Assembly: GCA_903871905.1 (NCBI GenBank)
Contig: CAIQIV010000683.1
Span: 1-41,927, forward strand
Direction of reading: 5' to 3'
DNA from: an uncultured Chloroflexota bacterium
GTDB taxonomy: Bacteria > Chloroflexota > Anaerolineae > Anaerolineales > UBA4823
DNA: 41,927 bases
Within the stretch, counting starts at the first letter, position 1, and every line of letters begins with the position of its first letter. This document shows positions 1-41,927 of the stretch, one piece after another. The notes beneath the pieces were generated by a model. That model was given only the letters and a program-made list of their open reading frames with translations, did no database searches and was not told the DNA's origin. Position numbers and translations under genes: made by a program.

Positions 1-1194
1 AGCGGCAATGCCAGAGGTGGCGCTGCCGTTCAACACTTCCACGCGAGCACCTTCAGCCTTCATTAAATCTGCCGGCGACATGCTGGCCGCGGCCGGGTTG
101 GCGGGGCCGGTGTTGGTGAACAACTCATCCCGCATGGCGCGAATTTTTTCGGTAATCGGCTTGAGCACCTGCTGTCCGTCGGCGGCGGATACGGCAAAAT
201 TCACCTGGTCGGGGGGGCCGATGATGCCTTTTTTGATGTTTTCGGTGGGGACCTGCGAGGCGAGCCAGGCCAGCTTGATCGCCTGGTCCATGGTCAGGTT
301 GGTGTGAATCCCGGCAGAGAGCTCCTGGTAGAGCACCGGGGCCTTGGAGATCATGGTGGGCAGAACTTCAGGGTCAAGCAGGCGGTCGCGGATGGCCATG
401 ATGATTTCCTGCTGGCGCCCGGCGCGGCCGAAATCATCGCCAGCATTCTTGCGCACCCGGGCATAGGCCAGCGCCAGGTCTCCGGGGAGAGTCTGGATGC
501 CAGGCTTCAGGGTCTTGGTGTTGCCGCCGCCCAGCGGGTCTACCTTGATCTTTTCCGGGACATTCACCTTAACGCCGCCTATCTCATCGATGAATTTGAT
601 AAATGCCTCGAAATCGATCTGGGCGTAGAAATCGATCGGCACGCCTAACAACCCCTCCACCGTGTCCATCGCCAGGCCCGGCCCGCCGCCGTTTTCATAC
701 TTGTAGGCTTCTCCAAGCTGGTATGCAGTATTGATGCGGTTATATTTGAAGCCATGCGGGATATTCACCCACAGGTCGCGGGGGATGGAGAGCATGGCGC
801 CGCTGCGGGTGAGCGGGTCGAGGGAAAGCAGGATCATGGTGTCGGTGCGCGGCGGCCCTTCCTTGGCCTGCCAATCGCGATAGTCCAGGCCCATGATCAG
901 CACAGTGACGCGCTGCGCGCCATCCCAGGCGGGCGGGGTTGGCCCACTCACAGGCTGCAGGGGGGCAGCCAGGCTGGCAGGCTCGGCTGTTTCACCGGGC
1001 CGTAGGGTCGGGGTGGCATCCAGGATGGCCACGCCCGGCAGGCTGGTCATTTGCCAGGAGACAACCAGATCACGGACGACCTTAAATGTCAGGTAAGCGG
1101 TCAGCACCACCGCGGCCAGGAAGGTGACCAGCAGGGCAATTTTCAGCCAGGAGGGGGTGGCTGAGGAAGTGTCTTGTTGTGTAGTAGGTTGCAT
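1..1194 (-). CDS. LytR-CpsA-Psr (LCP) family protein with C-terminal LytR_C-like domain, truncated at window edge
   Basis: Reverse-strand frame open from ATG at 1194 to the window edge (not in the ORF track because no stop is in the window). N-terminal TM segment, then VTVLIMGLDYRD...RTDTMILLSLDPLTRSGAMLSIPRDLWVNIP...ALAYARVRKN, then VEVLNGSATSGIA typical of LytR_C. Confidence 0.9.
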   Translation of the reverse strand, partial: MQPTTQQDTSSATPSWLKIALLVTFLAAVVLTAYLTFKVVRDLVVSWQMTSLPGVAILDATPTLRPGETAEPASLAAPLQPVSGPTPPAWDGAQRVTVLIMGLDYRDWQAKEGPPRTDTMILLSLDPLTRSGAMLSIPRDLWVNIPHGFKYNRINTAYQLGEAYKYENGGGPGLAMDTVEGLLGVPIDFYAQIDFEAFIKFIDEIGGVKVNVPEKIKVDPLGGGNTKTLKPGIQTLPGDLALAYARVRKNAGDDFGRAGRQQEIIMAIRDRLLDPEVLPTMISKAPVLYQELSAGIHTNLTMDQAIKLAWLASQVPTENIKKGIIGPPDQVNFAVSAADGQQVLKPITEKIRAMRDELFTNTGPANPAAASMSPADLMKAEGARVEVLNGSATSGIAA

Positions 1195-1393
1195 AAGTTT
1201 ACTGTTCTCTCGGTAGCGTTTTTTAGAAAGACGCTTCTTTTTCTACAATCCTGGGCATAACGCCTTCGTCCCTTTTCTCCAAGAAATTGGCGAAAAGACG
1301 GACGCGATTATAACACGGTATAATTGTAGCGCCGGTAAGTCCAATCTTGGTCTTATCTTTGCTGAACGCCCTGGTGGATGGTATGTAGATCTG

Positions 1394-3406
1394 ATGTCGG
1401 TTTTGTCTGCGGTTGATCTTTCAAAGTCTTTTGGCCCGGTGGATATTTTCAAAGGGATATCCCTGGATATTCCCCATGGGGCGCGGATTGCTATTGTAGG
1501 CTCCAATGGGATTGGGAAAACAACGCTGCTGCGGGTGCTGCTGGGTATTGAGGAACCTACCAGCGGCACGCTGCACCGGGCGCGCGGTATCCAGGTCGGT
1601 TACCTGGCGCAGGAGGCCAGCCTGAGCAGCGAGCAGACCCTGTGGCAGGAATGCCTGTCAGCGCTGGCGGACCTGCGCAGCCTGGAAGCAGAGCTGACGC
1701 GGCTTGAGGCGGCGATGAGTGATGCCTCTCAAGCAGAGGCAGCTCTTGAGCGTTATGGGCAGATCCAGGTGGAGTTTGAGCGTTTGGGTGGTTACACCTA
1801 TGAAACCCGCATCCGCCAGACGCTCACCGGTTTGGGATTTGAAGCGCGAGACTATCACCGTCCTCTATACCAGCTTTCGGGGGGGCAGCGCACGCGCGCT
1901 CTGCTGGCGCGCCTGCTGCTGGCCAACCCGGACCTGCTGATACTGGATGAGCCAACCAACCACCTGGATATCGCTGCGGTGGAGTGGTTGGAGGGCTACC
2001 TGAGCCAGTGGCCTGGTTCTGTGCTGATCGTCTCGCATGACCGCTATTTCCTGGACCGGGTGGTGAACCATATCTGGGAAATGAGCGGCAGTGGGCTGGA
2101 AACGTACCGGGGAAATTACACCGCCTATGTGCAGGATCGCCAGAACCGCTGGGAACTGCGCCAGCAGTCTTTTGAATCCGAGAAGGAACGGCTGTTGAAG
2201 GAGCTGGACTATATCAAGCGCAACATCTCAGGGCAGAATACGCTGCAGGCCAAGGGCAAGCTGCGCCGCCTGAGCCGCGAGATCCAGGCCATTGAACAAT
2301 TAGGGATTGAGGCGGTGCAGAAGAAGAACTGGTTAGAGATCACCGGCCTGGCGGAGATCAACGAGCGCCCGATGAACGTGGACGAGGTGGAGCGGCGCAT
2401 TCGGGGGTTGAAGGGTCCTCGCAACCGCCCGCCGGTGCTCCATCTACATCTCAAGGCCAGTCACCGCTCAGGGGACATTGTACTGCGCACCAGCGGGGTG
2501 GCCATAGGCTATCCCGATGAAGGGCGTCCCCTGTTCCGCTGCCCGGACCTGGTTTTGAAGCGAACGGAATGCGCGGCTATCATTGGCCCGAACGGCGCGG
2601 GCAAGACTACTTTCCTCAAGACACTGTTGCAGAAGATGCCCCCCCTGGAGGGGGAGGTAGAACTGGGCGCCAGCCTGAACGTGGGTTACTTTGCCCAGGC
2701 GCATGAAGACCTGAATCCTCAGCGGACACTGATTGATGAGATCAACTCGATTGCTCCTAATATGCTGCCTGCGGAAGTGCGCGATTACCTGGCCCGCTTC
2801 CTGTTCACCGGGGATGATGTGTTTAAGCTGGTTGCTGTGCTCTCGGGTGGAGAGCGCGGCAGGCTGGCGCTGGCCAAGCTGGCGCTCTCCCGAGCCAACC
2901 TGCTGCTGCTGGACGAGCCGACCAATCACCTGGACATTCCGTCCCAGGAGATTCTGCAGGATGTGCTCAGCGATTACCCTGGGACGATCCTGCTTGTTTC
3001 CCATGACCGCTACCTGATCGATGCCCTGGGCTCGCAGATTTGGGAGATCCGCCCGGACGAGGCCTGGATGGAGGTCTTTGAGGGGAGTTACAGCCAATAT
3101 CGCGAATACCATGAACTTTGCCAGGCAGAGCAAGCGGCGCAGGAAGCGCTCCAGCGCGCCCGGGCAGGACAAAAGAACCGCCCTGCCCAGGCCTCTGGCG
3201 AGGAGCGCCAGCGCCGGCAGCGGCTGAAGGTTGTCGAAGAGCGTATTGCAGACCTGGAGGCGCTGGTTGCTGAACTTTCTCGCAAGCTGGAGAACCCGCC
3301 TTCTGACCCGGCCCAGGTGCAGAGGCTGGGAGTGCAGTATGTAAAGTCTGAGGAAGAACTGAACAGCCTGCTGTCGGAGTGGGAGGAGCTGCAGACCCAA
3401 ACTTAA
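1394..3406 (+). CDS. ABC-F family ATP-binding protein
   Basis: Two ABC domains with Walker A (GSNGIGKTT, GPNGAGKTT), signature motifs (LSGGQRTR, LSGGERGR), Walker B (LLILDEPTNHLD, LLLLDEPTNHLD), charged inter-domain linker and C-terminal coiled coil; no TM segments. Confidence 0.95.
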   Translation: MSVLSAVDLSKSFGPVDIFKGISLDIPHGARIAIVGSNGIGKTTLLRVLLGIEEPTSGTLHRARGIQVGYLAQEASLSSEQTLWQECLSALADLRSLEAELTRLEAAMSDASQAEAALERYGQIQVEFERLGGYTYETRIRQTLTGLGFEARDYHRPLYQLSGGQRTRALLARLLLANPDLLILDEPTNHLDIAAVEWLEGYLSQWPGSVLIVSHDRYFLDRVVNHIWEMSGSGLETYRGNYTAYVQDRQNRWELRQQSFESEKERLLKELDYIKRNISGQNTLQAKGKLRRLSREIQAIEQLGIEAVQKKNWLEITGLAEINERPMNVDEVERRIRGLKGPRNRPPVLHLHLKASHRSGDIVLRTSGVAIGYPDEGRPLFRCPDLVLKRTECAAIIGPNGAGKTTFLKTLLQKMPPLEGEVELGASLNVGYFAQAHEDLNPQRTLIDEINSIAPNMLPAEVRDYLARFLFTGDDVFKLVAVLSGGERGRLALAKLALSRANLLLLDEPTNHLDIPSQEILQDVLSDYPGTILLVSHDRYLIDALGSQIWEIRPDEAWMEVFEGSYSQYREYHELCQAEQAAQEALQRARAGQKNRPAQASGEERQRRQRLKVVEERIADLEALVAELSRKLENPPSDPAQVQRLGVQYVKSEEELNSLLSEWEELQTQT

Positions 3407-4656
3407 TCGGCAGGCGCGGCCTGGGAAAGCTGCGGCTCGTCGCCGTTATAGGCGCGGATTTGGGGCCAGCGCACAGCAATGAAATAGGCGGCGATGATGG
3501 TGCCAACCCCGCCGCTGATAATAGCAAAGATCGGGCCAAAGAGCTGCGCCACCACCCCCGCTTCCACTTCGCCCAGCTGTGGCCCCCCCATGAAAAAGAT
3601 CTGGTTGACGCTGGTCATGCGCCCGCGGATGTAATCCGGCGTTTGGAGCTGGCGGATGGTGTTGCGGATGATGGTGCTCACTGAATCAGCAGCACCGACG
3701 AACACCAGGGCCAGCATGGCCATCCAAAACGTGCTGGTCAACCCAAAGAAGACCGTTGCCAGCCCAAATGCTACCACTGAGATCAGGAACACAGGTCCCT
3801 GCCGGCGGATCTGATCTAATTGTGAGACCACCAGGGCGGCAGCCACTGCGCCGATCGACTGGGCGGCTGACAGCCAGCCGTATTCGATGGCGCCCACATG
3901 CAGCACATCACGGGCAAAGATGGGCATCAGGGTGTTGGCGGAGGAGAAGAAGGTGGCAAAGAAGTCCATGATCATTGTGGAAAGGATGATCGGCTGGTTC
4001 AGGATAAAGTGCACACCTTCGCGGATAGCCTTCAGGCTGATTTCAGGTTTGTGTCCGCTTGCAGATTTTTGCGCCACGGCACCCATCAGCACCAATGCAG
4101 CCAGTACCGCCATGAAAGATATGGCGTTAAACAGGTAGATATATCCCAGCCCGGCATAGGCGATGACCAGGCCGGTTACTGCCGGGCCAACGATAGCCCC
4201 GGTCTGGAAGGCAATGGAGGTCATGCTGAAAGCATTGGGCAGATCTTCAGCAGGAACCAGGTTAGGAACCAGCGCCTGGCGGGCCGGCAGGTCAAAAGCC
4301 ACGACCACTGCCTGGATGGCAGTCAAGGCGTAGATATGCCACAACTGCAAAGTATTGGTGAAGGTCAGCGCAGCCAGTCCGAAGGCCACCAGCGCCTGAC
4401 CGGATTGGGTGATCAACAACAGCATACGCCGGTTGGCGACATCCGCCACGGCGCCGCCAAGCAGTGAAAAGAACAGGATGGGCAGAAAGCGCACCAGCCC
4501 CACGCCTCCCAGGGCAATGGGCTCGGTGGTCAGGTTGCGGATGTGCCAGAATAGCGCCCAGACCTGCATCTGCGTGCCGGCGATGGAGATCATCAAGCCG
4601 ATCCACAGCAGGCGAAAGCGCCGGTGGCGTAGTGATGGGGGAATATGTAACGTCAT
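3403..4656 (-). CDS. MFS transporter (EntS/MFS_3-like)
   Basis: 417 aa, multiple TM helices, N-terminal RHRRFRLLWIGLMISIAGTQMQ and GGAVADVANRRMLLL motif typical of the family. Confidence 0.9.
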   Translation of the reverse strand: MTLHIPPSLRHRRFRLLWIGLMISIAGTQMQVWALFWHIRNLTTEPIALGGVGLVRFLPILFFSLLGGAVADVANRRMLLLITQSGQALVAFGLAALTFTNTLQLWHIYALTAIQAVVVAFDLPARQALVPNLVPAEDLPNAFSMTSIAFQTGAIVGPAVTGLVIAYAGLGYIYLFNAISFMAVLAALVLMGAVAQKSASGHKPEISLKAIREGVHFILNQPIILSTMIMDFFATFFSSANTLMPIFARDVLHVGAIEYGWLSAAQSIGAVAAALVVSQLDQIRRQGPVFLISVVAFGLATVFFGLTSTFWMAMLALVFVGAADSVSTIIRNTIRQLQTPDYIRGRMTSVNQIFFMGGPQLGEVEAGVVAQLFGPIFAIISGGVGTIIAAYFIAVRWPQIRAYNGDEPQLSQAAPAD

Positions 4657-4730
4657 AGCTATGAAAAGTCCTTTTCTCTAAGCCAGGCGAACGAATCCGC
4701 CTGGCGGTTCGACCGGTTCTATTCTCCCCC

Positions 4731-5555
4731 TCAGGTTCCCCAGTCGCGCAAATACAGGAAGTCGTATCCTACGGTACGGTTGGTAAGCTTGGCAATGGGA
4801 GGCAGGATGCGCTTGAAGTGATTGCGGCGCACGCGTTCCACCACTTTTCGGACAAAAGCCTCGTCAAAGCCGGCTTCAACGCAGTCCGCCGGGCTGTAAC
4901 GCTCATCCACCAACAGGTACAACAGCCGGTCCACCTCTTCATAGGTAAAACCGAGCTCGCCCTCATCGGTCTGGTCCGCCCACAAGTCGGCTGAGGGCGG
5001 CTTCTCAATGATCGGCTGGGGGACCCCCAGGGAGCGGGAGAGCTGCCGCACCTGTGTCTTGTAAAGGTCTCCAACCGGGTTCAGAGCATTTGCAGAATCG
5101 CCATACAGGGTGGTGTAGCCCAGCAGGATCTCGGTCTTGTTGCCGGTGCCGACCACCAGACCGCGGAATGCCTCGGATTGGTCATACAGTACGATCATGC
5201 GCGCCCGCGCCATGGCGTTGCCGCGCCGCATGGAATTGGCCTCGGGGAAGCGCTCGAAGAGTGGATCCACCATGCCCGTGATCGGCACAGTGAGCGACTG
5301 CACCCCCAGGGCGTCGATCACCATGGTAGCATGTTCCAACGAGGCCGGCGAGGAGGTCTTGTAAGGCATACAAACTGCCAGGACGTTCTCAGGCCCTAAG
5401 GCCTCCGCCGCCAGGTAGCAGGACAGGGCGGAATCGATACCGCCCGACAAGCCAATGACGGCGCGCGAAAATCCGGCGCGGGTAATCTCAGAGTGAATAA
5501 AACCGGTGAGGATGGTTCGCGCCAGGTCAGTATTGATTGTCAGGTCAATTTTCAA
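4731..5555 (-). CDS. nadE: NAD(+) synthase
   Basis: SGGIDSALSCYLAAEALG P-loop, GTGNKTEILLGYTTLYGDSANALNPVGDLYKTQV, PPSADLWADQTDEGELGFTYEEVD. The start appears to be TTG at 5555, immediately after the TAG stop of the upstream gene. Confidence 0.95.
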   Translation of the reverse strand: MKIDLTINTDLARTILTGFIHSEITRAGFSRAVIGLSGGIDSALSCYLAAEALGPENVLAVCMPYKTSSPASLEHATMVIDALGVQSLTVPITGMVDPLFERFPEANSMRRGNAMARARMIVLYDQSEAFRGLVVGTGNKTEILLGYTTLYGDSANALNPVGDLYKTQVRQLSRSLGVPQPIIEKPPSADLWADQTDEGELGFTYEEVDRLLYLLVDERYSPADCVEAGFDEAFVRKVVERVRRNHFKRILPPIAKLTNRTVGYDFLYLRDWGT

Positions 5556-6158
5556 CTACTCATCACCATTTCCTGCGCCGTGCGGCGCATTGCGCTGAAG
5601 TTTCCCATACAGGTACCAGTAGGTATCCTTGGGGAAGGCAGGCTCCAGGTCTGCTTCCCAGATGAAAGCGCCTGGCGACAGGACTGCCTTGAGATATAGA
5701 TCCAGTGAATGGAGCAACTCCGTTTCCACCGCAGGGAGCGATTGGGCTTCCTGCTGCAGCAGATGAAGCTGGGCGCGGCGTGAGACTTCATAGTGATAGC
5801 GGTCATAATTTGCGCCGGGCTGCTCACGATATTCTACCAGGAAGTTGCGCCATAGGCTCAGGCGATGGTGGAATTCAATGCCGGCTTTGGTCTGCCAGGC
5901 AACATGCCAGCGCTGGCGGATAGCGCCCATCTCGGCGCATAGCTGGTCCATTTTCGCCTGGTCTGGCTGGCTGGTCAGCCGGGCGTGGATGCGCTGGCAG
6001 GCGATCAGCAATCCGCCGACCGAGAGTTGGAGATAGGGCAGGTGCCCATGGGTTACGTTAATACCGATTGGCCAGTTCCAGTCATGCGAGAGCAAGAACT
6101 CCTCCAGCATTGGCGCACCGGCCTCCAGGTAACGCAGGTCATGCTCAAGGGTAGTCAT
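5556..6158 (-). CDS. uncharacterised ~200 aa protein
   Basis: ORF directly abutting nadE on the same strand (TAG|TTG junction); soluble, Trp/His/Tyr-rich; no family recognised. Confidence 0.75.
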   Translation of the reverse strand: MTTLEHDLRYLEAGAPMLEEFLLSHDWNWPIGINVTHGHLPYLQLSVGGLLIACQRIHARLTSQPDQAKMDQLCAEMGAIRQRWHVAWQTKAGIEFHHRLSLWRNFLVEYREQPGANYDRYHYEVSRRAQLHLLQQEAQSLPAVETELLHSLDLYLKAVLSPGAFIWEADLEPAFPKDTYWYLYGKLQRNAPHGAGNGDE

Positions 6159-6303
6159 TTTGGCCTCCTGGCAGCTCCCAAAATGATGGGAACTACCTCT
6201 ACATTGATCATACCTGTTTTCAGATCAGTTTGCAACGGAGGAATGGACATTGGTTGAGCGGGTCTTTTCGTTCCGGTAAATTCCGGGTTCAGGACAGAAC
6301 AAC

Positions 6304-6344
6304 TGAGAAGCCGCGGCTGTTGCTGTACAGCCGCGGGCTTCTCC
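6304..6344 (-). terminator. long GC-rich hairpin downstream of the E2 gene (candidate terminator)
   Basis: Inverted repeat gagaagccgcggctg (6305-6319) / cagccgcgggcttctc (6328-6343), just 3' of the E2 stop on the minus strand; lacks a clear U-tract. Confidence 0.5.
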
Positions 6345-6368
6345 AGGTCAGGCCAGTAACGATTTATG

Positions 6369-7682
6369 CTAAACCAGCATTCGCAGCGGCTGCTCCAGGT
6401 ACTGTGCCAGAGTTTGCAGATACTGGGCAGCTTCAGCGCCATCGCTGACACGATGGTCAACAGAAATGGTAACCTTCATGCGCCAGCCGGGGCGAATTTC
6501 GCCGTCCTGAACTACGGGGACCTGGCGCGCCGAGCCCACTGCCAGGATCGCTGCTTCAGGTGGGTTGATGATTGCAATGAAGTGCTCTACATCGAACATC
6601 CCCAGGTTGCTGATCGAAAATGTAGACCCTTCAATATCCTCAGGGCGAACTTTGCCAAGCCGCGCCCGTTCTGCCATTCCGCGCACCTCCTGGGCGATCT
6701 GGCGCACAGACTTGAGATCTGCGTCCCGGCATACTACAGTGAGCAGGCCGCCTTGCACGGCTACTGCCACGCCAATGTTTACCTGCCCGTGGCGCCGGAT
6801 TGTATCGCCTTCCAGAGAGGCGTTGAGGTTAGGGAACTGGCGCAGGGAAAGGGCAACCGCCCGGATGATGAAATCATTGACAGACAGCTTCTCGCTCTCT
6901 TCCAGCAGGTTGTTGGCCTGTTTGCGCAGGGACATGAGAGGCGCCATATCCACTTCATGCGTAACGTAAAAGTGCGGAACCTGCTGCTTGGCTTCGGTCA
7001 TGCGGCGGCCGATGGCGGCGCGCAGGCGGTTCATGGGGATAGATTCGCCGGCTGCCGCGACAGCCTGGGCTGACTGGATGGGGGCTGGCGCGGGTGATGC
7101 CGGCTTTTGCCCTGGTGCCGGCGCAGGGGTGGCAGCAATCGGAGCAGATGTCTCAGCAGGCGGCTGGCGATAGCTTTCAATATCCTGGGCCATCAGATCC
7201 GCTTTCACAATGCGTCCATGGGGGCCGCTGCCGCGAACTCTGCGCAGGTCAATCCCACGCTCCTGGGCGACGCGGCGCGCCACCGGCGAGGCGCGTACGC
7301 CGCCAGGCAGCTGTCCGCTCTCATCTGCGGCGGAGGCCGAAGGAGCCGCAGCAGAGGCAGCCCGGGTTTTTTCTTCTGCAAGGGCCACGGCTGCTGCAGG
7401 TGCAGCGCCGGTAAGGCCTAACGCCTGGTAATCGACCTGTTCTCCGGGAGAGGCAACCACCGCGATGGGAGTGTTGACCGGCACCACCTCACCTTGTGGT
7501 ACCAGGTGGCGGGTGACCACACCCTCATAGGCAGATTCCACCTCCACAGTAGCCTTGTCTGTTTCAATCTCCGCCAGGACGGATCCTTTGTAGACTGCAT
7601 CGCCTTCAGCCAGCACCCAGCGTACCAGGGTGCCTTCAGCCATGTCAAAACCCAGCTTGGGCATGGTGACGATTTCAGCCAT
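6369..7682 (-). CDS. dihydrolipoamide acetyltransferase (E2) of 2-oxoacid/pyruvate dehydrogenase complex
   Basis: Lipoyl domain (EIETDKATVEVES), peripheral subunit-binding domain (ASPVARRVAQERGIDLRRVRGSGPHGRIVKADL), catalytic domain with DHRVSDGA. Confidence 0.95.
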   Translation of the reverse strand: MAEIVTMPKLGFDMAEGTLVRWVLAEGDAVYKGSVLAEIETDKATVEVESAYEGVVTRHLVPQGEVVPVNTPIAVVASPGEQVDYQALGLTGAAPAAAVALAEEKTRAASAAAPSASAADESGQLPGGVRASPVARRVAQERGIDLRRVRGSGPHGRIVKADLMAQDIESYRQPPAETSAPIAATPAPAPGQKPASPAPAPIQSAQAVAAAGESIPMNRLRAAIGRRMTEAKQQVPHFYVTHEVDMAPLMSLRKQANNLLEESEKLSVNDFIIRAVALSLRQFPNLNASLEGDTIRRHGQVNIGVAVAVQGGLLTVVCRDADLKSVRQIAQEVRGMAERARLGKVRPEDIEGSTFSISNLGMFDVEHFIAIINPPEAAILAVGSARQVPVVQDGEIRPGWRMKVTISVDHRVSDGAEAAQYLQTLAQYLEQPLRMLV

Positions 7683-8653
7683 CAGATCACCTCCTTGACG
7701 GCTTTTACCACATCCTCTACCTGAGGCAGCGCCAGCTGTTCCAGGTTGCGGTTGTAAGGCAGGGGGACTTCTTTTTGAGCCACGCGGCGCACGGGTGTAT
7801 CCACATAGTCAAAGGCCTCTTCGTAAATGCGTGCCGCAATTTCCGATCCGACACCGTACGAGAGCCAGCCTTCTTCGACAATCACAGCCCGGTTGGTTTT
7901 CTTGAATGACTCGATCACCGGGCCCATATCCAGCGGGCGCAGGCTGCGTAGATCGACGATCTCTACCTCGATCCCATCCTTTGCCAGTAAATCTGCTGCC
8001 TTGGTGGATACCTCCAGCATCTTGGAGTAGGTGACCAGGGTGACGTCCCGCCCTGGACGCTGAACCTGCGATTTGCCGATGGGGATGGTGTATTCTCCCT
8101 CGGGGACCTCCCCGCGCACCTGGTACAGGGTGGCGTGTTCAATGAATAACACCGGATCGTTGGAGCGAATGGCAGCTTTGAGCAGCCCCTTGGCATCTGC
8201 AGGGGTGCCTGGGGCAACCACCTTCAGCCCAGGGAAGTGAGCAAAGATGGCGTCCGGGGTCTGCGAGTGTGTGGCGCCAAGCTGTCGGCCTCCGCCGCCC
8301 ACGGCCCGGATCACCAGGGGCAATACCATCTGGCCGCCGAACATATAATGCAGCTTGGCCGCCTCGTTCACAATATGATCCATGGCAGAAAAGGCAAAAT
8401 TGATGGTCATTAATTCCGCCACCGGTCGCAGGCCGGTCAAGGCTGCACCGATAGCGCCTCCGACGATTGCCGATTCAGCAATGGGGGTGTCCTTCACCCG
8501 CTGGGGGCCAAAGTGATCGTAGAAGCCTTTGGTTACTGCATAGGTTCCACCCCATACACCGACCTCTTCTCCCAAGATAAAGACCCCAGGATCCCGTTCC
8601 ATTTCCTCCCACAAGGCCTGGGAGATAGCTTCACGCATGGTTATTCGAGCCAT
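7682..8653 (-). CDS. pdhB: pyruvate dehydrogenase E1 beta subunit
   Basis: MARITMREAISQALWEEMERDPGVFILGEEVGVWGGTYAVTKGF and VEEGWLSYGVGSEIAARI; overlaps E2 start. Confidence 0.95.
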   Translation of the reverse strand: MARITMREAISQALWEEMERDPGVFILGEEVGVWGGTYAVTKGFYDHFGPQRVKDTPIAESAIVGGAIGAALTGLRPVAELMTINFAFSAMDHIVNEAAKLHYMFGGQMVLPLVIRAVGGGGRQLGATHSQTPDAIFAHFPGLKVVAPGTPADAKGLLKAAIRSNDPVLFIEHATLYQVRGEVPEGEYTIPIGKSQVQRPGRDVTLVTYSKMLEVSTKAADLLAKDGIEVEIVDLRSLRPLDMGPVIESFKKTNRAVIVEEGWLSYGVGSEIAARIYEEAFDYVDTPVRRVAQKEVPLPYNRNLEQLALPQVEDVVKAVKEVI

Positions 8654-8681
8654 GATTACCTCAAAGAATCATTATCAAAGA

Positions 8682-9644
8682 TTATGGTTCTACATAAATG
8701 TTTTCAAACAATGCCTCAGGAGCCGGTTCTGGGCTGGTTTCTGCAAACAGCACAGCCTGGCGCACTTCGGCGGCTACCTTCTCGTCCAGCTCATCCAACT
8801 CAGCCTCGCTGGCGATACCCAGCGTTTCGACCAGCTGCTTGCGGTAGATGCCAATCGGGTCATTTTCCTGCCATTTCTTGACTTCGTCAGCCTGGCGGTA
8901 GCGCTCGGGATCGCCCATGGAGTGCCCGCGATAGCGGTAAGTCATAATCTCCAGGAAGTAAGGGCCTTGACCGCTGCGAATATATGCCATGGCCTCGGCG
9001 GCGGCCTGGATTACATCTAATAAATTCATGCCATCGACACGGCTGTTGGGGATAGCATATCCCTCTGCCTTCTGTCGGATCTGTGAAACGGCGGATGCGC
9101 GCTCAACAGCGGTTCCCATGCCATACTGGTTATTCTCACACACCCACAGCACAGGCAGGTTCCATACCTTTGACAGGTTGACCGCCTCATGGAAGAAGCC
9201 GATGTTGGTAGCGCCATCGCCAAACATGCAGATAGTGACCGCCTTATTGCCCTGGTACTGGTCACCCATGGCAAGGCCGGAGGCGAGAGGCAGGTGCGCA
9301 CCGACAATGGCGTGGCCACCCCAGAAGTTGCGCGTCACATCAGCCATATGCATTGATCCCCCCTTGCCCTTGGAGCAGCCGGTAGCTTTGCCCAGCAGCT
9401 CTGCCAGGACCTGGGTGGCAGGGATACCGCAGTTAATGGCCACGCCATGGTCGCGATAAGCGGTAATTACCCGGTCCTCGGGCCGGCGCGCTGCCACCAG
9501 GCCAGTGCTCACGGCTTCCTGCCCGATATAAAGGTGTAAGAATCCGCCGATCTTTCCCTGTTGGTAGAGCTGCGCCGCCTCTTCTTCCACGCGGCGGATC
9601 AGCACCATTTGATAGTATAGTTCGAGGTATTCCTTTTTCTCCAT
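8682..9644 (-). CDS. pdhA: pyruvate dehydrogenase E1 alpha subunit
   Basis: TPP motif GDGATNIGFFHEAVNLSKVWNLPVLWVCENN; TYRYRGHSMGDPERYR. Confidence 0.95.
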   Translation of the reverse strand: MEKKEYLELYYQMVLIRRVEEEAAQLYQQGKIGGFLHLYIGQEAVSTGLVAARRPEDRVITAYRDHGVAINCGIPATQVLAELLGKATGCSKGKGGSMHMADVTRNFWGGHAIVGAHLPLASGLAMGDQYQGNKAVTICMFGDGATNIGFFHEAVNLSKVWNLPVLWVCENNQYGMGTAVERASAVSQIRQKAEGYAIPNSRVDGMNLLDVIQAAAEAMAYIRSGQGPYFLEIMTYRYRGHSMGDPERYRQADEVKKWQENDPIGIYRKQLVETLGIASEAELDELDEKVAAEVRQAVLFAETSPEPAPEALFENIYVEP

Positions 9645-9670
9645 TAATGTTCCTTTATCATTCCGGTCGC

Positions 9671-10078
9671 TTATACGCTGTGACCCCAGCCGATTTCTTC
9701 TGCTGCGGTGAAAATATCGGTGACCGATATCAGCCCAATTAACTCCCCCTCAGGTCCGGCAACAGGCATGTGGTGGACTTTTAGCTGCTGCATCCTGGCA
9801 GAGCATTCTTGAAGAGTCCATTCTGGATCGGCAGTGATAATCGGAGCAGTCATGATCTCGCTCACGCGGGTTTCAGCAGGATTGCGATCCCCTGCAATGA
9901 TCTTGTCGCGGATATCGGTTGTTGTGACGATCCCGTAAGAAGGATTGTCATCAGCGGTGGCAACAACCAGGCTGTGGATGTTGCGCCGCCGCATTAATGT
10001 TAATGCATAAGAAACTGAGCTGTCCGGATCGACCACAATAACCGGTTTGCTCATCCAGTCGCGCACCTTGGTGGGCAT
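9671..10078 (-). CDS. CBS-domain pair protein
   Basis: Two CBS repeats (MPTKVRDWMSKPVIVVDPDSSVSYAL... VSEIMTAPIITADPEWTLQEC...). Start placed at 10078, behind ggaggttcac, not at the track start 10177. Confidence 0.85.
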   Translation of the reverse strand: MPTKVRDWMSKPVIVVDPDSSVSYALTLMRRRNIHSLVVATADDNPSYGIVTTTDIRDKIIAGDRNPAETRVSEIMTAPIITADPEWTLQECSARMQQLKVHHMPVAGPEGELIGLISVTDIFTAAEEIGWGHSV

Positions 10079-10133
10079 GTGAACCTCCAGAGCGTTTGTT
10101 ATTTGGAATAATACCGTTGATCCCCGATTGGGG

Positions 10134-10142
10134 ATTATATCA
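10134..10142 (-). promoter_or_regulatory. extended -10 promoter (TGATATAAT) for the CBS-PDH operon
   Basis: Minus-strand TGA-TATAAT about 55 nt upstream of the CBS gene ATG. Confidence 0.5.
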
Positions 10143-10192
10143 CTTCCCTTGACCCGAGAAGGATAGAATTGAGTCAATTCAGGTAAAGAATC

Positions 10193-12610
10193 CTATTTAT
10201 TTTGCGCAGGTGGGGTGGCGCAGGTCTCCATGCCCTTTGTTTCCGGAGGCGGAAATGGAATGCCCCAGGAGTTGACCGGGGCGTCGGCAGGTATCCCAGG
10301 ATTATCTGGAGTTAACGACTGGCGGTATACCACCTGGCGGCTGGCAGCATGGAACACAATGAGCTCGGCAGTATTTGTTGGGGGTGCCATCCCGATCAAC
10401 GCCAGGTAAATCCCATCTGGGCTCCAGGTCAGGCTGTGAGCATAGGTTAAATCCATCAGAGGCAGGTATTCGCCAGTAAACAGATCAAGCAGGTAAGCCC
10501 CATCCTGTTGTTCCGGGTGACCATACCCAAAGACAGCCAGGGTGCGGTTATTGGGGGCGAGGGAAAAGTCAGCCGCCTGGAAACCGTTCATGGGTTGGTA
10601 GATGGTACCCGGGTCACGCAAGTTGAACCAGCGCAAGCCGCCGTCCAATCCCTGATCACCAGCGGACCAGGGGGTAAAGACCAGCAGGCTTCCATCCTGA
10701 GAGCGCTGGCAGGTCACGGTCCAGGGGAGGCCCATTTCAATTTGTCCCAGGAAAAAACCATCCGCAAACAGCTGGGCGCTGCCGGGCGCAGGCTCCCTGG
10801 CAAGGTTGACATCCGGGATCATGGGCTGGGAGCGCAGCTGGTCGAATTGAAAGACCAGCGGGCCCTGGGAAGGATTGAAACCGGGATCCGCAGGGGTAAG
10901 CGGCAGGAGCCCTCTCCCGGCGTCCCCCGGGCTGGCAACCTGGCGCGGCTGCTCGGTTCCTGGGCCGGCGATCTGGCCCTGGGCATCCAGGGTGTAAGCT
11001 CGCTGCCAGGGATACTGCTCGTTGAGCAGCTCGGGAGGAATTTCTGGGTCAAATTGGACCTGTGAAACGATAAAATCAGAGAGGATCACCTGCCCATCCG
11101 GGCCGCCGTACCATCTTTCTCGTAAGACCAGGCCTGTGCTCGCATCAACGGTCAGGCGAGCCTGTCGTTTTCCATCAGGGTTGTACCAATCAACCTCAAC
11201 CGACTGCCGCCCCACTGATTGCGATGTGTCTACCACCTGGAAGCCCCCACCGCGCTCGGTCCACTGCTTGCCAAGCGCAAACACCGGTCCCTGCACCTGG
11301 GGGCTGCGCAGGAACTGCGCCACGCCGGCGATCCAGGCAGGGTCCTGGGATGGGTCCTGGTCGACTGGGTGCAGCAGATCGACCTTTTCAGCTGTCTGGC
11401 GAAGCAAGGCCAGCGGGGCCCTGTCTGCCGGACCAAAGAGCAGGATCCGTGCTGCAGGCTGCGCCACCCACGCCTGCAAACGGGTTTTGACCGGCGGACC
11501 AATATAACTTGGGGGGCCGTAATAGATAACCTGGGCATCCAGCCAAAGATTGTTCCAAAATTGAGCGCTGGAGGCCAGGCGCTGCAGGATTTGGTCGGAT
11601 GTCGAGTCAAAAGTCAGGGAATCCGAGGTTTTTGCCAGGGAACCTGTGCCGCTCCATTGCAGCGCACCGGGCACGAAGCTGGGGTTGGATAACAGGCGGG
11701 TGTTCCACAGCCAGGCGGTTTGCGCGGCAACTGAGGTGGAATATGCCTCGCTGCCAGGTAGCGGCGGTGTGTAAACCTGGAATTGGGGCGGCAATGATGG
11801 CAGGGTGAGGGGTTCTGGAGTGGCATCGGTTGTGGGATCGGGAATCATGCGGCTGACCACCCAGATCAAGCCAACCACGATAGCCAGTCCGATGACGGTG
11901 AGCAGGACTTCTGCCAGCGGCGTCAGGCGCCCCCTGCGGGCTTTGCGGCGTGTCAGGTTGGCCTGGATCCAGTTGATCACCGCCTGCTGGTCGTACTGGG
12001 TCAGGTCAGCTTCGGGCCAGCGCTGCCGCAAAGCCTGCCTGGGTTGGTCCTCAATATCCTTGAACCTGTATCCCGCGCTGTGCATCAGATCAAGCAACTC
12101 GTTGGTGATCGCATCCACCTGGGAGTTCAGGGCTTTTTCCTTGACCCGCAGGATGGCGGCAGACTCTGACAGCGGCCAATCCAGCACCTCGGAAAAGATC
12201 AGCGCAAGGCGAGCTTTCTCGTCCTGCATGTCAAAAATGCGCCAGACGAACTCGTAAGCGGGGATTTCTGGGTCTTCGCTTTCTTGATCAGATTGGGCAG
12301 GTGAGTAAGTCGGTTTTGGCGGATTTCGCTGCCGGCGCATCTTCTGGCAGGTTTGCAGCGCCTGTCCCCCCAGCCAGGTGCGGATTCCGCTGGCATGACG
12401 AAAGCGGTGAACATTCATGGCTGCGGCGATGAATGTTTCCAGGGCTGCAACCTGGGCATCCCCTGGATTATCCAACAGACACAGGCACAGGCGGAAGACC
12501 TCGGAATAATGCTCGCGCACCAGGACCTCAGCCAGCATGGATGGACTGGCCTGCCCACTCTGCAGCATCCATTCCAGGTCAGACGATAACTGCGGCTCAG
12601 GTTCAAACAT
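10193..12610 (-). CDS. sigma-70/ECF-like region 2 and 4 domains fused through one TM helix to a C-terminal extracytoplasmic, propeller-like domain (~805 aa)
   Basis: Region-2-like DAQVAALETFIAAAMNVHRFRHASGIRTWLGGQALQTCQKMRRQ; region-4-like ARLALIFSEVLDWPLSESAAILRVKEKALNSQVDAITNELLDLM; TM LTPLAEVLLTVIGLAIVVGLIWVVSRM preceded by RRKARRGR; C-terminal segment with repeated FSLAPNNRTLAVF / LTWSPDGIYLALI blades. Start set at 12610; the track ORF start (13051) is antisense to the next gene. Confidence 0.75.
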   Translation of the reverse strand: MFEPEPQLSSDLEWMLQSGQASPSMLAEVLVREHYSEVFRLCLCLLDNPGDAQVAALETFIAAAMNVHRFRHASGIRTWLGGQALQTCQKMRRQRNPPKPTYSPAQSDQESEDPEIPAYEFVWRIFDMQDEKARLALIFSEVLDWPLSESAAILRVKEKALNSQVDAITNELLDLMHSAGYRFKDIEDQPRQALRQRWPEADLTQYDQQAVINWIQANLTRRKARRGRLTPLAEVLLTVIGLAIVVGLIWVVSRMIPDPTTDATPEPLTLPSLPPQFQVYTPPLPGSEAYSTSVAAQTAWLWNTRLLSNPSFVPGALQWSGTGSLAKTSDSLTFDSTSDQILQRLASSAQFWNNLWLDAQVIYYGPPSYIGPPVKTRLQAWVAQPAARILLFGPADRAPLALLRQTAEKVDLLHPVDQDPSQDPAWIAGVAQFLRSPQVQGPVFALGKQWTERGGGFQVVDTSQSVGRQSVEVDWYNPDGKRQARLTVDASTGLVLRERWYGGPDGQVILSDFIVSQVQFDPEIPPELLNEQYPWQRAYTLDAQGQIAGPGTEQPRQVASPGDAGRGLLPLTPADPGFNPSQGPLVFQFDQLRSQPMIPDVNLAREPAPGSAQLFADGFFLGQIEMGLPWTVTCQRSQDGSLLVFTPWSAGDQGLDGGLRWFNLRDPGTIYQPMNGFQAADFSLAPNNRTLAVFGYGHPEQQDGAYLLDLFTGEYLPLMDLTYAHSLTWSPDGIYLALIGMAPPTNTAELIVFHAASRQVVYRQSLTPDNPGIPADAPVNSWGIPFPPPETKGMETCATPPAQNK

Positions 12611-12697
12611 GATGTTGGTCGGATCCTGAAATAAGACCGTCCTGAGTATATCACCCTGGAGTATACTTAACCTTAGAACTTCATTTGGAGGTGATAT

Positions 12698-13567
12698 CTG
12701 AACATTCTGTATGTAACCTATCCTCTCAATGCCCTGCTGATGGTCAGCCTCCCCCTGATCCTGGCATTCTACCTGATGCACCATTTCAAATTGGGATGGC
12801 GCCTGTGGTGGATTGGCGCGGCCACTTTCGTGCTGTCTCAGGCTGGTCATATCCCCTTCAACATAGGGGTGGGATACCTGCTGAGAAACTTGATGGTTGG
12901 CTTGACCCAGCCCTGGACGCTGATCATTCAGGCTGTGTTCCTGGGGTTGAGCGCCGGGTTGTGGGAGGAAATGGCGCGTTATGCAGCTTACCGCTGGTGG
13001 GCCAGGGAGGCGCGTTCCTGGCCGAAGGGTGTGCTGATGGGCGCCGGGCACGGTGGGATTGAATCCATGCTGTTAGGCCTGCTGGTATTGATTACCTTCT
13101 TTCAAATGTTTGCCATGCAGGGGCTGGATCCATTGGCCCTGCCAGTTGAACAGCGCCAGTTGGTTCAGCAGCAGATGGCTGCCTACTGGTCTGCTCCCTG
13201 GTATGCCACCCTACTGGGCGCGGTGGAGCGAGTTTTTGCCATGGCGCACCAGATCCTGTTTTCCGTGCTGGTACTCCAGGTTTTTGTGCGCCGCCAGAAC
13301 CGCTGGTTGTGGCTGGCTGTAGCCTGGCATGCCCTGATTGATGCAGTGGCTGTGTACAGCGTGGCGACCTGGGGTCCATACCTGACCGAAGCGCTCCTGG
13401 CAGTAGAGACTGTTTTTGCAGTGCTGGTGATCTTTGCTTTACGCCAACCTGAAACGCCGCAGCCAGAGGCGCCGGCGCCTTCTCCCTCCACCCACCCTCT
13501 GAACGGGAACTCCTTGCCCGTAATAGAAGAGACGTTGGAGAATATTGAGGGAACCCGGTTCGATTAG
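12698..13567 (+). CDS. YhfC family (CPBP/PrsW superfamily) glutamic-type intramembrane protease
   Basis: Motifs EEMAR, GAGHGGIES and HALID in membrane helices. Homologous-looking N-terminus NILYVTYPLNALLMVSLPL extends upstream of the track ATG (12740) to a CTG at 12698 placed 6 nt behind GGAGG. Confidence 0.8.
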   Translation: MNILYVTYPLNALLMVSLPLILAFYLMHHFKLGWRLWWIGAATFVLSQAGHIPFNIGVGYLLRNLMVGLTQPWTLIIQAVFLGLSAGLWEEMARYAAYRWWAREARSWPKGVLMGAGHGGIESMLLGLLVLITFFQMFAMQGLDPLALPVEQRQLVQQQMAAYWSAPWYATLLGAVERVFAMAHQILFSVLVLQVFVRRQNRWLWLAVAWHALIDAVAVYSVATWGPYLTEALLAVETVFAVLVIFALRQPETPQPEAPAPSPSTHPLNGNSLPVIEETLENIEGTRFD

Positions 13568-13569
13568 AG

Positions 13570-14481
13570 ATGATCCAGGCGCACGAACTGACTAAGGAAT
13601 TTGACGGCACCCTGGCGGTCGACCGACTGACCCTGGATGTGCAGGCGGGTGAGGTTTTTGGCTTCCTGGGGCCTAACGGTGCAGGTAAAACCACAACGGT
13701 TCGCCTGTTATCCAGCCTGATTGCTCCCACTCGAGGCAGCGCCCGGGTCAATGGGTATACCCTGGGAAAAGACGACACCCATATCCGCCGCACGGTGGGG
13801 GTTCTGACCGAATCTCCAGGCCTGTATGACAATTTGACGGCTGAATACAATCTGTTGATCTTTGCAAAATTGTACGAGGTCAAGGATCCCAAGTACCAGG
13901 TGGAAAAATACCTGCGCATGCTGGGTTTGTGGGAGAGACGCTTTGAAAGCGTGGGTGTATTTTCCAAGGGGATGCGCCAGAAGCTGGCCATAGCCCGCGC
14001 ACTGCTGCATGAGCCGCCGCTGCTATTCCTGGATGAGCCAACAGCAGCACTGGATCCCGAGTCTGCTCATCTTGTGCGAGATTTTATTGCCGATCTGCGC
14101 AGCCAGGGACGCACCATTTTCCTGTGTACGCACAACCTGGACGAAGCGGACCGCCTGTGTGACCGGATTGCGGTGTTCAAGAAACGCCTGCTGGTGGTGG
14201 ATACACCAGCACGCCTGCGCTCTCAAGTTTTTGGCCGGCGGGTGGTATTCCATCTGGAGAATGCAACAGAGCATCTGGCTGGTGTGGTGGCGGTTTTCCC
14301 ATTTGTCACAGAGACGAAAATCCTGGACAATAAGCTGGTGGTGATGCTGGACGATCCGGAAGTCCGCAATCCGGAACTGGTGTGCGCCCTGGTGGAAGCG
14401 GGGGCGCGTATCCGCTTCGTGGGAGAACTGCGCCATTCACTGGAAGATGTGTACCTGCAGTTGGTAAAGAACCATGAATAA
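13570..14481 (+). CDS. ABC transporter ATP-binding protein
   Basis: Walker A GPNGAGKTT, signature FSKGMRQKLAIARAL, Walker B LLFLDEPTAALD. Confidence 0.95.
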   Translation: MIQAHELTKEFDGTLAVDRLTLDVQAGEVFGFLGPNGAGKTTTVRLLSSLIAPTRGSARVNGYTLGKDDTHIRRTVGVLTESPGLYDNLTAEYNLLIFAKLYEVKDPKYQVEKYLRMLGLWERRFESVGVFSKGMRQKLAIARALLHEPPLLFLDEPTAALDPESAHLVRDFIADLRSQGRTIFLCTHNLDEADRLCDRIAVFKKRLLVVDTPARLRSQVFGRRVVFHLENATEHLAGVVAVFPFVTETKILDNKLVVMLDDPEVRNPELVCALVEAGARIRFVGELRHSLEDVYLQLVKNHE

Positions 14482-15265
14482 GATCCTCACCGTATTGAAA
14501 AAAGAATGGGCGGAGCTCTTCAAAAACCGCATGGTGTTGTTTACCGTGGCTTTCTTACCATTAATCCTGACCGCCATCCCCCTGGTAATCCTGTTTACCA
14601 TGGGCCGCAGCGCTGATTTGCAGGGGATGAGCACGGATTTGCCGAAGCAGTTCAATGCCTTCTGCCCGGAAGGTCTGTCCGGCGGGGATTGTTTCCAGGT
14701 GTACCTGGTTAGCCAGTTCATGATCATGTTCATGATCCTGCCTCTTGCAATCCCGGCGACTATTGCCTCTTACTCGATCGTGGGTGAGAAAACCAACCGC
14801 AGCCTGGAACCGCTGTTGGCGACGCCGATCACCACGACCGAGCTGCTGGTCGCCAAGAGCCTGGCAGCAGTGGTGCCTGGGGTGCTGGCGACTTATGTCG
14901 CATTCGCGGTCTTTGCACTGGGGGCATGGATCCTGGTGCCCAGCAGAGTCCTGTTCCAGGCACTGCTGGATGTACGCTGGCTGCTGGCGGTCATGATAGT
15001 CGGTCCCTTAATGGCCTTGATGGCGGTCAACACCAGCATCATGGTTTCGTCGCGGGTGAACGATCCCCGCGTTGCAGAACAGCTTTCTATGGTGGTGATC
15101 CTGCCGGTGCTGGCGTTTTTCTTTGCCCAGCTTGCCGGTTTGTTTATCATCAACCGCCAGGTGATCCTGCTGGCCTGTCTGGTGTTGTTGGTGGTGGATG
15201 CCGGGATGGTGTACCTGGCAGTGCGCTTGTTTCAACGGGAGACAATCCTGACCCGATGGAAATAA
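14474..15265 (+). CDS. ABC-2 type transporter permease
   Basis: LKKEWAELFKNRMVLFTV N-terminus, IVGEKTNRSLEPLLATPITTTELLVAKSL, multiple TM segments; overlaps ATPase gene. Confidence 0.9.
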   Translation: MNKILTVLKKEWAELFKNRMVLFTVAFLPLILTAIPLVILFTMGRSADLQGMSTDLPKQFNAFCPEGLSGGDCFQVYLVSQFMIMFMILPLAIPATIASYSIVGEKTNRSLEPLLATPITTTELLVAKSLAAVVPGVLATYVAFAVFALGAWILVPSRVLFQALLDVRWLLAVMIVGPLMALMAVNTSIMVSSRVNDPRVAEQLSMVVILPVLAFFFAQLAGLFIINRQVILLACLVLLVVDAGMVYLAVRLFQRETILTRWK

Positions 15266-16056
15266 GACTGCTTTTCCGCTGTGCAGTCCGTGTATGCCGG
15301 GAAAAGACCTGGCTGTGGTTGATGTTCCTGCTTGCCTGCCTGCTGGCCTGGGTTAGACCGGTATTGGCTCAGGATGAGGCGGATCTTGAACTGCGAATCT
15401 CGCGCACCATGGGCTATTCTTCTGGCTCAGGCAGGATCCAGGGTTTGTTTAAGCTGAAAGCTGCTGGTCCGGCAGACCTGGCGCGGGTCGCTTTTTTCGT
15501 CGATGATCAACAGATCGGCACAGATGAAGCTGCCCCGTTTGAACAGGGGTTCAGTACCGACAATTATGGACTGGGGATGCATACCTTATATGCTGTGGGG
15601 GTGACCAGCGGGGGCAGGCAGCTGCGCTCAAATGAGGTCCGGGTGGAGTTTGTCTCTGCCCAGGAAGGCTGGCAGGCTGCCCTGCGGATAATGGTGCCTA
15701 TCCTGGCTTTGACCTTTGGGATCATGGTTATCTCTTACATCTTTGTTTTCCTTGCAGGGAAAAAAGAAAGCCAGGTTGCCCTGGGAGCGCCGCGGCACTA
15801 TGGGATCGCTGGGGGAGCAATCTGCCCTCGCTGCAAAAGGCCTTTCTCTATGCACCTGCTGGCCCCTAACATGGCTTTGAAAAAGTACGATCGCTGCCCA
15901 TTCTGTGGCAAATGGAGCCTGGTGCGCCCGGAGACCAGGCTTAAGCTGCAGGAGGCAGAAGCTGCGGAGCTGCAACTGCCAGCGCTGCCGGTTGAAGAAA
16001 GCGATGGCGATCGGTTAAAAAAAGACCTGGAAAATTCCAGGTATACGGATCTTTAA
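15256..16056 (+). CDS. signal peptide / Ig-like domain / TM / zinc-ribbon protein
   Basis: MEIRLLF start overlaps permease stop. Signal peptide ending VLAQ, Ig-like segment (ADLARVAFFVDDQQIGTDEAAPFEQGFSTDNYGLGMHTLYAVGVTSGG), TM (IMVPILALTFGIMVISYIFVFLAG), then CPRC...CPFC. The track ORF start at 14926 lies inside the permease gene. Confidence 0.8.
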   Translation: MEIRLLFRCAVRVCREKTWLWLMFLLACLLAWVRPVLAQDEADLELRISRTMGYSSGSGRIQGLFKLKAAGPADLARVAFFVDDQQIGTDEAAPFEQGFSTDNYGLGMHTLYAVGVTSGGRQLRSNEVRVEFVSAQEGWQAALRIMVPILALTFGIMVISYIFVFLAGKKESQVALGAPRHYGIAGGAICPRCKRPFSMHLLAPNMALKKYDRCPFCGKWSLVRPETRLKLQEAEAAELQLPALPVEESDGDRLKKDLENSRYTDL

Positions 16057-17495
16057 TGCGGTCCCATTTTTTTTACTGGCTGCTTCTGTTGAGCCTGGCA
16101 TGGGGGTGCAGCCTGCGTCTGGCTCCTCAGATGGTTACCCCATCCCCGCTCCCGGTGCAGGGTACATTGATGATTTTATCCAGCCCTGTGGTTCAGGAAG
16201 AAACACCCGGCACCCAGGTCCCGTCTCAAGTTCCTGCGGCGACGTCTCCTTCACCGCTTGTGCTTCCCCCAACGGAAGTTCCAACCATCATTCCGCAGCC
16301 GACTCAGGCTCTGCCTCCGCCGGACCTGGGGGTGGTTTACATCAAGGACGACAATGTCTTTGTGTGGCGCCCGGGCAGTGGGCCGCTGCAGCTGACCGTC
16401 TTTGGGGGCGTCAAAGCGGTATATCCGTCTCCTAACGGGACAGAGGTGGCTGTCCTACGGCAGGCGGGTGAGTTTCAAAATGAACTGTGGGTAGTGCACA
16501 TGGATGGGAGCGGCGGGCGCCGCCTGGTGTCTCGGGCTGACCTGGATGCCCTGGAACCGGAAACACGCCGCCCGGAAACAGTTGCCATCAATCCCTACCA
16601 GGCTGCCTGGGCTCCAGGAAGTTCACTGTTGGCTTTCAATACCGTCCAGGTAATGGAAGGCCCTGGCGGCGCCAGCCCTAAGGACCTGCGGCTGGTCGAT
16701 ACCAGTGCGGTCAGCCCAACCATAACAACCGTGCTGCCGAATGGGCAGGGTGGGATGTTTTACTACTCGCCGGATGGGACCCAGGTCGCGGTCGTCACTC
16801 CCCAATCCATCAGCCTGGTGAATGCAGATGGCAGCCGCCTGCGCAGCCCGGTATTTCTGTTTGACCAGGTTAACACCTACAGCGAATACTCCTATCACCC
16901 TGAACCGGTCTGGTCAGCCGATTCGAGCGAATTGTGGGTGGTTGTGCCGCCGGTGGACGCATTTTCTGAGCCGCGGCTGCCGACTGAAATCTGGAAGATC
17001 AGTGCTGGCGAGAAACCTGAGATTGCCCTGGTGTCTAAAGTCCAGGCTGCGCCATTCTTCGGCAGCCCGGTTGCGCTTGCCCCAGGCCTCTCCCGCCTGG
17101 CGTATCTAACAGAGACTGGCACGCCCCTGGAAAACCGCAGTGAGCTGCACCTGGCAAACCTGGATGGCAGCCAGGATACCCTGTATCACACGGCCGCGCT
17201 GCTGCAGTTTGACAGCTGGGCGCCAGGTGATGGGCATTTTGTCTTTCGCTTTGACGAGGATCAAAAACCGTATCTGGGCCAAGTGGGGGGGGAGTTCTTG
17301 CCGCTGCCAGGCATAAACGGAAGCGCGGCGGACGGCGTTTCCGGCGTGCAGTGGGTGAACTCGGATTTTTACCTGTTTACCCTGACCGATTCACTTTCAG
17401 CGCAGTGGGAGCTGCGCCTGGGATCGCTGGATGGAACCAGCCAGGTAATTGATCACGGAAGCGGTCAGGTCCCGGCATATGAGGCTGTCTGGTAA
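16056..17495 (+). CDS. secreted lipoprotein with TolB/WD40-like beta-propeller repeats
   Basis: Lipobox-like LSLAWGC, Pro/Ser/Thr linker, repeated SPNGTEVAVL, SPDGTQVAVV, SADSSELWVV blades; TAATG coupling to upstream gene. Confidence 0.8.
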   Translation: MRSHFFYWLLLLSLAWGCSLRLAPQMVTPSPLPVQGTLMILSSPVVQEETPGTQVPSQVPAATSPSPLVLPPTEVPTIIPQPTQALPPPDLGVVYIKDDNVFVWRPGSGPLQLTVFGGVKAVYPSPNGTEVAVLRQAGEFQNELWVVHMDGSGGRRLVSRADLDALEPETRRPETVAINPYQAAWAPGSSLLAFNTVQVMEGPGGASPKDLRLVDTSAVSPTITTVLPNGQGGMFYYSPDGTQVAVVTPQSISLVNADGSRLRSPVFLFDQVNTYSEYSYHPEPVWSADSSELWVVVPPVDAFSEPRLPTEIWKISAGEKPEIALVSKVQAAPFFGSPVALAPGLSRLAYLTETGTPLENRSELHLANLDGSQDTLYHTAALLQFDSWAPGDGHFVFRFDEDQKPYLGQVGGEFLPLPGINGSAADGVSGVQWVNSDFYLFTLTDSLSAQWELRLGSLDGTSQVIDHGSGQVPAYEAVW

Positions 17496-17533
17496 GGGCA
17501 GCGCCTCAGGACAGGATGACGAGAGCAGAAAAC

Positions 17534-18382
17534 TCAGACTGCCACCGGCCGCGCCGGGTCAGCGATCCATTCACTCCACGAGCCTGCATACAGGCGCGCT
17601 TCGCCCATCCCGGCGTGCAGCATGGCAAGGATGTTGTGGATTGAAGTGACGCCGGACCCACAGTAGAAGACAGCGTGGTCTGCGGGAATATCGCCCAACA
17701 ACGCCTGGTAATGCTGGTGAAGTGCTTCGGGGGTTTTGAAGCATCCGCGTTGATCCAGGTTTTCCAGGTATGGAGCGCTGAAAGCGCCCGGGATATGGCC
17801 GGCGACCGGGTCGATTGTCTCATTCCTGCCGTGATAGCGCTCAGATGCGCGTGCATCGAGCAGGCGATAAGCTGCATCCAGGCGGATGGCGTCGACCTGT
17901 TCGGTTGAAAGGACCACTTCCGGGCGCGGCATAGGGATAAAAGTATGCGGCTTGCGGCTCTCTTCTCGGGCAGTTTGCGGGAATTCCCCGGCGGTCCAGT
18001 GCTGCCAGCCGCCATCCAGCACTGCGACGTGCAAATGGCCCAACCAGCGCAGCATCCACCAGGCGCGCACAGCAGCCAGTGCCCCACCCGCGTCGTCATA
18101 AACTACCACCTGGGTCTGGGGGCTGACGCCCCAGGTTGAAAAGAGGCGGGCGGCTGTTTCAGGCACCGGCAGGGGATGTCGACCGGTCTTTCCCTTGACC
18201 ACCGGGGCAGACAGGTCCCGGTCCAGGTGGGCGTAGACTGCGCCGGGGATATGACCTTTCAAATAATCACGCTGGCCGCGCTCCGGGTCGGTCAGGGTAA
18301 AACGGCAGTCGACAACCAGGCAGTCCGGGTTTTCAAGTTTTTCAGCCAGTAGAGCAGGTGAGATCAGGGTTGTGTAGTTCAT
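17534..18382 (-). CDS. sulfurtransferase (tandem rhodanese, 3-mercaptopyruvate sulfurtransferase type)
   Basis: Two rhodanese domains; active loop CGSGVTS. Confidence 0.93.
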   Translation of the reverse strand: MNYTTLISPALLAEKLENPDCLVVDCRFTLTDPERGQRDYLKGHIPGAVYAHLDRDLSAPVVKGKTGRHPLPVPETAARLFSTWGVSPQTQVVVYDDAGGALAAVRAWWMLRWLGHLHVAVLDGGWQHWTAGEFPQTAREESRKPHTFIPMPRPEVVLSTEQVDAIRLDAAYRLLDARASERYHGRNETIDPVAGHIPGAFSAPYLENLDQRGCFKTPEALHQHYQALLGDIPADHAVFYCGSGVTSIHNILAMLHAGMGEARLYAGSWSEWIADPARPVAV

Positions 18383-18421
18383 ACTATGAATTTTAACACA
18401 CCCGCTGGTTTTACTGGCAAA

Positions 18422-19342
18422 TCAAGGCCGGGTGATCCCCAGGGAGACAGGCGGTAGGCTCAATATGGCGCGGGCATATTGTGCAATCAATGGCTCAAGC
18501 TGGCTATCTATTGTATCCGGCAGCATGGCAGGTGGTTTGGATGGATCAAATTTGAGCCCTGGCTCCAGGTTGTTCAGTCGCACCCAGGGAACCTTTCCAT
18601 CCACCGCAGCATTCACCAGGTCGATGGCATGGCTCAGGTCGGGTTGGACATGGTCATGTGCCGATTGGATGCGCTGGTAGGGTACATTCAGGCTGGGGAC
18701 GAAGGTCACTGCCTCGCGCTGCGCCCATGCCAGGTCATCACTGCAGGCGGGCAGGCGTTTGTTTTGATTTGTTCCGCAGCCGACCGTGGTATCCCACCGG
18801 TTTGCCGGGCCCTCCCAATCGATCAAAAAGCGCACTGGCAGATCTGGGTAGCGTGCCAGGGCTCCGGAGGCCATGGTGATCCCATAAGAGAAGGAAACTA
18901 TACCCATGCGCTTTGGGTCCATGCCAGGCAGATTTTTTACAGCATTGATGACCGCTGCCAGTCCATCCTGGTGCACGGTTCCATCCTGGTCTTCTTTCCC
19001 GGAACTGCGCCCGCGGCCATCCGGATCAAAGATTATCACCAGGAAACCCTGCTGTGCCAGGTGCTGGGCTTTTTGCCGGCTGCCTGCGCCCAATCCTCCT
19101 GGGACAAGAACCAGCCCGGGCAGGGGCTGATGGTCCCAGCCCTGGGGGTAAAATGCCTGGACGAACAAATGGGCTCCGCTGGTGGGATTGGTGACCCAAC
19201 AGGTATGCTCCTGTCTGTCCAGGGTGCATCCACCTTGCAGCTCCTGGTCAGCCGCCGAGACTGGCTGGGCTGGCAGACCCGTGCCAATTACCAGGAATAC
19301 CAGCAGACAGAGAAACGTTAGCCATGTATGCAGTGTGTTCAT
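18422..19342 (-). CDS. secreted alpha/beta hydrolase (dienelactone hydrolase-like)
   Basis: Signal peptide, LVLVPGGLG, nucleophile-elbow-like SFSYG, IIFDPDGRGRSSG. Confidence 0.8.
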   Translation of the reverse strand: MNTLHTWLTFLCLLVFLVIGTGLPAQPVSAADQELQGGCTLDRQEHTCWVTNPTSGAHLFVQAFYPQGWDHQPLPGLVLVPGGLGAGSRQKAQHLAQQGFLVIIFDPDGRGRSSGKEDQDGTVHQDGLAAVINAVKNLPGMDPKRMGIVSFSYGITMASGALARYPDLPVRFLIDWEGPANRWDTTVGCGTNQNKRLPACSDDLAWAQREAVTFVPSLNVPYQRIQSAHDHVQPDLSHAIDLVNAAVDGKVPWVRLNNLEPGLKFDPSKPPAMLPDTIDSQLEPLIAQYARAILSLPPVSLGITRP

Positions 19343-19469
19343 GTATTCCTCCTGAAGAAATCTAAACCAGGGTGTGATTGCCCAAAGCCTGATAGGGCCT
19401 GTGGCAGGCTTGAGCCAATTTGTGCTGGCTGAAACGATTCTAGCCCTGGGCTGTAATCAACTGATGAAA

Positions 19470-21302
19470 TTATTGTAAAGTGGTGGAAAAGTTTTCCGAA
19501 CTGGACTCCTGCCATTCTGGCAGAATCACGGTAAACCTGGTCCCCTTCCCAATCGTGCTGTCAACCTGGATATCCCCACCCAGTTCGGTCACAATGGATT
19601 TGACGATGAACAACCCCAGGCCACTGCCCTGGATCTCATTTTCTGTGGCATTGCGAGCCCGGTAGAAGCGCATAAATAGGTTCGGTAGATCTTCTGCAGG
19701 GATGCCGATCCCCTCATCTTCTATAATGAGATGGATGCATTGGGGGTGTTTGTTCAATTGGAGCTTGATGTCTCCATTGAGATTGGAGAATTTGATCGCA
19801 TTGGTGAGCAAATTAGTCACCACATCGCTCAGGGCCTGAGTGTCTCCACAGACCAGGGGAAGGTCCGTTTCAATTGATGTTTCTAAGGTGAGATGGTTGG
19901 CGTCAAGATTCGGCTGCAATTTTTCGATAACATTTTGAACGATGGCAGCCAGGTCGATTGGGACTGTAGAAAGTTTATACCGACCGCTTTCGATGCGTCC
20001 CAGGGTTAGCAGACCCTCAACCAGACCCTGCTGGCGCGACAGGCTATCCTTCAGTATTTCCCAGAACCCTCTTGATTCCTCCTCCTGGATTTCCTGGTCA
20101 AGCAGCTGGACCATGATCGATGCGGTGGTGAGAGGAGTACGCAGCTCGTGGGAAGCGCGGTTAACAAAGTCGGTTTTCATCTGTTCCAGGCGGGCGCGTT
20201 CCGTCAGATCTGTGATCACCGCGATAATACTGGTGCTGATAAAGTTTACTTTATGTTGGACTGCGGAAACGAGCACATTTGCCCATTCCCCGTCGGTGCG
20301 CATCAGGCGAGTTTCAAACGTGGCCATCCCCATTTGCTGCACGAGCTGCAACTTGTCATCAAATTCTTCCAGGTCGGAATAATCCTTTAATTTACGCCCG
20401 ATCAGATTTTCGGGGCTGGAGAGCAGCAAATTGGCGAAGGCCGGGTTGACATAGATCAGCACCCCTTCAGTCCCCATGATAGTCAAACCCTGCCCCATGG
20501 CATTCATCACCTGGAGAGCAAAGTCTCTTTCATTCTGCAAGTCCAGCTGGCTTTGTTGTAAAGAGGTCGCCATATTGTTGAAACGGTCTGTCAGCAGGTT
20601 AATTTCATCGTCTGACCACAGGATTCTCTCCACTTCGATGCGGGTGGTCAAATCCCCGGCTTCGACTTGCTCAACACCAGTATTAATCTTAAGCAAGCGT
20701 TTGATGATCATCATACGGGTTGCCAGTAATAATAAGGGGAATACCACGATGATCCAAAGCGCTCCACCAATTCCACTCCAGAAATATTCCCATTGGACTC
20801 GATTTAGAGAAGGCTGGAAATCCATCTCAACCCAAAGTGCTCCGTTGATGTCATGGTATTCAGGGCTGAATGAGGGACCGTGGAGCGGGAGTACGAAAGA
20901 GATATGGGTATTGTTTATGCTTTTTTGTTGGGCCTGGCTTTCAACAGCCTGTGAGATGAGTGGAGAGACCAGTGTTTTTCCGATCTGATACTGGTCATTG
21001 TGGGAAATAATTTTCCCGTGCACATCCGTCACTGCAATAAAAACAACATCTTGCAGCGTGGCGGATTTCTCAACCAGACGGGAGAGCGAGAAATAATCTT
21101 GATCGGTGGTCAGTACACTGGCATTATATACGATCGAATCGGCCAGCGTGCTGACCCGATCCTCTGCGCTTTTATAAATACTGCGGACGGCTCCCAGGTA
21201 GCTTAATACCAGCACCAGGAGCGCGCCAACCAGGCTGGTAAACCCGAAAACCAGGGCTACCTTGGTGCTCAAGGGTTGGAAATTTGTGCGTTCCCGGGTC
21301 AT
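19470..21302 (-). CDS. sensor histidine kinase (TM, extracytoplasmic sensor, HAMP-like, PAS, HisKA, HATPase)
   Basis: ASHELRTPLTTASI H-box, NLLTNAIKFS N-box, DEGIGIPAEDL, GSGLGLFIVKSI. Confidence 0.95.
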   Translation of the reverse strand: MTRERTNFQPLSTKVALVFGFTSLVGALLVLVLSYLGAVRSIYKSAEDRVSTLADSIVYNASVLTTDQDYFSLSRLVEKSATLQDVVFIAVTDVHGKIISHNDQYQIGKTLVSPLISQAVESQAQQKSINNTHISFVLPLHGPSFSPEYHDINGALWVEMDFQPSLNRVQWEYFWSGIGGALWIIVVFPLLLLATRMMIIKRLLKINTGVEQVEAGDLTTRIEVERILWSDDEINLLTDRFNNMATSLQQSQLDLQNERDFALQVMNAMGQGLTIMGTEGVLIYVNPAFANLLLSSPENLIGRKLKDYSDLEEFDDKLQLVQQMGMATFETRLMRTDGEWANVLVSAVQHKVNFISTSIIAVITDLTERARLEQMKTDFVNRASHELRTPLTTASIMVQLLDQEIQEEESRGFWEILKDSLSRQQGLVEGLLTLGRIESGRYKLSTVPIDLAAIVQNVIEKLQPNLDANHLTLETSIETDLPLVCGDTQALSDVVTNLLTNAIKFSNLNGDIKLQLNKHPQCIHLIIEDEGIGIPAEDLPNLFMRFYRARNATENEIQGSGLGLFIVKSIVTELGGDIQVDSTIGKGTRFTVILPEWQESSSENFSTTLQ

Positions 21303-21362
21303 GGGCCAGGTATAGTGAGATGCTACATTAACCAGTGATCTGCTGAGAATTGGATCGAGATT

Positions 21363-22349
21363 TTATTGCGTAGATAGGTCCAGGACAAAGCGCGGCTCCA
21401 GCATTTGGGCAGTATCTGGCAGCGTTTTGATCACTTTTTGGTCAAACAGAAATTGGGCGATCGACTGGGTCACGGCGTAGATATCCTTTCCGCTTTGCTT
21501 CCCAAATAAGTTGGCGTTTGCCTTAAGATCGATGTACTGGATGCCCTGGACGGTGAGGGCAAACTCATCTGCGCTGATCCCCTCTGCTTTTGCCATGCGT
21601 GCATAGGCATCTTGAGGGTTAGATTGCAGATAGTCGACAGCTTCAAAATAGGCTGCCACCACATTTTGCACATCCTCTGGACGCTGTTTGATCACATCTT
21701 TACGAAAATTCATGGTGGTAATGATCATTTCAGGATATTCCTTGCTGGTCACCAGGACTTTACCCTTGACCTGCTGCGCGGTATTGGATAAGAACGGCTC
21801 CCAGGTGACCCCGGCATCAATTTCCCCTTTGACCATGCTGTCCTGGATTTCCCAGGCAGGAATGCTGACAACGGTGACATCGGTTGGCTGCAGTTTGAAG
21901 ATATTGAGGATTTTCAGCAGTGAGAAATGTCCTACGGTGCCGATCTCGACGCCAATTTTTTTACCAATCAAATCCTGGCCCTTAATGATTCCAGGTTGAG
22001 CTACCAGACCATCGCCGCCGTTTGAATAATCAGTCAGTAAAACCACACTCACATTGCTGTTGGCAGCGTAGCTGCGGATAGCATCATCCAGGGTGTGCAT
22101 CCCGGCCTCAACTTTGCCATCGCGTAAAGCGTCGATCGAATCGCTGTAAGCAGAAAAGCGCTTAATGATTACTTGAACACCATGTTTTTCATACAGTCCA
22201 AGTTGGGCAGCGAGCTCAGCGGGCTCTACTCCGGGCCAGTTCGAGATGGCAATCGTAATAGGCGTTTTTGGTGAACCACACCCTACTGATATCGAGAGGA
22301 CCGAGAGAGTGATCAGCAGACATAAGGAGGAACGAATTTTATTTTTCAT
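21363..22349 (-). CDS. ABC-type substrate-binding lipoprotein, NitT/TauT (SsuA/THI5-like) family
   Basis: Lipobox ISVGC; ISNWPGVEPAELAAQLGLYEKHGVQVIIKRFSAYSDSIDALRDGKVEAGMHTLDD. Confidence 0.9.
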   Translation of the reverse strand: MKNKIRSSLCLLITLSVLSISVGCGSPKTPITIAISNWPGVEPAELAAQLGLYEKHGVQVIIKRFSAYSDSIDALRDGKVEAGMHTLDDAIRSYAANSNVSVVLLTDYSNGGDGLVAQPGIIKGQDLIGKKIGVEIGTVGHFSLLKILNIFKLQPTDVTVVSIPAWEIQDSMVKGEIDAGVTWEPFLSNTAQQVKGKVLVTSKEYPEMIITTMNFRKDVIKQRPEDVQNVVAAYFEAVDYLQSNPQDAYARMAKAEGISADEFALTVQGIQYIDLKANANLFGKQSGKDIYAVTQSIAQFLFDQKVIKTLPDTAQMLEPRFVLDLSTQ

Positions 22350-22456
22350 ATATCTCTTTTAAGTTGCGCTAACATGATGCAGTATTGGCGAAATCCTTTA
22401 TCCAAAAATGATGCAGGAGCCTTTTCATATATTCACTATTTCAATAAAAAAACTTA

Positions 22457-22485
22457 TTGACACCCGTTTGCAAAAAAAATTATAC
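22457..22485 (+). promoter_or_regulatory. sigma70-type promoter TTGACA-N17-TTATAC
   Basis: TTGACA 22457-22462 and TTATAC 22480-22485, in the divergent intergenic region upstream of the GAF-SpoIIE gene. Confidence 0.55.
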
Positions 22486-22658
22486 CTCGTAATGAATATA
22501 TGTTATATCGTGATGGGAAAAGGAACGAGAAATTAATCTGTTTGAAATATCACGATGCCAGCTTGCTCAAACACCCTGTCCGTGGGATAATCATTTCATT
22601 CTCAGGATCCAAAGAGATGGTGCATTACCCAGACATAAAACGGGTGACTTGACTTATT

Positions 22659-23918
22659 ATGGATATGCCCAACCCACCCTCTGGCGACCGTCTGGCGCTG
22701 CTTTACCAGCTTGCCCGTAATTTCAATTCGTCTTTGGACATGGACGAAGTATTGAACCTGGTTATTGACGAAGTGCTGGTTGCCACCCGTGGTGAGCGGG
22801 GCTTTGTGATGCTTTTCGCACAGGAAGGGGTTTTGGAATTTCGGGTGGCGCGGGGAATCGAACAGCAAATCATTGATCACCCGGAATTTGAGGTCTCCCG
22901 CAGCATTATTGAGCGCGTGGCTGAATCGGGACAACCCATTCTTACCAATGATGCCCAAACCGATTTACGGTTTAAGGCGCGCAACAGTGTGCTGTTGTTA
23001 GGCTTACGCTCGATTTTGTGCGTGCCTCTCCGCCAGCGAGACCATATACTGGGGGTGATTTATGTGGATAATCGTCTGCAATCCGGGATTTTTACCCTCT
23101 CAGATCTGGAACTGCTCAATGCGATTGCCTCGAATGCGGCGATTGCGATTGAGAATGCACGTTTATACCAGGTGGCGGTTGAAAAGGGTCGACTGGAAAA
23201 AGAACTGCAGCTGGCGCTCCAGGTTCAGGTTTCGATGTTACCGCAAAACCTGCCTGCAGTTCCTGGCTGGGAGTTCATTGCTCATTGGTTACCGGCGAGG
23301 ACGGTTGCTGGCGATTATTACGATGTCTTTCCATTGGATGCAAACCGGTATGGGTTGGTGATAGCAGATGTGACCGATAAGGGCATGCCGGCAGCCCTAT
23401 TCATGGCACAGACCCGCAGCACCCTGCGCGCGAGTGTGAATGGCATCCAGCCACCTGCTGAGCAGATTGCCCGCATCAATCGCTTGATCTGCTCTGATAC
23501 TGCCAATGGGATGTTCGTTACACTTTTTTTTGCCATGCTGGATATTACCTCCGGTGAGATGGTGTATGTAAATGCAGGGCACAACCCTCCTTTCTTCTAC
23601 ACCAGTCGAGAAGACAGGTTTTACAAGCTGGTGCGAACGGGTATGTTGATGGGGGTAGATGAATCCGCCACATACGAACAATATGGAATAATGCTCAACC
23701 CTGGTGATTTCCTGTTGTTGTATACCGATGGGATCACGGAAGCAACTGATCTCCAGACGCGTGAGTTTGGCGTTGAGCGATTGATGCAGGCCTTGAACCA
23801 GAACCGGCGGATGCCCCTGGCTGAAATTGTCAAAGAGCTGCTCAATTCACTGCAGCGTTTTACCGGAACTGCTCCGTTGCTGGACGATGTAACGGTCCTG
23901 GGGGTGCGCCGGTCATGA
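22659..23918 (+). CDS. GAF domain - SpoIIE/RsbU-type PP2C serine phosphatase
   Basis: GAF domain followed by ARTVAGDYYDVFPLDANRYGLVIADVTDKGMPAALFMA, NAGHNPPFF, LLLYTDGITEATD, DDVTVL. Confidence 0.93.
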   Translation: MDMPNPPSGDRLALLYQLARNFNSSLDMDEVLNLVIDEVLVATRGERGFVMLFAQEGVLEFRVARGIEQQIIDHPEFEVSRSIIERVAESGQPILTNDAQTDLRFKARNSVLLLGLRSILCVPLRQRDHILGVIYVDNRLQSGIFTLSDLELLNAIASNAAIAIENARLYQVAVEKGRLEKELQLALQVQVSMLPQNLPAVPGWEFIAHWLPARTVAGDYYDVFPLDANRYGLVIADVTDKGMPAALFMAQTRSTLRASVNGIQPPAEQIARINRLICSDTANGMFVTLFFAMLDITSGEMVYVNAGHNPPFFYTSREDRFYKLVRTGMLMGVDESATYEQYGIMLNPGDFLLLYTDGITEATDLQTREFGVERLMQALNQNRRMPLAEIVKELLNSLQRFTGTAPLLDDVTVLGVRRS

Positions 23919-24000
23919 ATCAGGGCCACATTTCGTAATGTAATTTTGCCTTTGCCTATATCTTGAGTTTATCCTTCAGAGAAAGTTTCGGGAACTTATT

Positions 24001-27000
24001 ATGAATATCTCATCTCCCTACCCATTTGAATTTCATGTTTCACGCCAGGCGCGCGATCGCTACCAGTTTGATGATGCTCTTTTTGCCTCAAACGGCAATG
24101 TTGTTTTTGCCAACTTTCATGCTGCCCGTCTCTTTGCACAGAAAATGAACGCGCGTCGCAACCTGGTAGACTTTCCTGAGCAGGCGATGCGCGCCGGGCA
24201 GATCAACGCTATGGGATTATTGGATGAGATTCTGCACCTGGTGCTGCACTCATATCGTCAAGAGCGTTCCCCAGACGTGACAGAACAGGCATTAGAGTGG
24301 CTCTCTGAGCGGTTAGGTGCCGACATTGTAGATAAAATGCTGCGCCAATTCGTCAGCGATTTTCCTCCTTCACTGGTTTACCGGCATGAGCTTTCTGTAG
24401 ATGATTACCTGGCTGGCATTTCAACCTTGCCTGGCAGAGGGGGGATACCCAACCGAGAAATTGTCCTGGAAGAAATCCTGATGCTCTGGTTGGCGAATAT
24501 GAACCCTGCACTTGCCCCTTACCTGGAGCTTTTTGATGACTCAGCGCTGGAGAAGGATACAGTGTATCCTCAGATTGTTGCCGGGCTGCGCGATTTCTTT
24601 ATGACCCAACCCTTTTTTGGCCCTGAGCATCAGAACCTGGTTGAGATGCTGCGCAGCCCGGCGGTGAGCGTGCCTCATTCGCTGGATGGCCAGCTGGAAT
24701 ATATCCGCACGCATTGGTCTCCAATGCTGGGGAAAAATTTATTCCGCCTGCTCAGCAGCCTGGATCTGATTCGAGAAGAGCATAAGGTAATTTTCCCAGG
24801 CCCGGGACCGGCGCGGGTTGTGGACTTTCACGGCCTGGAAGTTGAGGCTGAGAACTTCAGCCCGGACCGGGAATGGATGCCCAACCTGGTGTTGATTGCT
24901 AAGAATGCCTATGTCTGGTTGGATCAGCTTTCCAAGAAATATCGTCTGCCGATTTCGCGCCTGGATGAGATCCCGGATGAAGAATTGGAAGCATTGGAAC
25001 GCTGGGGATTCACTGGACTGTGGCTGATCGGCTTGTGGGAGCGCAGCACTGCGTCTCGGACCATCAAGCAGATGCGCGGAAACCCGGATGCGGTCGCCTC
25101 GGCTTATTCCTTGTTTGAATATGAAGTTGCAGCTGACCTGGGTGGGGACGAGGCTTATCGCGCACTGCGAGACCAGGCCTGGCGGCATGGCATCCGCCTG
25201 GCATCTGATATGGTGCCCAATCACATGGGTATCGATTCACGTTGGGTTATTGAGCATCCAGACTGGTTCATCTCTCTGGATTACAGCCCATTTCCGTCTT
25301 ATACCTTCAATGGCCCTAATCTTTCATGGGACAACCGCGTAGGACTGTTCATTGAAGACCATTATTTTGATAACAGTGATGCTGCGGTTGTGTTTAAACG
25401 AGTGGACTTTTGGACGGGAAGTGAGAAGTACGTCTATCATGGGAATGATGGGACCACCATGCCCTGGAATGATACAGCGCAGCTAAACTACTTGCTGCCA
25501 GAAGTACGTGAAGCGGTTATCCAAACCATCTTGCATGTGGCCAGGAAGTTCCCTATCATCCGTTTTGATGCTGCCATGACCCTGGCAAAGCGCCATTACC
25601 AACGACTGTGGTTCCCGGAACCAGGCAGCGGTGGGGATATTCCCTCGCGTGCTGAGCATGGCATGACAAAGGGCCAGTTCGATGCGGCTTTTCCAGAGGA
25701 ATTCTGGCGGCAGGTGGTGGACCGCCTGGCCGAGGAAGCCCCGGATACCCTGCTCCTGGCCGAGGCCTTCTGGTTGATGGAAGGTTATTTTGTCCGCACC
25801 CTGGGTATGCATCGTGTCTATAACAGCGCCTTCATGAACATGATGCGCGATGAGAAGAACCAGGAATATCGCCTGGTGATAAAAAACACGCTCGAATTTG
25901 ATCCGGAAATTCTCAAGCGCTATGTGAATTTCATGAATAACCCTGATGAGCGCACCGCGGTTGACCAGTTTGGCAAGGGGGATAAGTATTTCGGGATTTG
26001 CATCATGATGGCTACCCTGCCAGGGCTGCCGATGTTTGGCCATGGGCAGATCGAGGGTTTCACCGAGAAATATGGTATGGAATATCACCGTGCGTATTGG
26101 GATGAGCATCCGGATGGCTACCTGGTCGATCGACACGAACGCGATGTTTTTCCACTGCTGCGCAGGCGCCGTCTGTTTGCTGAGGTGGAGAATTTCTTGA
26201 TGTATGATTTCTATATCCCAGGCGGGGTAAACGAAGATGTGTTTGCATATTCGAACCGATCTGGGAAAGAAATCAGCCTGGTGTTGTTCCACAACCGCTA
26301 TGCTGAAACGCACGGCTGGATCCACACCTCGGCGGCCTTCATGGTTAAATCTGTCCAGGGCGAGGAGCGAGCCCTGGAGCAGAGCTCCCTGGCCCAGGGG
26401 CTGGCATTGGATAACGACCCGCAAATGTTTGTGATTTTCCGCGATCAGATTGCCGGCCTGGAATATCTTCGCAACTGCCGGGATGTCCATGAGAGAGGGC
26501 TTTCCTTTGACCTGGGGGCATACCAGACTTGTGTGTTCATGGATTTCCACCAGGTTCAGGACAATGAGTGGCACCAGTATGCTGACCTGGCAGATTATCT
26601 GGCTGGGCGTGGCGTTCCCAGCCTGGAGGAAGCGCTGAGGGAAATCTTCCTGCGGCCTTTGTTGAGTGCATTCCGTGAGCTGGTGAATGGCGGCATGTGG
26701 AAATGGATGCTGGAAAACCGGTCGGGGGTGGAGGGGATCCCGTCACCTGAACTTGATCAGGTACTGGAAGATGTTGAGCAGAAAAGCGTTAATCTTCTTA
26801 GCCAGATCAAGGTATTGACAGAGGGGGACAGCGATGAAAAGGTGATCGCGGGTGATATGCGCTGCGAGCTGGAAGTGCTGCTTGCCTTGACGGGATGGGT
26901 TTCCCGGTTGTCGGCCCATTCAGATCCAGAGCTAGGTGAGGCCTTCACTTACTTATTGGACGGTCCGCGCGGCATTCCCGTAGGAAGCGCCGATCCGATG

Positions 27001-27603
27001 CTGTGGGGTACTTTGCTCGGCTGGCTGTTCACCCATCGATTGGGCCAGGTACTCGATCCGGATGAAGTTCGCTATCCTGAGCACAGCCGTTCCTGGATCG
27101 ATGAATGGCTGCTGGGCAAGCTGATCAGTGCGACGATCAAGGAACTTGGGGCAGACGATGGTAAGGCAGGGCGATCCCTGGCAATGATCAAACTGCTGTG
27201 CACTCACCTGGCGCTCTTTCACTTTCCTGAAGAGTCGTCCATGTCGACGGCTTTGCTCCTCCAGACCTGGTTAGGTGAGGCGGATGTCCAGATATTTATT
27301 AGCATCAACCGGCATAAAGGCATTCTCTGGTTCAACCAGGAGTCTTTTGAAGACCTGGTCTGGTATATGTATGCATTGAGCAGTGTGGAGATACTGGCAG
27401 AACGGTCATCGCTGGCTGAAGAGGATGCTCCAGGTGCAGATGAAAACGCAGTGCAGCGTCTGCTGCGCGGGTACGCTGTGGTCAAAGAACTGCTTTCTGC
27501 CTTGAAGGCTTCAGATTTCCAGGTGGAAAAACTGCTAAAAAGCCCCAGGCGCAAGATAGCAGCCGGGAAGGAAAAAACATCTGGCCCTGACGGGCAGCCT
27601 TAA
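24001..27603 (+). CDS. large GH13-type alpha-amylase family protein (1200 aa)
   Basis: GH13 regions: DMVPNHMG (I), IIRFDAAMTL (II, nucleophile Asp), LLLAEAFW (III, Glu), FMNNPDE (IV), with long unassigned N- and C-terminal regions. Confidence 0.85.
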   Translation: MNISSPYPFEFHVSRQARDRYQFDDALFASNGNVVFANFHAARLFAQKMNARRNLVDFPEQAMRAGQINAMGLLDEILHLVLHSYRQERSPDVTEQALEWLSERLGADIVDKMLRQFVSDFPPSLVYRHELSVDDYLAGISTLPGRGGIPNREIVLEEILMLWLANMNPALAPYLELFDDSALEKDTVYPQIVAGLRDFFMTQPFFGPEHQNLVEMLRSPAVSVPHSLDGQLEYIRTHWSPMLGKNLFRLLSSLDLIREEHKVIFPGPGPARVVDFHGLEVEAENFSPDREWMPNLVLIAKNAYVWLDQLSKKYRLPISRLDEIPDEELEALERWGFTGLWLIGLWERSTASRTIKQMRGNPDAVASAYSLFEYEVAADLGGDEAYRALRDQAWRHGIRLASDMVPNHMGIDSRWVIEHPDWFISLDYSPFPSYTFNGPNLSWDNRVGLFIEDHYFDNSDAAVVFKRVDFWTGSEKYVYHGNDGTTMPWNDTAQLNYLLPEVREAVIQTILHVARKFPIIRFDAAMTLAKRHYQRLWFPEPGSGGDIPSRAEHGMTKGQFDAAFPEEFWRQVVDRLAEEAPDTLLLAEAFWLMEGYFVRTLGMHRVYNSAFMNMMRDEKNQEYRLVIKNTLEFDPEILKRYVNFMNNPDERTAVDQFGKGDKYFGICIMMATLPGLPMFGHGQIEGFTEKYGMEYHRAYWDEHPDGYLVDRHERDVFPLLRRRRLFAEVENFLMYDFYIPGGVNEDVFAYSNRSGKEISLVLFHNRYAETHGWIHTSAAFMVKSVQGEERALEQSSLAQGLALDNDPQMFVIFRDQIAGLEYLRNCRDVHERGLSFDLGAYQTCVFMDFHQVQDNEWHQYADLADYLAGRGVPSLEEALREIFLRPLLSAFRELVNGGMWKWMLENRSGVEGIPSPELDQVLEDVEQKSVNLLSQIKVLTEGDSDEKVIAGDMRCELEVLLALTGWVSRLSAHSDPELGEAFTYLLDGPRGIPVGSADPMLWGTLLGWLFTHRLGQVLDPDEVRYPEHSRSWIDEWLLGKLISATIKELGADDGKAGRSLAMIKLLCTHLALFHFPEESSMSTALLLQTWLGEADVQIFISINRHKGILWFNQESFEDLVWYMYALSSVEILAERSSLAEEDAPGADENAVQRLLRGYAVVKELLSALKASDFQVEKLLKSPRRKIAAGKEKTSGPDGQP

Positions 27604-29036
27604 TCGGCAAATCCGATGCGCACGCTGCTGACCCCCTCAGCACGGCGCAGGTGATTTTGGAAGATGCGGTCAGCCCGCTGACCGGTATACTGGCTGACGA
27701 CACTGCGCAGGTCAGACACAACGTATGGCTCCAGGTCCACCTCGGTTGCCAGGCGCGCCAGGCGAATGGACTGGGCCGCATAAGCGACATTGTTCTTAGG
27801 CTCTATCCGGTCAAAATCGTCGAAAAACCAGCCGCAGGAGGTAAACATGCGCTGTCGCTCGCGCTGTGCTTCCAGCAGCAGGTGCACTCTTCGCATTTGG
27901 TCACTGGTTAGCACGCGGTTGATCATTTCTCCTAACAGCTCATCAATGGTCATTTGACCCAGGATCACGTGGATGTACCGCTCTCGCAACAGCCAGGGGT
28001 CGGGAACCAGTTGGCGTACCGTTTCCATGAACAACCCATCCAATGCCCCGGCCAGGCGCTCAAAGGCATTGCGCAGGTGAAGCTTCCAACTACCGTCGCC
28101 AGGAGTGCATGGGCAGGAGCCGGTCCAGCGCATCACCCCATGATGGCAGCTCCAGGAAGTTGCGTCCCGGATCTGAATATCTTGCGTTGGAGGGTGATTC
28201 TTCAGCCACAGGGCAGGGAAAGTGGGGTGAATCCCCAATCGCGTGGTCGCGCCATCCACCAGGCGCGCCAGGAAGAGATCGCGGAGATGCTGGTGGTGCC
28301 CGTATAACTCGCCATCTGAGGCGATGAGAATTAACTGCGGCTGGTTATTTTCCTGTTTTTCGATGTCAAAATATGGCAGCAGGACATGTTCTGCAAAATT
28401 GTCTGCATTGATCGTGGCACCAGAGTCAAAGCTCAACCTGGAACCCAGCTCGCCATGATAAAAGAAAACATCGATGTAACGTCCGCCAGATAATGGGACA
28501 CGGTAGGGCTGGCTGGGGTCGATTTCTTCCTCAATGGACTGCCAGGGAGCCAGGATGGTGAATTCGATGCCCTCGTTCGCCAGGACCTGGAGCGTTTCCC
28601 GGTCTGCAGCTGTTTCAGGCAGCCACATCCCCTGGGGACGGCGGCCAAAACGAAACTCGAACTCAGCGATTCCCCAGCGTACCTGGGTGACTTTATCCCG
28701 ATAAGACGCCAGGGGCAGGATGGTGTGGTTATAAGCCTGGGCAATTGCATTGCCTACCCCAAAACGGCGCACATTCGCGCGGTCCTGGTCAATGATCTTC
28801 TGGACGGTGATTGCATCGTAGCCTGCCATCCAGGAAAACAAAGTTGGCCCAATGTTGAAGCTGATGTTCTCAAAGTTCCGTTGGGCTGCGTTGGGACGAT
28901 AACATTCAGCATGGATGCGCTCATTCCAGTTGGGGAACGGCGAAGCACCAGCTTCATAAGGGATTGCCCCGGTCAGAGGGTCTTCCCGAGGAGGCTGGTA
29001 GAAATGGGCATGGATGCACAGGGAACGCAGGTCCAT
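27600..29036 (-). CDS. glycoside hydrolase family 57-type protein with DUF3536-like N-terminus
   Basis: MDLRSLCIHAHFYQPPREDPLTGAIPYE...NWNERIHAECYRPNAAQRNFENISFNIGPTLFSWM; MWLPETAAD. Confidence 0.85.
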   Translation of the reverse strand: MDLRSLCIHAHFYQPPREDPLTGAIPYEAGASPFPNWNERIHAECYRPNAAQRNFENISFNIGPTLFSWMAGYDAITVQKIIDQDRANVRRFGVGNAIAQAYNHTILPLASYRDKVTQVRWGIAEFEFRFGRRPQGMWLPETAADRETLQVLANEGIEFTILAPWQSIEEEIDPSQPYRVPLSGGRYIDVFFYHGELGSRLSFDSGATINADNFAEHVLLPYFDIEKQENNQPQLILIASDGELYGHHQHLRDLFLARLVDGATTRLGIHPTFPALWLKNHPPTQDIQIRDATSWSCHHGVMRWTGSCPCTPGDGSWKLHLRNAFERLAGALDGLFMETVRQLVPDPWLLRERYIHVILGQMTIDELLGEMINRVLTSDQMRRVHLLLEAQRERQRMFTSCGWFFDDFDRIEPKNNVAYAAQSIRLARLATEVDLEPYVVSDLRSVVSQYTGQRADRIFQNHLRRAEGVSSVRIGFAD

Positions 29037-29037
29037 A

Positions 29038-29064
29038 GAGGCTCAGACAGCAAGTCTGAGTCTC
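29038..29064 (-). promoter_or_regulatory. 11-bp stem hairpin abutting the GH57 start codon
   Basis: gaggctcagac (29038-29048) / gtctgagtctc (29054-29064) with loop agcaa; one non-Watson-Crick pair position; ends 1 nt upstream of the ATG (29036). Confidence 0.6.
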
Positions 29065-29100
29065 TCACAAAGCTTATTCTGGCGCAAGTGACAATAATCC

Positions 29101-29130
29101 TTGATTCAGGCAATAAGTGGGTGATAGAAT
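29101..29130 (+). promoter_or_regulatory. candidate promoter TTGATT-N18-TAGAAT upstream of glgA
   Basis: -35-like TTGATT 29101-29106 and -10-like TAGAAT 29125-29130, ~60 nt upstream of the start. Confidence 0.4.
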
Positions 29131-29190
29131 CGAGTAAAATACAAAGAGTATCCCTTATAGGACAATCTCTATTCCCAGGGAGTGCATTGG

Positions 29191-30711
29191 ATGAAGCCAA
29201 TCCTGCGGGTGTTATTTATGATCGCCGAGGCCGACCCTTTTATCAAGATCGGCGGATTGGGTGAGGTTGCTGGCTCGCTGCCCGCGGCTTTACACCGATT
29301 GGGGCAAGTGCAGTTGCCTGGAGACGGTCAAGTTTCTGGTTCTGAATTAGAGGCGCCTGTAGAGGTGGACGTCAGGTTGGCGATTCCGCTACATGGCGCT
29401 GTCCAACGCAAGAATTATCCCCTGCGCAGCCTGGCTAATTTTCGTATCCCCTACGGCCGCGGTTTTACCCGGGTGGAGGCCCTGACCTATGAGGGGGATG
29501 GTTTTCCCATTTATTTCATCAGTGGGCCATTAATCCCCGTGGATGCGCCAGTCTATTCTCTGGACTCTGCAGAGGATGGTCTGAAGTATACGTTTTTCTC
29601 CCTGGCAGTTTTGGAACTGGTGAAAATCCTGAATTGGAAACCGGACGTGGTGCATGCGAACGATTGGCATACCGCGCCAGCGGTCTACAGCCTGGGTATA
29701 AACCGCCAGCCGGGTACGTTCTTTTTTGAGACGTCCACTCTACTTGGATTGCACAACCTGCCATACCTGGGAGATAAGGCGGGGCCAGGATTAGCTGCAT
29801 TTAAGCTTCCACCCGATACGACGACCAGTTTACCCGCCTGGGCACGAAACATGCCGCTACCTTTAGGCTTGTTGGCTGCCGATCACATTGTTGCGGTCTC
29901 TCCGACCTATGCCCGCGAGATCCTGACCCAGGAATTTGGTTGCGGGCTGCAGGGTTATCTTAAAAGCCGTGCCGCGTCGATATCCGGTATTCTCAATGGA
30001 TTGGATGTTGACAAATGGAATCCACAAACCGATCCGGCGCTGGTCAGAAATTTTGGACTGACCAGCCTGGACGAGCGCCTGGCAAACAAGTTAGCGCTGC
30101 AGGAAGAAGCTGGGCTGGAGGTTAATGGTGATATTCCCTTGTTGACCATGATTGGCCGCATGGATCAACAAAAGGGGATTGATATTGCGTTGGAAGCGCT
30201 GCGCCAGCAGGCTAACCGCAGCTGGCAGGCAATCATCCTGGGGACCGGGAATCATTCGTTGGAGGAGTCTGCTTGCCAGCTTGAAGCCGAGCTGCCAGAT
30301 CGGGTGCGGACAGTGATCCGTTATGATAGCGCGCTCAGCCGGCGCCTTTATAGTGGTGCAGATGCCATCTTGATCCCTTCGCGTTATGAACCCTGCGGCC
30401 TGGTTCAGATGATTGCCATGCGTTATGGTTGTGTTCCCATAGCCAGGGCGACTGGGGGCCTGAAGGATACGATTCGTGATTTCAGCGCCTCAGCTGAGAG
30501 CACCGGTTTCCTCTTTGCCTGGGATACGCCAACTGCCCTGGGCGCGACGATCAGGCGTGCACTGCAGCTTTTTGCAGATCAAGAGGAATGGCGTGCGATC
30601 CAGCTGCGTGGGATGACTGAGGATTTCAGCTGGGAGCGCTCTGCCCGGGAATATCTGGTCTTATACCAAAGATTGGTGTCAAACCGGATGAAGATCACAA
30701 CTGCCGGCTGA
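29191..30711 (+). CDS. glgA: glycogen/starch synthase (GT5)
   Basis: FMIAEADPFIKIGGLGEVAGSLPAAL, HANDWHTAPAVY, IGRMDQQKGIDIALEAL, PSRYEPCGLVQMIAMRYGCVPIARATGGLKDTI. Confidence 0.93.
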   Translation: MKPILRVLFMIAEADPFIKIGGLGEVAGSLPAALHRLGQVQLPGDGQVSGSELEAPVEVDVRLAIPLHGAVQRKNYPLRSLANFRIPYGRGFTRVEALTYEGDGFPIYFISGPLIPVDAPVYSLDSAEDGLKYTFFSLAVLELVKILNWKPDVVHANDWHTAPAVYSLGINRQPGTFFFETSTLLGLHNLPYLGDKAGPGLAAFKLPPDTTTSLPAWARNMPLPLGLLAADHIVAVSPTYAREILTQEFGCGLQGYLKSRAASISGILNGLDVDKWNPQTDPALVRNFGLTSLDERLANKLALQEEAGLEVNGDIPLLTMIGRMDQQKGIDIALEALRQQANRSWQAIILGTGNHSLEESACQLEAELPDRVRTVIRYDSALSRRLYSGADAILIPSRYEPCGLVQMIAMRYGCVPIARATGGLKDTIRDFSASAESTGFLFAWDTPTALGATIRRALQLFADQEEWRAIQLRGMTEDFSWERSAREYLVLYQRLVSNRMKITTAG

Positions 30712-30743
30712 TTCCAAGGATTGCCGGCGCCAGGAGAAGGTTC

Positions 30744-31955
30744 ATGCCAGGAAAAGGTCATACTTTGAAATTTGTTCAGGCCATCGATGTGCCGGAGGCC
30801 GAAGTTTATACAGCCTTTACCAATGCTACTGCATTGTGTGAATGGTTGTGCAATATTGCCCAGGCGGATGCGCATGAAGGGGGACGCCTATATCTATGGT
30901 GGAACAGTGGGTATTATGTCAGTGGGGAATTTGTGCGTCTGAAGCCTGGGGAAAAAATTGTTTTCTCCTGGCATGGACGGAATGAGCCCGGTTCCTCCCT
31001 TGTTCAGGTGACTTTGAAGCCCAAAAAACAGTTGACCGAGGTCCACCTGGATCATACCCTCCCTGATAGAGGGGAGGAATGGGTTCAGGTTGCTAAGGAG
31101 TTTAAACAGTCCTGGAATGCAAGCCTGGAAAATTTGAAGGCTGTGCTGGAGACCGGTCAGGATTTGCGATTTATGCGCCGGCCAATGATCGGTGTCAGCG
31201 GTGTTGAGGAGTTAAGTGAAGATGTTGCCGCTCGCCTTAACCTGGACTTCACCGATGGCGTCCGCCTGGATGGGGTTGTAGACGGTATGGGCGCCCAGGC
31301 AGCAGGGCTGCAGACCGATGATGTGATTGTAAAGATTGCTGGCGAGAAAGTGACCGGGATTAATTCCCTGCCGCGTGTGTTGAAAGACAGGTATGCGGGT
31401 GAGAAGGTGAAGGTGATTTATTATCGCGATGGGAAGAAGTTCAGCACAAAACTTGAACTATCGCGCCGTCCAATACCGGATATCCCAGCAACGGCAGATG
31501 CACTTCTGGGAGAGATGGAAGGGATCTATGCAAAGATTGATACAGATTTAGAAAAGCTGTTTACGGATGTAACGGAAGAGGACGCATCCTATAAGCCAGC
31601 TCCTGATGAATGGAGCGCAAAAGAGGTTCTGGGTCACCTGATTGCTTCCGAGCGAGAGACCCATTCCTGGATTGCCAGCCTGATTGAAGGGCAGGAAGCT
31701 GATTTTACCTTCCACTCAAACTTATCAACCCGAGTCATGGCGATTGTTACCGCATTTCCTTCCTTACTGGAAATTCTTGGAGAACTCCGGCGGAATAAAG
31801 CGGAAACGATGGCAATGATCGCCGCCTTGCCTCCAGATTTTGTGGCGCGCAAGCGCAGTTATTGGCGTCTGGCATATACCTTATTAGAATCTCCACTGCA
31901 TTACCAGGCTCATTTTGACCAAATCCAGGCTGTAATTGCAGCTTATCGCGGCTGA
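30744..31955 (+). CDS. AHSA1/SRPBCC - PDZ - DinB triple-domain protein
   Basis: N-term FVQAIDVPEAEVYTAFTNATALCEWLC... (AHSA1-like); middle GVRLDGVVDGMGAQAAGLQTDDVIVKIAGEKVTGINSLPRVL (PDZ); C-term YKPAPDEWSAKEVLGHLIASERETHSWI...SPLHYQAHFDQI (DinB-like). Confidence 0.8.
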   Translation: MPGKGHTLKFVQAIDVPEAEVYTAFTNATALCEWLCNIAQADAHEGGRLYLWWNSGYYVSGEFVRLKPGEKIVFSWHGRNEPGSSLVQVTLKPKKQLTEVHLDHTLPDRGEEWVQVAKEFKQSWNASLENLKAVLETGQDLRFMRRPMIGVSGVEELSEDVAARLNLDFTDGVRLDGVVDGMGAQAAGLQTDDVIVKIAGEKVTGINSLPRVLKDRYAGEKVKVIYYRDGKKFSTKLELSRRPIPDIPATADALLGEMEGIYAKIDTDLEKLFTDVTEEDASYKPAPDEWSAKEVLGHLIASERETHSWIASLIEGQEADFTFHSNLSTRVMAIVTAFPSLLEILGELRRNKAETMAMIAALPPDFVARKRSYWRLAYTLLESPLHYQAHFDQIQAVIAAYRG

Positions 31956-32041
31956 TGCGGATTGACCATGGATATTTTGATTGATGTTCTGCTGGCTACT
32001 CTTAATTCTAGTGCTCCAGGTTATTGAAAAGGAGGATGTTG

Positions 32042-33304
32042 ATGAAAACACGCGCAGTGATACTGGCAGGTGGGGAAGGCTCAAGATTAGGTACGCTGAC
32101 CGCTAAGCGAACAAAGCCAGCAGTGCCATTTGCTGGAAAATATCGAATTATTGACTTCACTCTCTCCAATTGTGTGAATTCCGGTATCTTTGATGTCATG
32201 ATCATGGCCCAATACCGTCCTCACTCCTTGATTGAACACCTGGGTGCGGGCGGCCCCTGGGATTTAAATCGTGATTTCACTGGTGGGATTCGTATCTTTA
32301 CCCCATATAAGGCTCGAGGCAATTCGGATTGGTACCTTGGGACAGCGGATGCTGTCCAGCAAAATTTTCGTTTCATTAAACACGCGAATCCCGATCATAT
32401 CTTGATCTTATCGGGGGATCATATTTATGAAATGAACTATGATCCGATGATAGAGTTTCATCGCGCCCACCATGCGGATGTGACCGTGGCGGCGATTCGA
32501 GTTCCAATGGCTGAGGCCTCCCGCTTCGGTATTCTCGGGATTGATGAGAACAGCCAGATCACCTCTTTTGTTGAGAAACCAGCAAATCCGCCTTCTGACC
32601 TGGCAAATATGGGGGTTTATTTGTTCAACCTGGATGTTTTGGACCAGGCTTTGTGGGATGATCACCTGCGTGAAGGTTCTGCCCATGATTTCGGTAAGGA
32701 TATCCTGCCGCGCATGGTGCGTGATGGGCGGCGGATGTTTGCTTACCCTTATGATGGTTATTGGGTGGATGTGGGAACCGTTGGCTCATACTGGCAAGCG
32801 CATATGGATTTGCTCCAGGAGCCACCGCCCATTGACCTAAATAATCGCTCATGGATCATCCATACCCGGACCGAAGAGCGTCCTCCGGTATGGATTGGCA
32901 GCGGAGCCATCGTGCTGGACAGCCTGATAACGGATGGCTGTGTGATCTTGCCTGGGGCGCGGGTGGAGCGCAGCGTGCTGTCCCCTGGGGTGCGAATTGA
33001 GGCCGGGGCAGTAGTGCGCGAATCGGTGGTACTGACCGACACCAATATTGCTCAGGGGGCGGTATTGGAGCGAGTTATCGTCGATAAGAGAGTACGGATT
33101 GGGGCAAATGCGCATCTTGGAGGAATCGCTCCGGGTCAGGAGCCTGTCATTGCCATGATCGGGAAAAACTCCCAAATTTCACCGGGGATGATCGTTGAAC
33201 CCGGGGCGCTTATTGGTACGGATGTGATACCTGAGGATTTCCCTTCTAACCTGATCCGTGGAGATGATTATATCCAGACCAAACGGGCGCCTTATGAAAT
33301 TTGA
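32042..33304 (+). CDS. glgC: glucose-1-phosphate adenylyltransferase
   Basis: VILAGGEGSRLGTLTAKRTKPAVPFAGKYRIIDFTLSNCVNSGI; start at 32042 behind AAAGGAGG rather than the track start 32024. Confidence 0.95.
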   Translation: MKTRAVILAGGEGSRLGTLTAKRTKPAVPFAGKYRIIDFTLSNCVNSGIFDVMIMAQYRPHSLIEHLGAGGPWDLNRDFTGGIRIFTPYKARGNSDWYLGTADAVQQNFRFIKHANPDHILILSGDHIYEMNYDPMIEFHRAHHADVTVAAIRVPMAEASRFGILGIDENSQITSFVEKPANPPSDLANMGVYLFNLDVLDQALWDDHLREGSAHDFGKDILPRMVRDGRRMFAYPYDGYWVDVGTVGSYWQAHMDLLQEPPPIDLNNRSWIIHTRTEERPPVWIGSGAIVLDSLITDGCVILPGARVERSVLSPGVRIEAGAVVRESVVLTDTNIAQGAVLERVIVDKRVRIGANAHLGGIAPGQEPVIAMIGKNSQISPGMIVEPGALIGTDVIPEDFPSNLIRGDDYIQTKRAPYEI

Positions 33305-34838
33305 CCGTCTCTCTGGCATCCTGCTCCACCCCACAAGCTTACCCGGGCCATATGGCATTGGCGATCTTGGCCCCGCGGCGTTCCGCTGGGTAGATTTCCT
33401 GGGGCGCTCCGGTTGTGGCTTGTGGCAGGTGCTTCCATTGGGTCCAACCGGGTATGGCGATTCTCCGTACCAGTGTTTCTCGGCTTTTGCCGGCAACCCC
33501 AATCTGATCAGCCCGGAGTTGTTGGTAGAAAAGGGGCTGCTGCACCCATTTGACCTGGTGGATCGGCCTATTTTCCCGGATGATCGGGTGGATTTTGGTC
33601 TGTTGATCCCATGGAAAGGGAGTCTGTTAGATCGGGCTTTTGAGCGCTACCAGAGCCGGGCGCAGAAAAGCCTGCGTGCGGAGATTGAGGACTTTCAATC
33701 AGAGCATGCTCACTGGTTGGAAGATTATGCGCTGTTTATGGCCATCAAGGAAGCTCATGGGGGTGCATCCTGGACTACCTGGGAAAGTGGGCTGCGCCTG
33801 CGTGACCCTGATGCATTGGCCGGGACGCGTCTGGCCCTGAGGGATCAGATTGTACGCCAGGTATTCCGCCAATACATTTTCTTTTTGCAATGGTCACAGC
33901 TTCGAGAGTATGCCCACCAACACGGGATCCAGATTATCGGGGATATCCCGATTTTTGTGGCGCATGACAGCGCCGATGTGTGGTCACATCCAGAGCTGTT
34001 CAATCTGAAACCCGATGGTAATCCGGTGGTTGTGGCTGGTGTCCCTCCAGACTATTTCTCTCCCACCGGTCAATTGTGGGGCAATCCGATTTACCGCTGG
34101 AAAATCCATGCGGCGGATGGTTATGCCTGGTGGTTGGAACGGATCAAGGCGGTGCTTGCCCAGGTGGATTTCATCCGCCTGGATCATTTCCGCGGCTTTG
34201 CCGGTTACTGGGAAGTACGAGCCGGACTGCCGACTGCTGAGAAGGGACGCTGGGTGCGCGGTCCAGGGAGGAATTTCTTCCGAACTATTCAGTCAACTTT
34301 GGGAAGCCTACCTTTAATTGCTGAAGACCTGGGTGAGATTACACCGGATGTGGTTGCTCTGCGTGAGCAGTTCCAATTACCCGGGATGAAAATCCTGCAG
34401 TTTGCCTTTGGCGCAGGGGCGCAGGCCCCGTTCTTACCCCATAACTACTCAAGAAACTGCGTGGTGTATACCGGAACGCATGATAATGACACCAGCCTCG
34501 GGTGGTTTAAGACTGCCGGCGAGGATGAACGGGAATACTGCAGGAGATACCTGGGGACAAAAGGTCGCGGTCGAGAGGTGGTATGGCAGATGATCCGCTC
34601 TGCCTGGGCGTCGGTTGCGATCTTTGCCCTGGCCCCAATGCAGGACTTCTTGGTCTTAGACACCCGAGGGCGCATGAATTTTCCGGGAAGGCCGGGAGGC
34701 AACTGGAGTTGGCGTGTGACGGGCGAGGCCCTGACAGAAGGCCTGGAAGAGCGCATTCTGGAGTTGAATGAAACATTTGGACGAAAACAGTCCAGACAGG
34801 CGGAATATACCGGAGCCGGCGGCTTGCACACTGGTTAA
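33294..34838 (+). CDS. malQ: 4-alpha-glucanotransferase (amylomaltase, GH77)
   Basis: RLSGILLHPTSLPGPYGIGDLG, VDFIRLDHFRGFAGYWEV, GTHDNDTSLGWF; start ATG overlaps the glgC stop. Confidence 0.95.
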   Translation: MKFDRLSGILLHPTSLPGPYGIGDLGPAAFRWVDFLGRSGCGLWQVLPLGPTGYGDSPYQCFSAFAGNPNLISPELLVEKGLLHPFDLVDRPIFPDDRVDFGLLIPWKGSLLDRAFERYQSRAQKSLRAEIEDFQSEHAHWLEDYALFMAIKEAHGGASWTTWESGLRLRDPDALAGTRLALRDQIVRQVFRQYIFFLQWSQLREYAHQHGIQIIGDIPIFVAHDSADVWSHPELFNLKPDGNPVVVAGVPPDYFSPTGQLWGNPIYRWKIHAADGYAWWLERIKAVLAQVDFIRLDHFRGFAGYWEVRAGLPTAEKGRWVRGPGRNFFRTIQSTLGSLPLIAEDLGEITPDVVALREQFQLPGMKILQFAFGAGAQAPFLPHNYSRNCVVYTGTHDNDTSLGWFKTAGEDEREYCRRYLGTKGRGREVVWQMIRSAWASVAIFALAPMQDFLVLDTRGRMNFPGRPGGNWSWRVTGEALTEGLEERILELNETFGRKQSRQAEYTGAGGLHTG

Positions 34839-34881
34839 GGGGAATTCCTGCCGCGGGCGTGCGACCGACAAAATTGTTTTG

Positions 34882-34906
34882 CTGCTCCAGGTTATGCCTG
34901 GAGCAG
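34882..34906. terminator. hairpin between convergent malQ and VWA genes (possible bidirectional terminator)
   Basis: ctgctccagg (34882-34891) / cctggagcag (34897-34906), 5-nt loop containing the VWA-gene stop codon. Confidence 0.5.
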
Positions 34907-36268
34907 TTTATCAACTGCAGCAGACAGCTCAACCAGGGTGCTGGCGTGTAAAACAATATCGCACTTGGGTGCATATTTCAGCATATCACTGTCCCCAGTC
35001 CCCCACAGCACGGGGGCTTCAGGGTTGAGCCAGATTGTCCGCCGACTGCGCCGTCCAATCGTGTTGAACAGGTCGACCCTGGGTTCGTTGTAATTATTTC
35101 TTCCATCCCCTACAATCAGGAAGATGGTGCGGCTGTCCAGGGTATCCAGGTGATCCCGCGAAAAATCTTCCAGGCTGCTCCCCAGGTCTGTGTTGTAATA
35201 ACCCGGGGGCAGGCGGTCCAGCACCTGTCTGACTGCTTCACGTACCTCCCTACCAGCAAAATCAGGGGAAATATATTCCAGATGATCGATAAATGCGAAG
35301 GCGCTGGTCTTGTTAATCAAATCCTGGAGTGCATAGATCAGGCTCAACATCAGTTCAGAGCAGAAGCGCATGGAGGTGCTGACGTCGCAGATAACCACCA
35401 TCTTTGGTTTCAGATCATGCTGGCGGTGCTTGAGTTCAAGCGGAACGGCGCCGTGCTTGAGATTGGCGCGCAGGGTCGCCTTGGCATCCAACTGCCCGTT
35501 TTTGGCGCGTTTCTGGCGCAGCGCAATGCGCGTGCGCAAAACCGCGGCCAGCCGCTGCACTTCTTTCCGCAAGCGTTCCATATCCCTATCGGATAAAGAA
35601 CTGAAGGATTTATTCAGCAAGCCCTCAATGTTCTCCTCCGCAGGGCGTTTACTTAAATTCTCGGCAATGCGCTGCCCAGCAAACTGCTGCAGCTGCTGCT
35701 CCAACGCCTGTTGGTTTGCCTGCAGCAGATTTTGGATCTGGTTTATTTTTTCCTTATTCATCCCCATCTGCGTCAGCAGCTCGCTTAATTCCTGCAGCGC
35801 CTCCTGGATCTCTTTGAAACGGAGAGCCCTCTTCATGCGCTGCACCATCCAGTTCCGTTGGCGCATTTCAATGCTGTGGTTCAAACCAACCAGCTTTCCC
35901 AAACGCTCGAGTTCTTCCTGAGAGAGCTGCTCACCCTTCAGCAGTTTTTCCAACATCCTGCGCAGGTCCTGGTTGAATTTTCTCAGGGTTTGTGCCAGCA
36001 TCTCAGCGTCTTCAGGGGTAAGATCGTGGGACAGGTCCGTCATAGGGGGGCTGTCATAGCTGCTAAAGAAAATTGGGAACAACTCTTCGAAAGCAGGGAG
36101 GCTGCTGGCATCCTTGACCAGAGTGGATTGCAGGCTTAGACGAAAGGTCTCTCGATCCTTGATCCCCAGATTGTCCACAGCCCGGAATGCATCGCTGCTT
36201 TCAGCGAGGCTGATCCGCACCCCGGCTGCACGCAACGCAGCAATAAAGCGGATGATGCGTTCTTCCAT
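34892..36268 (-). CDS. VWA domain (CoxE-like) protein
   Basis: MIDAS-like VVICDVSTSMRFCSELMLSLIYAL; coiled N-terminal region; adjacent to MoxR ATPase. Confidence 0.88.
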   Translation of the reverse strand: MEERIIRFIAALRAAGVRISLAESSDAFRAVDNLGIKDRETFRLSLQSTLVKDASSLPAFEELFPIFFSSYDSPPMTDLSHDLTPEDAEMLAQTLRKFNQDLRRMLEKLLKGEQLSQEELERLGKLVGLNHSIEMRQRNWMVQRMKRALRFKEIQEALQELSELLTQMGMNKEKINQIQNLLQANQQALEQQLQQFAGQRIAENLSKRPAEENIEGLLNKSFSSLSDRDMERLRKEVQRLAAVLRTRIALRQKRAKNGQLDAKATLRANLKHGAVPLELKHRQHDLKPKMVVICDVSTSMRFCSELMLSLIYALQDLINKTSAFAFIDHLEYISPDFAGREVREAVRQVLDRLPPGYYNTDLGSSLEDFSRDHLDTLDSRTIFLIVGDGRNNYNEPRVDLFNTIGRRSRRTIWLNPEAPVLWGTGDSDMLKYAPKCDIVLHASTLVELSAAVDKLLQA

Positions 36269-36285
36269 CGCGGGGGTCTCCTAAA

Positions 36286-37257
36286 CTAATTCCTCCAGCG
36301 GGATGACGAGTGCGGATCATCTCCAGCGGGTTTTTTGCCCGGTGAGGGATTATGAAGCCAACGCCGGGCGTGCTGTAGATCGTTTTCATGCTTTAGCAGC
36401 ACGCTAAGCGTTGTTTCCAGGGTCTGGGTGTCCAGGCTCTTTGAATTCAGTGCAACAAGCGCCCTGGCCCAATCCAGCGTTTCACTGATGCTGGGAGATT
36501 TGCGAAGGTCCAGTGACCGCAGGCTGTGCACAAGCTCCACTGCCTGGTGTGCCATTTTTGCACTGAGCTCGGGCACTTTCAGGCGGACCACGGCCATTTC
36601 TTGCTCAAAAGATGGATAGTCAATAAACAAGTACAGGCAGCGGCGCTTCAGAGCTTCACTCAACTCGCGGGTGTTGTTGCTAGTGAGGATCACCAGGGGA
36701 TGGTGAACGGCCTTCAATGTCCCCAGCTCAGGAACGCTCACCTGAAAATCGCTCAGCACTTCCAGTAGGAACGCTTCAAATTCGGCATCAGAACGGTCAA
36801 TCTCATCGATCAGCAGCACCGTTGGCTGCTCACTGAGGATGGCTTTTAGTAGCGGGCGCTGAAGTAGAAAGCGCATAGAGAAGAAAACATCTTCCTCTTG
36901 TGCCAGGCGGTCAGCGGCCTGGCTCAAATTATCAGCATGCTTCAGCGTGTCCTGGAGCTTGTCACGCAGAAGCTGGGTGTAGAGCAGCTGTTTGGCATAT
37001 TCCCATTCGTAGAGCGCCTTGGTCTCATCCAGGCCCTCATAACACTGCAGTCGGATAAATTCCCGCCCGCTGGCGGCTGCCACGGCTTTTGCCAGTTCGG
37101 TCTTCCCAACGCCTGCCGGACCTTCGGTGAGCAGAGGTTTTCCCAACTCCTGGCTTAAATACATGATTGTGGCGATTTCGTCACTGGCAATGTATTGATA
37201 TTTTGCCAGAGATGCCTGCATTTCCTGCGGCGATTGAAAGCTGCGTAAAATGGTCAT
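36286..37257 (-). CDS. MoxR-family AAA+ ATPase
   Basis: GKPLLTEGPAGVGKTELAKAVA, VLLIDEIDRSDAEFEAFLLEVLSDFQV, LTSNNTRELSEALKRRCLYLFIDYP. Confidence 0.93.
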   Translation of the reverse strand: MTILRSFQSPQEMQASLAKYQYIASDEIATIMYLSQELGKPLLTEGPAGVGKTELAKAVAAASGREFIRLQCYEGLDETKALYEWEYAKQLLYTQLLRDKLQDTLKHADNLSQAADRLAQEEDVFFSMRFLLQRPLLKAILSEQPTVLLIDEIDRSDAEFEAFLLEVLSDFQVSVPELGTLKAVHHPLVILTSNNTRELSEALKRRCLYLFIDYPSFEQEMAVVRLKVPELSAKMAHQAVELVHSLRSLDLRKSPSISETLDWARALVALNSKSLDTQTLETTLSVLLKHENDLQHARRWLHNPSPGKKPAGDDPHSSSRWRN

Positions 37258-37457
37258 GTTGCTTCCTTATCCTGCTTTCCCTGGGCAGGTGCGAAACGAG
37301 CGAGCTCGTCCTTTGAAACTCGGTTCACCCTCCGGCAGTGTGGGCAAGGAACATCCAGATGGTGGATCTCCCCGCCTGAGATCTGCTCCAATGCTGCAGA
37401 TACAGCTTCTTTGCCAATGGCGAAGGGCTTATGACAATTATAGCAGCGAATTTGCAT
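37254..37457 (-). CDS. small (67 aa) zinc-ribbon protein
   Basis: CYNCHK...CPHCRR; ATGA overlap with moxR; AAGGAG upstream of ATG at 37457. Confidence 0.75.
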   Translation of the reverse strand: MQIRCYNCHKPFAIGKEAVSAALEQISGGEIHHLDVPCPHCRRVNRVSKDELARFAPAQGKQDKEAT

Positions 37458-37544
37458 CTTAATACTCCTTTATACAACTTGAAACAGCCCCAATTATACT
37501 GCGATACTGTAAATAATGGACAAGTACAGGTTATAATTAGATTT

Positions 37545-38090
37545 ATGACCCGATTTTATACACGTTCCGGTGACCAGGGATACACAGGCCTGCTTGGAGA
37601 GGGGCGGGTTCCTAAATATCATGCACGCCTTGAGGCGGTGGGACATATCGATGAAGCCAGCGCAACGCTGGGTTTTGCACGGTCTTTGTGTAAGCAAGAG
37701 ATCAACGCGATGTTGATCGCTGTACAGCGTGATTTGTACCTGATTATGGGGGAGATTGCTTCATTGCCAGAGAATGCGGCGCGTTTTCGGGCAATGGATG
37801 CCAATCGGGTTGCCTGGTTGGAGGAACAGGTCGACCGCTTGTCCTCCCAGGTCATCTTGCCCAAAGAATTTATTGTTCCAGGGGATACGACGGCTGGAGC
37901 TGCGTTTGCTATGGCGCGCACGGTTGTACGCCGGGCTGAGCGTTATACTGCCATCCTGGCACACCAGGGTGAGATTGAAAATCCGGATTTGCTGCGTTAT
38001 CTCAACCGGCTATCATCATTGTGCTTTATTCTGGAACTGGTGGAGAACCAGTCTACGGGAAAAGAAACTCCTACTCAAGTTAAGGAATAA
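37545..38090 (+). CDS. PduO-type cob(I)alamin adenosyltransferase
   Basis: MTRFYTRSGDQGYTGLLGEGRVPKYHARLEAVGHIDEASATLGFARS; FVVPG-like FIVPGDTTAGAAFAMARTVVRRAER. Start reassigned from 37431 to 37545. Confidence 0.93.
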   Translation: MTRFYTRSGDQGYTGLLGEGRVPKYHARLEAVGHIDEASATLGFARSLCKQEINAMLIAVQRDLYLIMGEIASLPENAARFRAMDANRVAWLEEQVDRLSSQVILPKEFIVPGDTTAGAAFAMARTVVRRAERYTAILAHQGEIENPDLLRYLNRLSSLCFILELVENQSTGKETPTQVKE

Positions 38091-38095
38091 ACGAA

Positions 38096-38881
38096 ATGTT
38101 AGGGACCATTATTAATGCCGCTGCCATTATAGCAGGCGGAGCGCTTGGCTTGTGGTTTGGTGCTCGATTACCGGATCGGCTGCGCCAGACAGCTTTTGCT
38201 GGTTTAGGCCTGTTTACTCTGGTGATCGGCGTGCAGATGACATTTAAAACCAAAGAGCCATTGATCATTCTTGGAGGGCTGATGGTCGGTGGTTTCTTGG
38301 GGGAGTGGTGGCGGATTGAGGACCATCTGCACCATTTGGGGGTCTGGCTGGAAAAGCGACTATCGACCATTCTTTCAAGGGAGCCTCAAGTGCAAAAACC
38401 AGGCGAAATGGGTGCGGAGCACCGGCAGTTGGACAGCAGTGCATCAATGGGGAAACACAGCAGCAGGTTTATCCGGGGTTTTACAACCGCGTCACTGTTA
38501 TTCTGCATAGGGCCTATTGCCATCCTGGGCTCAATCCAGGACGGCCTGACGGGCGATTCCAGCCTTTTGGTGATCAAATCGGTTATGGATGGTTTTGCCT
38601 CGCTGGCGTTTGCCTCGGCATTTGGGCCTGGGGTGCTTTTTTCAAGCCTGATGGTTTTTATCTACCAGGGGAGCATCTCGCTGCTGGCGTCCAACGTACA
38701 GGCGGTTTTCACCCCATCGATGATGGACGAACTGACCTCAGTAGGAGGAATTCTCCTCATGGGGGTAGCAATCAGCAGCATCCTGGAGATCAAACCGATC
38801 AGGGTAGGGAATTTCCTGCCCGCGCTGGTCATCACTCCCCTGATCGTGGCCATCCTGGCTGCATTGGGGATCAACAGGTAA
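38096..38881 (+). CDS. DUF554 family membrane protein
   Basis: MLGTIINAAAIIAGGALGLWFGARLPDRL; FCIGPIAILGSIQDGLTGDSSLLVIKSVMDGFASLAFAS. Confidence 0.9.
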   Translation: MLGTIINAAAIIAGGALGLWFGARLPDRLRQTAFAGLGLFTLVIGVQMTFKTKEPLIILGGLMVGGFLGEWWRIEDHLHHLGVWLEKRLSTILSREPQVQKPGEMGAEHRQLDSSASMGKHSSRFIRGFTTASLLFCIGPIAILGSIQDGLTGDSSLLVIKSVMDGFASLAFASAFGPGVLFSSLMVFIYQGSISLLASNVQAVFTPSMMDELTSVGGILLMGVAISSILEIKPIRVGNFLPALVITPLIVAILAALGINR

Positions 38882-38884
38882 AAA

Positions 38885-38922
38885 AGTGCGGCAGGCTCTG
38901 CTGGAATAAGAACTGCCGCACG
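38885..38922 (-). terminator. Rho-independent terminator of the DsbA-like gene
   Basis: Minus strand GTGCGGCAG ... CTGCCGCAC TTTTTT (arms at 38913-38921 and 38886-38894). Confidence 0.75.
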
Positions 38923-38945
38923 GATAGGAGCATGACTGAAGGGAT

Positions 38946-39701
38946 TTAATTCCCGGCAAGTGCCTTGTCGAGCACTTCCTTCATCTGCTCAAAGGTCGGC
39001 ACATAATTCGGGGCGACCGCCACACCATTGACAAAGACGGTCGGCGTCCCACTGACCTGCATCTGCTGGCCTTTTGCCAGGTCGCTGTTGATCTCATCCT
39101 TGTACTTGTTTGCTTTAAAACAGGTGTTGAACTGATTCATGTCCAGCCCGAGGGCATCAGCGAATGCCACCAGGCGATTGTCGTTGAAGGCGCCTTTGTT
39201 TTCACTTTGCCAGTTGGCGAAGAGCATTTCATGGTAGTCCCAGAAACGCCCCTGCTCCACGGCACACATTGCAGCATTGGCTGCCTGGTCTGACTCTTTG
39301 CCAGCTGCCTGGTCATCTATGAATGGGAAGTTGCGAAAGATGTAGTAGATTTTGCCGGTTTCAGCGTACTCTTTCAGGACCTTAGCCTCAGTTTCCATGG
39401 TATAGGCCTGGCAGGCCGGGCACTGGAAGTCTTCGAAAACCTCTACCACGACCTTGGCATTTTTATCACCAATGGCTCGACCATCCACCATCTGACGGGC
39501 TTCTGGGGTTATGCGGGTGAATTCTCCGACCGGGGTGTTGGCCTTTTGGATCATGGGGTATGCAATCAGGGCAATGAAGACCAATGCAACCCCTACCAGC
39601 CCAATAATCACAAACAGGCGCTGATTGCGCTGTTTTTTCATCCGTTGTTCACGCATCACCTGGCGCTTAGAAGGCGCATCCTGTGTGGCTTTTTTATTCA
39701 T
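38946..39701 (-). CDS. membrane-anchored DsbA-family thiol oxidoreductase
   Basis: N-terminal TM; VEVFEDFQCPACQAYTMETEAKV (CPAC active site); VSGTPTVFVNGV cis-Pro loop. Confidence 0.92.
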   Translation of the reverse strand: MNKKATQDAPSKRQVMREQRMKKQRNQRLFVIIGLVGVALVFIALIAYPMIQKANTPVGEFTRITPEARQMVDGRAIGDKNAKVVVEVFEDFQCPACQAYTMETEAKVLKEYAETGKIYYIFRNFPFIDDQAAGKESDQAANAAMCAVEQGRFWDYHEMLFANWQSENKGAFNDNRLVAFADALGLDMNQFNTCFKANKYKDEINSDLAKGQQMQVSGTPTVFVNGVAVAPNYVPTFEQMKEVLDKALAGN

Positions 39702-39746
39702 CTTATCTCCTCAACTTACCAAAACTGAAAGGGAATTTTGCCATGA

Positions 39747-40595
39747 TTAGTCGGGTTTGTCCAGGGTCAGATGATTGTTCAACCAATCTGCTATGAATTG
39801 TAGAACCTTGGCCCTCTCTGGCTCATTATGCAGCTCGTGATATCCACCCTCCCATAATTTCAAAGTGCAATCCGATTTCACCTGGCTGGCGAACAATTGG
39901 CTGCCCTGCAAATAGGCAATGCGGTCATGAGTGCCATGCATCAAGAGCAGTGGCATGGAAAATTCCGCGGCGTGCTCAAACGCCCATTCGATAGCGCTGA
40001 AGGATTCCTTTGCCAGGCGTAGAGAAGCACGATCGTGAACCAGGTCATCCTGCTGGTAAGCCAGGATGACCTGCGGATCAATACTCAGAGCCTGTACATC
40101 CAGTCCATTTGGCAGGGTCAGCCCTGGCATGAGCGGGGCAAGGAGGTGAACCAGGCTGAGTTTGAGATGTTGTTCCTCAAAGGTGGTGCGCAACCCTGGG
40201 CTGGTGGCGATGATTCCTGCCAGGCGGGGGCGGAGGCGCAGTGCGTAATTCAATACCAGCACCCCTCCCAGGCTGTGACCATAAAGGAAGCGCGGCCGCC
40301 CTGGAAAATCCCGTCGGGCTTTGTCTAACAACACGGTGATGTCATCCATATAGGATTGGAAGGCAGGTGTGTCGCCGCGTTTGCCTCCGGATTTTCCATG
40401 ACCGCGCAGGTCAAATGCCAGCACGGTATACCCGGAACGGTTCAAAAAATCTGCTACGTGGTGATACCTTCCACAGTGCTCGCCCAGCCCATGGACCAGG
40501 CAAACAGTTCCTATTGCCACGGTGTCAGGACGCCATGTCCGGGTGAACAGGGCTGTGCCATCTTTTGCGTTCAGGATTGTTTCGTTCAGGTTCAT
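39747..40595 (-). CDS. alpha/beta hydrolase (monoacylglycerol lipase-like)
   Basis: VHGLGEHCGRYHHVADFLNRSGYTVLAFDLRGHGKSGG; YGHSLGGVLVLNYAL; LMHGTHDRIAY. Confidence 0.9.
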   Translation of the reverse strand: MNLNETILNAKDGTALFTRTWRPDTVAIGTVCLVHGLGEHCGRYHHVADFLNRSGYTVLAFDLRGHGKSGGKRGDTPAFQSYMDDITVLLDKARRDFPGRPRFLYGHSLGGVLVLNYALRLRPRLAGIIATSPGLRTTFEEQHLKLSLVHLLAPLMPGLTLPNGLDVQALSIDPQVILAYQQDDLVHDRASLRLAKESFSAIEWAFEHAAEFSMPLLLMHGTHDRIAYLQGSQLFASQVKSDCTLKLWEGGYHELHNEPERAKVLQFIADWLNNHLTLDKPD

Positions 40596-40604
40596 CTAGT
40601 GCCA

Positions 40605-40650
40605 ATAAAAAAGGGGTATTTCGGGAATGTTACAGGCCCGAAATACCCCA
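40605..40650 (-). terminator. Rho-independent terminator of ppdK
   Basis: Minus strand GGGGTATTTCGGG (40637-40649) - loop - CCCGAAATACCCC (40613-40625) followed by TTTTTTATT. Confidence 0.85.
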
Positions 40651-40671
40651 AATCAGTATCAGAGAATCAGA

Positions 40672-41927
40672 TTACTTGTCAGCCTCGATTGAGGAGACCT
40701 TGCCGCCCTTGTACTTCAGAGCAGCGTGGCCAGCCGCCAGGCGGGCTACCGGGACGCGGAACGGCGAGCAGCTGACGTAGTTGTTGCCAAGCAGGTGGCA
40801 GAACTCGATCGAGGCCGGGTCACCGCCATGTTCGCCGCAGATGCCGACTTCCAGGCTAACGCGGGTCTTGCGACCATCCTCAACAGCCATGCGCATCACG
40901 CGCCCAACGCCAACCTGGTCCAGGGTCTGGAAAGGATTCTTGGGCAGGATACCTTCTGCAACATACTGGATCAGGAAGTTGCGCTCTGCATCATCACGGC
41001 TGTAACCAAAGGTCATCTGAGTCAGATCATTGGTGCCGAAGGAGAAGAACTCAGCAACCTGGGCAATCTCGCTAGCAGTGACTGCAGCCCGCGGGATCTC
41101 GATCATTGTACCGAATTTGTAAGCGAAGGTCACTTTCTTCTCATCCATCACCTGTTTGGCGATGCGAATCAGGCGCGGCTGGATCCATTCCAACTCTTTT
41201 ACCGTGCCAGTGAGCGGGATCATGACCTCGGGCTTGACTGTGATTCCCTTCAGAGCCATGTTGGCTGCAGCTTCGAAGATCGAGCGAACCTGCATTTCAA
41301 CGATCTCAGGCATGTAGATGCTGAGGCGTACACCGCGCAAACCCATCATCGGGTTGCTCTCGTGCAGCGCTTTCACGGCAGCCAGGAGCTTCTCCAACTG
41401 CTGAACCTCTTTGCTGTCACCCTTGCCCAGCACAAACCCTGCCATGCCTTCGATGCGTTTGGTGATGATCTTTTCCTGAAGCTCTTCAGCCGACGGCAGG
41501 AACTCGTGCAGCGGCGGGTCGATCAGGCGGATGATCACAGGATAACCATCCATGGCTTCGAACAAGCCCTCGAAGTCTGAGCGCTGGTGGGGCAGTAGCT
41601 CATCGAGTGCTTCCTTGCGCGCTTCGCTGGTTTCGGCCAGGATCATGCGCTGCACGATGGGCAGGCGCTCGGGCTCAAAGAACATGTGCTCAGTGCGGCA
41701 CAGGCCAATCCCTACTGCGCCGAAGGAGCGAGCGCGACGGGCATCTTTCGGGTAATCCGCGTTGGTCCACACCTGCAGACCGGTGGTCGGCCAGCCTTCA
41801 GGGGCCTGGCGGATGCCAGGGGTGGCGCAAATTTCATCTGCCCAACTGAGCAGGGTAAGCAGCTCGGTCTGCTCTTCGAGTGACGGAGCCGCGGTCGGGA
41901 TCTGGCCTAGGTATACCAGGCCGGTGG
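40672..41927 (-). CDS. ppdK: pyruvate, phosphate dikinase, C-terminal part (truncated at window edge)
   Basis: TNADYPKDARRARSFGAVGIGLCRTEHMFF, GLRGVRLSIYMPEIVEMQ, FSFGTNDLTQMTFGYSRDD, GICGEHGGDPASIEFCHLLGNNYVSCSPFRVPVARLAAGHAAL; the frame remains open beyond 41772 (IPTAAPSLEEQ...). Confidence 0.95.
   Translation of the reverse strand, partial: TGLVYLGQIPTAAPSLEEQTELLTLLSWADEICATPGIRQAPEGWPTTGLQVWTNADYPKDARRARSFGAVGIGLCRTEHMFFEPERLPIVQRMILAETSEARKEALDELLPHQRSDFEGLFEAMDGYPVIIRLIDPPLHEFLPSAEELQEKIITKRIEGMAGFVLGKGDSKEVQQLEKLLAAVKALHESNPMMGLRGVRLSIYMPEIVEMQVRSIFEAAANMALKGITVKPEVMIPLTGTVKELEWIQPRLIRIAKQVMDEKKVTFAYKFGTMIEIPRAAVTASEIAQVAEFFSFGTNDLTQMTFGYSRDDAERNFLIQYVAEGILPKNPFQTLDQVGVGRVMRMAVEDGRKTRVSLEVGICGEHGGDPASIEFCHLLGNNYVSCSPFRVPVARLAAGHAALKYKGGKVSSIEADK

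Follow-up and report, generated by a model that had tools for sequence, protein, structure and literature searches.

An ECF-sigma-derived domain joined to a transmembrane helix and an RseB-like/propeller ectodomain in Anaerolineae: a possible membrane-bound sigma mimic

Several ECF sigma factors are known to share one chain with membrane-associated regulatory parts, as a first-pass annotation of the locus studied here had noted. In Pseudomonas putida, IutY (ECF243) carries the sigma factor and a C-terminal membrane-bound anti-sigma part on a single polypeptide, is activated by regulated intramembrane proteolysis (RIP), and serves as the active sigma of an iron-siderophore cell-surface system (PMC8999054). 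The actinobacterial groups ECF52 (SCO4117), ECF48 and ECF53 combine a sigma factor with a zinc-finger/anti-sigma region, a transmembrane (TM) segment and an extracytoplasmic binding domain (PMC5826349, PMC8999054). Release by intramembrane proteolysis has been shown for IutY and proposed for SCO4117 (PMC8999054, PMC5826349). ECF57 of Planctomycetes bears WD40-like repeats in the C-terminal extension of its sigma; no RseB-like domain is described for it, and regulation through protein interaction has been proposed (PMC8999054). A different logic is found in the alphaproteobacterial PhyR, a soluble protein switched by a receiver domain, whose degenerate ECF fold titrates an anti-sigma factor (PMC8103513).

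The locus described here lies in a window of 41,927 nucleotides (the whole stretch of DNA that was analysed) from an uncultured Chloroflexota bacterium. It encodes a protein, P0001, that is ECF-sigma-derived; its membrane-fused layout is already known, while its ectodomain and its altered sigma surfaces differ from those of described systems. P0001 resembles IutY in its one-chain arrangement but has a LolA/RseB-propeller ectodomain and altered core- and DNA-contacting surfaces, and proteolytic release is only hypothetical for it. The family of fused proteins to which it belongs likewise shares the order of sigma, TM and ectodomain seen in ECF52, ECF48 and ECF53, but comes from another phylum, has another ectodomain, bears the zinc motif in only three relatives, and has degraded sigma surfaces. 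By its description, ECF57 shares WD40-like C-terminal repeats with P0001 and differs from it in the RseB-like domain. With PhyR the family shares an ECF fold whose RNAP and promoter surfaces are degraded; a few relatives give weak Pfam PhyR matches, and PhyR entries are also among the structural matches of the N-terminal model of P0001. In P0001, unlike in PhyR, a TM segment and an ectodomain follow the sigma-like part. Pfam found no receiver domain in P0001, nor is another known mimic switch present, and for want of a receiver domain we did not class the protein as a PhyR. We did not class it as a functional ECF sigma either, because the core-contact residues of its region 2.2 are altered and its -35 helix is not basic. 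Compared with RseA/RseB-sigmaE and MucA/MucB-AlgU, in which RseB and MucB are known regulators of sigmaE and AlgU, the proximal ectodomain is nearest to MucB/RseB by predicted fold, but there is no separate periplasmic RseB: P0001 shows only a region like the RseB N-domain (LolA-like), and a propeller replaces the RseB C-domain. Nothing relevant on the fused architecture in Chloroflexota was found in open-licence papers.

The reading frame of P0001 is uninterrupted over its whole length (Table 1). Many homologues start with MF(D/E)..., which agrees with its ATG at 12610; the frame stays open upstream as far as 13051. From the N-terminus on, a sigma2-sigma4 fold of ECF-sigma type is followed by a single TM helix, then by a degenerate LysM and a domain resembling LolA and RseB(MucB), and the chain closes with a short propeller of PD40/WD40 type. 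The open reading frame, profiles, TM prediction and models all bear out the earlier claim that the sigma-like, membrane and sensory parts reside on one polypeptide.

Table 1. Positions in the window of the fused gene, its parts and its conserved neighbours.
Feature	Position	Strand	Evidence
Pyruvate dehydrogenase E1alpha, E1beta, E2, conserved downstream neighbours	6369..9644	-	NCBIfam, synteny
CBS-domain protein, 15 bp downstream of fused gene	9671..10177	-	Pfam CBS 1.2e-28
Fused sigma-like/TM/LolA(RseB)-like/propeller protein (P0001), 805 aa	10193..12610	-	ORF, start, homologues
Short PD40/WD40 propeller (res 577-798)	10217..10882	-	PD40 in relatives, TolB matches, AF2 strands
LolA/RseB(MucB)-like domain (res 331-532)	11015..11620	-	Foldseek MucB/RseB top matches; common to split lipoproteins
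Linker (res 256-328) containing a degenerate LysM-like stretch	11627..11845	-	Alignment to paralogue LysM
Single transmembrane helix (res 234-255)	11846..11911	-	Hydropathy 2.76, AF2 helix 205-255
Juxtamembrane RWP...helix...RR segment (res 189-230)	11921..12046	-	Alignment
Sigma4-like region (res 118-178); basic residues absent from recognition helix	12077..12259	-	Profile, alignment
Sigma2-like region (res 23-95) with changed acidic/core-binding residues in region 2.2	12326..12544	-	Profiles, AF2 helices
N-terminal motif DLEWMLQSGQ (res 11-20), conserved	12551..12580	-	Fused relatives having the domain
YhfC-family intramembrane metalloprotease, divergent neighbour	12740..13567	+	Pfam PF10086 4.7e-31
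ABC-2 transporter ATPase + permease, conserved neighbours	13570..15265	+	Pfam, synteny

A single TM helix had been proposed, and one is predicted, with a positive cytoplasmic flank (+5 vs -2); the positive-inside rule is satisfied in 22 of 27 homologues. The extracytoplasmic part had been described as some 500 residues with propeller-like repeats. A propeller is indeed present, but it takes up only about 220 residues at the C-terminal end; some 200 residues before it are LolA/RseB-like, and these are preceded by the LysM-like stretch, which lies in a linker of low pLDDT. Searched with Foldseek, an AF2 model of full P0001 (built from 27 homologues, pLDDT 79.7) matched MucB/RseB on top among PDB entries, followed by TolB and other propellers. 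Pfam domains among 27 relatives (E<=0.1) included PD40 in 16, LysM in 11 and, weakly, MucB_RseB in six; Sigma70_r2 and Sigma70_r4_2 were found in 13 and 12. We infer that this LysM/LolA-RseB-like/propeller ectodomain senses the envelope.

Similarity of the N-terminal part to sigma2 and sigma4, which the first-pass annotation had proposed, was found by profile searches, and P0001 contains the domains of ECF group IV both by profile and by fold. Pfam Sigma70_r2 matched residues 30-95 at 21 bits in hmmscan, under the cut-off of 24 bits; the genome search, at 26.2 bits, put the match above it. Several NCBIfam ECF models also match (best 7e-10), and a profile made of 40 canonical ECF sequences from the class scored 81 bits over residues 9-169, covering sigma2 and sigma4. 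In turn, the profile of the fused family matched solved ECF sigmas at 6e-25. TAL effectors, which appeared among the PDB matches of the N-terminal profile, were dismissed as repeat artefacts. Among solved structures, the N-terminal AF2 model (pLDDT 88.9, pTM 0.81) most resembles SigW and CnrH in their anti-sigma-bound forms (TM-score by target 0.76, vs about 0.3-0.45 for RNAP-bound ECFs). It takes the closed, anti-sigma-bound arrangement, a form that AF2 may prefer merely because many ECF structures in its training are anti-sigma complexes. The juxtamembrane segment sits where an anti-sigma would have its C-terminal helix.

The surfaces through which a sigma factor works are another matter. 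In a sigma factor the RNAP clamp helices are the binding target of region 2.1/2.2 (PMC7406223), and region 2.2 serves to bind those of beta-prime (PMC7406223, PMC4598750). One of 26 fused proteins retains the Asp of region 2.2, against all ten sigmas encoded apart from their membrane partner (uncorrected Fisher 4e-8, which ignores relatedness). The Gln is kept in 7/26 and is also absent from five of the ten split sigmas, so that Gln and Glu tell less than Asp. P0001 itself has Val for Asp and Leu for Gln, and retains the Glu. Region 2.2 is gapped in five fused proteins of the first alignment, which gives a denominator of 22, and in four of the second, which gives 26. Mean net charge of the region is -0.2 in fused proteins vs -3.6 in canonical ECFs, and mean charge of the recognition helix is +0.3 in fused, +3.2 in split and +3.8 in canonical proteins, relatedness being ignored in both comparisons. 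The -35 recognition helix of P0001 has a net charge of -1 vs a canonical mean of +3.75, in keeping with the earlier remark that region 4 looks divergent. Taken at the level of residues, these comparisons show a sigma fold that appears to have lost its core-RNAP and promoter-contact chemistry in the fused proteins, although lost conserved residues are not proof of lost function. P0001 may still have weak or altered sigma activity, because it is among the better-preserved members, with sigma4 present and the profile score given above. The annotation had offered lost promoter binding or an unusual promoter. Besides the recognition helix, which is no longer basic, the core-RNAP-binding region 2.2 is altered family-wide, which makes a non-initiating domain likelier than a sigma with an unusual promoter.

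The architecture recurs in Chloroflexota, where it was searched for: 33 related ORFs were counted over 20 Anaerolineae genomes, a count that takes in partial ORFs, L121 with a different ectodomain, and L116:1570-2484, which stops after the TM. The TM and ectodomain were found as a consistent fusion in homologues. Within P0001's own GTDB family, fused ORFs occur in 18 of 38 sampled genomes, often in tandem, and the genome of P0001 itself has a full-length paralogue (L039/L077, 28% identical) whose LysM aligns to the linker of P0001. Anaerolineae bacterium UTCFX2 (MWTA01000027.1) is among the carriers, and a search of 400 genomes of the order added G1091 and G792 from other families. P0001 alone as a query against genome contigs gave no match; a seven-row alignment gave eight loci, mostly on contigs already known. 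Run across the phylum, the whole profile returned mostly ordinary ECF sigmas, with only two candidates scored per genome. Absence of the fused form outside the order is weakly suggested.

In other genomes of the order (G192, G148, G780, G781, G938, G1035, G1027, G933, G398), the same parts occur as two adjoining genes, an ECF sigma beside a TM/LolA-like/propeller protein (L044, L065, L150, L151, L153, L154, L155, L157, L158). The partner is a TM protein or lipoprotein with a LolA-like domain, a propeller or both, and several of the gene pairs overlap by a few bases. At L115, two fused genes come after a gene for an ECF sigma and one for a zf-HC2 anti-sigma/TM/propeller protein. L077, L098 and L148 have the zinc anti-sigma signature HxxxCxxC in the stretch from sigma to TM, and P0001 does not; in the first 27 relatives it was observed twice vs 0.007 expected. 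A tree of the 12 better-aligned fused and 40 canonical sigma domains placed the fused ones in one clade with long branches (UFBoot 97). Because the order carries the parts as two genes, the fused form looks like a joined pair of sigma and membrane anti-sigma. The protein probably descends from such a two-gene system, and one single join is the simplest reading.

The genomic site is conserved across many genera as [YhfC-]ABC ATPase-permease / fused gene / [CBS-]PDH E1alpha-E1beta-E2. Downstream gaps are often short, at 15-45 bp both in the window and at L100, L103 and L109, and reach about 170 bp elsewhere; the CBS gene is probably co-transcribed with the fused gene, as this arrangement suggests. 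The pairing of a sigma-like sensor gene with CBS and pyruvate dehydrogenase E1/E2 genes immediately downstream (6369-10177) is conserved. As the first-pass annotation had noted, no separate anti-sigma lies nearby, and the window proteins scanned include no sigma or anti-sigma gene. Elsewhere in the genome zf-HC2 gave three matches, at L165-L167, and each of them has an ECF sigma match near it on its contig. Upstream of fused genes at L100, L105, L107, L110, L117 and others, the extended -10-like TGGTAGAAT/TGGTAAAAT recurs; the recurring TGGTAGAAT is consistent with transcription by the housekeeping sigma.

Other genes in and beyond the window deserve mention. A secreted-looking protein of 479 aa without a Pfam match (16056-17495) has counterparts beside the ABC genes in L100, L103, L107 and L110. 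About 10 kb from the fused gene, 22659-23918 encodes a GAF + SpoIIE-type phosphatase protein; proteins of this kind take part in sigma partner-switching in other systems. Two genomes of one genus encode a LuxR-type HTH, a TM and a LolA-like domain in one ORF (L074:5729-6823, minus strand; L075:5422-6576, plus strand), and at L073 and L076 a TM-LolA-like gene has a receiver/LuxR-type regulator gene immediately upstream.

What might such a protein do? The reading we favor, with even confidence, is that of a transmembrane sigma mimic whose logic would resemble that of PhyR and which most likely starts no transcription. It rests on the altered core and promoter surfaces of a domain that nonetheless stays under purifying selection, on the split relatives and on the closed N-terminal model, with PhyR as the precedent. 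The single TM helix would keep the ECF-sigma fold on the membrane's inner face, and a ligand or stress at the ectodomain would change the exposure of the closed sigma2/sigma4 unit. That unit would then bind or free a predicted protein partner, for example an anti-sigma that serves one of the cell's canonical ECFs, and the regulon of that ECF would be changed indirectly through this partner.

We ranked a straightforward functional ECF below the sigma mimic. By this less likely alternative, the main rival, P0001 would be a working, divergent ECF sigma that is kept inactive at the membrane and freed by regulated intramembrane proteolysis after its ectodomain has detected envelope stress. The analogy is with IutY and SCO4117, whose part order is the same (PMC8999054, PMC5826349); it draws further support from the detectability of both sigma2 and sigma4 in P0001 and from selection. 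The sigma-like domain evolves under purifying selection (dN/dS of 0.12, 0.11, 0.24 and 0.22 in four pairs, rough values, since a fifth pair was saturated and dS exceeded 1 in most). A YhfC gene divergent to the fused gene, found here and at the same position at four other loci (L099, L115, L117, L121), makes YhfC a candidate processing protease. Against this reading, the gene is not at the same locus in L100, L103, L107 and L110, no shared ECF-type promoter was seen upstream of the 19 genes inspected, and the family-wide loss extends beyond core- and -35-binding residues: L118 and L120 lack sigma4 altogether, with about 150 residues ahead of the TM.

The sigma-like part varies widely and is partly lost in several paralogues, and one might suppose that it is a vestigial cytoplasmic plug, the protein being a sensor or scaffold at the envelope surface whose N-terminus serves only folding or anchoring. 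We consider this improbable given the low dN/dS and the strong conservation of the N-terminal motif (D11 15/17, L12 16/17, W14 17/17, L16 17/17 and S18 16/17 among the 17 fused relatives having the domain) and of the juxtamembrane Trp/Glu. At the syntenic site, moreover, L121 (2931-4772, minus strand) keeps the sigma-like N-terminus and TM while a Peptidase_C39_2/TPR region replaces the ectodomain. Together these features suggest that the cytoplasmic part is a retained output module. A chance similarity, or a fusion created by assembly or gene-calling error, was ruled out as contradicted by the data: the hmmscan Pfam score is under the curated cut-off and the assemblies are draft MAGs, but the similar ORFs come from independently assembled genomes with conserved synteny, uninterrupted frames and confident structure models.

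Returning to the sigma mimic, we tentatively propose that the fused proteins may be one-component switches, in which an extracellular RseB/propeller sensor sits on a tethered pseudo-sigma that would titrate anti-sigmas or another partner, and which would have arisen by fusion of an ECF sigma with its membrane anti-sigma followed by loss of sigma activity. Sigma factor, membrane tether and RseB-like sensor are three proteins elsewhere and one chain here, and among related genomes the fused versions coexist with split versions that look ancestral. An inactive sigma domain would give sigma mimicry a second route next to that of PhyR, this one bound to the membrane; an active one would be a sigma factor with unusual core and promoter contacts.
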